From: a virus
IMG/VR virus record: IMGVR_UViG_3300031825_000037
Coordinates: 1-40,135 of that record
DNA: 40,135 bases
Reading direction: 5' to 3' (one strand)
Part shown: positions 1 to 40,135 of the stretch, piece after piece
Layout: the number at the start of each line of letters is the position of its first letter
Numbering within the stretch: the stretch's first letter is position 1
Notes under the pieces: generated by a model
What the model saw: the letters and a program-made list of their open reading frames with translations, nothing else
Databases searched by the model: none
Told to the model about the DNA's origin: nothing
Translations under genes and position numbers: made by a program

Positions 1-382
1 CGGCACCGGCCGCCTGGGTTTTCCCGCCCTCCCCGCCGTTGGCCGTCAGGACAATGCCGGGGCCGGTGACCGTGGTGGTGCCGCCGGCATTGCCGTTCTG
101 CCCGACCGTGGCCTGGGCGGGGCCTCCAGCCCCGATCACCAGCGTCAGGACGTCGCCCTTCTTGAGCCGCACGAGCTTCTGCGCCAGGCCGCCCGCCGCG
201 CCGCCCGTGGCCGCCAGACCATTTCCGCTGGACGGCGAACGAGCCCCGGAGCCACCGGCGCCGATAGCGGTCACCAGATACGCCGCATCGAACGGCGCGA
301 CGAACTGGCCGGATTCGAGGATCAGGCGCTCCTGGCGCAGGAAGCCGCCAATGCCGGCGGCGCTTTTCAAACTGATCGGCAT
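1..382 (-). CDS. Glycine-rich tail fibre protein, 3' end beyond window
   Basis: The reading frame opens with ATG at 382 and runs off the left edge without a stop, giving about 127 residues. The N-terminal ~45 residues are ordinary (SLKSAAGIGGFLRQERLILE). After that the chain becomes Gly/Ala/Thr-rich, with repeated GAGG and NGG turns, as in collagen-like or glycine-rich phage fibre and adhesin domains. It is the last visible gene of the late operon and starts 1 nt after the stop of the 190-aa protein, so it is translationally coupled to it. A receptor-binding or fibre role is inferred from composition and position; the diagnostic C-terminus is not in the window. Confidence 0.65.
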   Translation of the reverse strand, partial: MPISLKSAAGIGGFLRQERLILESGQFVAPFDAAYLVTAIGAGGSGARSPSSGNGLAATGGAAGGLAQKLVRLKKGDVLTLVIGAGGPAQATVGQNGNAGGTTTVTGPGIVLTANGGEGGKTQAAGA

Positions 383-383
383 G

Positions 384-956
384 TCAGATCTCCCAATCGG
401 TGCCGTTGAACACAAAAACGATTTCCGCGTCGAGGTCGAACAGGACCGACGCGGCACTACCCTTGGCGGTCTGGATCACCGCAGCGCCGGCGCCGACCTG
501 AATGGTCGGTGTCACCCCGCGAGCCTTGGCGAAGCGCACGGCACTGCCGGCGACCGGCGGCGTGGTGGTATCCGGAAGGGTGACCACCAGCGTCGTCCCC
601 AGCCAGTAACGGCCTTCCAGCACCGCGGTGAAGTCCGCCGTCTGTGCCTGCAGGGCCGAGACCTTGGCGTATTCGCCGGCGGTCAGGGCCTGGTAGCAGA
701 AGCTGCCCACCGGCCAGTCCAGCGCCACGGTGCCTTCCTGGCCGCGCTGCAGGCCGCTGAGCACGTTGCCGGCCCGCGAGGCGTACCGCAGGATCTCCAC
801 CTGACTGGGCCGCCCGACGCTGTCGGCCAGCACCAGAACCCCTCCGGTCGCCGGCGGAAGCTGATAGGGAGCCGTCGGCGCCTGCAGGGTCAGGCTGACA
901 TCAGCCGCCACCAGCGAGGCGGACAGCTGGCATTGCACGAAGTTGGAAAAGCTCAT
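384..956 (-). CDS. Tail/fibre-associated structural protein (190 aa)
   Basis: A 190-residue protein in the distal virion region. Residues ~40-95 (GGVLVLAD, VEILRYA, GLQRGQEGT, ALTAGEY) have the pattern seen in short beta-rich baseplate or fibre-attachment domains that precede phage fibres, where 'gvl..d....EvvrVt.v.G..l.v.RGq.GT' is typical. The C-terminal ~70 residues are beta-rich and end in VFNGTDWEI, which resembles fibre wrapping domains. It overlaps the upstream 106-aa gene by 4 nt (ATGA) and is followed directly by the glycine-rich fibre gene. It is probably a fibre adaptor or small fibre; the exact family is not certain. Confidence 0.6.
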   Translation of the reverse strand: MSFSNFVQCQLSASLVAADVSLTLQAPTAPYQLPPATGGVLVLADSVGRPSQVEILRYASRAGNVLSGLQRGQEGTVALDWPVGSFCYQALTAGEYAKVSALQAQTADFTAVLEGRYWLGTTLVVTLPDTTTPPVAGSAVRFAKARGVTPTIQVGAGAAVIQTAKGSAASVLFDLDAEIVFVFNGTDWEI

Positions 957-1273
957 TTGTTACGCACCTTGATCTTGAACTCGACTTCCTTCGCCCGGTC
1001 CTGCTCGGTGCGAACTACACAGGTCACCACGTAGTCGACATAGTCCGTTCCAGCTCCCAGCCAGAGCTTGAAGCGCACCGGATTGGCGCCCATCAGGGTG
1101 TAGGTCGGGTGCGGCTGCGGGCCGACTATCAGGGTCGGAACCTGCTCGGCATCGCTCGCGATGCTGATCTCCACGCTCTGGATGTTGTCGCCGGGAATAC
1201 CGGCAAACCAATCGGCCATATCGACGTCGTAATCGAGGATGTCGTTAGGCTGCTTGATGAAAACACTCGCCAT
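953..1273 (-). CDS. Fiber-tail adaptor-like protein (106 aa)
   Basis: A small all-beta protein. The pattern of LDYDVDMADWFAG near the N-terminus, FKLWLGAGTDYVDYVVTC in the middle and a charged KEVEFKIKVRNK end matches what I know as the phage fiber-tail adaptor family: 'DyxiDfsdWL...vkvWLsGGtdg..Y.vt...t...gR..e.ef.i.V'. It is encoded between the Ala-rich 417-aa virion protein (1-nt gap) and the 190-aa fibre-associated protein (4-nt overlap), which fits a role joining the tail tip to fibres. Assignment is by remembered family pattern and context only. Confidence 0.65.
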   Translation of the reverse strand: MASVFIKQPNDILDYDVDMADWFAGIPGDNIQSVEISIASDAEQVPTLIVGPQPHPTYTLMGANPVRFKLWLGAGTDYVDYVVTCVVRTEQDRAKEVEFKIKVRNK

Positions 1274-1274
1274 C

Positions 1275-2528
1275 TCAGGTCACCTGCATCAGTCGAATTT
1301 CTGCCGCCATGATCAGCAGACGCTCCTGTGCGGCCAGCACTACCGTGCGATCAATGGGCGCCTTGGTCAGATCATTGACCTGGTTAAAGCCATTGGCCAG
1401 AGCCTCACCCTCTACTGCTACTGGCTCTATTGATCGCTTCCGGATTCCCGTTGCCTGGCCGAGCGCTTCGGCCCTTGCGGTCTGCCCGTAAAGCACCATG
1501 GCGACCGCAGAGCTGCGGGCCTGCGCCTCAGCCTGTGCCGGACTGCCAACACCAAGCGGCCGAAAGCTGGGCCATCCATCGACAATGGATTCAGCCCCGG
1601 CGGCTCCCGCTGCTTGCACCCAGCGCCTGCACCAGCCGCCAGCCTGGGCCATAGCCCCGCCGACAGCACCGCTCACCCCGGTATGGATCAGAAGGCCATC
1701 GCCAGCCATATCCGCCACGGCCATAGCTACGCCTCGGCAGCCACGAATCTGTACGACCCAGGCATCCAGGGCCGCATAGGCATCAGCGCGCTGCGGTTGG
1801 TAGATACTGACTGTATTGAGCTGAGCGAAACCCTCGGCCAGGGAGGCGCCGAATACCTCGTGATAGAGGATGCCGCCCCTGCGGACGGAGGAATCCCCCG
1901 CGAGATCAGCCAGGGCGGCCCCGCTACCCTGGGCGCTGGCCAGGTTGAGACCGGCAGCAGTAGCAAGGGCCAGCGCATCCGCATGCTGGCGCACGCCAAT
2001 GATGCGAGTCGGATCACTGCTGATGGAGGCCTCGCCGAATGCGCGACCGAAACCCACCGCATAAGTGGTACCCAGAGCCCTGGCGATACCGGTGGCGATA
2101 CCCCCATGGCCGTAGATATAGGAGACGGCCTCGCCCTCACCACTGGCCTCCGCCTGTGCCGGGAGGGGGTATACCCGCATTCGGCGCCTGACCCAGGCGC
2201 TGACTGAAGAATCTCCCAGCGCACTGGCATTGCCGTAGAAGTCGGCATGAGCGGCGCCGGCCGCCAGCGACACGCAGTTCGCGACGCCCTCGCTGTAGAG
2301 GAAGGCTTTTGCCTGCCCCGAAGCCATGGCCAATACATTGGCCTGTCCACTGGATACCGCCGAGCGAAGCCCGTCGGCTTGCATCTGGCCGGCCGCCAGG
2401 GCATCACCTCCCACCAGAAGCAGCGCAGTAGGCTTTGCCGTGGAAAGGGCCTGCGCTGAAGCATCGCCGGCGGCGGTAACAATGCCGGCGCCGGCCCCGG
2501 CAAACAGCGTGCTGCCGAACAGAAGCAT
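1275..2528 (-). CDS. Ala/Gly-rich virion protein of unknown role (417 aa)
   Basis: The chain is extremely rich in Ala and Gly, and much of it alternates Ala with a variable residue (ASAQALSTAKPTALL, GLRSAVSSGQANVLAMASGQAKAF, GGAMAQAGGW), which suggests a repetitive beta-helix or beta-roll. The first ~20 residues are hydrophobic and small (LLFGSTLFAGAGAGIVTAAG). The last ~60 residues are more normal and charged. No enzyme motif is visible. It lies between a 140-aa structural protein (4-nt gap) and the fiber-tail adaptor (1-nt gap), so a tail or adhesin component is the best guess. I do not recognise the family. Confidence 0.65.
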   Translation of the reverse strand: MLLFGSTLFAGAGAGIVTAAGDASAQALSTAKPTALLLVGGDALAAGQMQADGLRSAVSSGQANVLAMASGQAKAFLYSEGVANCVSLAAGAAHADFYGNASALGDSSVSAWVRRRMRVYPLPAQAEASGEGEAVSYIYGHGGIATGIARALGTTYAVGFGRAFGEASISSDPTRIIGVRQHADALALATAAGLNLASAQGSGAALADLAGDSSVRRGGILYHEVFGASLAEGFAQLNTVSIYQPQRADAYAALDAWVVQIRGCRGVAMAVADMAGDGLLIHTGVSGAVGGAMAQAGGWCRRWVQAAGAAGAESIVDGWPSFRPLGVGSPAQAEAQARSSAVAMVLYGQTARAEALGQATGIRKRSIEPVAVEGEALANGFNQVNDLTKAPIDRTVVLAAQERLLIMAAEIRLMQVT

Positions 2529-2532
2529 GGGG

Positions 2533-2955
2533 TTACTTCAGCGAGACGGTCAGGGAGCCGATCGGGAAGCTGATCACGTCAGTCGGATCCAGGGTCTTCG
2601 GGTTCAGCATGGCGCTGTGGTACAGCAGGTTACCCCCTGCCTGGGCATCGTATATTCCCCAGTGGCTCACGGTGACCTGAGAGTCAACGATCGCCGGGAA
2701 TACGATGTTGCGGGTGTTGCTCGACATTTTTCCCAGGCCATCGGAGGTGTCGGTCGGCGCGGTGAAGCCATCGGACGGGACGGTGGTATGGGCCTGCTGC
2801 CGCTGGTAGGCGCTGTCGGCCAGCTCCGGACCGGTTCCGGCATCGGTCGGATCGCCAGTGAACAGTGCGATGAATACGGCGCCGCCGGTGTAGGTGCCAC
2901 CCCGCAGCGTAGCGTTGAGCAGGTTCATCTCAAGGTAATCAGAAAACGCGGACAT
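2533..2955 (-). CDS. Tail-fibre-type structural protein (140 aa)
   Basis: Begins SAFSDYLEMNLLNATLRGGTY and continues VFIALFTGDPTDAGTGPEL, then YQRQQ. This matches a widespread small virion family in which 'lsd..e..lLn.llrgt.y......yvALft..Ptd.g.g.EvsggsYaR' is conserved, usually annotated as phage tail fibre protein. The middle part includes a Gly/Thr-rich loop and HWGIYDAQAGGNLLYH, a typical motif of that family. The start ATG lies 45 nt downstream of the stop of the 186-aa gene. Its place among adaptors and fibre genes supports a tail-tip or fibre role. Confidence 0.7.
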   Translation of the reverse strand: MSAFSDYLEMNLLNATLRGGTYTGGAVFIALFTGDPTDAGTGPELADSAYQRQQAHTTVPSDGFTAPTDTSDGLGKMSSNTRNIVFPAIVDSQVTVSHWGIYDAQAGGNLLYHSAMLNPKTLDPTDVISFPIGSLTVSLK

Positions 2956-3000
2956 AATCGGCCCTCCCGGGCAGGATTAGATGGGGGGGATTGCAAGGGA

Positions 3001-3561
3001 TCAGGCGAATGGACGGGTACGCATTCGCACGCTTCCGGCCTGATAGTCACTGCAGGCCAGGTCTCTGCCGTACGCCTGCGCATCAAGAAAGCGGCGGCGA
3101 TAGAAGTCCGCCTGCTGCGGGTCTTTCCATGCTTGCGGGAGCATGAAGATTCGGTAACGAGCACCATCCAGCAGTGCCTCGCTCCATCGGGTAATGAGCT
3201 CTTCAGGCATATCGCTGCCCGGAGCTGGCCGGCATACGAGTTCGCCATAGACCAGATTGGCGCTTGCCGTCCGCCGGAACTCGACCGCACTCACTCCTAT
3301 TTGGCGGTAGTCGACGCCCGGCTTCAGTCGACGGCCATCTTGCAACAGGCCAAAGATCCGCAATGCCTCGCCGCCGGATGGCGGCTCGATCTCGGCGTTC
3401 GAGGTGTTGGCTGCCACAACAACGGGTTCGCCCCGGGAAATCCAGATATTCCCCTCGGTGCAAAGCTCGCGCTCAGCCCACCTGATCATGTCCCGCAGCG
3501 TCGCCAGTGGGCATCCGGGGAACTCGATGGACAGAGTTTCAGCCAATTCGTTGACCGTCAT
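3001..3561 (-). CDS. Head-tail/tail assembly protein (186 aa)
   Basis: A mostly alpha-helical N-terminus (ELAETLSIEFPGCPLATLRDMIRWAERELC) is followed by a beta segment and then a helical C-terminus rich in Tyr, Arg and Gln (WSEALLDGARYRIFMLPQAW, QQADFYRRRFLDAQAYGRD). Proteins with this plan and size occur next to DUF6682-type adaptors in podovirus late operons and are thought to build the connector or upper tail. The start overlaps the stop of the 223-aa gene by 4 nt. The function is inferred from plan and neighbours; I cannot name a precise family. Confidence 0.65.
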   Translation of the reverse strand: MTVNELAETLSIEFPGCPLATLRDMIRWAERELCTEGNIWISRGEPVVVAANTSNAEIEPPSGGEALRIFGLLQDGRRLKPGVDYRQIGVSAVEFRRTASANLVYGELVCRPAPGSDMPEELITRWSEALLDGARYRIFMLPQAWKDPQQADFYRRRFLDAQAYGRDLACSDYQAGSVRMRTRPFA

Positions 3562-4229
3562 GCCGGCGCACCTCCGTTCGGGCTAGAGGTGTGATCGGCC
3601 TGGATCTTTAGCCCCAGCGCCGCCTGGGCAGACTGAGAATGCATCGTCGCGCGCTGCAGGTTCGCCGCCGATTCAGCATCCTTCGAGAAGGCTCTCGCCA
3701 AGACCAGATCCAGCAGGATCGGCACGTAGGTATCGGGCAGCCTAATCGCCTCACTAGAGCTGGTGGTCGCCTCGCTGGGGGAATGCAGCTCCGGCACTAT
3801 GGAGTAGAGGATTTCCAGCCTGGCCGTATCCTTGGCCGGCGGGTAAACGTAGAAGTGCCGAGGGTCGAGGTCATCGAAGGCGAACTGCTCGATGGACTCA
3901 GTTGGCGGCTCTCCATGCCAGCGGCGCCTGGTCGTGTCCAGCATGGCACGGGAAACCTGGGTCACCGCCAGCCCGACAGCCGGTGGGGCCGTATTGCGGA
4001 TGACATCGATCAGGCGGGCTGCCTCTGCAGGGATGCTCTGCCGGGTGCCGCCCTGGCAGGCGACCTCAGAAATAACCGTGTTGGCTGATGGCCGGATATC
4101 AACCACAACCGCGTAGGCCTCGTTGAGCCAATCCAGCAGTTCGGCATTGGTCCAGCGAGTGCCATCCTGGGTGATCTCCTGCAGGATCCTCCTGGCCCTG
4201 GTCAGCAGCTGCCCGACAGTCGTAGCCAC
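3558..4229 (-). CDS. DUF6682-like head-tail adaptor (223 aa)
   Basis: Starts TTVGQLLTRARRILQEITQDGTRW and continues AELLDWLNEAYAVVVDIRP, GGTRQSIPAEAARLIDVIRN, HFYVYPPAKDTARLEILYS and LPDTYVPILLDLVLARAFSKDAE. This succession is the one I associate with the DUF6682 family of phage adaptor proteins (T7 gp11/P22 gp4-like position). The family is expected to sit on the portal ring and connect it to the tail. It lies 3 nt after the stop of the 175-aa gene and overlaps the next gene by 4 nt. No truncation is apparent. Confidence 0.75.
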   Translation of the reverse strand: MATTVGQLLTRARRILQEITQDGTRWTNAELLDWLNEAYAVVVDIRPSANTVISEVACQGGTRQSIPAEAARLIDVIRNTAPPAVGLAVTQVSRAMLDTTRRRWHGEPPTESIEQFAFDDLDPRHFYVYPPAKDTARLEILYSIVPELHSPSEATTSSSEAIRLPDTYVPILLDLVLARAFSKDAESAANLQRATMHSQSAQAALGLKIQADHTSSPNGGAPA

Positions 4230-4232
4230 GGC

Positions 4233-4760
4233 TTAGACCTCTTCCAGCTCGGGCATGGCATCCAGTTCCGGGGTCCAGACCAAGAGGCGACCAGTCTTCT
4301 TGTGCTGCAGCATGCGCTGCTTCGGCTTGGCTGGCTCAGATACCAGCTCCGGCTCCAGCTCGGGCAACGTCAGGCCAGGCTCCTCAGCCAGGGTACTGAT
4401 CGCGGGCGTACTATCTGCCATGGCAGGCCCATCGAGCATAGCTACAGCGGCCGGCATGACCTTATCTGTCTCAGGGACTGCCAAAGCAACAATCCCCTCC
4501 ACAGCCGGCCCTGCCTCCGGCGATGCAGCGGGCTGCGCGCCCTCTTGGCCCGGCTGGAGCACGGATACCGCGGCGGCGTCAGTGGCTCCCTCATCAGCAT
4601 CATTGATAGCACCAGCCAGTCCAACTAGAACCTCGGCGCGCAACGTATCCAAGTTCTTGCGCTTGTCGATGCCTATGCCCAGTTCTTTCTGCACCAAGTC
4701 GGCCAGGTCTTCCTTGGTCATCGCAGCCTTCACGGCCCCAATCAGCTCATGCAGCTCCAT
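4233..4760 (-). CDS. Virion-associated protein with acidic Pro/Ala/Glu linker (175 aa)
   Basis: I chose ATG at 4760 because it has a good ribosome site (AGGAG, 7 nt upstream); an in-frame GTG at 4787 lacks one. The N-terminal ~45 residues form a compact helical domain (ELHELIGAVKAAMTKEDLAD, then KNLDTLRAEVL). The middle 80 residues are low-complexity Ala/Glu/Pro. The C-terminus is basic then acidic (KQRMLQHKKTGRLLVWTPELDAMPELEEV). In related podoviruses a gene of this kind follows the capsid gene and is called a head protein; no enzyme motif is seen. A hairpin (4783-4800) separates it from the capsid gene. Confidence 0.65.
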   Translation of the reverse strand: MELHELIGAVKAAMTKEDLADLVQKELGIGIDKRKNLDTLRAEVLVGLAGAINDADEGATDAAAVSVLQPGQEGAQPAASPEAGPAVEGIVALAVPETDKVMPAAVAMLDGPAMADSTPAISTLAEEPGLTLPELEPELVSEPAKPKQRMLQHKKTGRLLVWTPELDAMPELEEV

Positions 4761-4782
4761 AGGTGACTCCTGAAACGACAAA

Positions 4783-4800
4783 GCCACCCCGAAGGGTGGC
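4783..4800 (-). terminator. Hairpin after the capsid gene
   Basis: On the minus strand, GCCACCC pairs with GGGTGGC around a 4-nt loop, followed by TTTG. The U-tract is short, so it is probably a partial terminator or an mRNA-end stabiliser. It would set a high capsid-to-tail mRNA ratio. Confidence 0.5.
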
Positions 4801-4821
4801 CTTGATCATGGGTGGGGCGGC

Positions 4822-5763
4822 TTAGCCGCGGGTGGCGTACAGGTGGCCAATGGCTTTCGGGTCGATGACCTTGGAGCCATAGACGTTGAGTCCGCGCACC
4901 AGCTTGCCGAAGTCCTGCGGGTTGGGCAGGGTCTCCATCTGGGTCATCTGGCTGGCGAAGGTCAGTGCCTTCTTGTGGCCGAAGATGATGTTGGTGCACT
5001 TCTTGGCCGCAGTCGCGTCGTCAACCACGCTCAGGTTATTGCTGACGTAGACCGTGAAACGGTCCAGCTCACCAATCTTCCCGTTGCGGAAGACCGAAGT
5101 GGTATCGCCCATCATCTGAGCCTGACGCAGGTCTGACTTCTTCAGCAGGCCCGTCGCCCAGGCCGGCAGAATGACCCAGCGGTTGGTTTCCGGCACGTTC
5201 TGCTCATCCAGCACGCTGCCGCAGTCGACGATCACATCCAGGATGTTGGTCTTGTCGACCACCAGCGGAGTGCCCGCCACGCCCAGGTTGTAGCTGGCCG
5301 ACTTCACGCCTGCAGTGGCGCCTGCGTTCTCGGCTGCAGTGTCGGCGTAGTGGCGCGCAAGGATGTCGGTGTCGATGGCGATCTTCATCTGCATGCCGCC
5401 ATCGTTCGAAAACTCGTCCATGAGTTTGATATCGGCCTGATAGCGGTCGATGTCGTTGACCTCGAAGGCGAAATACTTCGCCTTGTCGATCTGCAGCTCT
5501 ACCTTGTCGCTGGTCGGCTTCTCGTAGTTGAGGCCGCCGCCGATCTGGTAGTCGCGGATGGTGATGGTCGGCACGGTGCGGATCTGCACCGTGTCACCCT
5601 GGTTGCGGATCACACCTTCGTAGTCGGTGTTGGCGATCTCGCCGAAGCAGGTGGAAGCGTAGAGCTTCTCGACCAGCTTACCGGCCCAGATCTCGGGAAT
5701 GAACCCGGAGGTGCTGCCGGAGCTGTAATCGGGTACGCCAGCGGCGCGAGTGGGACCAGCCAT
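4822..5763 (-). CDS. Major capsid protein (313 aa)
   Basis: Begins AGPTRAAGVPDYSSGSTSGF and continues IPEIWAGKLVEKLYASTCFGEIANTDYEG, IRNQGDTVQIRTVPTITI and VNDIDRYQADIKLMDEF. A long 'IP.iwa.kl.ek.y..tvf..i.n..y.g.i.n.Gd.v.i' start followed by a beta-rich body is typical of the P22 coat / N4-gp56-like group of HK97-fold capsid proteins. The C-terminal half has VILPAWATGLLKKSDLRQAQ and a beta hairpin ending ATRG. Its size and position, directly after a scaffold gene and before adaptors, support the call. It would form the T-number icosahedral shell of the head. Confidence 0.85.
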   Translation of the reverse strand: MAGPTRAAGVPDYSSGSTSGFIPEIWAGKLVEKLYASTCFGEIANTDYEGVIRNQGDTVQIRTVPTITIRDYQIGGGLNYEKPTSDKVELQIDKAKYFAFEVNDIDRYQADIKLMDEFSNDGGMQMKIAIDTDILARHYADTAAENAGATAGVKSASYNLGVAGTPLVVDKTNILDVIVDCGSVLDEQNVPETNRWVILPAWATGLLKKSDLRQAQMMGDTTSVFRNGKIGELDRFTVYVSNNLSVVDDATAAKKCTNIIFGHKKALTFASQMTQMETLPNPQDFGKLVRGLNVYGSKVIDPKAIGHLYATRG

Positions 5764-5809
5764 GTTGAATCTCCTAAAACGTGACGCCTCCCGGCGTTAC
5801 ACAGGGCGC

Positions 5810-6727
5810 TTAGCGAATGCGGCCCTGGGTCTGGGCGGCAAAAATGTCGGCTTCGATGGCGGCAGCCTGTTCTGCTGGCATGCTCGCCTTCTCCCGATAG
5901 AACTGGCTGATCTCAGCGCGCGTCCATACCTTCTGTGCTGCCAGCTCGGGGGCGGCAGCACGGGTCTGGCGAGGCTGAACCAGCTCATCGGGAATCGGTT
6001 GTTTCTTCGGCGCAGCAGTGCCAAACGACCGGAAGATCACTGCGACCCGGTACGGATCGAGGGTCTGCTGCGCCCTTGCCAGCAGTTGCTGGCGTTGCTC
6101 CCCGCTCAACAGGTCGATTTCTGCCAGCCAGGCCAGAAAGGCAGGATCGGCATTGATCTCGCGGTAGTTCGGAACCTGCTCCTCGAGCGCGGTCCAGAAA
6201 CGCGCCACGGCATCCTGCTGTCGGTCATCGCGCATCTGGTTGAGCTCGCTCTTGATCTCCTGCAGCTCGTCGCTGCTGTCACCCGTCCCGGCGACACTTC
6301 CAGCGACACGCTTGATCAGGTTGACCAGGTCGGGGCCGAACTCCTGAATTTCCGCCTCAGTCAGATCGGCGACCGCATTCTGAGCACGCTGCACGGCAGA
6401 GGCCGGCTGTTGCTGTTGGGCGGCGGCGAGCTGCTGCTCGAGCTCGGAGACTTGCTTGCGCAGCGCGGGAACCTCGGCGTTGTACTTGCCTTGCAGCACA
6501 TCGAAGCGGTGACGCCAGTAGGCGGCATCCCGGGTTTCGGTTTGCTGGGCGGCTTGTGCCGGGTCTTGGGCAGGTTGCGCGGCCGGCTCAACGGCTGGCG
6601 ACTGCGGTTGGGGGGCAGGAGCCGCCTCGGGAGCGGGATTCTGTGCGGCCCCTTCTGCCGGCTGATTCAGCTGGCTCTGCAGGGTATTGGCGGCATCGAT
6701 CTGGTTTTGCACGGAGCGGGGAAGCAT
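5810..6727 (-). CDS. Scaffolding protein (305 aa)
   Basis: A 305-residue protein rich in Gln, Ala and Pro at residues ~20-65 (QPAEGAAQNPAPEAAPAPQP), then a coiled coil at ~85-120 (ALRKQVSELEQQLAAAQQQQ) and a charged helical C-terminus. This composition, the absence of catalytic motifs and the location between portal and capsid genes are standard for podovirus and siphovirus scaffolds, which assemble inside the procapsid and then leave. The start ATG lies 163 nt from the end of the preceding gene, with a strong terminator between them. No protease motif is seen. Confidence 0.8.
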   Translation of the reverse strand: MLPRSVQNQIDAANTLQSQLNQPAEGAAQNPAPEAAPAPQPQSPAVEPAAQPAQDPAQAAQQTETRDAAYWRHRFDVLQGKYNAEVPALRKQVSELEQQLAAAQQQQPASAVQRAQNAVADLTEAEIQEFGPDLVNLIKRVAGSVAGTGDSSDELQEIKSELNQMRDDRQQDAVARFWTALEEQVPNYREINADPAFLAWLAEIDLLSGEQRQQLLARAQQTLDPYRVAVIFRSFGTAAPKKQPIPDELVQPRQTRAAAPELAAQKVWTRAEISQFYREKASMPAEQAAAIEADIFAAQTQGRIR

Positions 6728-6843
6728 CGTTGTTACTCCTTGGACGTCATCTCGACGTTCGGGTGAGCCGGCTGTTGCCGGGGTTCACGTTTCGGGTTTC
6801 TGGGTTCGCCTGGCTTGGCCTTGCCTAGCGAGCAGTCGCCCAT

Positions 6844-6866
6844 AAAAAAACCGCCCCGGCGGGCGG
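6844..6866 (-). terminator. Strong intrinsic terminator between the portal block and scaffold
   Basis: On the minus strand CCGCCC (read as GGGCGG on the other arm) forms a 6-bp GC stem with a 4-nt loop and is followed by seven U residues. It lies inside the late operon, between the 81-aa gene and the scaffold gene. It would lower or gate scaffold and capsid transcription unless transcription is antiterminated. Confidence 0.75.
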
Positions 6867-6890
6867 CTTTGTTATGAGGGCTGCGGGGCG

Positions 6891-7136
6891 CTACTGGACC
6901 CGTTCGGCATGGATACGAGCCATTTCCCGGCTACGCCCAATCTCTTCCATCAGGTCACCCCAGGCAGAGGCTCTGCCCTGCAGTCGGTGAAGGCAGCCTG
7001 GATCCATCTCTCGCTCCAGGCCGTCGCGCTCAGACTCCCTGGCCAGGCGCAGCAGGTTCTTGACCTCCTGCCACTCCGAGCTGTTGCTGACCTCCAGCCG
7101 GGCCAGCGCCTTGTACTGCTCCGCCGATAGCTGCAT
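6891..7136 (-). CDS. Small helical protein overlapping the portal 3' end (81 aa)
   Basis: The start ATG at 7136 has a strong ribosome site (AGGAG about 7 nt upstream) that lies inside the portal gene, so the two frames overlap by 107 nt. The product is helical and charged: QLSAEQYKALARLEVSNSSE, then ESERDGLEREMDPGCLHRLQ and GRASAWGDLMEEIGRSREMA. No known motif was recognised. Position suggests a head-completion or assembly factor. The portal C-terminus in the overlap is low-complexity Gly/Gln/Ala, which would tolerate the double coding. Confidence 0.6.
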   Translation of the reverse strand: MQLSAEQYKALARLEVSNSSEWQEVKNLLRLARESERDGLEREMDPGCLHRLQGRASAWGDLMEEIGRSREMARIHAERVQ

Positions 7137-9231
7137 TGAAGGCTCCTAATGCCTGTAGCTGGCCCAGTAGCGACTGGATCTCCAGCAGGATCTTCTGTGT
7201 CTCGGCCTGCGTTTTATCCGCACTGGCCTGTTTCTGCGCCGTTTCGGCCTGGGCCTTGCCCGCCTCCAGCTGCATTTGCTGTTGCGCCTGCTGCGCTTGC
7301 TGCTGGCCCTGCTGCTCGAGTTGAGCCTTGATCGCGCCTTCATCCGGAATCAGGTCCGGCATGTCCAACTGCTCGCTAACGCTACGCAGCAGCTTGGCGC
7401 GCCCCTCGACTCCCAGGATCTGCATATCGATCGGGTTAGCGGTACCGGCCAGGAACTGCTGGCGAGCCTGCTGGGTCTGGTCGCGCAACAGCTGGGCCGT
7501 CGCCCCCATCGGCACGACCTTGCAGTCGCCCTTGATCGACGGGTCGTTGCTGTAGCGCATGTTGTGCAGCCACAGGGCATAGATCACCCGGCGAGTCACG
7601 CCACGGTCTATATGCCGGATCGCATCCTTGATGCCCTTGTTCGCTGACTCGAACAGCATGGACAGGCCGCTGGCCGTGTTTCCGGCGCCACCAACCTTCT
7701 CGTTGCCGTAGGCGTAGCGTGGGATGTTGGTGGCATCGTCCGCGCGCTGCTCCCACATCGAATAGACCTGCATCAGCTCGCCGGCGAGACTGTTCGGTTG
7801 GTAGAAGCGAATGGCGGGCTGCTGAGTGCCGGTACTGGTGCGGTCGCTCTTGGTCCGCCAGCGCTTCATAGGGAAGATCTCGTTGGGATTTTCCTCCGGC
7901 ATCAGTCGGTCGGTAGCGATCTCGATCTGAGGACCACTGGCGAAGGCCATATTGTTGGCCTGGGCCCGGGCGACGGCGCAGCACATATCCTGAATGTCAG
8001 CCATCAGCTCGGGGATTGCGACACCCCAGAAGCTGCCCGGCACCAGCTGGAACGACGCCTTGTGATAGGGTCGCTCGCCCATCGGGTTGCGGTTGATGAC
8101 ACAGCGGATGACATGCCGGCCGACCAGAATGGCGTCGACCTCGTACTCGGCCAGCGGGTCAGGGATCTGCTCAGGCGTCATACCCCACTGCAGGAGCAGC
8201 AGGCCTTGCGCGCTTCCCCAGTAGTGCAGGCCCTCGATGGTCTCGCCGGCATTGTTCAGCCATTCGTGCCGGCGCTCCTCAAGGCGAGCCCGCTCTGTGT
8301 CCGGAGCCAGCCACTCTCGCAGCCCGCCACGACCATGATCGCGCAGAACCTCCTCGAGCTCCTCGTCGTTGTAGCCTGGCACTCCGCGCAAACGGTTCAG
8401 ATCGGCACGGCTGTAGCGCTCACGCTCGATGAGATAAGCGCCGTCATCGATATCGGAGGCATCCGGGCTCGGGTAGATATCGAACGGCGAGACCCTGACG
8501 AATTGCGGCTTGATCTCCTCGACTTCGATCATGTTCCAGCCTTCCCGCCAGGCGAGCTCAGGCACTCGCTGCAGGAGCGGACCACGGATTAACGCGGCTG
8601 GGTAGACGCAGAAGTCGTCAATGAAGCTTTCGAGCGCCTCGTGCCAGCCACCTTCACTCAGCTGGTCATCAATCAGCTGCTCATGGCGATCGGCAACCTT
8701 GCGGGCCTTCGCCTGTACCATCTGGCGCAGCGTCTCCTCCAGCTTCTCCGGATCAAGCTGGGGAGCCTGGGATGGAGCGCCATTCGGAACCAGCTGCATG
8801 CTCTGAGCCTGCTGCGACTGCAACTGCCGGGCAAACTGAGCTAGGTACTCCGGCGGGATATCCGCTACGGGCGTGGGCTCCAACCCCCATGGCCGCCCGC
8901 TAGCCGGCATCAGCACATCACGGATCCAGGCGGCGGCCGCCCTGGTTTTGGTGGTGGTCAGCTTCGGATACAGGGCGCTGCCACCCTCTTCCTCGATAGC
9001 CTTGAGCTTATCCGGGTCGTAGACACCCTTCTGCCGACGGGCGCAGTCCAGCAGGCGAATCTCGATCGGGCGCTTGGCGGTTTTGGCATCCTCCCAGGCG
9101 CGCCGAATATGGGCTGCTAGAGAGCTCTCGATTGCATGCTGCCGCTGCTCCTGCTCGCGGCGCTGCTGTTCAGCCAGCTCTGCCGCCTTCAGATCAGCGG
9201 CCGTTCTGAAGTTCAGCAGGCCCAGGGTCAT
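7030..9231 (-). CDS. Portal protein, P22-like (733 aa)
   Basis: At 733 residues it is close in length to P22 gp1 (725). A helical N-terminus is followed by segments typical of large podovirus portals: TTTKTRAAAAWIRDVLMP, VRVSPFDIYPSPDASDIDDG, PYHKASFQLVPGSFWGVAIP and YGNEKVGGAGNTASGLSMLF. The C-terminal ~100 residues are a Gln/Ala-rich coiled coil (AQQAQQQMQLEAGKAQAETA), corresponding to the portal barrel. It would form the dodecameric DNA-entry vertex and dock terminase. It starts within the ATGA overlap with the 120-aa gene, and its 3' end is overprinted by the 81-aa gene. Confidence 0.88.
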   Translation of the reverse strand: MTLGLLNFRTAADLKAAELAEQQRREQEQRQHAIESSLAAHIRRAWEDAKTAKRPIEIRLLDCARRQKGVYDPDKLKAIEEEGGSALYPKLTTTKTRAAAAWIRDVLMPASGRPWGLEPTPVADIPPEYLAQFARQLQSQQAQSMQLVPNGAPSQAPQLDPEKLEETLRQMVQAKARKVADRHEQLIDDQLSEGGWHEALESFIDDFCVYPAALIRGPLLQRVPELAWREGWNMIEVEEIKPQFVRVSPFDIYPSPDASDIDDGAYLIERERYSRADLNRLRGVPGYNDEELEEVLRDHGRGGLREWLAPDTERARLEERRHEWLNNAGETIEGLHYWGSAQGLLLLQWGMTPEQIPDPLAEYEVDAILVGRHVIRCVINRNPMGERPYHKASFQLVPGSFWGVAIPELMADIQDMCCAVARAQANNMAFASGPQIEIATDRLMPEENPNEIFPMKRWRTKSDRTSTGTQQPAIRFYQPNSLAGELMQVYSMWEQRADDATNIPRYAYGNEKVGGAGNTASGLSMLFESANKGIKDAIRHIDRGVTRRVIYALWLHNMRYSNDPSIKGDCKVVPMGATAQLLRDQTQQARQQFLAGTANPIDMQILGVEGRAKLLRSVSEQLDMPDLIPDEGAIKAQLEQQGQQQAQQAQQQMQLEAGKAQAETAQKQASADKTQAETQKILLEIQSLLGQLQALGAFNAAIGGAVQGAGPAGGQQQLGVAGGQEPAAPGQGV

Positions 9232-9590
9232 TGCTTGCCGCCCATCAGGCTATACACGGCATCCACCTCAGCCTGGCGTCCGGCGCGCCGCTGCAGGGCG
9301 GCATGACGAATGCCCTGCAGGTTCTCCAGCAGATCGCGCATATAGGCGGCAGGGCTCGCAGCGAACTCGGCCAGCTTCACGCGGATCTCCAGCCCCATCC
9401 CCTCTGCCACATCGAACTTGAACTGCAGGGCCGGCTGCTCCTCGCTGTTCTCGAGCAGATTGATCCGATCCACCTGGATCGGCCCGATGTCCTGGCGCAG
9501 ACGGATAGACGGCACGGCGATCTCGGCCAACTTGCCAGCGATGAAGTTCGCCACCTGTGCCGGCGAAACGGTGATGGTCGTGGTGCTCAT
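9228..9590 (-). CDS. Conserved phage protein between terminase and portal (120 aa)
   Basis: The ATG at 9590 overlaps the terL stop by 4 nt (ATGA), which fixes the start; the open frame upstream of it lies within terL. The protein begins STTTITVSPAQVANFIAGKL and continues IRLRQDIGPIQVDRINLLEN and ADFKFDVAEG-like beta strands, ending in AEVDAVYSLMGGKQ. It has no recognisable enzyme motif. It sits between terL and portal and overlaps the portal start by 4 nt. A head-assembly accessory role is possible but not shown by sequence. Confidence 0.65.
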   Translation of the reverse strand: MSTTTITVSPAQVANFIAGKLAEIAVPSIRLRQDIGPIQVDRINLLENSEEQPALQFKFDVAEGMGLEIRVKLAEFAASPAAYMRDLLENLQGIRHAALQRRAGRQAEVDAVYSLMGGKQ

Positions 9591-11245
9591 GTGTGTGCGT
9601 TCCAGTGTCTGCGCCCGCGGTCGGTATTTGCCGCCTGCGGCGTATGAATAGCGCCGATAGCTCGTTCGAACAGGCCGCAGCGGGCCAGGGTCTCGAATGC
9701 CTTGGCGCCGTGCGACGCCCAATCGTGACGGGGAGTCGAGCGGTACACGCCCAGCCGGTCGTCCCAGTCCTTGCGGTAGTTGTCCAGGCAATCGATCAGG
9801 CGATCGACTCCAACTGCCTTGCCGTCCTCGCCAGGCTTCTCGTCCCGCGCGGCGTTCTCGGCGAACCAGCACAGCGGCAGGAACTGACGGGATGCCTCGA
9901 TGCCCTCGGCATGGTTACTGATCCGCGGTACGATCTCGAAGCGAATGCCAAACTGTGCCGCCACGTCGATCCGCGCCTTGCCGGTCCCCAACTCCCGCAC
10001 CGCCAGGTCATGCGGGCCGTAGTGGGCGCCGTAGACGTAGCCCTTCTCGTTGAGCTTCCGGGCGTAGTACTCCAAGCCCTCGCCACTGCCCTCGAGGTAA
10101 TCGATGATGTGCACCTCGCGGCCGACCAGTTGGCAGAACACGATCGACATGGAGTCGCTCATGCCCAGGTCCCATGCAGTGATGACCGGCAGGCTCGGGT
10201 TGTACTTCACTCGGCTGGTGATGCGACCGTTCGTCCTGAGCCAGCGCATCTGCTGCATGAAGTAGGCGCCATCGACCGACTGAGCAAACGCTTCGTCCGG
10301 GGTCGATGGGTATTCCCGCTTCATGTCGTCCTTGAGCGTCTCGGCCTTCTTGGCGTACCAAGCCTGCTGCTCTGGCGTCGTCTTGATGCCGTACTTTGCC
10401 GACAGCTCGGCGAAGTAGTCATGCAGCCAGGACGGAATAACCACGCCGGTCGCCTCCAGCCGATAGCCCGGCTCGTCCCACCAGGGGAAGAAATGGAACT
10501 GCCAGTCCATGTCGGTCGGCGTCTTGCCAGCTTCCTTGATCTTCTGAGCCAGTGCGCAGTAGTCGAAGAAGTAGCCTTCCCGGCCTTCGGCGGTCGACTC
10601 CAGCGTCACCTGATTGCCCAGGCCGACTGCCTCGAACGCGCCGGTAACGATCTCCTGTGCCTTGTCCGGAAACTTGCGGCAGATCTTCCCGAACTCGCTG
10701 ACATGCAGCCGTTGCAGCGTACCGCCCCGGTAGCTGGTGGAGACGCGGATGCTCGACCCGTTGTCGAAGACATAGCCCTCGCCCTTGTCGCTCACCGTGC
10801 CGGCCAGCTTGAGGCCGATTAGCTGGAAGATCGCTTGCCAAGCCGCGGACTGCCGCAACTGGTCATAGCCGAACTTGATCTTGTTTCGGAAGATGTCCTT
10901 GGCATCTTCCAGCGTGTGGGCGATGCAGCCGGCGCTGAAGTTGGCGATCCAGAGGCAATCATCCAGGGCGTCGATCATCTCGAACGTGGTGAACCCGAGC
11001 TGCCGCGCTTTGAGGATCACATCCCGGCAATGCCGCTCGATGAAGCGCTGCCGCTGCTGCTTGTTCGGGCGGAACGTCCGGACCTTGCCTTCCTTGTCCT
11101 TGATTTTGTAAAGCGTGTTGAGCCGGTACCACTTGTTGGCCAGCGCACGGATCAGGTCCTTCCTATCCTTCAGCTGTCCAGCGCGGTGCATTGCCAAGTA
11201 GCGGTCGCCCTCCTCTACCAGCTGCGCCCGAACGCGGTCGGCCAC
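9587..11245 (-). CDS. terL: Terminase large subunit (552 aa)
   Basis: The packaging ATPase-nuclease. Near residue 80 KARQLGFTT is the Walker A-like segment of large terminases (usually 'kaRQ.G.S/T'). LHVSEFGKI near 182-190 is the Walker B/catalytic Glu region, and LESTAEGREGYFFD follows it as coupling motif. The nuclease domain starts at ITAWDLGMSDSMSI (the D-x-G of the RNase H-like fold) and continues to VDRLIDCLDNYRKDWD. It pairs with the small subunit directly upstream (starts overlap by 1 nt) and with the P22-like portal downstream. A headful type is plausible from the portal family. Confidence 0.92.
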   Translation of the reverse strand: MADRVRAQLVEEGDRYLAMHRAGQLKDRKDLIRALANKWYRLNTLYKIKDKEGKVRTFRPNKQQRQRFIERHCRDVILKARQLGFTTFEMIDALDDCLWIANFSAGCIAHTLEDAKDIFRNKIKFGYDQLRQSAAWQAIFQLIGLKLAGTVSDKGEGYVFDNGSSIRVSTSYRGGTLQRLHVSEFGKICRKFPDKAQEIVTGAFEAVGLGNQVTLESTAEGREGYFFDYCALAQKIKEAGKTPTDMDWQFHFFPWWDEPGYRLEATGVVIPSWLHDYFAELSAKYGIKTTPEQQAWYAKKAETLKDDMKREYPSTPDEAFAQSVDGAYFMQQMRWLRTNGRITSRVKYNPSLPVITAWDLGMSDSMSIVFCQLVGREVHIIDYLEGSGEGLEYYARKLNEKGYVYGAHYGPHDLAVRELGTGKARIDVAAQFGIRFEIVPRISNHAEGIEASRQFLPLCWFAENAARDEKPGEDGKAVGVDRLIDCLDNYRKDWDDRLGVYRSTPRHDWASHGAKAFETLARCGLFERAIGAIHTPQAANTDRGRRHWNAHT

Positions 11246-11793
11246 TACTCGGCGACCTCGGCCAGCAGCTCGTCCAGCGATTTGCCGGACTGCTCCTTGC
11301 CAGCCTCGTCCAGCCCGTAGGCTTGGCGCTCAAGGCGCACCACACGCTCCAAAGCCATGGTGGCATTCCCCAAGGTCTTGCCGGCGTAGTCGAGAGGCAC
11401 ATCGACCTCGTCGGTTTCGCCGCTCTTGAGCTGGACGGTCATGGCGCCCTTCTCCAGCTGCTCGCCCAGTCGATCCATCAGGGTCTCGGCCAGGGTCTTG
11501 GCCTGCATCAGCAGCCGCTGGTGGCCACGAATGATCTCGGTGCAAGCATCGGCCGCGGTTTCGACGATCTCTGCATCGGACGCAGCCCTATCCTCGGGCG
11601 CCGAGGCCAGGCAAGCCTTCTCGCGAACGCGCTGGCGAATCTGCGCGGAGAGATCTTTCGACCAACCTTCGGCCTTGGCCTTCTTGCGGATGGCTCCCTC
11701 GCTTGGGCCATGCCGCGCGGACAGCTCGCGCAGCGAGTGCAGGCCGAGCCGATAGTCCCGCTCGACTGCCTCCCAATCGTATGCGCGTGCCAT
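11245..11793 (-). CDS. terS: Terminase small subunit-like protein (182 aa)
   Basis: Begins ARAYDWEAVERDYRLGLHSL, followed by RELSARHGPSEGAIRKKAKAEGW, a helix-turn-helix of the terminase small-subunit type that would recognise the pac site. The central part is helical (KTLAETLMDRLGEQLEKGAM) and would oligomerise. The C-terminus has ALERVVRLERQAYGLDE. The stop overlaps the terL start by 1 nt, so both are translated together. The lysis genes lie just upstream in the same transcript, an order seen in several Pseudomonas and Burkholderia podoviruses. Confidence 0.85.
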   Translation of the reverse strand: MARAYDWEAVERDYRLGLHSLRELSARHGPSEGAIRKKAKAEGWSKDLSAQIRQRVREKACLASAPEDRAASDAEIVETAADACTEIIRGHQRLLMQAKTLAETLMDRLGEQLEKGAMTVQLKSGETDEVDVPLDYAGKTLGNATMALERVVRLERQAYGLDEAGKEQSGKSLDELLAEVAE

Positions 11794-11841
11794 GTCTACC
11801 TCTGTAAGGTGCGGAGCGCCTCCCGGCGGGCCGCGAAACTG

Positions 11842-12114
11842 TTACTTCCCTTGGCAGGCCGTGCCGGCACACTCCTGCCTGAGCGCCTTGACCAGCCCGT
11901 TATGCAGCGTCCGGCACTCCTCGTACTGGCCAGCCAGTGCGATGTCGGCTTTCACCACGTCACCCATAGGGGCGGTACCGTCCTCAGCGGCCGGGATCGC
12001 CTCCATCGGCGGGCACTCCTGCAGCAACCCCTCGTCCATCTGCTCCGCTCCGCGCTGCGTTGAGCAGCTGCACACCATCAGCAGGCACGCGGCAATTGAT
12101 ATAAACCGGATCAC
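11842..12114 (-). CDS. Rz1: Rz1-like outer-membrane spanin lipoprotein (90 aa)
   Basis: I start it at GTG 12114, which has an AAGGAG site about 5 nt upstream. It begins VIRFISIAACLLMVCSCSTQ: a basic residue, a hydrophobic stretch, then a lipobox with Ser before the probable lipidated Cys (residue 17). The mature part is Cys-containing and ends in CAGTACQGK. It lies in the +1 frame within and beyond the 3' part of Rz, the usual overlapped spanin architecture. Together with Rz it would fuse inner and outer membranes in the last step of lysis. A longer in-frame ATG at 12180 would hide the signal, so I reject it. Confidence 0.8.
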   Translation of the reverse strand: MIRFISIAACLLMVCSCSTQRGAEQMDEGLLQECPPMEAIPAAEDGTAPMGDVVKADIALAGQYEECRTLHNGLVKALRQECAGTACQGK

Positions 12115-12355
12115 GGACAATCTCCTTCTCGGCCTTCTGGTAGATGGTTCGCTGCTCGATGCGGATATTCCCGATGGCACTCAGCGTCTGCCGGGTTACG
12201 TCGGCGACCAGGGCGCGCTGGTGTTCCTGCTGCTGTACCTTGACGAGCTCCACGCTGTCGGCCTGCCAGTCGCGGATCTGCCAACCACAGGCGAAGCCGG
12301 CGCCGGCCAGCCCCGCATAGGCCAGCAGGCGCAGTCCATCTACGGGGAAGATCAT
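11984..12355 (-). CDS. Rz: Rz-like inner-membrane spanin (123 aa)
   Basis: The start ATG at 12355 overlaps the endolysin stop by 4 nt. An N-terminal membrane segment (LRLLAYAGLAGAGFACGW) is followed by a long helical periplasmic domain (VQQQEHQRALVADVTRQTLS, then IYQKAEKEIVRDPVYINCRV). 'xINCRVPxDGVQLLNAAR' near the C-terminus is the common ending of Rz/LysB spanins of Pseudomonas and enteric phages. Rz1 is encoded in a shifted frame from its 3' half. The C-terminal tail after residue ~105 is Gly/Ala-rich and overlaps the Rz1 frame. Confidence 0.85.
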   Translation of the reverse strand: MIFPVDGLRLLAYAGLAGAGFACGWQIRDWQADSVELVKVQQQEHQRALVADVTRQTLSAIGNIRIEQRTIYQKAEKEIVRDPVYINCRVPADGVQLLNAARSGADGRGVAAGVPADGGDPGR

Positions 12356-12846
12356 TGCTGTGCGCTCATGCATTGCTGGTAGACGCGCTGACGGTCAGCC
12401 CACAGTCCGGGGCAGATCCGGTTACCGGGCTTGGAGCAGTCGTGGCCATTCGAGAACTTGAACAGCAGGATCGCCTCACAAGCGCCGCGATAGTCCTGGG
12501 CGTTCAGGCGCTTGACGATGGTCGAGCCGCAGAAGCGCCCCGGGCCGATGTTGTGCGCCAGGGCCAAGTAGGCGTCGTACTCGGCCTGGTAGAGCGGGAC
12601 GTGGACGCACTGTTTGACTGCTCCCTCGAACTCCGTCACCTCGCGCAGGCTGCGGTTGATCGCGGCGACCGGCGTGATGGTGTCTCCCATCCGCACGCCT
12701 GAGGTCGAGCCAAAGCCGAGGGTCGGCAGCTCCGTACCTCGGGTCGGGTCTGGGTACGCCTGGGGGCTGAACCCCTCGCGGGTCAGGATGCCGGCGAAGG
12801 CCGCCGCGCTGAGGGTCAGCGCGGTAATGGCAATTCGGCCATTCAC
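12352..12846 (-). CDS. Endolysin, GH24 lysozyme with SAR-type N-terminus (164 aa)
   Basis: A peptidoglycan muramidase of the T4/P21 group. Residues 5-21 form a weakly hydrophobic Ala/Leu segment (IAITALTLSAAAFAGIL), typical of signal-arrest-release endolysins. The catalytic Glu follows in TREGFSPQAYPD (E24, D33), then LGFGSTSGV. ALAHNIGPGRFCGSTIVKRL and the C-terminal GLWADRQRVYQQC are family signatures. Its start overlaps the holin stop by 4 nt. As a SAR enzyme it would be held in the membrane until the holin or pinholin depolarises it. Confidence 0.9.
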   Translation of the reverse strand: MNGRIAITALTLSAAAFAGILTREGFSPQAYPDPTRGTELPTLGFGSTSGVRMGDTITPVAAINRSLREVTEFEGAVKQCVHVPLYQAEYDAYLALAHNIGPGRFCGSTIVKRLNAQDYRGACEAILLFKFSNGHDCSKPGNRICPGLWADRQRVYQQCMSAQQ

Positions 12847-13046
12847 AGCTGAGCCGCTCGCCGACGCTCGGCCCGGCGCTCACGGATCAGCTTCCGCACC
12901 AAGACGAAGATCTGCAGCAGGACGTAGAGCCCAGTCAGAACCGTGACCCAATCGTTGATGGTCATGCCGGCGATCATGGCGCTGGCCACGGCCACAGGCG
13001 GAGCCGCCTTGGCGGCCTCGGCAGCAATGTCAGAGTGCACGGACAA
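12843..13046 (-). CDS. Holin-like small membrane protein (67 aa)
   Basis: I start it at TTG 13046, placed about 7 nt after GAGGAG; a GTG at 13040 is the alternative. It has a hydrophobic helix at ~12-26 (PPVAVASAMIAGM), a second at ~30-48 (WVTVLTGLYVLLQIFVLV) and a strongly basic tail (RKLIRERRAERRRAAQL). Two helices plus a positive tail directly before a SAR endolysin is the usual small holin/pinholin pattern in Pseudomonas phages and R-pyocins. It would time lysis by permeabilising the inner membrane. A longer upstream frame exists but lacks a ribosome site. Confidence 0.75.
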   Translation of the reverse strand: MSVHSDIAAEAAKAAPPVAVASAMIAGMTINDWVTVLTGLYVLLQIFVLVRKLIRERRAERRRAAQL

Positions 13047-13145
13047 AGCAGCTCTCCTCGAATAAGTGCCGGGGCGAACCCGGCGGGTTTGCAACGTCTC
13101 CCGACGTGGCCTGGCAGCGCTTCACAGCGGGGCCAAAAGGAAAAA

Positions 13146-13574
13146 TCAAAAATCGGCTATGCGCTCGCCCAGCGTGTAGGAATAGGAATCCATCGCGTCG
13201 AGCTGGATGCGCAGACGTACCTGCTCGATGGTGGGCAGCGAGTCGAACAGCTTGCTGTCGAAGAACTTGCGCAGCTTCTCCAGCTTGTCGTCCAGCTGGG
13301 CTTTCTCGGCGACGACGCGCTGCTGGTGTGGCGGAAGGCGGCCGACATCGCCAATCGGTAAGTAGGAGCCCTCGAACACGCCCTTGGGCGACCAGCTGAT
13401 GTAACCGGTATGACGCGGATCGTTCGCTGGGCCGCCGTCGACGTACTCAACCAGATAGCCCTCGTCGGCGCCGTTCTCGTTCGCCGGCAGCTGCCAGCTG
13501 CGGTAGTCGTTGTAAGACTGCCTGGTCATGGGCGTGCCGATCACCTGCTTGGTGCCGATGTAATGCTGAGTCAT
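13146..13574 (-). CDS. Two-part phage accessory protein with crAss001_48-like C-terminus (142 aa)
   Basis: ATG 13574 follows GGAGG by 5 nt, so I prefer it to the in-frame TTG at 13586. The N-terminal ~80 residues (TQHYIGTKQVIGTPMTRQSY, GYLVEYVDGG, GYISWSPKGVFEGSYLP) form a small domain widely seen in phage accessory proteins. The C-terminal ~60 residues (PHQQRVVAEKAQLDDKLEKL, then EQVRLRIQLDAMDSYSYTLG, ERIADF) look like the helical crAss001_48-related family. The role of either part is unknown to me. It is the first gene after the late leader, so it should be made late, just ahead of the holin. Confidence 0.7.
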   Translation of the reverse strand: MTQHYIGTKQVIGTPMTRQSYNDYRSWQLPANENGADEGYLVEYVDGGPANDPRHTGYISWSPKGVFEGSYLPIGDVGRLPPHQQRVVAEKAQLDDKLEKLRKFFDSKLFDSLPTIEQVRLRIQLDAMDSYSYTLGERIADF

Positions 13575-13591
13575 GTCATCCTCCAAGAACG

Positions 13592-13614
13592 AAAAAGCCC
13601 CGCAATCGCGAGGC
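13592..13614 (-). terminator. Intrinsic terminator in the late leader (1 of 3)
   Basis: On the minus strand GCC-CGC pairs with GCG-GGC (one mismatch, 4-nt loop) and is followed by five U residues. It lies just upstream of the 142-aa gene and must be passed for late expression. Confidence 0.65.
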
Positions 13615-13615
13615 C

Positions 13616-13792
13616 TCAGAATCTTGTGCGGTCTTTCCCGCCGTCCGCCAAAGGCATCCCCAGCGCCAACGCCTTAATGCATCGGTCTCGCCAATTCAGC
13701 CACGCGCCCGGCCCGGACTTCTCCGAGGAAGCGGCCTGCGCGAGCTGCCGGTGTTTTTCATAACCGCCCCACCGCCGGCTGGGGGCGTCCAG
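13616..13792 (-). pseudogene. Coding-like frame without a normal start (about 58 aa)
   Basis: The minus-strand frame ending at 13616 reads LDAPSRRWGGYEKHRQLAQA, then ASSEKSGPGAWLNWRDRCIK and ALALGMPLADGGKDRTRF. Codon third positions are mostly G or C, as in neighbouring real genes. The frame is open back to a TAG near 13870 but contains no ATG, GTG or TTG before the conserved-looking part; only CTG (for example 13790-13792) is available. It is either a decayed gene remnant or a protein with a non-standard start. A terminator (13848-13871) lies over its upstream extension. No family is recognised. Confidence 0.4.
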
Positions 13793-13847
13793 AATATTCC
13801 CCAGAAGGGACCGCCCTGGCCGCGGATCGCAGCTATCCCCACAAACG

Positions 13848-13871
13848 AAAAAGCCCAGCGTTCGGCTGGGC
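13848..13871 (-). terminator. Intrinsic terminator in the late leader (2 of 3)
   Basis: On the minus strand a perfect 7-bp stem GCCCAGC/GCTGGGC with a 5-nt loop is followed by five U residues. It is the strongest of the three leader terminators. Confidence 0.8.
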
Positions 13872-13949
13872 TATAAAAGGAAAAAATCCCGGCCAGGCGG
13901 GGTCGCATCTGGCCAGGCAGGGCTTTCAGCTCGGGATCCATACGAAACA

Positions 13950-13962
13950 GCCGAAAGCGGCA
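13950..13962 (-). promoter_or_regulatory. Late-leader motif copy 2 (GCCGAAAGCGGCA)
   Basis: The second copy of GCCGAAAGYGGCA; the first is inside 14105-14120. Each can fold as GCC/GGC around GAAAG. The pair marks the late leader and may bind a late regulator. Confidence 0.35.
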
Positions 13963-14004
13963 TGATGCTACATTGCCACTACAGACTAAGGCTAGCCAAT
14001 GCTC

Positions 14005-14038
14005 GCGCCACGATTCGAAATAGGAAAAAACGTGGCGC
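14005..14038. repeat. GCGCCACG...CGTGGCGC palindromic element, copy 1
   Basis: Perfect 8-bp inverted repeat (14005-14012 with 14031-14038) around an 18-nt, A-rich spacer ending in a run of A next to the right arm. Two further copies lie at 31731-31765 and 32589-32620. This copy is in the noncoding late leader, between two terminators. Confidence 0.75.
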
Positions 14039-14042
14039 AAAC

Positions 14043-14069
14043 AAAAAAGCCCAGCTCAATGGCCAGGCT
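14043..14069 (-). terminator. Intrinsic terminator in the late leader (3 of 3)
   Basis: On the minus strand AGCC...GGCT pairs with internal mismatches and is followed by six U residues. It is the first terminator met after the YfbU-family gene. Confidence 0.55.
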
Positions 14070-14102
14070 TTGTTTGGGGCGCTACTTCACAGCGTGGGAA
14101 GA

Positions 14103-14131
14103 GAGTGCCGAAAGTGGCACAGGAATGTCAA
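14103..14131 (-). promoter_or_regulatory. Candidate late promoter with palindrome in the spacer
   Basis: The minus strand has a perfect -35 hexamer TTGACA (14126-14131) but no TATAAT at 16-18 nt. Instead, a perfect GTGCC-N6-GGCAC palindrome (14105-14120) fills the spacer. Such a layout fits an activator-dependent promoter. It lies ahead of three terminators and the late operon. This is inference only. Confidence 0.35.
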
Positions 14132-14140
14132 GCGGGGCCT

Positions 14141-14704
14141 TTAACGGTTTAGGGGATGAGCCCTCTCATTGAGCAGTTTCGCAAGCTCCTCAATTGTCAG
14201 GGAGCGTGCGTATTTATCGCTTGGCAGATCTTCATAGACCGCTAACATCCGCTCATACCCAGGGGCAGACCCCATATGAGAATTAAGATCCCGACCGCCA
14301 AAACAGCTCCAACGATCAAGGTCGTCGATCAAAATCTTAGCAATGCCTAAAAGGCTATATTCTCGATTTCCATCGAAACCAGGGAACTTGACATTACGTC
14401 CGAATACCCCAGCTAGACTTTCTAGCTCATCCTTTTCCTCTTTAGAGAGTCCTTGATAATCCATCTCAATCTTTTCCCACATCCCCAAGACGTCACAAAC
14501 AAAAGAAACCTCTCTTGGAGTGCCATCCTCCTCGGTGCCGCTGCCTTCAAATATCCCAGGGTAGGCCCACTCCAAAGCCCAGCCCTGACCTTCATTGACC
14601 ATGCGCTGCACAAATTCAGGATTAACCGATTCTTTTATCTTCAGCGCCTGATGGATATCAGTAAGCAGAGTGACAATTAACTTTTGCTCTTTGGAGAAGT
14701 GCAT
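14141..14704 (-). CDS. YfbU-family protein (187 aa)
   Basis: ATG 14704 has a GGGAG ribosome site 7 nt upstream. The C-terminal half (VKFPGFDGNREYSLLGIAKI, then DLDRWSCFGGRDLNSHMGSA, PGYERMLAVYEDLP) follows E. coli YfbU closely ('vtFlGFD...E..yl.Yv.fmv...gryt.F..g.h.fNsh.pmw.kYqRML'). The N-terminus (FSKEQKLIVTLLTDIHQALK) also matches the YfbU start. YfbU's biochemical role is not well established. The gene is more AT-rich than its neighbours and separates the nin block from the late leader, so it is probably a moron; it may be a defence or toxicity factor. It has room for its own promoter in the 71 nt upstream. Confidence 0.75.
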   Translation of the reverse strand: MHFSKEQKLIVTLLTDIHQALKIKESVNPEFVQRMVNEGQGWALEWAYPGIFEGSGTEEDGTPREVSFVCDVLGMWEKIEMDYQGLSKEEKDELESLAGVFGRNVKFPGFDGNREYSLLGIAKILIDDLDRWSCFGGRDLNSHMGSAPGYERMLAVYEDLPSDKYARSLTIEELAKLLNERAHPLNR

Positions 14705-14775
14705 ATTTGCTCCCTTGCTAATAATGGCAATGCATACAGGCCTTTTGATGGTATACAAGCCAATCATCGCCCAGA

Positions 14776-15393
14776 TCAAGCGGCAAGTGCTTTTTCCCCC
14801 TCAAGAACTCCCGCTACAGTCCATAGCGCCTTGGCATCCAACCTGTCACACGCCCTAAACATCTCCTGCACCACCCACCCCCACTCCCTAGACCAGTTGC
14901 GCCGATCCAGCTGGACGCCATGCCAACCGGCCAGCCAGGCGCGGAACTCCCTCGGGCTGGGTAGCGGATCAGGGTTGGCACCCATCCCTCCCTGCACCAT
15001 TACCCGGTACCGGTAGAGCACGCCGCGGGCAACGAAGCCGAGGACCGCTCTCTTCACTGTTGCAAACTGCTGGCCACGCTCTCGTAGGTACGCATTGAAC
15101 TGGCTCTCCAACAGATCTACCGCAGCCTCCTCCCAGGCATTCGATGTGCGCGAGTCGATTACCGGCGCATACAGGTGATGCCCCCAGAGCTGCAGAGCAA
15201 CCGGCAGCAAGGAGATCGCGTGCTGAACCTTCCCGGCCAAGGCCTGGTGGGCGATGCGCCCCAAGCCATTCCCTCGTGAACTGGTCTGCACCCACTGCCC
15301 GAGTTTTGCTAGCTCAATGCTATGACTCGTGACCGAATCCCATGGTGTGTAGAAAGCGTCGTGCCATGCCAGTCGAGCGCTGATCAGTCGCAT
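14776..15393 (-). CDS. Protein in the position of late antiterminator Q (205 aa)
   Basis: I do not recognise the family. It starts at ATG 15393 after GAGGGG. Visible features are ISARLAWHDAFYTPWDSVTS near the N-terminus, a long helical centre (WEEAAVDLLESQFNAYLRER), a basic segment (KRAVLGFVARGVLYRYRVMV) and Trp-rich FRAWLAGWHGVQLDRRNWSR, WGWVVQEMFRACDRLD. It is the last gene of the delayed-early rightward unit, after ruvC and just before the late leader with its terminators, exactly where lambda has Q. A late-transcription regulator is therefore inferred from position only. Confidence 0.55.
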   Translation of the reverse strand: MRLISARLAWHDAFYTPWDSVTSHSIELAKLGQWVQTSSRGNGLGRIAHQALAGKVQHAISLLPVALQLWGHHLYAPVIDSRTSNAWEEAAVDLLESQFNAYLRERGQQFATVKRAVLGFVARGVLYRYRVMVQGGMGANPDPLPSPREFRAWLAGWHGVQLDRRNWSREWGWVVQEMFRACDRLDAKALWTVAGVLEGEKALAA

Positions 15394-15402
15394 ATTTCCC
15401 CT

Positions 15403-15915
15403 CTAAATTCCGTGCCTGCGTACCTTGCGTACTCGTTGCGTACTTTCTGCGTACCTACTGCGCCCCCCGCCATGCCGAGCGATCAGGATCGCATCGGCCA
15501 CGGCCTGCCCCTTTGCTTTCGAATCCAGCACACGCAGATCCGGATAGAGCTGGATCGCCCTGCTCCTGGCCGCATCCTTATCGGTCCCTACTAGGCCCGC
15601 GCGCTTCTTCCACGCCTGCGGTGTCACCAGGCTGTATGGAATGCCCAGCCCCTGGAGAACTCCCTCCACTACGCCAGCAGCATGGCCGAACGTGAACATT
15701 GAGCTGACGCCCTGCCCCGGCATCGCCCCAACCTGCTCCAAGTACGCATGCCTAACTGCCCCTTGCTCACGCAGCCAAGCGGCCACAGCGGCGCCGTTGA
15801 CCCTGCTCTTCGTCCCCACCTTCAGGGTCGGCATGTTCAGCATGCCGAGCACCTCGCCTGCATTCCCCAGCACTACCAGGGCGCCACTGCAACCAGGATC
15901 AATCCCTACAATCAC
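15403..15915 (-). CDS. ruvC: RuvC-type Holliday junction resolvase (170 aa)
   Basis: Begins at GTG 15915 with GAGGAGGGCGGGAA upstream. IVGIDPGCSGALVVL is the RuvC motif with the first catalytic Asp. LEQVGAMPGQGVSSMFTFGH carries the second acidic residue and the 'Q..p.qgv.smf.fG...G' signature, and YSLVTPQAWKKRAGL and KGQAVADAILIARHG complete the RNase H-like fold, with the C-terminal Asp in ADA. It would cut branched DNA during replication and packaging, alongside the phage's Sak4-like annealing protein. It overlaps the upstream 74-aa gene by 17 nt. Confidence 0.9.
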   Translation of the reverse strand: MIVGIDPGCSGALVVLGNAGEVLGMLNMPTLKVGTKSRVNGAAVAAWLREQGAVRHAYLEQVGAMPGQGVSSMFTFGHAAGVVEGVLQGLGIPYSLVTPQAWKKRAGLVGTDKDAARSRAIQLYPDLRVLDSKAKGQAVADAILIARHGGGRSRYAESTQRVRKVRRHGI

Positions 15916-16123
15916 TTCCCGCCCTCCTCGCCAGCGCCTCGCGCACCATCTGCTCCACTTCCGGCGATAGCTTCGCGAGCCGCTCCTGCGCCTTCATCTG
16001 CCTCTCTCGCCCCTGCAGATCCCGGCACTCCCAGCGGATCAGGCAGGCGATCCGATCCGCATTCACCGCAGCAGCTTCCTCGGCAGTCGATGGCCCAAGG
16101 GTCGCCACGTTCGAGCCATGCAT
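15899..16123 (-). CDS. Small charged helical protein (74 aa)
   Basis: The ATG at 16123 is preceded by GAGAGG at about 9 nt; a GTG two codons upstream is the alternative. The product is helical and charged (EEAAAVNADRIACLIRWECR, MKAQERLAKLSPEVEQMVRE). It overlaps the ruvC start by 17 nt and so is translationally linked to it. No domain is recognised. A second open frame on the same strand (15912-16145) is Gly/Ala/Arg-rich and looks like a shadow. Confidence 0.55.
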   Translation of the reverse strand: MHGSNVATLGPSTAEEAAAVNADRIACLIRWECRDLQGRERQMKAQERLAKLSPEVEQMVREALARRAGSDCRD

Positions 16124-16156
16124 TGCCACACATCCTCTCGGTCATACTGCTTTCCC

Positions 16157-16387
16157 CTACTCGCCGGCCCTATGTGCCCTAGCCATGCGCTCGCCCCACT
16201 CCAGCTCATAGGGCTGGATGAGCCAGGCCCAGGCAACGCAGCCGGCCATTACCCACGCAATTTCAGAGTCAGGATCAATTCCGCTGCAGGCCAGCCAGAC
16301 GCCTTCGTAGTCGTCATCGCGCACAAGCACCAGCATCCCAGGCTCGAGCTTCTCCGGCGCTCCCTCGATCCACTTCACGTCTTTCAT
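16157..16387 (-). CDS. Small acidic protein (76 aa)
   Basis: Sequence begins KDVKWIEGAPEKLEPGMLVL and continues VRDDDYEGVWLACSGIDPDS, ending in YELEWGERMARAHRAGE. The first half suggests a small beta barrel. It overlaps the HNH-like gene by 4 nt (ATGA), which fixes the start at 16387. It belongs to the nin-like cluster of small early genes. I do not know its function. Confidence 0.6.
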   Translation of the reverse strand: MKDVKWIEGAPEKLEPGMLVLVRDDDYEGVWLACSGIDPDSEIAWVMAGCVAWAWLIQPYELEWGERMARAHRAGE

Positions 16388-16686
16388 GCGCGTACCTCGA
16401 TCAGCCCCATGCGGGCCAGCTGTGCAACCGTCTCGCAGATTGCCTTGTCGAGCAGCGCCCGGCGCTCGTCGCGGCTCAGCTGCCGGCCGTTATCAATTTC
16501 GTGATGGCAGACAGGGCAGATCGCCGCCGTCAGGCAGTCGTCCGTCTTCTGGCTCATGGATTTTCCGTAGTTGCGGTGCGCGGCCTGGACACCGTAAGCG
16601 CCGCAGAGCACGCAGTTCTCGATCTGGTGGACCGCGTCCAGCCATTTGCGGGAGCGGTAGGGTTGCTGGCGTTGGCGGAGGGTCAC
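16384..16686 (-). CDS. HNH-like zinc-binding protein of the NinZ/Ref type (100 aa)
   Basis: GTG start at 16686 overlaps the previous stop by 4 nt. The order CVLCG, then VQAAHRNYGKSMSQKTDD, then ICPVCHHEIDNG shows two Cys-x2-Cys zinc pairs around an AAHRNxGK segment, and ends in ERRALLDKAICETVAQL. This is the pattern of the phage DUF968/NinZ-like and P1 Ref-type HNH nucleases. It would act in recombination-linked DNA cleavage. Other nin genes surround it, in keeping with that role. Confidence 0.75.
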   Translation of the reverse strand: MTLRQRQQPYRSRKWLDAVHQIENCVLCGAYGVQAAHRNYGKSMSQKTDDCLTAAICPVCHHEIDNGRQLSRDERRALLDKAICETVAQLARMGLIEVRA

Positions 16687-16892
16687 TGATACACACTCCC
16701 TAGCTGCCCTGGCTCGTTGCTATCAGTGCATGCCAGCTCGTGATCGCTTGCTTTCGGGCAGCGCTTACAGCCGCAGACCGGGCACACAATCATGCGGGTT
16801 GAAGTTATCGGAACCCGGATGTATAGCCCTGAAATCTCTACGGTCTTTCCCTCCAGGCACTTGTGGCAGTTGTTGCAGTTCTGCCGGCTCAT
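16683..16892 (-). CDS. Zinc-ribbon-like small protein (69 aa)
   Basis: ATG 16892 overlaps the ninB stop by 4 nt and defines the start. Cys pairs occur as CNNCHKC near the N-terminus and CPVCGCKRC near residue 42, which could hold two zinc ions. The rest is short and polar. It sits between ninB and the HNH-like gene, like small zinc-binding nin proteins of lambdoid phages. The partner and function are unknown. Confidence 0.6.
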   Translation of the reverse strand: MSRQNCNNCHKCLEGKTVEISGLYIRVPITSTRMIVCPVCGCKRCPKASDHELACTDSNEPGQLGSVYQ

Positions 16893-17293
16893 GCCGCACA
16901 CCCCCAATGATCCGCCGTCGTGAACCTGACGCCCCGCTCAGCTGCGAACGCCTCCATCACCTCGAACATGTCGGAGAACCAGCGCTTGCTCTGCTTGCGG
17001 GTGGACACACCTAGGACGACGAATCCGCCATCCAGGCCGGGCACGGCACGCTGCTTCTCGACAGAGGCGCTGAAAATATGCTTCCAGTCCTCGTCCTTGA
17101 GCTTCTGGCCGTACCATTCCACCTGATGAGAGATATCGCGCAACATGGCCCACATGCGGCGGTTTTGCGGGTCGCTGCGGACCTCTTCGCGCAGGCTCCA
17201 GACCATGCCGGCATCGAGGTCGACGCGCTGGATTATCTGGATGGCTCTGGCGCGGTCCATTTCGTTGCGCAGCGGGAAGGTTGGGTTAGCCAT
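16889..17293 (-). CDS. ninB: NinB recombination protein (134 aa)
   Basis: Matches lambda NinB (Orf) in plan and key stretches: RAIQIIQRVDLDAGMVWSLR, QNRRMWAMLRDISHQVEWYG, WKHIFSASVEKQRAVPGLDG and GFVVLGVSTRKQSKRWFSDM, then EVMEAFAAERGV. Lambda Orf helps load recombinase on SSB-coated DNA and can replace RecFOR, so this product should help phage recombination with the SSB and Sak4-like proteins encoded on the other arm. The stop overlaps the next gene by 4 nt, and the start overlaps the membrane/zinc gene's stop by 8 nt. Confidence 0.9.
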   Translation of the reverse strand: MANPTFPLRNEMDRARAIQIIQRVDLDAGMVWSLREEVRSDPQNRRMWAMLRDISHQVEWYGQKLKDEDWKHIFSASVEKQRAVPGLDGGFVVLGVSTRKQSKRWFSDMFEVMEAFAAERGVRFTTADHWGCAA

Positions 17294-17537
17294 TGCTCTT
17301 CATCTCCCCAGTTCCGGCGCACATAGAGCACGGCACATAACTTTCAAGGATGGCGTTGTAGACGTTTCGCTGGCCATCGCACCAAGGGCATACCTTCAGC
17401 TTGGAAAGCATGCGGATACGGGCCGTTTCTTCTCGAGATTCAACGATCTCGGGGATGTACCGCTTCTGCGCGCGGAGATATCCGACCGAATAGCCGATCC
17501 AGGCGAAGGCGATGGACAGACAGATGAGATCAGCCAT
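17286..17537 (-). CDS. Membrane-anchored DnaJ-type zinc-finger protein (83 aa)
   Basis: ATG 17537 follows GGAGGG by about 7 nt; the longer open frame upstream is a shadow of the 242-aa gene. An N-terminal hydrophobic helix (LICLSIAFAWIGYSVGYL) is followed by a charged stretch, then CPWCDGQ and CSMCAGTGE, which look like two halves of a DnaJ CxxCxGxG zinc finger. It may be a membrane-tethered adaptor. Its stop lies inside the ninB start. I know of no experimentally studied homologue. Confidence 0.6.
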   Translation of the reverse strand: MADLICLSIAFAWIGYSVGYLRAQKRYIPEIVESREETARIRMLSKLKVCPWCDGQRNVYNAILESYVPCSMCAGTGEMKSNG

Positions 17538-18258
17538 CTGCACGCCCTCCCTTTCCCATGGCGGCGTCGATGGCTGCATCCATGAACTCGTCCGACAGAT
17601 CTTCCCAAGCATGGATGCCGAAGGTGATCGCCACGTCGTTTTCTGCGGAGCGCAGCCACCGATACCGCTCCGCATCCTTCCGTAGCGCCTCGTTTTCCTT
17701 TTCTAACTCGTAAGCACGGTGAAAAGAGGCGCTGGCCGATTCGAGTTGCTCTCGTAGTTCGCTGACGGTCTCTCCGTAGCCGTCGTTGTCCTTTGAGCGG
17801 ACTTCAACGCCAAGGAGTTCGCCCAGCAGCACAGCCATTTCAGGAGTGTCGGCCAGCACATAGTGATCGTCCGATTCCCTAACATACTCAAATCCGCGTT
17901 TCAGGCATTTAGCCTGCCAATCCGTGCGATGACTCTTTAGCTGCTCGACATCGACGCGGAGCTGGTCGCGTTCGGCTTGAATCTCCTTGCGCCGCTCGTA
18001 CTCCCTCGCCCAGTCCATGCACTCGCTGTTTGTCGCTTGGTGCGCCTGTACAAGCTCATCCTGCAGCCGCTCGTTCTCAGCGATCAGCGCCAGGATGGCG
18101 GCAGGGCTGGTGGCTATGATGAAATCCCGATCAGAGCTTCGAACAATATCGAGCTCCATCTCACTGATACCGCCAGCATAGAAGTCGCGCACCTCATACC
18201 ACGACTCAATCTCGGCAGCCGCCTCGGCCAACCGCTTCAGCTCTCTCCAATCAGCCAT
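17530..18258 (-). CDS. Ead/Ea22-like coiled-coil early protein (242 aa)
   Basis: Contains WRELKRLAEAAAEIESWYEV, a heptad-rich centre (LIAENERLQDELVQAHQATN, then QAERDQLRVDVEQLKSHR) and the C-terminal DAERYRWLRS and AIDAAMGKGGRADG. Coiled-coil proteins with 'ENERL...DAeRYrwLR' and a final 'AIDaAm' are common in Pseudomonas and lambdoid early regions, often called Ea22-like. No enzymatic motif is visible. It overlaps its neighbours by 8 nt on both sides and is part of the rightward early unit. Confidence 0.65.
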   Translation of the reverse strand: MADWRELKRLAEAAAEIESWYEVRDFYAGGISEMELDIVRSSDRDFIIATSPAAILALIAENERLQDELVQAHQATNSECMDWAREYERRKEIQAERDQLRVDVEQLKSHRTDWQAKCLKRGFEYVRESDDHYVLADTPEMAVLLGELLGVEVRSKDNDGYGETVSELREQLESASASFHRAYELEKENEALRKDAERYRWLRSAENDVAITFGIHAWEDLSDEFMDAAIDAAMGKGGRADG

Positions 18259-18520
18259 GGACCACCTCTCCAGCCTTCACCCAGCGGCGAATCGATAACT
18301 CGCACCCCATCCCCAGGCAGATGCCATTTGCCATGCCGATGTGTGTCGCCCGCCGCTTGCAACCGCAAGAGCAGCACCGGCGAGAGGCTGACGGGGCCAG
18401 CTCCATGTAGCGGACATGCAGATCCGCGCTTCCAAACTGGCCCCAGCCATCCACGCCACCACGCATGGCTGCGGATAGAGCGGCGCGAGAGAGTTTGTTC
18501 AGGTCAACCAGGCTACGCAT
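18251..18520 (-). CDS. Cys-rich phage protein (89 aa)
   Basis: Begins RSLVDLNKLSRAALSAAMRG and continues WGQFGSADLHVRYMELAP. A CCSCGCKRRATHIGMANGIC cluster follows with four closely spaced Cys and one more, probably a zinc site, then LGMGCELSIRRWVKAGE. It overlaps both the P-like gene (8 nt) and the 242-aa gene (8 nt). The role is unknown; DNA binding is possible from the basic Cys region. Confidence 0.6.
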   Translation of the reverse strand: MRSLVDLNKLSRAALSAAMRGGVDGWGQFGSADLHVRYMELAPSASRRCCSCGCKRRATHIGMANGICLGMGCELSIRRWVKAGEVVHG

Positions 18521-19181
18521 GGGATTCCTCTTGGCGTTTCAGGGCAGCACGAAGGCCCGCCAGCGCAGTGCGGCCTACCTCCGGCGTGCAGTTCGATACG
18601 GATGCAGGCAGGGCCTTCGGGATCTCGCGCAGTGGCTCACCGGCCATGATCATCTCCACGGTCGCGGCATAGTTCCGGTCAAACAGCTTGCGGCTGCGCT
18701 CTTCCGGCAGACTGGAGAGCTCGTAGAACCCGGTCTGGCAGGCGGCGTGGTAGACGGCCCGATGCGACCAGTTGCCGGAAAATGCCGGGTGCGCCTTGCG
18801 ACAGGCTTCCCGATAGGCGACGTCGCTGGATGGCAGGCCGAGCATTTCGGGGGTCGGCTTGCACCAGCGAATGAAGCGGCCAACGCTCGGCGCGAAGTCG
18901 GCTCCGGAGCGACGGCACTGCTCCAGGCCGAAGCGGATCTGCTCGAGCTGGTTGATGCCGGCCGACATGAACCCCTTGATCCATGACTTCTTCGCGGCAG
19001 CCATGGCCTTCTCATCTGGCCATGCCTGCTTCCAGGCCGGGAAGATCGCCTGCAGCTCGCGGAACAGAGCGTTGACTACCCGAGCGGTTCCGGCGTCGAT
19101 CTGCTGCGGCGCAGCGTTCGTAGCGATCACCGGCGCGGTGGCCGGGCTGATCCCAATGGCAATTTCGTGTGCGATTTTCAT
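18513..19181 (-). CDS. P: Lambda P-like replication protein (222 aa)
   Basis: I start it at ATG 19181, which shares one base with the stop of the O-like gene (TGATG). The order INALFRELQAIFPAWKQAWP-like (RVVNALFRELQAIFPAWKQA), AAKKSWIKGFMSAGINQLEQ, IRFGLEQCRRSGADFAPSVG and RFIRWCKP is the typical 'r.f..L....pa.......w..........W......i..i..G......s..wpPs.geFi.wc' of lambda P family loaders. It should bring the host DnaB helicase to O at the origin. Residues upstream of ATG 19181 in the same frame lie in the O-like gene and look non-coding. Confidence 0.85.
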   Translation of the reverse strand: MKIAHEIAIGISPATAPVIATNAAPQQIDAGTARVVNALFRELQAIFPAWKQAWPDEKAMAAAKKSWIKGFMSAGINQLEQIRFGLEQCRRSGADFAPSVGRFIRWCKPTPEMLGLPSSDVAYREACRKAHPAFSGNWSHRAVYHAACQTGFYELSSLPEERSRKLFDRNYAATVEMIMAGEPLREIPKALPASVSNCTPEVGRTALAGLRAALKRQEESHA

Positions 19182-20005
19182 CAGAACGGCCCCAGGTCGC
19201 TTGCCCAGCTGACGTCGTCGCTGTGGAAGTCCGGGCCGGAAGAGCGAGGTGCTACCGAGCCGGCCCGCTGGCGGTTCATCAGCCACTCGGCCTTGAACCC
19301 GCGCCATCCTGCTTCCTGAGCCTCAGCAAGAGCGTCGTCGGCAGAGATGCCGAAGGCGGCGCACTTGGCCAGCTCGCCGTTCACGCGCTTCCAGACGGTC
19401 GCGGTCACAGCGGCGCGCAGCTTCTTGCGGCAGGTCAGCCAGTCGGACAGGACTTGCTCGGAGACGCCGTGCGGGTTGTCGGAAAGCAGGTTGGACAGGG
19501 TGAATGTGTCGCGCTTTGCCTTGGGCTTTTCGGCCTCTGGCTCCGGCTTGGCCTGGGGGGCGCTAACCACTACGCCAGTAGTGGTAATGTCTTTACTGTC
19601 TTTATTGTGTGGCAGAAACACCACTTTGGAAGTGGTGGAAACGCCACACTGTGGCGCTTTGATCTGGTCGTTCTTCCGGGTGTTCTTGCTGTCGATTTTC
19701 CACTCGGAAGCGGGGCTGATACCGATCGGGCTGCGGCTTCCTCCAGTGCGGTACAGGACGCGCTGGCGCAGCAGCTCGGAGATGATCCGGGAAACGTCCT
19801 CACGATGCAGCCCAGCCATCTCGGCGATGTAGGCGGCAGCGATGCGTGCTGTCTCCGTGTTGAAGCCCACGGTCAGCCGATGTACTGCCAGCGCTACCCG
19901 AAGCTCGCGCCCGGATAGATCGGCACCGATCAGGGCCTCGTACAGCTCGTTATCCATCCGGGTGAACCCCCTGGATGTGTTGCCAATTGGGACTACGTTG
20001 GTCAT
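19181..20005 (-). CDS. O: Lambda O-like replication initiator (274 aa)
   Basis: ATG 20005 is used. Residues ~10-100 (TSRGFTRMDNELYEALIGAD, LSGRELRVALAVHRLTVGFN, then YIAEMAGLHREDVSRIISEL) are the winged-helix DNA-binding domain of the phage O family. A Thr/Val/Pro-rich linker follows (residues ~125-165), whose DNA carries the origin-like palindromes. The C-terminus (SEQVLSDWLTCRKKLRAAVT, then ISADDALAEAQEAGWRGFKA, EWLM) is the helicase-loader contact domain of related proteins. It pairs with the P-like gene directly downstream. Confidence 0.88.
   Translation of the reverse strand: MTNVVPIGNTSRGFTRMDNELYEALIGADLSGRELRVALAVHRLTVGFNTETARIAAAYIAEMAGLHREDVSRIISELLRQRVLYRTGGSRSPIGISPASEWKIDSKNTRKNDQIKAPQCGVSTTSKVVFLPHNKDSKDITTTGVVVSAPQAKPEPEAEKPKAKRDTFTLSNLLSDNPHGVSEQVLSDWLTCRKKLRAAVTATVWKRVNGELAKCAAFGISADDALAEAQEAGWRGFKAEWLMNRQRAGSVAPRSSGPDFHSDDVSWASDLGPF
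19566..19656. other. Candidate replication origin inside O
   Basis: Three palindromes lie in the linker-coding part of O: CCACTAC/GTAGTGG (19567-19584), CCACTT/AAGTGG (19621-19635) and CGCCACA/TGTGGCG (19642-19656). They share the CCAC/GTGG half-site. An AT-rich stretch (19585-19610) lies between the first two. Lambda has its origin iterons and an AT-rich region at the same place in O. The call rests on structure and position. Confidence 0.55.
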
Positions 20006-20008
20006 ACT
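19980..20008 (+). promoter_or_regulatory. Candidate pO-like promoter, plus strand
   Basis: TTGCCA (19980-19985) and CATACT (20003-20008) are 17 nt apart on the plus strand, over the O start codon. A transcript from about 20015 would run to the terminator at 20048-20074, giving an RNA of about 60 nt. Lambda's OOP RNA promoter lies at the same place and orientation. Confidence 0.5.
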
Positions 20009-20014
20009 CGTTCT

Positions 20015-20074
20015 CGTTTGTTTGTGGCGCTTTGCGCTGCTATGAAGAAGCCGGGCCGTCATCCCGGCTTTTTT
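20015..20074 (+). ncRNA. Candidate OOP-like small RNA
   Basis: The RNA is defined by the promoter at 19980-20008 and an 8-bp terminator stem with U-tract at 20048-20074. It is antisense to the 5' leader of the O-like mRNA, between O and the 67-aa gene. Lambda OOP (77 nt) has the same orientation next to O. There is no coding region on this strand to need such a terminator. Confidence 0.45.
20048..20074 (+). terminator. Plus-strand terminator upstream of O
   Basis: AAGCCGGG pairs with CCCGGCTT around a 7-nt loop, followed by TTTT in addition to the TT of the stem. It is oriented for plus-strand transcription only; the minus-strand side lacks a U-tract. Confidence 0.75.
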
Positions 20075-20112
20075 GTGCCTGTCATTCAGGCGCCAGCCCT
20101 ACCAGGGCCTCG

Positions 20113-20133
20113 AAAAACACCGCCGTAGCGGCG
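20113..20133 (-). terminator. tR1-like terminator in the pR transcript
   Basis: On the minus strand CGCCG-CTA-CGGCG is followed by GTGTTTTT. It lies just after the 67-aa gene and before the O-like gene. Like lambda tR1, it would stop most pR transcription before O and P unless antiterminated. Confidence 0.65.
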
Positions 20134-20140
20134 CCCTCCG

Positions 20141-20344
20141 CTATCCCTTCACCAGCTCAAGCCGGCCTCTCGCGGGACTGCGGGACAGCGCGTATAGCTG
20201 CTGCTGCAGGTTCTCCAGAGAAACGGCCAGCAGGGCCTCGTTCAAACCACAGCCGCGCCTCCTGGCCTCCCTATGCAGCTCCTGCTGCTCTTCCGGGCTC
20301 AGCTGTGCCCGGGCGGCATCACATACGTCTTGGCTTGCGTACAT
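20141..20344 (-). CDS. Small early protein (67 aa)
   Basis: ATG 20344 follows AGGAGGT by 6 nt, a very strong ribosome site. The product is helical and charged: YASQDVCDAARAQLSPEEQQ, then ELHREARRRGCGLNEALLAV and SLENLQQQLYALSR. It occupies the place of cII in the lambda order (cro - here - O) but shows no clear HTH. The family is unknown; it might be a regulator. Confidence 0.6.
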   Translation of the reverse strand: MYASQDVCDAARAQLSPEEQQELHREARRRGCGLNEALLAVSLENLQQQLYALSRSPARGRLELVKG

Positions 20345-20375
20345 CGCCGCACCTCCTGGTGCTTTTCAGGCCCTT

Positions 20376-20732
20376 TCAGGCCGTTTTCAGATCGTCGAAA
20401 CTCGTGTCCAGCCCCTGCCTGGCGAGATCTGCAAGCAGGTCGCTCAGTTGGGCCGGCTCGAGCTGCTCGCCGCGGAACAGCTTGGCGAGCGCATGGGCCT
20501 TCTGTTGCAACAGCGTCATGGCGAGGATCTGCTCGCGCTGGCCGCCCTGCTGCAGCTGATGGCCGATCCACATGCAGTCACGCGCATAGCCGGTCACGTT
20601 CTCGTGATGCGAAAAGCGGGAGGCCTCGACCAGTTCGAGGTACTCGACCGGGCGGACGCGGACTTTGATGTCTTTTTCCAGGTGATCGCCGGGAGCCTTG
20701 CGGCGCCGGTCATGCGGCAGCTTCTCGGGCAA
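20376..20732 (-). CDS. Ribbon-helix-helix-like early regulator (118 aa)
   Basis: TTG 20732 has GAGGT upstream at about 9 nt. The segment EKDIKVRVRPVEYLELVEAS, then RFSHHENVTGYARDCMWIG has the beta-strand then two-helix pattern of ribbon-helix-helix DNA-binding proteins (MobC/Arc-like). The remaining ~70 residues are helical (QREQILAMTLLQQKAHALAK). Located between cro and the 67-aa gene in the pR transcript. It is a plausible DNA-binding regulator, perhaps standing in for cII; this is inference. Confidence 0.6.
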   Translation of the reverse strand: MPEKLPHDRRRKAPGDHLEKDIKVRVRPVEYLELVEASRFSHHENVTGYARDCMWIGHQLQQGGQREQILAMTLLQQKAHALAKLFRGEQLEPAQLSDLLADLARQGLDTSFDDLKTA

Positions 20733-20762
20733 TTTGGGTACCTCGGGTGTTGGTGGTTGAGA

Positions 20763-20773
20763 TGAAAAGAGTG
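20763..20773 (-). promoter_or_regulatory. boxA-like sequence after cro
   Basis: The minus strand reads CACTCTTTTCA immediately after the cro stop codon. It is similar to boxA (CGCTCTTTAACA) and lies where lambda nutR boxA lies. No clear boxB hairpin follows. The match is imperfect, so confidence is low. Confidence 0.35.
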
Positions 20774-21013
20774 TCAGGCTGCGTTTTTCTTGGGCGCGGA
20801 CTCAGCCAGGAGCCAGGCTGGGTCGAACGGCTCTCCACGCATGGCAGCAGCATTGGCGAGGCGAGTGGCGTAGTCGGTTTCACCGGTGTACTCGGTACGC
20901 GGCAAGGAGCCTTTGGCAATCCACTTATCAACCGCCTGGCGCTTCACGCCGCAAACCTTGGCAGAAGCCACTGGACCTCCTGCAGCATCAACCGCAAGAG
21001 AGATTGCGCTCAT
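20774..21013 (-). CDS. cro: Cro-like repressor, YdaS/Cro HTH family (79 aa)
   Basis: Starts at ATG 21013, 7 nt after AAGGAG. Residues ~5-35 (SLAVDAAGGPVASAKVCGVK, then RQAVDKWIAKGSLP) form the helix-turn-helix of Cro/YdaS proteins, in which 'l..Ai...Ggq..lA..lGvs..aV..W...g.vP' is the rule. The rest (ATRLANAAAMRGEPFDPAWL) is a typical tail. It is divergent from the cI gene across three operators and is the first gene of pR. It should compete with CI at OR and OL. Confidence 0.88.
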   Translation of the reverse strand: MSAISLAVDAAGGPVASAKVCGVKRQAVDKWIAKGSLPRTEYTGETDYATRLANAAAMRGEPFDPAWLLAESAPKKNAA

Positions 21014-21027
21014 GTCGAACTCCTTTT

Positions 21028-21044
21028 ATCAACTTTCGGTTGAT
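21028..21044. promoter_or_regulatory. Operator OR site a (nearest cro)
   Basis: ATCAAC-TTTCG-GTTGAT is a perfect 6-5-6 palindrome centred at 21,036. It overlaps the pR -10 end and the cro leader. The same consensus recurs at 21052, 21085, 26358 and 26383. Confidence 0.85.
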
Positions 21045-21071
21045 ATTAAAGATCAACTGACTGTTACGCAA
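21043..21071 (-). promoter_or_regulatory. pR promoter for cro
   Basis: On the minus strand TTGCGT (21066-21071) and TAATAT (21043-21048) are separated by 17 nt. The predicted start leaves a leader of about 25 nt that includes AAGGAG before the cro ATG. Operators lie over the -10 and the spacer, so CI or Cro binding would block it. Confidence 0.7.
21052..21068. promoter_or_regulatory. Operator OR site b
   Basis: ATCAAC-TGACT-GTTACG has a perfect left half and a degenerate right half. It lies in the pR spacer, 24 bp from site a. Confidence 0.75.
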
Positions 21072-21084
21072 GGCGCATGCAATG

Positions 21085-21101
21085 ATCAACCAATGGTTGC
21101 C
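21085..21101. promoter_or_regulatory. Operator OR site c over the cI start
   Basis: ATCAAC-CAATG-GTTGCC covers the cI start codon (ATG at 21093), 33 bp from site b. Binding here could give negative autoregulation of cI, as OR3 does in lambda. Confidence 0.75.
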
Positions 21102-21818
21102 AAAGAAAATTTACGTCAAGCCTTCTCCTTGAGGCTCCATAACGCTTGCGATAAGGCGGGAATCCGCGTGCGCGGGCGAGCTGTTGATATTCAGGCTGAG
21201 CTAAAGCGGCGCGGCGTTCATGCCACGACTACTGCGATAGGAAAGTGGCTGAACGCTGAGGCTATCCCGGAAGCAGATAAGCTTCGCGCCTTGGCAAGAT
21301 GGCTTGGGATTAGGGCTGAATGGCTGGAATATGGCGAAGGAGAAATGATTCAGCCAGAGAAGGCTGGGGATCTTGCCTCTGAGCCGAGCAACGTATTACC
21401 AGCCATTCAGCCCACTCGCCTCTATCGCTATCCCGTTGTCAGCGAAGTTCAGGCTGGAGCATGGACCGAAGCTGTCCAGCCATATGAGCCCGGCGCCGAA
21501 GATCATTTCGAGCTGACCGACTACAAGGCAAAGGGGCCGGCCTTCTGGCTCGAGGTCTCTGGCGACTCAATGACTTCCCCGACCCGACCAAGCATCCCTG
21601 AGGGGCATTTCATCCTGGTGGATACCGGCTTAGCTCCACAGCCTGGCGACCTAGTGGTGGCCAAGCTGGACACCGAAGAGAAAGCCACCTTCAAGAAGCT
21701 GGTCAGCGATGCTGGCCAGCTCTACCTAAAACCGCTGAACCCTGCCTACCGGATGATCCCTATCGACGGAAACTGCCGCCTGATCGGGGTTGTGAAGGAA
21801 GCGAAGATGAAGCTGTAG
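21093..21818 (+). CDS. cI: CI-type prophage repressor with S24 peptidase domain (241 aa)
   Basis: I use ATG 21093; upstream in-frame ATGs lie in the operators and lack support. The N-terminal ~75 residues (RLHNACDKAGIRVRGRAVDI, then TAIGKWLNAEAIPEADKLRA, LARWLGI) form an HTH of the XRE type. The C-terminal S24 domain has the self-cleavage Ala-Gly (A121-G122, EVQAGAW), the Ser in SGDSM (S159) and the Lys in ATFKKL (K201). RecA-stimulated cleavage would induce the prophage. A weak promoter for it (TTGATA at 21040-21045, TGTTAC at 21062-21067) overlaps the operators. It opens a plus-strand unit of lysogenic genes. Confidence 0.92.
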   Translation: MVAKENLRQAFSLRLHNACDKAGIRVRGRAVDIQAELKRRGVHATTTAIGKWLNAEAIPEADKLRALARWLGIRAEWLEYGEGEMIQPEKAGDLASEPSNVLPAIQPTRLYRYPVVSEVQAGAWTEAVQPYEPGAEDHFELTDYKAKGPAFWLEVSGDSMTSPTRPSIPEGHFILVDTGLAPQPGDLVVAKLDTEEKATFKKLVSDAGQLYLKPLNPAYRMIPIDGNCRLIGVVKEAKMKL

Positions 21819-21840
21819 CTCTATTGCATCGAGGGACGCA

Positions 21841-22134
21841 ATGCTTTTTCGGCGTTTGTGTTTTTTTGCTCTTCTCATAACCTCGTCCTCTGTCTTGCAG
21901 GCTGCCGACGAGCAGGCTGGAAGGTGGCAGCTATTTCAAGGCGAGTACCCCTTCATCAACTTGAGCGGGGAAGAGCATTGGATTAGGGGGCTATTCAAGC
22001 TCGATACAGCAACTGGCAACATGTTTGTCTGCGCTGGATATCAAATTGACGGCGTGCGCATGAGCAAGCCGAATACAGTAATGCAGATTACAGAATGCAG
22101 GCCATTCGAGAAGAAGCTGGAATTCCCTAAATAG
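21841..22134 (+). CDS. Small exported protein in the cI transcript (97 aa)
   Basis: Starts at ATG 21841 after GAGGGA, 22 nt after cI. A signal peptide is visible (LFRRLCFFALLITSSSVLQA, then ADEQ), with cleavage likely after AxA. The mature ~75 residues contain two Cys (FVCAGYQ, ITECRP) that could pair, and beta-rich segments (GRWQLFQGEYPF, HWIRGLFKLDTATGNMFVCA). It probably ends up in the periplasm of the lysogen. It is a candidate conversion or superinfection-exclusion factor; no family is recognised. Confidence 0.65.
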   Translation: MLFRRLCFFALLITSSSVLQAADEQAGRWQLFQGEYPFINLSGEEHWIRGLFKLDTATGNMFVCAGYQIDGVRMSKPNTVMQITECRPFEKKLEFPK

Positions 22135-22232
22135 CTGTTCCGGCGATTACCGGATCAACGAATCATGCAGTCGGGTGCGCTCAGGCGCAGCGCTTGCCCA
22201 GGAATAATCGCGCCATTTTCAGAGGGATCAAT

Positions 22233-22367
22233 ATGAAGAAGTTTGCCGCACTCCTGATCAGCACCGTTCTCGCCGCCAGCTCCACAGCCGTATTCGCTCA
22301 CGGCGGCAGAACCGATGCACAAGGCTGTCACATTGACCACCGCACCGGAATCAAACACTGTCATTGA
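22233..22367 (+). CDS. Tiny exported His/Cys-motif protein (44 aa)
   Basis: This short frame (ATG 22233, TGA 22365-22367) has AGAGGG upstream. It encodes a clear signal peptide (KKFAALLISTVLAASSTAVF, then AHGG) and only about 22 mature residues, HGGRTDAQGCH then DHRTGIKHCH. The HGGRTDxxGCHxDxxTGxxHCH motif is often attached to secreted nucleases, and here it stands alone just before a secreted nuclease gene. It may be a metal-binding accessory. The motif knowledge is general; the role is inference. Confidence 0.65.
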   Translation: MKKFAALLISTVLAASSTAVFAHGGRTDAQGCHIDHRTGIKHCH

Positions 22368-22425
22368 TCTAGATTCGGAAGCCCCCTGACATCCCGGCTG
22401 GGAGGCCTCTACGCAAGGAAGCATT

Positions 22426-23355
22426 ATGCGCCCGCTGTACGCATTTCCTCTGCTGCTCGCTTTCCTCTCCCCGTTCTCGTCGGCCTTCCAGGCCACCGAG
22501 GCGCCCCGCACGTTTGCCGAAGCCAAGAAGATCGCCTGGAAGATCTATGCCGAGCGGCCGGTCGACTTCTACTGCGGCTGCAAGTACCAGGGCAACCGAA
22601 TCGACCTCGCTAGCTGCGGCTACGTGCCCCGCAAGAACGCCAACCGGGCCGAGCGCGTCGAGTGGGAGCACATCGTCCCCGCCTGGGTGATCGGTCACCA
22701 GCGCCAGTGCTGGCAGAACGGCGGCCGCAAGAACTGCACGGCCAACGACCCGGTGTTCTCCGCTGCCGAGGCCGATCTGCATAACCTGGTACCGGCGGTC
22801 GGTGAAGTGAACGGCGACCGGAACAACTTCGCCTACGGCATGCTGGCCGAAAAGCCCACCCAGTACGGCGCCTGCCCCATGGTGGTCGACTTCAAGGCGA
22901 AGACGGCGATGCCGCCGGAAAACGTCCGCGGTGCAGCGGCCAGGGTCACGCTCTACATGGCCGACCGCTACAAGCTGCGCCTCTCCAGCCAGGATCGCCG
23001 GACCTACGAGGCATGGAATCGGCAGTACCCGGTCAGCGAATGGGAGCGGTGGCGCAACCAGGCTGTTGGCTGCGTCATGGGGTGGGGGAACCCCTATGTA
23101 GGGAGCGTCGACCTATCCAGCTGCTCAGGCAAGCAAAGCCATGTAGCCCTTCCGGCGCCTACCGAAGCCCCTTCTCTAATCAGAACAAGTTACTCAGCGA
23201 CGCAGGCCGAACCCGACAGCTTCAGCTGCTCTGCACGGAAAGCGTGCGGGCAGATGACGAACTGCGCCGAGGCCAGATTTCAGCTGGAGCAGTGTGGGAA
23301 TCGGAAGCTAGATCGGGATGGGGATGGGGTGCCGTGTGAGAGCTTATGCCGATAG
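22426..23355 (+). CDS. endA: EndA-type secreted endonuclease I with Excalibur domain (309 aa)
   Basis: ATG 22426 follows AAGGAAG. Residues 1-20 are a signal peptide. The endonuclease I motif RVEWEHIVPAW (H82 likely catalytic), the DLHNLVPAVGEVNGDRNNFA segment (117-136) and six-plus Cys match E. coli EndA and Vibrio Dns, which cut DNA in the periplasm or outside. After residue ~260 a separate Cys-rich domain (SCSARKACGQMTNCAEARFQ, then DRDGDGVPCESLC) is an Excalibur calcium-binding domain. The fusion would keep the nuclease active in, or attached to, the envelope. It is expressed with cI in the lysogen, so it could degrade incoming phage DNA. Confidence 0.88.
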   Translation: MRPLYAFPLLLAFLSPFSSAFQATEAPRTFAEAKKIAWKIYAERPVDFYCGCKYQGNRIDLASCGYVPRKNANRAERVEWEHIVPAWVIGHQRQCWQNGGRKNCTANDPVFSAAEADLHNLVPAVGEVNGDRNNFAYGMLAEKPTQYGACPMVVDFKAKTAMPPENVRGAAARVTLYMADRYKLRLSSQDRRTYEAWNRQYPVSEWERWRNQAVGCVMGWGNPYVGSVDLSSCSGKQSHVALPAPTEAPSLIRTSYSATQAEPDSFSCSARKACGQMTNCAEARFQLEQCGNRKLDRDGDGVPCESLCR

Positions 23356-23428
23356 AGTGGTCGCGCCCATTGCTAACTTGCATGAGCATAAGCTTTAGGG
23401 GGTAACGGACGCCAAGCAAGGTCAAGAT

Positions 23429-25516
23429 GTGAGTCAGCGCCCTGCTGATATGAAATGCGAAGAAAGTTTAGTGAAAATGAAGTCTAAAGGGAGATTTGCT
23501 TTGTCTGAGAATTTTGTACCAAGAAACTTTTCTGGCTCAAACAAAATCACCCACAGTGGAATTTTAAAACATTTCACTATCGTAGAACCACATCAAGCAC
23601 TTGCTGAGCTGGTATGGAATGGCTTCGATGCCGGCGCCTCTGATATCTCTATATCCATCAACACAAATGATGCTCACGGAACCGACCTAGTCACCATACT
23701 GGACAACGGCAAGGGTATCAATTTTCTAGTACCAGAGGAAAACTTTCGCCGATTCAATGACTCTTTGAAGAAAGACTCTTATGACACCCATGGTTCACAT
23801 GGGCGTGGGCGACTAGCATTCCATAAGATCTGTAATACCGCCACTTGGTACACTAAGTTCGAAGGGGATAACGCCAGAATTCGAATACTTAGCAGTAACC
23901 TAAGTGATATCGATGGCACGACGATATCTATAGGCGACCAGCATCCATTGCTTAAGGATCTAGATTCTGGTACGTGCGTTGTGCTTTCTGATTTCGGAAG
24001 AAATCTTCCAGTTGAAGATTCGCTAATTTCTGAATTCAGGAAGATTTTTTGTGGCCACCTTGCTTTGATGCCACAAAAGACACTATCCCTAAACGGGCAT
24101 CTTGTCACACCACAAGAACATGAATCACATAAAATTGAGATAACTTCAAAACAGGATCGCTTTGAAGTTACCCTGCTCCACTGGAAAGACAAGCCTGGTA
24201 CTGAGAAGTCCCTCATCAACCTTATAAACAGCAAGAACAAAACACTCTATAAATTTCATAGTAGCCTAAACAGGAAAAGAGGGTACTACACATCAATTTA
24301 TGTTAAGTCTAACGTACTTGACCGATTCAGCGATGGTCCAGACAATCTTTGCGAACCAATAAGTTCGTTTCTTGCATCAGATCAGTTCCGAATTCTTGAT
24401 AAAGAAATCAACGCGTTCGCAAAGAGGATGTACGCCGAATTCCTTATCAAGCAGGCAGATAAACATGTTAGCCAATTCGAGGCCGACGGAGACTTTCCAG
24501 ACTATACAAAACTTGACCCACAAGAGTCGAAATGGCGGCTTTCGCATGTTAAGGATATCGTAAAAGCTGTTCTCGTTAGGGAACCCAGCCTTTTGGTTGG
24601 AAATAATAAGAAACAACGAAGACTAATCATAAGATTATTAGACAGGCTTTCTGTTTCAAACGAGAATAGCGGCATATTTGAAATTCTAGAAAGCATTCTT
24701 AACTTGGATGCAGCCGCTATGAAACAGCTAGCCAGCCAGTTAAAAAAAACGAAGCTTGACAACATAATAAACACTATAGAGGTCTTGCAAAACCGAGAGC
24801 TTGCAGTTGCACAAATCAAAGAAATCATGAACGTGCACTATGCCGACGTGCGTGAGACTCCAGATCTTCAAGGAGTAATCGAAAAGAACACTTGGTTGTT
24901 TGGGGCATCTTATGAAATCTTAGGAGCTGAGGAAGATAGCTTCACGGAGATAACCAGAAATCTGCGCTCCACTATTAGAGAAATTGAAGGAATTGATGTT
25001 GGCGATCTTGCTGACGGAGTAAAGATTGAGGGTGCCCAAAAGCAGGTAGACTTGTTATTAGTTCGCAGGCAGCCGCAGATAGATACGCATGGAAGAAAAT
25101 ATTTTCGATGCGTAATTGTTGAAATAAAACGACCTGGCATTGCATTGAATGACAAACACCTGCAGCAATTGGATCAATATGCTTCCATACTCAGCAGATA
25201 CCCTTCGTTCAATAGCGACCTCACGAGATTCGAGCTACTTTTAGTAGGAAGAAGCATCTCAAACGAAGCTTTTGGAATTCATCAACGGCTGGATACATCA
25301 AAGGTTCACGGGGAGCCCGGCCTAGTCACTCATACCGAGAAGATAAAAACCTACATAAAAACATGGCCGAGAATCTTCGATGAGTTTGAGTTGACTAATG
25401 ACTACTTATTGGAAAAACTGAAAAGTCAAAGAGCGGACCTTTCAGCAGCAACCAAAGATGAGTTATTAGCAGATCTTACAGCCAGCCATTCTATCGTTGA
25501 AGCCGCGCAAGTATGA
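23429..25516 (+). CDS. GHKL ATPase fused to DUF4263/Shedu-like nuclease, candidate defence (695 aa)
   Basis: The N-terminal ~230 residues form a GHKL (Hsp90/MutL/MORC-like) ATPase: the N-box ELVWNGFDAGA (E60, N64, D67), the G1 loop DNGKGI (D92-G94-G96) and the glycine-rich lid GSHGRG (122-127). A helical middle (~330-470) follows. The C-terminus has the PD-(D/E)xK set of Shedu/DUF4263 nucleases: E485 in GVIEKNTWLFG, D541 in KQVDLLLV, E565-x-K567 in VIVEIKRPG and Q580/Q583 in HLQQLDQYA. The gene is far more AT-rich than its neighbours and lies last in the cI transcript, the rex position. GTG 23429 or ATG 23450 may be the start. I infer nucleotide-gated DNA cleavage against competing phages. 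Confidence 0.85.
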   Translation: MSQRPADMKCEESLVKMKSKGRFALSENFVPRNFSGSNKITHSGILKHFTIVEPHQALAELVWNGFDAGASDISISINTNDAHGTDLVTILDNGKGINFLVPEENFRRFNDSLKKDSYDTHGSHGRGRLAFHKICNTATWYTKFEGDNARIRILSSNLSDIDGTTISIGDQHPLLKDLDSGTCVVLSDFGRNLPVEDSLISEFRKIFCGHLALMPQKTLSLNGHLVTPQEHESHKIEITSKQDRFEVTLLHWKDKPGTEKSLINLINSKNKTLYKFHSSLNRKRGYYTSIYVKSNVLDRFSDGPDNLCEPISSFLASDQFRILDKEINAFAKRMYAEFLIKQADKHVSQFEADGDFPDYTKLDPQESKWRLSHVKDIVKAVLVREPSLLVGNNKKQRRLIIRLLDRLSVSNENSGIFEILESILNLDAAAMKQLASQLKKTKLDNIINTIEVLQNRELAVAQIKEIMNVHYADVRETPDLQGVIEKNTWLFGASYEILGAEEDSFTEITRNLRSTIREIEGIDVGDLADGVKIEGAQKQVDLLLVRRQPQIDTHGRKYFRCVIVEIKRPGIALNDKHLQQLDQYASILSRYPSFNSDLTRFELLLVGRSISNEAFGIHQRLDTSKVHGEPGLVTHTEKIKTYIKTWPRIFDEFELTNDYLLEKLKSQRADLSAATKDELLADLTASHSIVEAAQV

Positions 25517-25648
25517 CAGTGCAGCCCCTTAGGTCGTTAGTAATCGTCTACGACCCAGACCATCGCAAATCTTCTCGTTTTCCTAACGCCAACATGACGA
25601 AGCATTCACGCCGCAGCCCCTAATCTACAAGGGTGGTGATAGTTTTTG

Positions 25649-25675
25649 GCCCCGCTCCCCCAGCGGGGCTTTTTT
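25649..25675 (+). terminator. Terminator of the lysogenic (cI) transcript
   Basis: GCCCCGCT/AGCGGGGC forms an 8-bp stem with a short C-rich loop, followed by six T. It is oriented for plus-strand transcription and lies 133 nt after the 695-aa gene. The minus-strand side has no U-tract. Confidence 0.85.
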
Positions 25676-25684
25676 GTTTCTGCC

Positions 25685-25912
25685 CTACTCGGCCCACCGA
25701 TTTCCCTCCGGCTCCCTGCTGACGCCCGCATAACCGCGCCGGTATCGCTTGAAGGCCTTTGCCAGTACCTGCCGAGCGCCCTCCGTCCCAAGATCCAGCA
25801 CCAGGGCATCGAGCGCCAGCTCGGCCAGTGCATCCGCCCTAGTCACATCCAGAACGATATAGCCTCCTCGATAGTTCACAGCTATCGATCCACGGACACG
25901 TACCCCTGCCAT
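25685..25912 (-). CDS. Small protein between cI unit and pL (75 aa)
   Basis: ATG 25912 is preceded by GGCGGGA. The product reads AGVRVRGSIAVNYRGGYIVL, then DVTRADALAELALDALVLDL and GTEGARQVLAKAFKRYRRGY: a short beta hairpin then a helical part with a basic end. GC-rich codon use matches the prophage. It is transcribed towards the cI unit and stops 10 nt from its terminator. I do not recognise it. Confidence 0.55.
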   Translation of the reverse strand: MAGVRVRGSIAVNYRGGYIVLDVTRADALAELALDALVLDLGTEGARQVLAKAFKRYRRGYAGVSREPEGNRWAE

Positions 25913-25972
25913 ATCCCGCCACCTATCTGCTCGAAAAGTTTACGTAAGACCAAAGTGATATCAGCCGAACGC

Positions 25973-26013
25973 TTGCCCTATGCGCCTGCCTCAAATACTG
26001 TATATATAAACAG
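25973..26013 (+). promoter_or_regulatory. LexA-controlled promoter of the DUF1654 gene
   Basis: CTGTATATATAAACAG (25998-26013) fits the LexA consensus CTGT-N8-ACAG exactly. It overlaps the -10 (TACTGT, 25996-26001), which is 17 nt after a -35 (TTGCCC, 25973-25978). The DUF1654 start is 21 nt downstream. Induction by DNA damage should follow. Confidence 0.8.
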
Positions 26014-26034
26014 TAATAGCAGTAAGGAAGCACC

Positions 26035-26301
26035 ATGGCAAAGCAACGCGCCGCCCGTTCAAGCACCAGCCAAGCACCGGCCTCCAGCTATGACCAGTTG
26101 GCTCGCCGCATCCAGGGCGTAATCAGCACGCCCCGCGCCCAAGTTGAGCACCAGGCCGTTATTCATCGACAGGATGATGAGTCGCCGCAGGACTGGGGTC
26201 GGCTCCTTGAGGAAATCCGGGACGCCGAAGGCGTGACCATGACCGCGCGCGAGGATGGAGGCGTGCATTTGGCCTGGTATGTCGAGCCGTCTGATTGCTG
26301 A
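26035..26301 (+). CDS. DUF1654 family protein, SOS-regulated (88 aa)
   Basis: ATG 26035 follows AAGGAAG. After a polar start (KQRAARSSTSQAPASSYDQL), the segment ARRIQGVISTPRAQVEHQAV, then HRQDDESPQDWGRLLEEIRD and EGVTMTAREDGGVHLAW is the DUF1654 pattern ('Y..l..Rv..min.p.aq..r...i.r...E....W..lL.ei...egv.vt...dg.v.l.W'). The family is known mainly from Pseudomonas and its prophages, and its role is unknown. The LexA box directly upstream is the main functional clue: it should be made on SOS induction together with prophage excision. Confidence 0.85.
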   Translation: MAKQRAARSSTSQAPASSYDQLARRIQGVISTPRAQVEHQAVIHRQDDESPQDWGRLLEEIRDAEGVTMTAREDGGVHLAWYVEPSDC

Positions 26302-26322
26302 TTTTCACCCTGCCCTGATCTG

Positions 26323-26348
26323 AGCCCGCCGAGTGCGGGCTTTCTTTT
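26323..26348 (+). terminator. Terminator between DUF1654 and pL
   Basis: AGCCCGC pairs with GCGGGCT over a 5-nt loop and is followed by TTCTTTT. It insulates pL from the SOS gene. Confidence 0.8.
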
Positions 26349-26357
26349 CCCCCAAAA

Positions 26358-26374
26358 ATCAACTTTTGGTTGTT
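26358..26374. promoter_or_regulatory. Operator OL site a
   Basis: ATCAAC-TTTTG-GTTGTT differs from the perfect palindrome at one half-site position. It lies just upstream of and partly over the pL -35. Confidence 0.8.
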
Positions 26375-26401
26375 GACTTAATATCAACTAATGGTTGATA
26401 T
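26373..26401 (+). promoter_or_regulatory. pL promoter
   Basis: TTGACT (26373-26378) and TGATAT (26396-26401) are 17 nt apart. Operators OL-a and OL-b cover the -35 and the spacer, so CI would repress it. It drives the plus-strand early operon up to xis-int. Confidence 0.85.
26383..26399. promoter_or_regulatory. Operator OL site b
   Basis: ATCAAC-TAATG-GTTGAT is a perfect 6-5-6 palindrome inside the pL spacer and -10. Its centre is 25 bp from OL-a. Confidence 0.85.
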
Positions 26402-26430
26402 TTATCTCACAGCCGCATCGCACCGCGGCA

Positions 26431-26458
26431 GGCCCTACCAGGGCCCCGCTCTTTAACA
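26431..26458 (+). promoter_or_regulatory. pL leader hairpin and boxA antitermination site
   Basis: GGCCCT-ACC-AGGGCC (26431-26445) forms a hairpin, followed 1 nt later by CGCTCTTTAACA (26447-26458), the complete boxA of rRNA and lambdoid nut sites. The start of transcription should be near 26408, so it is in the first 50 nt of the RNA. It indicates NusB/S10-dependent antitermination of the early operon. Confidence 0.7.
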
Positions 26459-26953
26459 ATCAGCGCAACAAACCACTAGGTGGGAAAGGTAGCTAGCGCA
26501 CTCATAGGCATGAGCCTCCCTGATTGCCGCCGTATCGACCTCGGATCTTAGTGGGACCCGCGAAGCAAGCTGCGTCGTTTGGAAATCGGCGAGGCGGTGA
26601 GCATAGCGACAACTGATTTAAGGGCTTGGCTGACGCCAGTAGCGTGCCGGCCCTGATAGTTCGTAAACGAGTCGAATTAGCGCTTCAAGCCTCGGCTATG
26701 AGGAGCGCCGGACCTCCTGTTGCGTGCCTAACTCAACCGGCACCAGGGCTGTACGCAGCAGGTTGTATTGGCCCGATGACCACGCGCCAACGCTGATCGA
26801 GGCGCGTGCGAGGGAAGCCCAACGCCAAACTATCGGAGACCCAACGACCTGCAATCAGCAGCGGGAACAGGGCGCAAGACAACGAGCGTGTCGTTTCCTG
26901 ATGCCGCTTCGATGAGGCGGCATTGGGAAAACAACCACCCATTAGGAGTACCA
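26459..26953 (+). other. Long mostly noncoding pL leader
   Basis: About 500 nt between boxA and the first clear gene. It has several local inverted repeats and no convincing ribosome-site-plus-ORF. One open frame, 26724-26915 (GTG-type start, ends at the hairpin), reads protein-like in part (LYWPDDHAPTLIEARAREAQ) but lacks a ribosome site. A stable hairpin ATGCCGC/GCGGCAT (26901-26923) precedes the first gene. The leader may be a structured RNA involved in antitermination. Confidence 0.45.
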
Positions 26954-27133
26954 ATGAGCGAGTTCAAGAAAGGCCATCCGGTGAAGTTCGCCAACCCACG
27001 CGGCCAGGTGAAATACGGAAAGTACGTTGGCGAGGTAAATCTCGGTCCGGGCCGCGGCCAGGGCCTGTACGCGCAGGTCGATGTTGACGGCGCGATCCTG
27101 AAAGTCCGCCCGAGCAAGCTGCAGGCGGCCTAA
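26954..27133 (+). CDS. First gene of the pL operon (59 aa)
   Basis: ATG 26954 follows AGGAG by 6 nt. The protein reads SEFKKGHPVKFANPRGQVKY, then GKYVGEVNLGPGRGQGLYAQ and VDVDGAILKVRPSKLQAA. The short strands and 'G..V.f.n..G.v..G.....' pattern suggest a small SH3/KOW-like barrel, seen in several DNA- or RNA-binding phage proteins. As the first gene after a boxA leader it takes the place of N, but it is not Arg-rich like N. The function is unknown. Confidence 0.65.
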   Translation: MSEFKKGHPVKFANPRGQVKYGKYVGEVNLGPGRGQGLYAQVDVDGAILKVRPSKLQAA

Positions 27134-27196
27134 CAGCCGATTTCCCGGTGCGCCTCACGCGGGGCGCATCAGGGGGAATCTGACTGGAGAGTCAAC

Positions 27197-27469
27197 ATGA
27201 CCGAGAGAACGTATCCATACAACGGATGGAGGCTGACGCCTGCATTCAGGCTTGTAGAGGTCAGGATTAAAAGAAGAGACCCTTGGCTTAGAGCTTACGA
27301 TCAAGCTGAAGGTGGGACTTCATACAGGCGCAAGGACATCCACCTCTCCCGCGAAGAAGCCATCGCCGCCGGCCGCAAGAAGATTGAAGCGCGCCGCGAA
27401 TATCTCAAGAAGCAGGCCGAGCGGCTAGACAGGCTGTCGGCTGCTTTGGACAAGGCAGGGAGCAACTAG
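27197..27469 (+). CDS. Basic early protein (90 aa)
   Basis: ATG 27197 follows GGAG. The first half (TERTYPYNGWRLTPAFRLVE, then VRIKRRDPWLRAYDQAEGGT) is beta-like and basic. The second half is a charged helix (REEAIAAGRKKIEARREYLK, then AERLDRLSAALDKAG). It is more AT-rich at its 5' half than at its 3' half, as if mosaic. No known family was recognised. Confidence 0.6.
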   Translation: MTERTYPYNGWRLTPAFRLVEVRIKRRDPWLRAYDQAEGGTSYRRKDIHLSREEAIAAGRKKIEARREYLKKQAERLDRLSAALDKAGSN

Positions 27470-28003
27470 ACACATCCCGGGCCAGCGGGCCGCCTAGGCG
27501 GATATCTGGACGGGGATTAGCCGGAAGTGCCCTGGAGTCAAAAACACCGGCAGCAGGCGGTAAGACTGCCATCAGCTTTGCCCTCCCAGCTTGCTGAGCC
27601 TGCCGACTGGCCCGCGTAACGGGCCATTTCCTCGAAGAGGATGCATCGGAAGTAGTGCGGGGCCTAAGTGGAAAAATATGGCCGCGAAGCAAAGTCGGGG
27701 CAACGTGCGGCAAACACGCCGACCTCAGTAGGCCGCACTACTTCCGATGCAGATGAATGCGCAGGCTGATGCGCGGCGAATGGAAACAACCGGGTGGGTA
27801 GACCTCCTAGGCCGTGATTGGGTTCATGGCTGCTATGAAAAACGGCGCGCCACCTTGAGCCAGAGACAGTGGCGCTGGCCATCTGCATCACCCCTTCCCC
27901 TCCGCACCCATCCAGACAGCCGTTTCCTCCCCACTCATGCGCTTGGTCCCGCAATGAGCGGAGACGGCTGCCTGATGTGTGCGCAAACAGCGAGGTAATC
28001 GAC
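27470..28003 (+). other. Intergenic region with strong secondary structure
   Basis: About 530 nt between two early genes. It holds a hairpin GGCCCG/CGGGCC (27609-27625), the 110-bp inverted-repeat element (27642-27751), and a GCGCCAC/GTGGCGC palindrome with 15-nt loop near 27849-27877. An open frame starting in the right arm (27747-27998) has no ribosome site and I do not call it a gene. Confidence 0.5.
27642..27751. repeat. 110-bp element with perfect 19-bp inverted repeats
   Basis: TGCATCGGAAGTAGTGCGG (27642-27660) is exactly repeated in reverse complement at 27733-27751. Inside lie GTCGG/CCGAC (27694-27723) and CGTG/CACG stems nested within it. It could be a MITE-like insertion or a structured RNA of the pL transcript. 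No clear target-site duplication is seen. Confidence 0.75.
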
Positions 28004-28429
28004 ATGAGCACCGAATTGCATGCGCCCTACACGGCGCGAAACAGCGAGCGCTGGCAGCCGAAGCCTTCATCGCCTGCCGGTATTTCCCGGGCCGCCCGGA
28101 TCACCCGGGAGCGCGAGCAGAAGGCCGCCGCAGCCAAGCGGGAGCGAATCGAAGTGCTGGCCGCTCGTCAGCAAGAAGCAGAGCGAGTCGCGTTCGAGGG
28201 AACGCCGATGGAGCGCGGCCTGCACGGTATCGAAACGGAGCTGCTCGGCATTGCCGAAGCGCACAACCTAACATCAATGCATGCCCATTACTGGCGCCTG
28301 TACGGGATGCTCAATGCCGCCCTGGCATTTGGCTCGCTGTCGTTCGAACAGGTCAGCGAATTCCGGAAGCGGCAGTCCGAGGCGTATTCCCCCCGGGTCA
28401 AGCAGCTGGAGGGGAGGCTGGAGAAATGA
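28004..28429 (+). CDS. Helical early protein (141 aa)
   Basis: ATG 28004 is used; the frame is open upstream but reads non-coding there. The N-terminus is polar (STELHAPYTARNSERWQPKP), followed by a long charged helix (ARITREREQKAAAAKRERIE, VLAARQQEAERVAFEGTPME). The C-terminal part (HNLTSMHAHYWRLYGMLNAA, then FRKRQSEAYSPRVKQLEGRL) is helical too. It overlaps the next gene by 4 nt (ATGA). I do not recognise the family. Confidence 0.6.
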   Translation: MSTELHAPYTARNSERWQPKPSSPAGISRAARITREREQKAAAAKRERIEVLAARQQEAERVAFEGTPMERGLHGIETELLGIAEAHNLTSMHAHYWRLYGMLNAALAFGSLSFEQVSEFRKRQSEAYSPRVKQLEGRLEK

Positions 28430-28554
28430 TCCAGCATCGCAGTTTTGCCTTGCTGATCGCTAAGGCAAAGCGGCGCGGCCTGCGCACCCTAGCCGACTTC
28501 GCCCGCCAGCCTGTGCGCGTCGGCGGCATCTGGTATGCCGAAGTGCGGCCATGA
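28426..28554 (+). CDS. Very small basic protein (42 aa)
   Basis: ATG 28426 overlaps the previous stop by 4 nt and its own stop overlaps the next ATG by 4 nt, so the three genes are tightly coupled. It reads IQHRSFALLIAKAKRRGLRT, then LADFARQPVRVGGIWYAEVR. Basic and probably a helix followed by a strand. Function unknown. Confidence 0.55.
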   Translation: MIQHRSFALLIAKAKRRGLRTLADFARQPVRVGGIWYAEVRP

Positions 28555-28649
28555 CCAAGCACCAAGCCACCCTCCGCCGCGCCATCTGGCGCAGCGCCTT
28601 CACCGTCATCGCCCTCTGGACAGCAATCTGCTGTGCCATCACCGGCTAA
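28551..28649 (+). CDS. Very small membrane protein (32 aa)
   Basis: ATG 28551 overlaps the previous stop by 4 nt. A basic N-terminus (TKHQATLRRAIWR) is followed by one hydrophobic helix (FTVIALWTAICCAITG). Such mini-membrane proteins are common in early operons of phages. No role can be given. Confidence 0.5.
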   Translation: MTKHQATLRRAIWRSAFTVIALWTAICCAITG

Positions 28650-28667
28650 TCACGGAACCCCCACCCC

Positions 28668-28832
28668 ATGCACAAACAGACAGCGCAGGTATCACCTGCT
28701 GCTGCGGCTCAGTTCGACTGGATAACGCTCGGCGAGTTCTGGCCTGAGCAATTCCACGATCCCGAGCAACGCCGGCAGTACCAAGAAGCAGCAGCCCGCA
28801 TCGAGCGAGAGTTCGACAATCATCCGAGGTAA
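28668..28832 (+). CDS. Small acidic protein upstream of sak4 (54 aa)
   Basis: ATG 28668, TAA at 28830-28832, 5 nt before the Sak4-like gene. Sequence: HKQTAQVSPAAAAQFDWITL, then GEFWPEQFHDPEQRRQYQEA and ARIEREFDNHPR. The ribosome site is weak. Codon use is consistent with the flanking genes. Unknown function. Confidence 0.5.
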   Translation: MHKQTAQVSPAAAAQFDWITLGEFWPEQFHDPEQRRQYQEAAARIEREFDNHPR

Positions 28833-28837
28833 CAAGC

Positions 28838-29704
28838 ATGTTCAAGAAGGCTGAACGCAAGCAGGCAAGGCTACGGCTCGCACTTGCTGGACCTTCCGGT
28901 TCCGGAAAGACCTATTCCGCTCTGCAGATGGCCAAAGGGCTCGGCGGCAAGATAGCCGTAATCGACACAGAGCATGGCAGCGCCTCGCTATATGCCCACA
29001 TTGCCGACTTCGACGTAATGGAGCTTCACGCGCCATACACTCCGGAGCGCTATATCGAGGCGATCAAGGCCGCCGAGCAGGCCGGATACCAAGTCCTGAT
29101 TATCGACAGCTACTCGCATGAGTGGACAGGGCCAGGAGGCTGCCTGGAGATAAACGATGAGACGGCAAAGGCGCGCTTTAAGGGGAACACGTGGTCAGCC
29201 TGGAGCGAGACAACCCCGCGCCACCGCAAACTGACCGACAAGATCCTGACCAGCCCGCTGCACATCATCTGCACCATGCGCAGCAAGACGGAAACCGTCC
29301 AGGGCGAGGGCAAGAAGATCGTCAAGCTCGGCCTCAAAAGCGAACAGCGGGATGGCACAGACTATGAATTTACAGTCGTGCTCGACATTACCCACGACGG
29401 CCACTATGCGGTGGCCAGCAAGGACCGAACCCGGCTATTCGAGAACCCCGAGCTGATCACCGAGGAAACCGGACGAAAGCTGCTCGATTGGCTCAACTGC
29501 GGCACCAATCAGCGTGAGCGCGCCAAAAGCATGATGGTCGACTTCATCGCTACGCTTGAGCAGGCAGACAACCTGGAAGACCTCAAGTTGGCTTTCGGCG
29601 CCGCCTGGCGCGAACTGGCCAGCGAGCCCGACCTGCAGGCGCAGGTAAAGGCCGACTACGAGAAACGCAAAGCAGCATTCACGACACAGGAGCACGTAGC
29701 ATGA
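28838..29704 (+). CDS. Sak4-like RecA-fold annealing ATPase (288 aa)
   Basis: Walker A GPSGSGKT is at residues 18-25, and the Walker B-like [10 protein letters not shown] at ~84-93. [40 protein letters not shown] and [20 protein letters not shown] are characteristic of phage AAA_24/Sak4 proteins, a RecA-core group of single-strand annealing proteins. Known Sak4 proteins act with SSB, and here the SSB gene follows with a 4-nt overlap (ATGA). ExoX-like exonuclease and RuvC would complete the module. An alternative is a related ATPase without annealing activity. Confidence 0.8.
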
Positions 29705-30195
29705 GCCGCGGCGTCAACAAAGTAATTCTGGTGGGCAACGTCGGCGGCGATCCAGAGGTTCGCTATGCGCCCAACGGTACTGCTTTCGCCAACATCACCC
29801 TAGCCACCTCGGAAAGCTGGAAGGACAAGCAGACCGGCCAGCTGCAGGAGCGCACCGAATGGCACCGCGTAGTGTTCAGCGGGAAGCTGGCGGAGATCGT
29901 CGGGCAGTACGTCACCAAGGGCCAACAGCTTTACATCGAGGGCAAGCTGCGCACGCGCAAATGGCAGGCCCAGGATGGGCAGGACCGCTACACCACGGAG
30001 ATTCTGGTCGGTGTTGATGGCCAGATGCAGATGCTCGGCGGCAAGAGTGACGGCCAGAGCGAGCAGCGCCAACAGCCTGCCCGTCAGCCAGCGCCGCGGC
30101 CGCAGCAGAGTCAGCAGGGCGCGCCAGGGCCGGATACCGATTCGTTCGACGACGATATTCCCTTTTCCCCCCTTCACCACCTGGCCGGCGCCTAA
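29701..30195 (+). CDS. ssb: Single-stranded DNA-binding protein (164 aa)
   Basis: The OB-fold part ([60 protein letters not shown]) is classical bacterial SSB. A Gln/Pro-rich linker follows. The acidic tip FDDDIPF is not terminal but is followed by nine residues (SPLHHLAGA), an extension also seen in some other phage SSBs that may alter partner binding. It overlaps the Sak4-like gene start-to-stop and its TAA overlaps an ATG of the exonuclease gene. Confidence 0.95.
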
Positions 30196-30221
30196 TGCCG
30201 GCCACGCTCACGGAAAGCACG

Positions 30222-30896
30222 ATGAACGCCTATATCTTCGACAGCGAAACAACCGGATTCAAAGAACCACGCCTGGTAGAAGCCGCATATTTGAAACTGA
30301 GCAGCATCGACGGCCTGTCGGTGGCTGAAGAGTTTCTGATGCGTTACAACCCCGGCAAGCCGATCGAGCTGGGCGCCCTGGCCACCAGCCATATCCTCGA
30401 CGAGGAGCTGGTCGACTGTCCGCCGCATGACGCTTTCAAGCTTCCGGCCGATGCTGAGTACCTGATCGGCCACAACGTCGACTATGACTGGGACGTGATC
30501 GGCAGGCCGGATATCAAACGGATCTGCACTAAGGCTCTATCGTCCTCCCTCTGGCCGGAAGCCGATTCCCATAGCCAGTCGGCCATGATCTACATGCACT
30601 ACAGAGCAGAGGCGCGCGAACTGTTGCGAAATGCGCATGCTGCACTTGACGACGTGCAGAACTGCCGCCGGCTGCTGATCAAGATCATCGAGGCCCTGGC
30701 AGCGCAGCAAGGTCGCCCCGTTTCCTCCTGGGAAGAGCTATGGCAGCACTCGGAAGAGGCGCGCATCCCCAAGATCATCAGCTTCGGCAAGCACAAAGGC
30801 ATGGCCATCGCTGACCTTCCCAGCGACTACAAGGCATGGCTGCTGCGTCAGCCCGACCTTGATCCCTACCTGATCAAGGCGCTGCAGAGCCGGTAA
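30222..30896 (+). CDS. ExoX-like DnaQ-fold 3'-5' exonuclease (224 aa)
   Basis: I prefer ATG 30222, giving NAYIFDSETTGF at the start; an ATG at 30195 overlapping the ssb stop would add nine residues. IFDSETTG is DnaQ Exo I; LIGHNVDYDWDVIG is Exo II; and RNAHAALDDVQNCRRLL is Exo III with the HxxxxD. The C-terminal ~45 residues (ISFGKHKGMAIADLPSDYKA, then WLLRQPDLDPYL) are the extra domain of E. coli exodeoxyribonuclease X (DUF3820-like). It would resect DNA for the annealing module. Confidence 0.88.
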   Translation: MNAYIFDSETTGFKEPRLVEAAYLKLSSIDGLSVAEEFLMRYNPGKPIELGALATSHILDEELVDCPPHDAFKLPADAEYLIGHNVDYDWDVIGRPDIKRICTKALSSSLWPEADSHSQSAMIYMHYRAEARELLRNAHAALDDVQNCRRLLIKIIEALAAQQGRPVSSWEELWQHSEEARIPKIISFGKHKGMAIADLPSDYKAWLLRQPDLDPYLIKALQSR

Positions 30897-30938
30897 TCGA
30901 CTAGCCAGGGCGCGCCCAGCGCCCTCCCGGAGTATCCC

Positions 30939-31199
30939 ATGCTCATCGACAACGCAGGTATTGCCCGCGGCGAGCCGCTGCGCGCGCGAATCGACCAGAT
31001 GACCGCCGAATTCATCGCCGCCGGCGGCGAGATCGAGCAGTGCAGCACGCGCCCCGCCCGACACGAGCCCATCCCGTTCAGCGTAGCGCCCGCTGCCGCC
31101 CGGCAGACCAAGCGGCAGCAGCCGCGCCAACCCAAGAAGTACAGCGGCCAGGAGGATCTGGCGAGGTTCGCCCGGAGGATGCTGGAGGCAGGGATATGA
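30939..31199 (+). CDS. Small early protein (86 aa)
   Basis: ATG 30939 follows CCGGAG. Begins LIDNAGIARGEPLRARIDQM, then TAEFIAAGGEIEQCSTRPAR; a basic, Pro-rich middle precedes KKYSGQEDLARFARRMLEAG. The final ~20 residues could be a helix-turn-helix-like contact segment. Its stop overlaps the next gene by 4 nt. The family is unknown. Confidence 0.6.
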   Translation: MLIDNAGIARGEPLRARIDQMTAEFIAAGGEIEQCSTRPARHEPIPFSVAPAAARQTKRQQPRQPKKYSGQEDLARFARRMLEAGI

Positions 31200-31363
31200 G
31201 GCCCGCAGCAGCCGACTCATCGGAGCTGGTCTACGCCGCCGAGTACAAGCTGGGCGCGCTCGCTGCAGACGGAGAGCCGTGCCCCTTTCCGATCTGGCAG
31301 CTTGGGAGACGCTGCGCCTGGTTCGCTGGTTACTGGGATGCGCGCACGGATGGATTCGCATGA
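31196..31363 (+). CDS. Very small protein (55 aa)
   Basis: ATG 31196 overlaps the previous stop (ATGA), and its stop overlaps the next ATG. The protein reads RPAAADSSELVYAAEYKLGA, then LAADGEPCPFPIWQLGRRCA and WFAGYWDARTDGF. 'CPFP...RRCAWFAGYWDAR' resembles the small GmuS/'ribosome modulation factor'-like pattern (G...C.........W..GW...) often found in phages, but with different spacing. Unknown function. Confidence 0.55.
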   Translation: MRPAAADSSELVYAAEYKLGALAADGEPCPFPIWQLGRRCAWFAGYWDARTDGFA

Positions 31364-31824
31364 CCGCCATGACCCAGCCCGAGCGGTCAGCCAAGACCGC
31401 CGCCAAGCGCGCCAGGCTCGGCGAGGTCGAACTGCGCCACCGCGTACGTCTCGGCATCCGCGCCATGCTGACCGATCTGATGGCCTGGCATGGCATCGAG
31501 GAGCAGGCCGAGGCGATTCAGCTGCTCGCCCTGAACGCCGACAGCGTGCAGTTGCTGCCGCCTGCTGCTGGCGTGGAGATGCTCCAGCATCGCGCTCGGC
31601 CCGGCCTGATCGCCAAGCTCGAAGCGCTGGCGGATGGAGATCCGCAGAGCGTAGGCCTGGTGGTCGAGTTGCTGATTGCTGCGGCTCACGCTGCTGGACC
31701 GGAAGGCTCGTCGCCCATGCTCGCCATTCCGCGCCACGAAATACGCATTTCCGAAAACGTGGCGCACGAAATCTACATGGCCGGCGCTGCCGAGGCCTCA
31801 AGGCTCGACCGGGCCGAATCCTGA
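31360..31824 (+). CDS. Helical early protein carrying palindrome copy 2 (154 aa)
   Basis: ATG 31360 overlaps the previous stop (ATGA). Predominantly helical: AKRARLGEVELRHRVRLGIR, then AMLTDLMAWHGIEEQAEAIQ and LEALADGDPQSVGLVVELLI. The C-terminus (IPRHEIRISENVAHEIYMAG) is encoded over a GCGCCACG...CGTGGCGC palindrome (31731-31765), so this element, if inserted, was accepted in frame. No known domain was identified. Confidence 0.6.
   Translation: MTAMTQPERSAKTAAKRARLGEVELRHRVRLGIRAMLTDLMAWHGIEEQAEAIQLLALNADSVQLLPPAAGVEMLQHRARPGLIAKLEALADGDPQSVGLVVELLIAAAHAAGPEGSSPMLAIPRHEIRISENVAHEIYMAGAAEASRLDRAES
31731..31765. repeat. GCGCCACG...CGTGGCGC palindromic element, copy 2
   Basis: Perfect 8-bp arms (31731-31738 with 31758-31765) and a 19-nt spacer ending in GAAAA next to the right arm. 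It is inside the coding region of the 154-aa protein near its 3' end. Confidence 0.75.
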
Positions 31825-31875
31825 GCTCACATCACGCCGCCATTGAAAGACGCGTCGGCCTTGCCAGGCCAGGGT

Positions 31876-32091
31876 TCATGCCATGAGCTGGATATCTCCC
31901 TGCATACCGTCACGGATGGCCCGCAGCTTCTCGGCATCGCGGTTCAACCGATGGACAACGTTCAGCAGCCGCTGCCGAAGCACCTGATCACCTACCTGAT
32001 CAACCGCACGCATCACCTCGATGGCAGCCGATTCACTGTCATCAGCCACTGAATCCAGGGTCTTGCGAAAGCTTCTTACTGATCGACTCAC
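31876..32091 (-). CDS. Small minus-strand protein (71 aa)
   Basis: GTG 32091 is preceded by GAGGATGG. The product is helical and charged: SRSVRSFRKTLDSVADDSES, then AAIEVMRAVDQVGDQVLRQR and LLNVVHRLNRDAEKLRAIRD. It is read against the surrounding early operon, so it has its own promoter and could be expressed in the lysogen. Unknown function; an antitoxin or regulator would fit its size. Confidence 0.55.
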   Translation of the reverse strand: MSRSVRSFRKTLDSVADDSESAAIEVMRAVDQVGDQVLRQRLLNVVHRLNRDAEKLRAIRDGMQGDIQLMA

Positions 32092-32195
32092 GGGGTTCCA
32101 TCCTCTTGAAAGTCAGTTAAGGGGCTCTACAGACCGCTACCCCCAGCCGAAGTTCTGCCGCAGGTCGGTAGGCGAAGCTTTGCTTGGAGAAAACC

Positions 32196-32528
32196 ATGAG
32201 CACCTTCGCAGTATTTGGAATGACGGAGAACTTCGCCCGCGAAGAAGCTCGCAAGAAGACGCCGACGAACATCGGAAAGACCCAGCTGACCGAAGCTCAA
32301 TGGCTGGAGGCCGTCGAGCGCCGTGTCGAGCAGGTAATGGCAGGCGCCCGAGTGGCTCAGCTCAGCGCCCTGTTCGACGCCCCCCAGTTCGCCGAGCAGT
32401 TCATCGCACTGCTGCGCAAGTCGGGAAAGGCGCGGGATCTCAAGATCCGAGCCCTGGTGAAGATCGAGCAGCCGGAGGCCAAGGGGAAGCGAAAGGCGCC
32501 GAGTACGGAATGGAAGGACGTTGCATGA
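32196..32528 (+). CDS. Early protein (110 aa)
   Basis: ATG 32196 follows GGAG; an in-frame TTG at 32184 is less likely. It reads STFAVFGMTENFAREEARKK, then TPTNIGKTQLTEAQWLEAVE, RRVEQVMAGARVAQLSALFD and ends KAPSTEWKDVA. A helical protein with a polar N-terminus, no motif recognised. It overlaps a short downstream frame by 4 nt. Confidence 0.6.
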   Translation: MSTFAVFGMTENFAREEARKKTPTNIGKTQLTEAQWLEAVERRVEQVMAGARVAQLSALFDAPQFAEQFIALLRKSGKARDLKIRALVKIEQPEAKGKRKAPSTEWKDVA

Positions 32529-32602
32529 CCGAGCTCTCCGAAGCTGCGCAGGCCATCTGCGCGCAGCACTACAACGCTAGTCGCTCCACGCCACGAATTT
32601 GA
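32525..32602 (+). pseudogene. Short frame apparently truncated by palindrome copy 3 (25 aa)
   Basis: ATG 32525 overlaps the previous stop by ATGA, the standard junction in this operon. The frame reads TELSEAAQAICAQHYNASRS and then TPRI, stopping at TGA inside the palindrome (32589-32620). 'ICxQHYNxSxS' looks like the beginning of a longer zinc-binding phage protein. After the element there is no continuing frame. I infer truncation by the element or by an associated rearrangement. Confidence 0.4.
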
Positions 32603-32620
32603 GATAACAAAAACGTGGCG
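32589..32620. repeat. CGCCACG...CGTGGCG palindromic element, copy 3
   Basis: Seven-bp arms (32589-32595 with 32614-32620) and an 18-nt spacer ending in five A. The spacer contains the TGA that ends the 25-aa frame. Confidence 0.7.
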
Positions 32621-32687
32621 CGGAGGCTATACCTGGACGGGGACGCAGGGTCAGCTAGGCTCGACGCCTCCGAGTAAACCAAGTAGC

Positions 32688-33089
32688 TCAAGATATGGCT
32701 CTGGCATTGAGCCGGCCTGGACCGCCAGAGGTTACAACCCGTGTGATCTTGCGCCGGATCGTGCGCGATGGCTCCGTACTCAACGGATCAAAGAAATGTG
32801 CGCCATCCCATGCTAGCCAATGCCTATAGCGCTCTTGGTACACGACATACACAGCACACCAAGGCTCCAGAAAAGCCCCGCCTCGCACCTGCACAACCTG
32901 CTCACCAAATACTGCGGCCATGGCAGCTTTCATCTGTTTAACAGTCATGTGGTGGTTTTTTTGGCTTATCCACTCACCACGTCGCTGAAGCAGATGAGTT
33001 AGCGCTTCATCGAAGCTTCGCCCTGTCAGCATCGCAAATACCGCTACGCCACAGCCGGTCTCATTAACCGCCTGTTTCACCATTTTCAT
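32688..33089 (-). CDS. C39-like cysteine peptidase fold protein (133 aa)
   Basis: Begins KMVKQAVNETGCGVAVFAML and continues TGRSFDEALTHLLQRRGEW. Cys13 in ETGCGVA with an upstream Gln, His90 in YRHWLAWDG and Asp101 in HFFDPLS form the Cys-His-Asp order of C39/papain-like peptidases. Members of this group cut leader peptides or ubiquitin-like tags. Here it stands alone, with no transporter or substrate peptide nearby. It is read on the minus strand within a plus-strand operon, so it is a separate moron-like unit. The ribosome site is weak (ATG 33089 or 33083). Confidence 0.65.
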   Translation of the reverse strand: MKMVKQAVNETGCGVAVFAMLTGRSFDEALTHLLQRRGEWISQKNHHMTVKQMKAAMAAVFGEQVVQVRGGAFLEPWCAVYVVYQERYRHWLAWDGAHFFDPLSTEPSRTIRRKITRVVTSGGPGRLNARAIS

Positions 33090-33204
33090 CGCGCATACCT
33101 ATTTAGACAAATGCAGGCGATGACCATATCCAAACGCAACAACCTAAGCCAGGCATCCAGGCCGGTAAGCGCGCCGTACTGTCTGCATAAATGGACCTAT
33201 TCGC

Positions 33205-35037
33205 ATGACCTTGATGAAATCAGCCTCCATTAGCTTCCGTACTCAATACACCCTGCCGCTCAATGCGCAGGACGAGGAAATCAACGTCGACCTGTTCGCC
33301 GGAGGCGGCGGTGCCAGCACTGGCCTGGAGATGGGACTTGGCCGCCCGGTGCACATCGCCATCAATCACAACCCGGCGGCGATCAGCATGCACCAGGCGA
33401 ACCACCCGGGCGCCCTTCACTTCCAGACTGACGTCTGGCTGGTCGATCCGGTCGAGGCCGTAGCCGGCCGGCGTGTCGGCTGGTTCCATGCCTCTCCCGA
33501 CTGCACCCATCACAGCCAGGCGGCCGGCGGCCAGCCGCGCAAGAAGGAAATCCGCGACCTGTCCTGGGTGGTCATAAAGTGGGCCGGCAAGGTTCGCCCG
33601 CGGGTGATCAGTCTGGAGAACGTGAAGCAGATCCGCCAATGGGGCCCGCTGATCGCCAAACGCTGCAAGCAGACCGGCCGCGTCGTGCGCCTGGACGGAA
33701 CCGTTGCCGCCCCTGGCGAGCACGTCCCACGGCACGAGCAGTTCCTGGTTCCGGATCCTCGGTACAAGGGGCGCACCTGGCGGGGCTTCCTGGCCAGCCT
33801 TGAAGGGTTGGGCTACCAGGTGGAGCATCGAATCCTCAAGGCCTGCGACTACGGCGCGCCTACCAGCAGGGAGCGATTGTTCCTGCTGGCCCGGCGCGAC
33901 GGTGAGCCCATTGTCTGGCCGGAGCCGACCCACGCCGAGAAGCCGGCCAAGGGGAAGAAGCCCTACCGTACCGCCGCTGAGTGCATCGACTGGAGCATCC
34001 CCAGCCAAAGCATCTTCGACCGCAAGAAGCCGCTCGCCGAGGCCACCCTGCGCCGGATAGCCAAGGGCATTCAGCGCGAGGTGATCGAGCGGGCAAAGCC
34101 CTTCATCGTGCAGACGGGATATGGGGAGCGGCCCGGCCAATCGCCGAGGGTTCCGAGCCTCGACAAGCCCCTCGGGACAGTGGTCGCTGGCGGGGTCAAG
34201 CACGCACTGGTATCCCCTCACCTGGTGAAGTTCCGATTCAACGAGGGAGGCCTGCCGCTGGATCAACCGCTGCCGACCATCACCAGCGGCGGCAATTACA
34301 AGCGGCCGGCGGGCGCGGCCCATGCCATGGGCTTGGCCACCGCTTTCCTGGCACAGGCCAACGGAGGATTCAACACCACCCACTCCAAGGGTCTGGACGA
34401 GCCCATGACCACGGTGACCAACACCGGCAGCCAGCAGCAGCTAGTGACGGCCAGCCTGCTGCATCTCCGCGGAAACTGCGACTCTCGCCCGATTGGCGAG
34501 CCACTGCAGACCGTTAGCGCTGGCGGCCAGCACCACGGCCTAGTGACGGCGTTCTTGTCGCGCCAGTTTGGAGGAAGCGTAGGGCAAGGCTGCGACGAAC
34601 CTGCGCATACGGTCACGGCTGGCGGAGGTGGAAAGACGGCCTTGGTTGAGTGCAGCCTATCGCCGACGGTGGAGGAAGGCGCCCTGCGCTGTGCGGCGTT
34701 CCTGATGAAGTACCACGGCATCGGGGAGAACATCATCGGTATGGATGATCCGGTCAGCACCATCACCACAAAGGACCGCCTCGCCCTGGTTACCGTCTGG
34801 ATTGGAGGAGACCCCTATGTGATCGTCGACATCTTCCTTCGGATGCTACAGCCGCATGAGCTGTACCGGGCCCAGGGATTTCCCCCGAACTACATCATCG
34901 ACTGCGGGCATGACGGGCGCCGGTTCACGAAATCGGAGCAGGTCCACATGTGCGGGAACAGCGTCAGTCCGCCGCCGATGGCCGCGATCGCGCGGGCGAA
35001 TGATCCGTGGAGGGAGCGTCAGGCCATTGCGGCCTGA
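33205..35037 (+). CDS. C5-cytosine DNA methyltransferase (610 aa)
   Basis: Motif I is VDLFAGGGGASTG (F31); motif IV is ASPDCTHHSQ with the catalytic Cys100, carrying SPDC in place of the usual PPCQ; motif VI is SLENV (E138); motif VIII is APTSRERLF. At least five repeats of 'D/E-x-P-x-x-T-V/I-T-x-x-G' (for example LPTITSGG, MTTVTNTG, LQTVSAGG, AHTVTAGG) span residues ~310-530, in the target-recognition region. The C-terminus has the motif X NSVSPPPM. It would protect phage DNA from host restriction or mark it. F116-like Pseudomonas phages are known to carry such enzymes. Confidence 0.9.
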   Translation: MTLMKSASISFRTQYTLPLNAQDEEINVDLFAGGGGASTGLEMGLGRPVHIAINHNPAAISMHQANHPGALHFQTDVWLVDPVEAVAGRRVGWFHASPDCTHHSQAAGGQPRKKEIRDLSWVVIKWAGKVRPRVISLENVKQIRQWGPLIAKRCKQTGRVVRLDGTVAAPGEHVPRHEQFLVPDPRYKGRTWRGFLASLEGLGYQVEHRILKACDYGAPTSRERLFLLARRDGEPIVWPEPTHAEKPAKGKKPYRTAAECIDWSIPSQSIFDRKKPLAEATLRRIAKGIQREVIERAKPFIVQTGYGERPGQSPRVPSLDKPLGTVVAGGVKHALVSPHLVKFRFNEGGLPLDQPLPTITSGGNYKRPAGAAHAMGLATAFLAQANGGFNTTHSKGLDEPMTTVTNTGSQQQLVTASLLHLRGNCDSRPIGEPLQTVSAGGQHHGLVTAFLSRQFGGSVGQGCDEPAHTVTAGGGGKTALVECSLSPTVEEGALRCAAFLMKYHGIGENIIGMDDPVSTITTKDRLALVTVWIGGDPYVIVDIFLRMLQPHELYRAQGFPPNYIIDCGHDGRRFTKSEQVHMCGNSVSPPPMAAIARANDPWRERQAIAA

Positions 35038-35048
35038 CTGAGATCAGC

Positions 35049-35252
35049 CTATTTGACGTACTGCAGCAGGTAATCAACTGCCTCTGATGAGCCAACCTTG
35101 TGTTTGGCTCCAACCCATACATATGGATTGTTGCTGAAGATTCCAGCCTTGGCCTTCTCGGCAATCGCTGACAGGTCAACTCCGGCAGCCTTTGCCTCCG
35201 ATAGGAGCGCTGCTGCAGCCTGCTCCAAGGCTATCTCGCGATCAGTTGCCAT
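35049..35252 (-). CDS. Small partner of the ART-like protein (67 aa)
   Basis: ATG 35252 follows AGGAGA. The product has a helical Ala-rich first half (ATDREIALEQAAAALLSEAK, then AAGVDLSAIAEKAKAG) and a second half IFSNNPYVWVGAKHKVGSSE, AVDYLLQYVK. It starts 9 nt after the stop of the ADP-ribosyltransferase-like gene in the same direction. Gene order toxin-like then small partner is compatible with an immunity or antitoxin protein. The family is unknown to me. Confidence 0.55.
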   Translation of the reverse strand: MATDREIALEQAAAALLSEAKAAGVDLSAIAEKAKAGIFSNNPYVWVGAKHKVGSSEAVDYLLQYVK

Positions 35253-35261
35253 ACATCTCTC

Positions 35262-35696
35262 CTACATCCAATCGGGATTTACAGGTTCACACGCGATTAC
35301 TACAGACTGCGGGATTGGCCCACAGTCTACTGATCGGATAGAAACCTCCATTTCACCGGGGTAGTGCGGGTCAGCATCCTCGATGGCTACCACTCCCTCC
35401 TGAGCAAATAGCGACTCATCGAGAATATAAATAACTCCCTCTGACATATTCCCAGAGGTGGCGAAGTATTTTGCTCGCTCGTAATCCCGGGTAGTGGAAA
35501 TCCAGCAGCCCCCCCACTTCCCGCTTTCCAGATGATGGGCGCGGACCGCATTTTTCTCAGACTCACCATAAGTGAATCTCCCGTCATACGTGATGGTTCC
35601 ATCATGTATAGGGGCAACTTCGGAAAGATTCCCCTTCGGCCGAATCTCCCCCTGATTTGCCTTATGGGTTTGTAGGCATTCCCCCCTGTAAAGCAT
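35262..35696 (-). CDS. ADP-ribosyltransferase-like protein (144 aa)
   Basis: I chose ATG 35696 because AGGAGGG stands 4-5 nt upstream; the frame upstream lies over a plus-strand gene region and reads non-coding. LYRGEC (R4) begins the chain, ISTTRDYERAKYFA (67-80) is the STT-type segment and YPGEMEVSI (E115-x-E117) the C-terminal ExE, which together are the R-S-E signature of arginine-type mono-ADP-ribosyltransferases. GVIYILDESLF (87-97) is a typical strand. It is a cytosolic protein without signal peptide, so it would modify a host or phage target. With its 67-aa partner it may be a toxin-antitoxin or exclusion pair. Confidence 0.65.
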   Translation of the reverse strand: MLYRGECLQTHKANQGEIRPKGNLSEVAPIHDGTITYDGRFTYGESEKNAVRAHHLESGKWGGCWISTTRDYERAKYFATSGNMSEGVIYILDESLFAQEGVVAIEDADPHYPGEMEVSIRSVDCGPIPQSVVIACEPVNPDWM

Positions 35697-35769
35697 ACAC
35701 CCTCCTAATTCCGCCCATGCCGGGCTCTCCATTAATACCCCGAATCCACGCCAATGGCGAGGAGCCACT

Positions 35770-35832
35770 ATGCCTACAGAAAACCATACCTCCCTTATCC
35801 AACCGGTGCCAGTTGAGCGCGACAGCGAATGA
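35770..35832 (+). CDS. Very short frame upstream of Cys4 protein (20 aa)
   Basis: ATG 35770 follows GGCGAGGAG and its stop overlaps the next ATG by 4 nt (ATGA). It encodes PTENHTSLIQPVPVERDSE. The ribosome site and coupling support it as translated, perhaps as a leader or small protein. Coding evidence is weak because of size. Confidence 0.35.
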   Translation: MPTENHTSLIQPVPVERDSE

Positions 35833-35933
35833 ACCGCCCCACCTATTGCCGCCGGACCATGCTCCGGATCGGCCAATGCAAATGCCTGACCTGCCGGCCG
35901 ATCAAGCCGGAGAAGGAGAAAGAACGTGAGTGA
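35829..35933 (+). CDS. Tiny Cys-rich protein (34 aa)
   Basis: ATG 35829 overlaps the previous stop; its end overlaps the next start by 8 nt. The product NRPTYCRRTMLRIGQCKCLT, then CRPIKPEKEKERE has four Cys (C6-x9-C16-x-C18-x2-C21, counting the initiator Met) that could hold one zinc ion. Tiny proteins with 'TMLRIGQCxCxxC' are familiar from Pseudomonas prophages. No function is known. Confidence 0.55.
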   Translation: MNRPTYCRRTMLRIGQCKCLTCRPIKPEKEKERE

Positions 35934-36990
35934 CAATGTCGAACTGCTGCGCTGCCCGTTCTGCGGTAGCGCTCCGAAAAAGGTAAAGACCAGCCTTGGT
36001 GAGAGATTTTGGTACGCGGATGAGGTTATGTACGTCTGTACCGGCTGCAGGTGCTCTCGTGGCGCACGAGGCGATACAAGCAATCCGGGATACGCCGACA
36101 ACTCTACCGTAGAGCGTCGCGCGCTTGAGGCATGGAACACCAGAGCCGCCCTCTCCCAGCAGCCTACCGATGCAATGCTCGATGAAATGCGTCGTCGCGG
36201 GTTATCTATCGACGGAGATAACGCCTACAAGCGCGACCTAATCGACTGCATCATTGGGGCGCTGGTATGCGGGAAACAGAACACGAATCCACCGCCTGCA
36301 GGCCATTGGGCGCAGCAGTTTTGGGAGATTGGTCGAGCTGACGGCGAGATTCAGGAGGGGTACCCCATCCCTTCCGCGCCGGCACCGGCAGCACCGGCAG
36401 AGCAGGAGCCGATGGTGTGGATCAGCATCGAGGACCGTATACCGCATGACAATCAGCCGGTTTGGTGCCACGGCACATACGATGGCCAGCATGCACCGTG
36501 CGGCTTCGAGGGATTGCATCGTCATGGCAGATGGGTTGCCCTGAACAACGGCGACTATATCGATGGAGGTTATGGTGATGACTATGAGGCGGTAGTCACC
36601 CACTGGATGCCCCTGCCTGCTGCGCCCGGAGCTATACCGCCCGCCGCCGAGCAGCCGGAAGCACCTGGACTTCCGGAGCTATTGATCGCGCTTGGCTGTG
36701 CCGGCATTGCAGTTTCTGGCGGAACGCATGGTGATCCGTGGCAGATCACGCTACCCATTGCAGAGCAACCGGACACCTTGGGGGCGCTACAGGCATTTAC
36801 TGCGGCTGACGGGCGAGAAGCGTTCGAGGCCATGTGTCGCGAACAATTCAGAGATATCACACGTGATGAACGTCCTGACCCGCCGCTGGCCTGGGGCTAT
36901 GCCAATAGCCTGACGCATGATCGGTGGTGCGGTTGGTCTTCCGCATGCAGGCACCTCCGCAAGGCCATGCTGGGCAAGGAGGCCGTATGA
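35926..36990 (+). CDS. Lar-type zinc ribbon plus DUF551 composite protein (354 aa)
   Basis: GTG 35926 follows AAGGAGAAAG. Residues 8-15 (LRCPFCGS) with a second Cys pair at YVCTGCRCS and the ending AWNTRA (~68-73) form the Lar restriction-alleviation zinc ribbon. At ~163-232, VWISIEDRIPHDNQPVWCHG, then VVTHWMPLP is DUF551. A third part (~300-350; EAFEAMCREQFRDI, then WGYANSLTHDRWCGWSSACR) resembles other early phage proteins. Pro/Ala linkers separate them. Lar relieves EcoKI-type restriction in Rac; here the role would fit with the methyltransferase upstream. Confidence 0.8.
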   Translation: MSDNVELLRCPFCGSAPKKVKTSLGERFWYADEVMYVCTGCRCSRGARGDTSNPGYADNSTVERRALEAWNTRAALSQQPTDAMLDEMRRRGLSIDGDNAYKRDLIDCIIGALVCGKQNTNPPPAGHWAQQFWEIGRADGEIQEGYPIPSAPAPAAPAEQEPMVWISIEDRIPHDNQPVWCHGTYDGQHAPCGFEGLHRHGRWVALNNGDYIDGGYGDDYEAVVTHWMPLPAAPGAIPPAAEQPEAPGLPELLIALGCAGIAVSGGTHGDPWQITLPIAEQPDTLGALQAFTAADGREAFEAMCREQFRDITRDERPDPPLAWGYANSLTHDRWCGWSSACRHLRKAMLGKEAV

Positions 36991-37343
36991 ACCTGCACGA
37001 TGAAATCATGCGGATTCCGTGCGATCCGAAAAGATCGCCATGCCGGGGAGTAAGCGCCGAGCTGGCGTACAAGAGCGGCCATCGGGACGCCCGGCATGCC
37101 GCGGCTGAGCTTGCCGCAGCCGCCGAGCAGCCGGACACCGCTCGCACCATCCTGACCGATGAGGACATGCGCCGACTGCGCCGTTTCCACGAAATCTGCG
37201 AGGACAGTGACGCTGGCGGCCACGACTTGCCGAAAGAAGCGGTGCAGCGGCTGGAGCGCGCCGGAGCACTTCGGTCCTGTGGATTCGGTCGGCATGAAAT
37301 CACGCTATTCGGCGACTATCTGCTGGGCAAGGAGGGAGAGTGA
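36987..37343 (+). CDS. Early protein (118 aa)
   Basis: ATG 36987 overlaps the previous stop (ATGA). It reads NLHDEIMRIPCDPKRSPCRG, then VSAELAYKSGHRDARHAAAE and, after an Ala-rich linker, TDEDMRRLRRFHEICEDSDA, GGHDLPKEAVQRLERAGALR. The end resembles a winged helix ('...a...L...GalR.cg.gR.eIT.fG.yLL'). A DNA-binding role is possible. Coupled to the membrane gene downstream by TGATG. Confidence 0.6.
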   Translation: MNLHDEIMRIPCDPKRSPCRGVSAELAYKSGHRDARHAAAELAAAAEQPDTARTILTDEDMRRLRRFHEICEDSDAGGHDLPKEAVQRLERAGALRSCGFGRHEITLFGDYLLGKEGE

Positions 37344-37549
37344 TGCGCTTGTCGACCTTCTGCGTCTTTATTTGCGTGTTTTTAGGCTGGATAGCGATAT
37401 TGCCAAGCGCAATCCTTCTTTTCGCTGGGCATGTGGACGAGAGCAATCACGTAGTAATCGGGAAGTTACTGGTAGTCGGCCTGATCTGCTTCACCGCAGC
37501 CAGTTGCTGCACGATTTCGCTACGGCAAGGTAGCAAGGAGAGCGTATGA
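37343..37549 (+). CDS. Small membrane protein with two helices (68 aa)
   Basis: ATG 37343 follows GGAGGGAG and shares one base with the previous stop. Hydrophobic helices are at ~4-25 (FCVFICVFLGWIAILPSAIL) and ~40-58 (GKLLVVGLICFTAASCCTIS), joined by a short charged loop. It probably sits in the inner membrane. No family is recognised; superinfection exclusion is one possibility. Confidence 0.55.
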   Translation: MRLSTFCVFICVFLGWIAILPSAILLFAGHVDESNHVVIGKLLVVGLICFTAASCCTISLRQGSKESV

Positions 37550-37743
37550 ACGAAGTCGTAAAGCAAGTCTTGATTGTCGGATCTTGCCCTGGCCTTGGCC
37601 GGAAAATCGCAGAACTGTTTCCAGAGGCGAAGCCAGAAAGAGCACTGACTGGGGCAGAACTAAAAGCCTTGAAAGCAGCGCAGACGAGACGCGAGAAGCG
37701 GGCCACAAAGCTGCGTGCCCTGCCGGGTCAGGGGAGCGTATGA
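37546..37743 (+). CDS. Small basic protein (65 aa)
   Basis: ATG 37546 overlaps the previous stop (ATGA), and its stop overlaps the next start. NEVVKQVLIVGSCPGLGRKI, then AELFPEAKPERALTGAELKA and a basic tail. The SCPGLG loop is notable but does not fit a P-loop. Unknown function. Confidence 0.55.
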   Translation: MNEVVKQVLIVGSCPGLGRKIAELFPEAKPERALTGAELKALKAAQTRREKRATKLRALPGQGSV

Positions 37744-38138
37744 GCCAGATGATCGAGGTGAAGACGGCGGAGCTGAGCGGCCCTTCCCTGCGCTGGGCGG
37801 TGGCTCAGGCCGAGGGGCTGGAGGTAACGATACACCCGCCCGCCTACGGCAACGGCCACCGACTCGCGGTCAATGGCAAAACCGAGGCATACCGTCCGGA
37901 TACGGATTGGGGCCAGGGCGGTCCACTGCTGGATAGGCACTGCAAGAGCTTTGGCTGTGTGCAGGATGGGCGCGATGGGACTTGGCGAGCGTTCGGGTAC
38001 GGTAAGGGGGAAGCATTCGACCCGAACCGAACAATGCGCCTGGCATCTGGACCATCAATCTTGGTGGCCGCCTGTCGCGCCATCGTCGCCGCCAAGCTGG
38101 GCGACACCGTAGCCGTCCCCGCCGAACTACTCCCCTAA
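37740..38138 (+). CDS. DUF2591/NinX-like protein (132 aa)
   Basis: ATG 37740 overlaps the previous stop (ATGA). The chain MIEVKTAELSGPSLRWAVAQ, AEGLEVTIHPP, RPDTDWGQGGPLLDRHCKSF, then SGPSILVAACRAIVAAKLGD, TVAVPAELL matches the DUF2591 (NinX-like) pattern: a short start that predicts association with other subunits, a 'ystdW..ggpLi...' centre and an 'ltAamRa.Va..lGd.V.vP..L' end. These proteins are common in early phage regions. Function unknown. Confidence 0.8.
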   Translation: MSQMIEVKTAELSGPSLRWAVAQAEGLEVTIHPPAYGNGHRLAVNGKTEAYRPDTDWGQGGPLLDRHCKSFGCVQDGRDGTWRAFGYGKGEAFDPNRTMRLASGPSILVAACRAIVAAKLGDTVAVPAELLP

Positions 38139-38190
38139 CCCACCGATCCCCCTTCACGCCGCTGCCCAGCATGGGTGGTGAGGATTTCCT

Positions 38191-38550
38191 ATGCTCAAAA
38201 AACTGTTCTCCGCCCTATTCGGACGCAAGAAGCAAGCGGTCGAATGCGACAAGCCGAAGCATCCCGAGGCAACCGCCATCAGGCGAGAAGCCCGCCGTCG
38301 CAATGCGATGCCCGCAGCCTCTCGCAGTGCCTCGCCCAGTCCGACAGCGCGCCAGGATGACATCCTGACCAACCCGCTGCATCCGCTGAGCCCGCTCAAT
38401 CCGATCAGCACGCCCAGCAGCGATCCGGCACCCAGCTATTGCGACGACAGCCACCGCAGCAGCTGGGGATCCAGCAGCAGCAGCTGCAGTTCGAGCGACA
38501 GCAGCTACTCAAGCAGCGATAGCTCCAGCAGTTGCTCGAGCAGCGACTAG
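38191..38550 (+). CDS. Protein with Ser/Asp-repeat tail (119 aa)
   Basis: Starts LKKLFSALFGRKKQAVECDK, an amphipathic basic helix that could touch the membrane. A basic linker and a Pro/Ser stretch (PLHPLSPLNPISTP) follow. The last ~35 residues are almost entirely Ser, Asp and Cys (SSSSSCSSSDSSYSSSDSSS), encoded by AGC/AGT-type repeats. Similar Ser-rich tails occur in small phage proteins of unknown role. It has no detectable enzymatic features. Confidence 0.6.
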   Translation: MLKKLFSALFGRKKQAVECDKPKHPEATAIRREARRRNAMPAASRSASPSPTARQDDILTNPLHPLSPLNPISTPSSDPAPSYCDDSHRSSWGSSSSSCSSSDSSYSSSDSSSSCSSSD

Positions 38551-38571
38551 CCACAACCCCACCACAGCACT

Positions 38572-38589
38572 CCCCGGCCTGCGCCGGGG
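38572..38589 (+). other. Strong hairpin ahead of xis
   Basis: CCCCGGC pairs with GCCGGGG around a 4-nt loop, with no T-tract, 16 nt upstream of the xis ATG. It may protect or attenuate the xis-int message. Confidence 0.55.
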
Positions 38590-38605
38590 CAGGGAGATAT
38601 TGCCT

Positions 38606-38929
38606 ATGATCGAGCACAGCCCTGACCATGTGACCGAAAAGGACATGGCAGTCATCTACAAGACAACCCGCCGCGCCCTTGAGTCGCGTCGCAACCGAGG
38701 TCAGATCCCCAAAGGCGTCTGGTTCTATCTGTTTGGAAAGGTCCACTACAGCATCAAGGAGTATGAGGCATGGCTCGAAAGCCAGCGGGTATGCCAACTG
38801 GCGTCGAAATCGTCGGCGGCTCAATCCGAATCCGCTTCATGCGCGCCGGCAAACGCTGCTGCGAAACCCTCGCCTACCCGCCGACCGAAGAGGGGATCAC
38901 GGCCGCAGCCGGTATACGTGCTCACGTAA
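38606..38929 (+). CDS. xis: Excisionase-like DNA-binding protein (107 aa)
   Basis: ATG 38606 follows GGGAG. The segment HVTEKDMAVIYKTTRRALES, RRNRGQIPKGVWFYLFGKVH, then YSIKEYEAWLES is a MerR-like winged helix of the excisionase type ('..t..e.A.....s..tv.r.r..g.iP......G...y....ve.Wl'). The rest is a Ser/Ala/Arg-rich tail. It overlaps the integrase gene by 160 nt, as in lambda xis/int. It would direct excision and limit reintegration. It is the penultimate gene of the pL transcript. Confidence 0.8.
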   Translation: MIEHSPDHVTEKDMAVIYKTTRRALESRRNRGQIPKGVWFYLFGKVHYSIKEYEAWLESQRVCQLASKSSAAQSESASCAPANAAAKPSPTRRPKRGSRPQPVYVLT

Positions 38930-39987
38930 TCCAGCTCTCCAAGCTCGGCATGCTCACGGATGAGAAGTACGTCGAGCTGTTCCCCAGGACCTCATACCAG
39001 CAGGAAAACCTATCGCCGCAGTTCGGCGTCTACGCGCAGACCTGGCTCAACTCCCGCGACATCGTGCATGGTACCCGGCAGAACTACCTATGGGCGCTGA
39101 ACCTGTACTGGATGCCGCACCTTGCGACCGTTCCACTTGACCAGATCACATCGATGAAGCTGCGCAAGATCATCACGGACACGGAGTGGAAGTCTCCGAC
39201 GACCAAGCGTTCAGCAATCCAGCGGCTAGGCGCAATCCTTCGATCTGCCGTAATGGATGAGCTGATTCCGCGAAACCCGGTCGATAGCATCGAGCTGCCG
39301 AGAAAGCCGAAAAAGGTGGTTGACCCATTCACTCGCGAAGAGGCCGACCAGATCATTTCCTGGCTGTACGAGAACCTGAAATGGCAGTCACAGGTCTATG
39401 CCTGCTATTTCGAGTTCGCCTTCTACACCGGGATGCGTCCATCAGAGATAATGGCTCTGCGCTGGGATGAGGTGGATATTGCCAATCAATCGGCTCACGT
39501 CTGCCGGGTCGTAGCAAGCGGAACCGTGCACGAACGAACCAAGACCGGGCGTGGCCGCATCGTTCTGCTGAACCGACGAGCCCTGCATGCACTGGAGCAG
39601 GCTAGGGAAATTGCCGCCTCTCGCGCCAAGCGCAACCTGGCGTTTCCGGAGTCGCGCTATGTGTTCCCTCCAGCGAAGATCGCCGAGCACATTACAGAAT
39701 CGAGCACAACCGATCGGTATTTCAAAACGGCCCTGCGCAAGCTGGGTATCCGCGACCGCCCGCAGTACAACGCCCGCCATACCTACGCGACCATGTGCCT
39801 AATGTCGGGAATGAATCCGGCCTTCATCAGCACGCAACTTGGGCATAGCGTTCAGATGTTACTATCTACCTACGCCCGCTGGATCAATTCCGCTACCGAC
39901 TGGCATGAGCTGGACAAGCTCGATCCGGCGCCCGAAAAAGCCCCGATTGGTACGAAATTGGTACAGCTCAAACCGGGGCGCCCATGA
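38770..39987 (+). CDS. int: Tyrosine recombinase integrase (405 aa)
   Basis: ATG 38770 follows AAGGAG and lies inside xis. The N-terminal arm domain (PTGVEIVGGSIRIRFMRAGK) is DUF3596-like. The core-binding domain is at ~83-180. The catalytic set is R223 (YTGMRPSEI), K258 (ERTKTGRG), R336 (YNARHTYAT), H359 (LGHSV) and Y368 (STYARW). The HxxR first His is Tyr333, common in this subgroup. The att site should be just after its stop. The distance to the next host gene is only 20 nt. Confidence 0.93.
   Translation: MARKPAGMPTGVEIVGGSIRIRFMRAGKRCCETLAYPPTEEGITAAAGIRAHVIQLSKLGMLTDEKYVELFPRTSYQQENLSPQFGVYAQTWLNSRDIVHGTRQNYLWALNLYWMPHLATVPLDQITSMKLRKIITDTEWKSPTTKRSAIQRLGAILRSAVMDELIPRNPVDSIELPRKPKKVVDPFTREEADQIISWLYENLKWQSQVYACYFEFAFYTGMRPSEIMALRWDEVDIANQSAHVCRVVASGTVHERTKTGRGRIVLLNRRALHALEQAREIAASRAKRNLAFPESRYVFPPAKIAEHITESSTTDRYFKTALRKLGIRDRPQYNARHTYATMCLMSGMNPAFISTQLGHSVQMLLSTYARWINSATDWHELDKLDPAPEKAPIGTKLVQLKPGRP
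39935..39979 (-). terminator. Possible minus-strand terminator in the int 3' end
   Basis: On the minus strand GCCCCG pairs with CGGGGC over a long loop, followed by five T. The loop contains two copies of ATTGGTAC (39945 and 39956). It would stop host transcription entering the prophage. The long loop weakens the call. Confidence 0.35.
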
Positions 39988-40007
39988 AACTCCCGCAGGA
40001 CTAGGCT

Positions 40008-40135
40008 TTGATTTCTACCGCCAACATCACCATGCAGTTCGGGGCCAAGCCCCTGTTCGAGAACGTTTCCGTCAAGTTCGGCAACGGCAACCGCTACGGC
40101 CTCATCGGCGCCAACGGCTGCGGCAAGTCGACGTT
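40008..40135 (+). CDS. ybiT: ybiT-like ABC-F ATPase, 5' end only
   Basis: The frame opens with TTG 40008 and reads [20 protein letters not shown], then [20 protein letters not shown] before the window ends. This is the start of the YbiT type of ABC-F ATPases ('l.ssnvTMQFGskPLFEnisvKFG.[16 protein letters not shown]'); GANGCGKST is the first Walker A. It is a host housekeeping gene and marks the chromosome. TTG as the start is unusual and may be a product of integration changing the original start codon. Confidence 0.85.

Follow-up and report, generated by a model that had tools for sequence, protein, structure and literature searches.

The combination of a GHKL ATPase, an S5 domain and a C-terminal restriction-endonuclease-fold domain with an E-D-ExK signature in one protein was described by Iyer, Abhiman and Aravind in 2008 as paraMORC3 (PMC2292703). 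Members occur in proteobacteria and Bacteroidetes and are sporadic and mobile; some stand alone, and for some of these a role outside restriction-modification (R-M) was proposed (PMC2292703). A report of 2025 presented VcSduA, encoded on VSP-II in V. cholerae of the WASA lineage, as a single-gene Shedu anti-phage system with an N-terminal GHKL ATPase (PMC12137116). The substitutions E27A (ATPase) and K557A (nuclease) each abolish its protection against phages. Protection is robust at all MOIs and the culture survives, and the mode of action reported is direct restriction, not abortive infection (PMC12137116). Both paraMORC3 and Shedu type I-D are named by its authors as connections of VcSduA (PMC12137116). 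The original prediction for the locus studied here had regarded a GHKL ATPase fused to a Shedu-like nuclease as a combination that could not be named, and had counted an already named defence family of exactly this architecture as evidence to the contrary. These two reports provide it, and the idea of an unnamed architecture is rejected.

The window analysed here is the complete 40,135-base stretch of a virus record from IMG/VR whose nearest named phages infect Pseudomonas. The predicted plus-strand open reading frame at 23429-25516 exists and comprises 695 codons from a GTG start. The gene itself probably begins 24 codons further in, at TTG 23501, and would encode 671 residues (23501..25516, plus strand), because homologues from Pseudomonas prophages (L002 and L004, 63-65% identical to the window protein) and chromosomes (L137 and L138) start at the column of codon 25 and a GGAG lies 7 nt upstream, at 23490-23493. 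Residue numbers below refer to this 671-residue protein; adding 24 gives the numbering used originally. The foreign, AT-rich composition first noted for the gene is borne out (GC 42%, compared with 61% elsewhere in the window). A majority of its close relatives show the same AT-richness in surroundings of higher GC.

The GHKL ATPase domain occupies approximately residues 29-190 (23585..24070, plus strand) and contains E36, N40, D43, D68xGxG72 and H97GxxGxGR104, which include every ATPase motif initially proposed (E60, N64, D67, D92-x-G-x-G and HGxxGRGR in the earlier numbering). Residues 29-127 match HATPase_c_3 (E 5e-16), the family profile matches structures of MutL, topoisomerase VI and MORC, and the GHKL part is nearest to MutL by sequence. 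Foldseek searches with an AlphaFold2 (AF2) model of the window protein (mean pLDDT 85) returned MORC2/3/4, Hsp90/TRAP1, GyrB and MutL at E values of about 1e-11 to 1e-9, in line with the fold expected of this region. The structural alignments cover 320-460 columns (320-430 for MutL, MORC and Hsp90) and are longer than a lone GHKL domain, which argues for an S5-like second domain. In the model, this middle (transducer) domain would span approximately residues 191-293 (24071..24379, plus strand; predicted strands at 194-269, boundaries inferred), a placement behind the GHKL domain that fits paraMORC3. AF2 helices at residues 294-444 (24380..24832, plus strand) form the anticipated helical spacer between ATPase and nuclease. 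In BFVD, the GHKL part also has matches to many T4-type RIIA proteins; RIIA is a phage factor that counters Rex exclusion.

There is good support for assigning the C-terminal domain (approximately residues 445-640; 24833..25420, plus strand) to the PD-(D/E)xK nucleases. Residues E452, D517, E541xK543, Q556 and Y560 are invariant in 45 homologues. Three of the positions proposed from the window alone (D541, E565-x-K567 and Q580 in that numbering) are among them; the fourth, Q583, is not conserved, and the invariant acidic residue E452 (476) had been overlooked. With the conserved GHKL ATP-binding motifs and the model-level S5 domain, E452, D517 and E541xK543 complete the paraMORC3 set as its restriction-endonuclease-fold E-D-ExK. 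The best Pfam nuclease match is HSDR_N_2 (39/45 relatives, best 1e-5). Modelled alone (pLDDT 84), the domain gave weak Foldseek matches only, the better ones being mostly PD-(D/E)xK enzymes (MspJI, FokI, McrC, AspBHI and Bse634I). Searched against PDB sequences, the nuclease profile gave no match.

The suggested resemblance to DUF4263/Shedu survives only as a distant one. Comparison by hhalign with eight Shedu domains gave probabilities of 89-93%, where controls with reversed or column-shuffled profiles reached 0.06-0.51%. It superposed the window family and Shedu at E, N-x-W-x-FG, D, ExK and Q; the profiles point to distant homology between the nuclease domain and Shedu nucleases. Nonetheless, the window protein has no SduA_C/DUF4263 match above the curated cut-off and scores in no Shedu model. 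Weak SduA_C matches were found in 3/45 relatives (best 7e-4), and the PADLOC SduA model matches 8/45 (best 1.5e-4). A search of the window protein against PADLOC-DB 2.0 matched 0 families, and the Foldseek top 50 for the nuclease model, in which the only enzyme matches are weak PD-(D/E)xK ones, contains no entry named Shedu. A firm Shedu placement was obtained by none of Pfam, PADLOC or Foldseek. Nine genomes that carry relatives were searched for SduA_C, with no match. The SduA_C cut-off is passed by P0002 (L109), a second GHKL-nuclease protein, both domains of which are matched by the profile of our homologue alignment (4.5e-22 and 4.2e-10).

This alignment comprises the 45 homologues collected from loci, 20-64% identical to the window protein. 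Invariant in all rows are N40, D43, D68-x-G70-x-G72, G98-x-x-G101-x-G103-R104, W228 and R432 in the ATPase half and spacer, and E452, W465, D517, E541-x-K543, Q556, Y560 and W622 in the C-terminal part. Motif conservation on this scale is far more than chance would give. The catalytic GHKL glutamate E36 (E60 in the original prediction) is kept in 43/45 rows; two Bacteroidota members (L047 and L052) have Q in its place with the nuclease residues intact. The family is sparse, present in about 7/299 Pseudomonas species and 9-11/369 Gammaproteobacteria, and the tree joins the window protein to the prophage copies from Pseudomonas (98/94) and to L138 (100/100). Apparently broken copies, with an internal TGA or a split frame, were seen at L118, L119/L125 and L152 and suggest loss or cost. 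The window protein belongs to PHROGs family 6203, which is annotated as of unknown function.

The gene sits behind an S24 (CI/LexA-like) repressor gene (20886..21818, plus strand; Peptidase_S24 E 1e-26; PHROG 4, transcriptional repressor), the true start of which is probably inside the open reading frame. Three small genes separate the two, one of them encoding an EndA-Excalibur nuclease. On the plus strand, searches found no terminator from the repressor gene to the end of the ATPase-nuclease gene, and no sigma-70-like promoter between 20.6 and 24.3 kb. From the repressor as far as 26.1 kb, the sole terminator-like site is an intrinsic hairpin at 25648..25670 that would close the cargo region. 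Because that hairpin lies just behind the gene and no such promoter precedes it, the layout fits a transcript shared with the repressor. The predicted location behind the repressor is borne out; co-transcription is a fit to the sequence and not proven. An S24 repressor lies immediately 5' of the nuclease gene, on the same strand, in at least four further prophage sequences from Pseudomonas (L002/L003, L004, L142, L185 and L203; also L137).

The far edge of this region is a DUF1654 gene (26035..26301, plus strand), which points in the same direction as the repressor in the window and faces it in 148 other prophage loci. This IMG/VR set was assembled from relatives of two query genes, the repressor and DUF1654, and was not de-duplicated. 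Among these Pseudomonas prophages the repressor-DUF1654 interval measures 47-5,775 bases, and the open reading frames of at least 90 residues on the repressor strand within it form 111 clusters; examples from the series L149-L308 are the nearly empty L216, L285 and L288 and the 5.8 kb of L168. PADLOC identified HEC-04 (5e-220), PD-Lambda-2_B (2e-49), AriA of PARIS (6e-20), AbiLi (5e-17) and GajA (3e-13) among slot representatives, and Pfam identified RelA_SpoT, HSDR_N, HipA-like and superinfection immunity proteins. The interval is a hypervariable cargo slot that carries known defence families together with many unnamed genes. In the window, the same cargo region includes an EndA-type endonuclease I with an Excalibur domain and an apparent signal peptide (22426-23355); its phage-record matches include Helicobacter and Campylobacter phages, and it could be a second, extracytoplasmic nuclease cargo. 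A small secreted YHYH-type frame lies at 22194-22367; near a Sinorhizobium relative (L011) there is likewise a YHYH protein, together with a thermonuclease gene. Elsewhere in the window, a second AT-rich stretch (13501-15000, GC 0.52-0.55) may be another cargo region.

The neighbourhood survey proposed at the outset places other relatives in defence-like surroundings as well. Two E. coli relatives (L309 and L310) follow the delta gene in P4-like satellites, and the L310 copy is situated between psu and an integrase gene, an anti-phage hotspot of such satellites (Rousset 2022, PMC9122126). Other relatives adjoin HsdM of a type I R-M system, a type ISP R-M gene, a helicase with an abortive-infection gene, or an N-6 methylase. 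With the repressor slot, these R-M and abortive-infection neighbours and the P4 hotspot agree with expectation, as qualitative evidence that carries no background rate of defence genes beside arbitrary genes. The flanks of the Citrobacter, Enterobacteriaceae and Xenorhabdus relatives yielded no P4-like structural genes. At one locus (L095, G024:C32; apparently Pseudoxanthomonas daejeonensis), a canonical Shedu gene lies less than 1 kb from a member of the window family, on the opposite strand.

We consider it likely that the gene encodes a single-protein, ATP-gated nuclease that is expressed by the lysogen as prophage cargo and shields it from other phages. Expression together with the repressor would confine the protein to the lysogenic state. 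ATP binding would dimerise it through the GHKL domain, as in its relatives, and the S5 and helical middle region would enclose a cavity that clamps DNA, as in MutL, MORC and modelled VcSduA. ATP hydrolysis would then license cleavage of this DNA by the C-terminal PD-(D/E)xK domains. These clamp-and-cut steps are modelled on MutL, MORC and VcSduA and are built onto the active sites and fold described above. Since no methyltransferase partner is firmly linked to the gene, the trigger would probably lie not in a sequence but in a DNA structure that an infecting phage makes, for example ends or intermediates of replication. EcSduA senses DNA ends (PMC12904381), and ends are a reasonable first guess for the window protein too. 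The outcome would be direct restriction of phage DNA and not suicide.

An anti-phage role for the gene is probable. The defence reading draws on catalytic conservation in 45 sequences at 20-64% identity, the GHKL and S5 fold, the nuclease matches to Shedu profiles and restriction-endonuclease folds, the phage protection given by VcSduA, and the recurrent place behind the repressor and in defence hotspots. Against it stand the missing PADLOC match and the non-significant SduA_C score, as does the need for the prophage to avoid cutting its own DNA on induction. The superinfection-exclusion or abortive-infection role first proposed keeps its prophage cargo position and a probable anti-phage function; its abortive element sits poorly with the direct restriction reported for VcSduA. 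A nuclease that senses phage and destroys host nucleic acid so that the cell dies, as in WonAB or Rex, would suit the Rex-like position, and the unrelated abortive systems AriA and AbiLi occupy the same slot. We nevertheless judge abortive infection unlikely, on the strength of VcSduA only, which shares the architecture of the window protein and gives protection at every MOI, with the culture surviving (PMC12137116); no toxin-antitoxin layout was seen at the locus.

An R-M enzyme of the HgiDII/BbrUII kind offers another account of the same domains. The host DNA would then be modified by the prophage C5-cytosine methyltransferase at 33205-35037, relatives of which occur in the G467 prophage and in phage AUS531phi. 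Matches to NF050001 (BbrUII/HgiDII) were obtained for the GHKL domain of the window protein (E 1e-7) and for 21/45 members (best 1e-17), the window and the G467 prophage share related C5 methyltransferases, and several relatives in the P0002 clade adjoin DNA cytosine methyltransferase genes. The NF050001 match is, however, confined to the GHKL part and reaches 30.7 bits against a cut-off of 550, and the methyltransferase lies about 8 kb away. It was not found in the G004 genome, a close carrier whose nuclease is 64% identical, which further weakens this account; conversely, AUS531phi has the methyltransferase and tblastn found no such nuclease there. An obligatory pair with the prophage methyltransferase is unsupported on these grounds, and we regard an R-M role as quite improbable. 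Most improbable is MutL-like repair or recombination of phage or host DNA. The GHKL part is indeed nearest to MutL, and the role outside R-M proposed for some stand-alone paraMORC3 proteins would accommodate it, but the patchy distribution, the foreign composition, the cargo-slot and P4-hotspot sites and the accessory presence in otherwise similar prophages all speak against it. Also unlikely is an independent nuclease that clamps DNA, senses its topology or ends and differs from both Shedu and VcSduA. Temperate phages and P4 satellites would swap such a nuclease through the repressor-adjacent and psu-int slots, and its expression from the repressor transcript, tied to lysogeny, would serve as self-protection.

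The gene is real and probably works in defence. It would extend to temperate phages and satellites an architecture that, in the literature found, has been validated as defence in V. cholerae only, and in these elements the ATPase-nuclease would compete with other phages. The set of close prophage homologues suits study of the way in which nuclease activity is licensed by a GHKL clamp, and of how the carrier spares itself. The repressor-adjacent slot of Pseudomonas prophages is a source to mine for more defence genes, and its survey is a more useful by-product than the window gene.

Among known systems, lambda rexAB has in common with the gene its position behind the repressor and a presumed exclusion role; no sequence or domain relation was found, and the analogy is positional only. 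The HgiDII/BbrUII enzymes share the GHKL domain, a length of about 660 residues and, through the P0002 clade, a related nuclease, but they belong to R-M systems, with adjoining cytosine methyltransferases seen in that clade, and the window protein falls far below their cut-off. Canonical Shedu SduA proteins such as EcSduA share the pattern E(Q)...N-x-W-x-FG...D...ExK...Q at the hhalign probabilities given above and, unlike the window protein, have no GHKL domain. VcSduA is alike in being a single protein of similar length with N-terminal GHKL motifs I-IV, a middle clamp region and a C-terminal PD-(D/E)xK domain. Its catalytic E-to-K spacing is 530, compared with 507 in the window protein (family range 499-526), as judged from published residue positions. 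DUF4263 was assigned to VcSduA by its authors and is not significant in the window protein, and VcSduA lies on a genomic island whereas the window gene lies in a prophage. With paraMORC3 we found no architectural difference, and the window member is distinct in sitting behind a prophage repressor. The gene adds a further member to an already described architecture, and the design is widespread.

What the first reader, a model, noticed from the sequence alone, without database searches (positions are those of the whole stretch)
35049..35696. ADP-ribosyltransferase-like moron with a small partner, antisense in the early operon
A 144-aa protein has an R-S-E layout (LYRGE, ISTT...AKYFA, GEMEV) and is followed 9 nt later by a 67-aa gene. 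The pair has strong ribosome sites, runs against the surrounding operon and is more AT-rich. A prophage ART next to a small partner suggests a toxin-antitoxin or a target-modifying conversion factor. The residue pattern is seen directly; the enzymatic role is inferred.
Basis: partly seen in the sequence, partly recalled or inferred. Interest (0 to 1): 0.72.

Follow-up and report, generated by a model that had tools for sequence, protein, structure and literature searches.

The report
NarE-like ADP-ribosyltransferase in phage accessory island
A bacterial virus carries a gene for an ADP-ribosylating enzyme of the NarE family, placed behind a regulatory DNA leader that fronts at least 66 unrelated small accessory genes, some of them anti-virus defences, in Pseudomonas viruses; it is therefore more likely a defence gene than one half of a toxin-antitoxin pair.

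Summary
The 144-aa protein (35262-35696, minus) is a NarE-family ADP-ribosyltransferase: full-length Pfam match PF21641, E 2.5e-38, with the R-S-ExE residues in place. The 67-aa gene 9 nt downstream is real, but it is not a dedicated antitoxin. Its relatives sit beside unrelated genes, and the seven or so other NarE-type loci read here, two of them in phages, lack it.

The larger find is the upstream DNA. The ART start codon lies behind a ~70-nt leader (hairpin, then Shine-Dalgarno). The same leader fronts at least 66 unrelated small proteins in more than 100 Pseudomonas-type phage contigs. Where a related cytosine methyltransferase is in the fetched DNA, the cargo lies on the opposite strand in 45 of 45 cases, as here. 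Cargo includes PD-T7-5, TIR-TM and DUF2971 (PDC-S31) defence families, with an AbiP-like second gene in one locus.

Best reading: a phage-borne mono-ART kept as one payload of a leader-tagged antisense accessory island, probably acting inside the lysogen against competing phages. The enzyme class is near certain, the island well supported, the anti-phage role inferred (about even odds). No description of this leader was found, but the search covered open-access papers only.

The parts
35262..35696 (-). NarE-family ADP-ribosyltransferase gene (144 aa). R4 codon 35687-35685, S67 35498-35496, E115 35354-35352, E117 35348-35346; cysteines C64 and C125 present.
   Evidence: PF21641 E 2.5e-38; PDB 2kxi E 1.8e-38; alignments
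35697..35771 (-). Conserved leader copy of the accessory island, ending at the ART Shine-Dalgarno (AGGAGG 35706-35701). Compared with the consensus it lacks about 7 nt in the promoter spacer, and its hairpin is not in the consensus register.
   Evidence: Covariance model R1, built without the window, has its best hit in the window here: 35701-35771, 29.3 bits, E 6.4e-7; second best E 0.016. Alignments; fold
35786..35811 (-). Possible promoter for the ART: TGGCAC-17 nt-TATGGT, the same signature as in the leaders, 90 nt upstream of the ART start. Could be chance.
   Evidence: 5 such matches in the window, 3.5 expected by chance; signature with 17-nt spacing in 78 of 91 leaders
35049..35252 (-). 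Small gene (67 aa), relative of phrog_31739, predicted three-helix protein; a recurring cargo of the island, here without its own leader and 9 nt behind the ART, so probably co-transcribed with it.
33205..35037 (+). C-5 cytosine DNA methyltransferase of the plus-strand operon, convergent with the ART pair; marks the place of the island in related phages.

Best explanation
The ART gene is one payload of a leader-tagged accessory island that temperate Pseudomonas-type phages carry on the strand opposite to their early operon, next to a DNA methyltransferase gene. The protein is a single-domain NarE-type mono-ADP-ribosyltransferase without a secretion signal or carrier domain that I could recognise. 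It most likely works inside the lysogen: it splits NAD+ and puts ADP-ribose on a bacterial or phage component (arginine of a protein, if it behaves like NarE), which hampers a competing phage or shuts down the infected cell. Shown by tool results: family membership, catalytic residues, the leader, the place in the island, the other cargo. Inferred: activity, acceptor, expression in the lysogen, anti-phage role. The 67-aa neighbour is another cargo of the same island that happens to share the transcript.
For: Family and residues. Leader at the ART start. The same leader fronts 66 unrelated protein clusters, start codon 5-8 nt behind GGAG in 116 of 121 cases, with extra copies in the same phages. 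Cargo lies opposite to the related MTase in 45 of 45 pairs. Leader-fronted cargo matches PADLOC models: PD-T7-5 (L114, L048; E about 1e-115), TIR-TM (L067, L076; E 3e-58 and 5e-53), PDC-S31/DUF2971 (L107; E 3e-37), PD-T7-4-like (L078; E 1e-6); a putAbiC/AbiP-like gene follows a leader-fronted gene in L136. Two more NarE-type ARTs lie in leader-bearing phage islands, L145 and L158, although the family was found in only 2 of 369 and 4 of 399 sampled genomes, the query genome counted in both.
Against: No function was tested, and guilt by association is weak for a single gene: most cargo has no known function. A control set of 70 ORFs from the same loci also gave PADLOC hits. At least one of these (L048) proved to be leader-fronted itself, several are ordinary methyltransferases, and others were not traced, so enrichment for defence genes over neighbouring genes is not established. 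The ART is absent from PADLOC. The leader copy at the ART has a shortened promoter spacer and its RNA does not fold better than shuffled sequence. Known NarE work is on a protein active on human cells (PMC4440719).
Confidence: 0.55

Rival explanations
1. ART and the 67-aa protein form a toxin-antitoxin pair.
For: 9-nt spacing, same strand, small partner. A very weak CcdA-like hit of the small protein, E 0.097. ART toxins with antitoxins are known, for example CmdTAC (PMC11618068) and DarTG.
Against: The small protein's relatives lie beside membrane proteins, a PIN-like protein and others, not beside ARTs, and mostly carry their own leader. No member of that family is found in the other NarE-type loci, phage or bacterial. 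The three-helix model has no significant fold match.
Confidence: 0.12
2. Lysogenic-conversion factor that acts on a eukaryote (amoeba, plant or animal cell), like the reported effect of NarE on epithelial cells.
For: The closest characterised relative acts on human cells when added from outside (PMC4440719).
Against: No signal peptide or delivery domain is visible in the 144 aa. The neighbours in such islands are intracellular small proteins, membrane proteins and defence genes, and family members occur scattered in environmental bacteria.
Confidence: 0.13
3. Host-takeover enzyme of the lytic cycle, like the T4 Alt and Mod ARTs.
For: Phage-encoded ARTs of this use are established in T4 (own knowledge).
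Against: It is antisense to the early operon and sits behind the accessory-gene leader, not in the operon; it belongs to another ART family.
Confidence: 0.12
4. Decaying or unexpressed passenger gene.
For: Shortened leader spacer and no consensus hairpin at the ART start.
Against: Open full-length frame with all catalytic residues and a strong Shine-Dalgarno.
Confidence: 0.08

Closest known systems
NarE (NMB1343), mono-ADP-ribosyltransferase of Neisseria meningitidis (Pfam PF21641; PDB 2kxi, which I take from memory to be NarE)
   Same: Full-length homology, conserved R, S and ExE positions (R4 here lines up with R7, whose change to K abolishes NarE activity, PMC4440719), and two aligned cysteines, C64 and C125, at the places I recall as iron ligands of NarE.
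   Different: Encoded by a phage in an accessory island behind a phage leader; activity, acceptor and iron not tested.
Single-gene prophage and accessory defence genes: PD-T7-5, TIR-TM, AbiP, DUF2971 (PDC-S31)
   Same: Neighbouring payloads of the same kind of leader-tagged island in related phages.
   Different: Unrelated proteins; the ART is in no PADLOC model and was not tested for defence.
CmdTAC and DarTG anti-phage ART systems
   Same: An ADP-ribosyltransferase as the effector against phage (PMC11618068).
   Different: Those have dedicated antitoxins; no such conserved partner here. No sequence relation was found in the searches made.
Start-associated sequences (SAS/ESAS) of cluster K mycobacteriophages (PMC3203893)
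   Same: Repeated short sequences at the start sites of a subset of phage genes, some with inverted repeats.
   Different: Different sequence (SAS is 13 bp, GGGATAGGAGCCC). Here the leader is about 70 nt with a promoter-like 17-nt spacing and marks exchangeable antisense accessory genes in Pseudomonas-type phages.

Membership tests
NarE family (PF21641) | Profile match over the curated cut-off, full length | tested here: met
   131.5 bits against 27, positions 1-120 of 120
NarE family (PF21641) | R-S-E catalytic triad with ExE | tested here: met
   R4, S67, E115-M-E117; R4, S67 and E117 invariant in eight members
NarE family (PF21641) | Fold: ART core | tested here: inconclusive
   Model failed (pLDDT 31.5); homology to solved 2kxi at E 1.8e-38 makes the fold very likely
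NarE family (PF21641) | Arginine-specific mono-ADP-ribosylation and NAD glycohydrolase activity | not testable with these tools
   -
Toxin-antitoxin system | Conserved linkage of the two genes | tested here: not met
Toxin-antitoxin system | Toxicity neutralised by the partner | not testable with these tools
Prophage moron / accessory cassette | Opposite strand to the surrounding operon, deviating composition, own expression signals | tested here: met
   promoter activity itself not tested
Anti-phage defence gene | Matches a known defence family | tested here: not met
   No PADLOC hit for the ART
Anti-phage defence gene | Lies among known defence genes | tested here: inconclusive
   Related islands carry PD-T7-5, TIR-TM, PDC-S31 and AbiP-like genes, but the control set also gave hits, and none lies beside this ART in the window
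SAS of cluster K mycobacteriophages | 13-bp sequence GGGATAGGAGCCC at start sites | tested here: not met
   Leader consensus differs; only the position is similar

The most novel reading that the evidence does not exclude
Temperate Pseudomonas-type phages keep an exchangeable arsenal of antisense accessory genes, each tagged with one conserved promoter-hairpin-Shine-Dalgarno leader so that they are expressed alike, largely to fend off other phages; NarE-type ARTs are recurrent effectors of that arsenal, and the meningococcal enzyme is a bacterial descendant of such phage-defence genes.
Probability: 0.3. Interest if true: 0.85.

Novelty: new variant of a known kind. Interest (0 to 1): 0.66.

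Why it matters
If the leader marks a common regulon of phage accessory genes, a single motif search pulls out dozens of uncharacterised small phage proteins likely to act on the host or on rival phages. For the ART, it offers a bacterial, intracellular reason for the existence of the NarE family, so far studied as a factor acting on human cells, and a direct test: does it protect a lysogen?

Tried and rejected
Close relatives of the ART in viral contigs by its own peptides: none; in phage records: none. Genome scan with a two-row alignment: one locus, Pandoraea. A wider alignment was too divergent to search with. Structure of the ART: unusable model, so no fold search was made with it. Small protein: good model but no significant fold match. 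Rfam: no family covers the leader; the window holds two Proteo-phage-1 RNAs elsewhere. Toxin-antitoxin reading: not supported by linkage. Defence enrichment by a control set: not conclusive, because the control held leader-fronted genes. Neisseria hits were not fetched; the printed alignment to 2kxi was enough. Hairpin covariation: pairs are kept with some changes on both sides, but that alignment was fitted to the structure and its seeds were chosen with a fixed stem, so it is only suggestive. Literature: 10 searches of an open-access library found no description of this leader; subscription papers are not covered.

Full report
What is there. The two genes exist as described: a 144-aa ORF at 35262-35696 and a 67-aa ORF at 35049-35252, both on the minus strand and 9 nt apart, each with a Shine-Dalgarno site, between plus-strand genes and in DNA of lower GC. 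The window is a whole IMG/VR record.

The enzyme. The 144-aa protein matches Pfam PF21641 (NarE) over its full length at E 2.5e-38 and the solved structure 2kxi at E 1.8e-38. R4, S67 and E117 are invariant among eight members from the window, two betaproteobacterial records, four further genomes and another phage. R4 lines up with R7 of NarE, whose change to lysine abolishes activity (PMC4440719). C64 and C125 line up with cysteines that I recall as iron ligands of NarE; they are not conserved in the more distant members. The family is rare: 2 of 369 genomes sampled from the class and 4 of 399 from the order of the Pandoraea genome, which itself is counted in both. AlphaFold2 on a two-row alignment failed, so the fold is inferred from homology.

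The small gene. Relatives of the 67-aa protein were found in 11 viral contigs. There the gene upstream differs: membrane proteins, a PIN-like protein, others. Most have the same 5' leader directly before their own start codon. A profile of this family finds no member in the bacterial NarE loci held here, in L145 or in L158. It is predicted to be a three-helix protein (pLDDT 89) without a significant fold match. A dedicated antitoxin is therefore unlikely.

The leader. The DNA before the ART start resembles the leader of those small genes. A covariance model built from 33 leaders without the window has its best window hit at 35701-35771 (minus), E 6.4e-7, ending at the ART Shine-Dalgarno; the next hit is at E 0.016. 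In 91 non-redundant leaders conservation begins about 46 nt before the core and ends at GGAG; the core itself was fixed by the search, the flank was not. 78 of 91 have TGG[CA]NN-17 nt-TA[TG]NNN, against 0.5 expected from shuffles, which looks like a promoter. A five-pair hairpin follows and is kept with some changes on both sides and several G-U pairs, with the caveat that the alignment was fitted to it. No Rfam family matches. Annotated records with the leader are Pseudomonas phages (16 of 18, the other two unnamed metagenome phages). The ART's own leader copy has a shortened spacer and does not form the consensus hairpin; a 17-nt-spaced signature lies 90 nt upstream of the ART start but may be chance.

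The cargo. Behind the leader stand 121 distinct proteins in 66 clusters, median 84 aa, with the start codon 5-8 nt behind GGAG in 116 cases. The model finds further copies in the same phages, most of them again directly before start codons, so several tagged genes can stand in a row. Known defence families among leader-fronted cargo are PD-T7-5, TIR-TM, DUF2971/PDC-S31 and a weak PD-T7-4; a putAbiC/AbiP-like gene follows a leader-fronted gene in L136. The attempt at a control was spoiled by leader-fronted genes in it and by methyltransferase models, so enrichment is not proven.

Place in the phage. Wherever a relative of the window's cytosine MTase is in the fetched DNA, the cargo is on the opposite strand (45 of 45 pairs, 41 loci), as in the window. 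Most cargo is divergent from the MTase; in the window and in L139 a cargo gene is convergent with it.

More ARTs in such islands. L145 (IMGVR_UViG_2806310831_000002) holds a second NarE-type ART, PF21641 E 2.3e-16, 23% identical to the window's, beside the MTase and followed by a GNAT acetyltransferase gene behind a weak leader copy. L158 (IMGVR_UViG_3300031112_000253) holds a third, 58% identical to that of L145, about 230 nt behind a leader-fronted small gene and opposite to what looks by eye like an adenine methyltransferase. Neither has the 67-aa partner, and neither ART is directly behind a leader.

Conclusion. An ordinary NarE-family enzyme in an unusual and, as far as I could search, undescribed setting. 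The setting argues for an intracellular role in the lysogen, most likely against other phages; the mechanism proposed is ADP-ribosylation of a cell or phage component with use of NAD+. That role is inference and needs the tests listed.

Noticed in passing
L002-L156 generally; model R1: A ~70-nt leader with promoter-like 17-nt spacing, hairpin and Shine-Dalgarno precedes at least 66 unrelated small genes in Pseudomonas-type phages, often several per phage and mostly opposite to the surrounding genes.
   Followed up: yes
window 32688-33089 (minus), upstream 33126-33151: Another antisense ORF (133 aa, peptidase-like by eye) divergent from the MTase, with TGGC-17-TAT upstream but no leader match; possibly a second accessory gene.
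   Followed up: no
window 13743-13825 (minus) and 27476-27555 (plus): Two copies of the Proteo-phage-1 RNA (RF03044), on opposite strands.
   Followed up: no
L013 7992-8468 (NZ_CP017756.1, Cupriavidus malaysiensis plasmid): Unannotated NarE-family ART on a record that also has an error-prone DNA polymerase and a DNA cytosine methyltransferase.
   Followed up: partly
L154 4001-4037 (Pseudomonas phage phiAH14a): The leader lies where the only annotated gene just downstream is on the other strand; the leader may correct gene calls in such phages.
   Followed up: no
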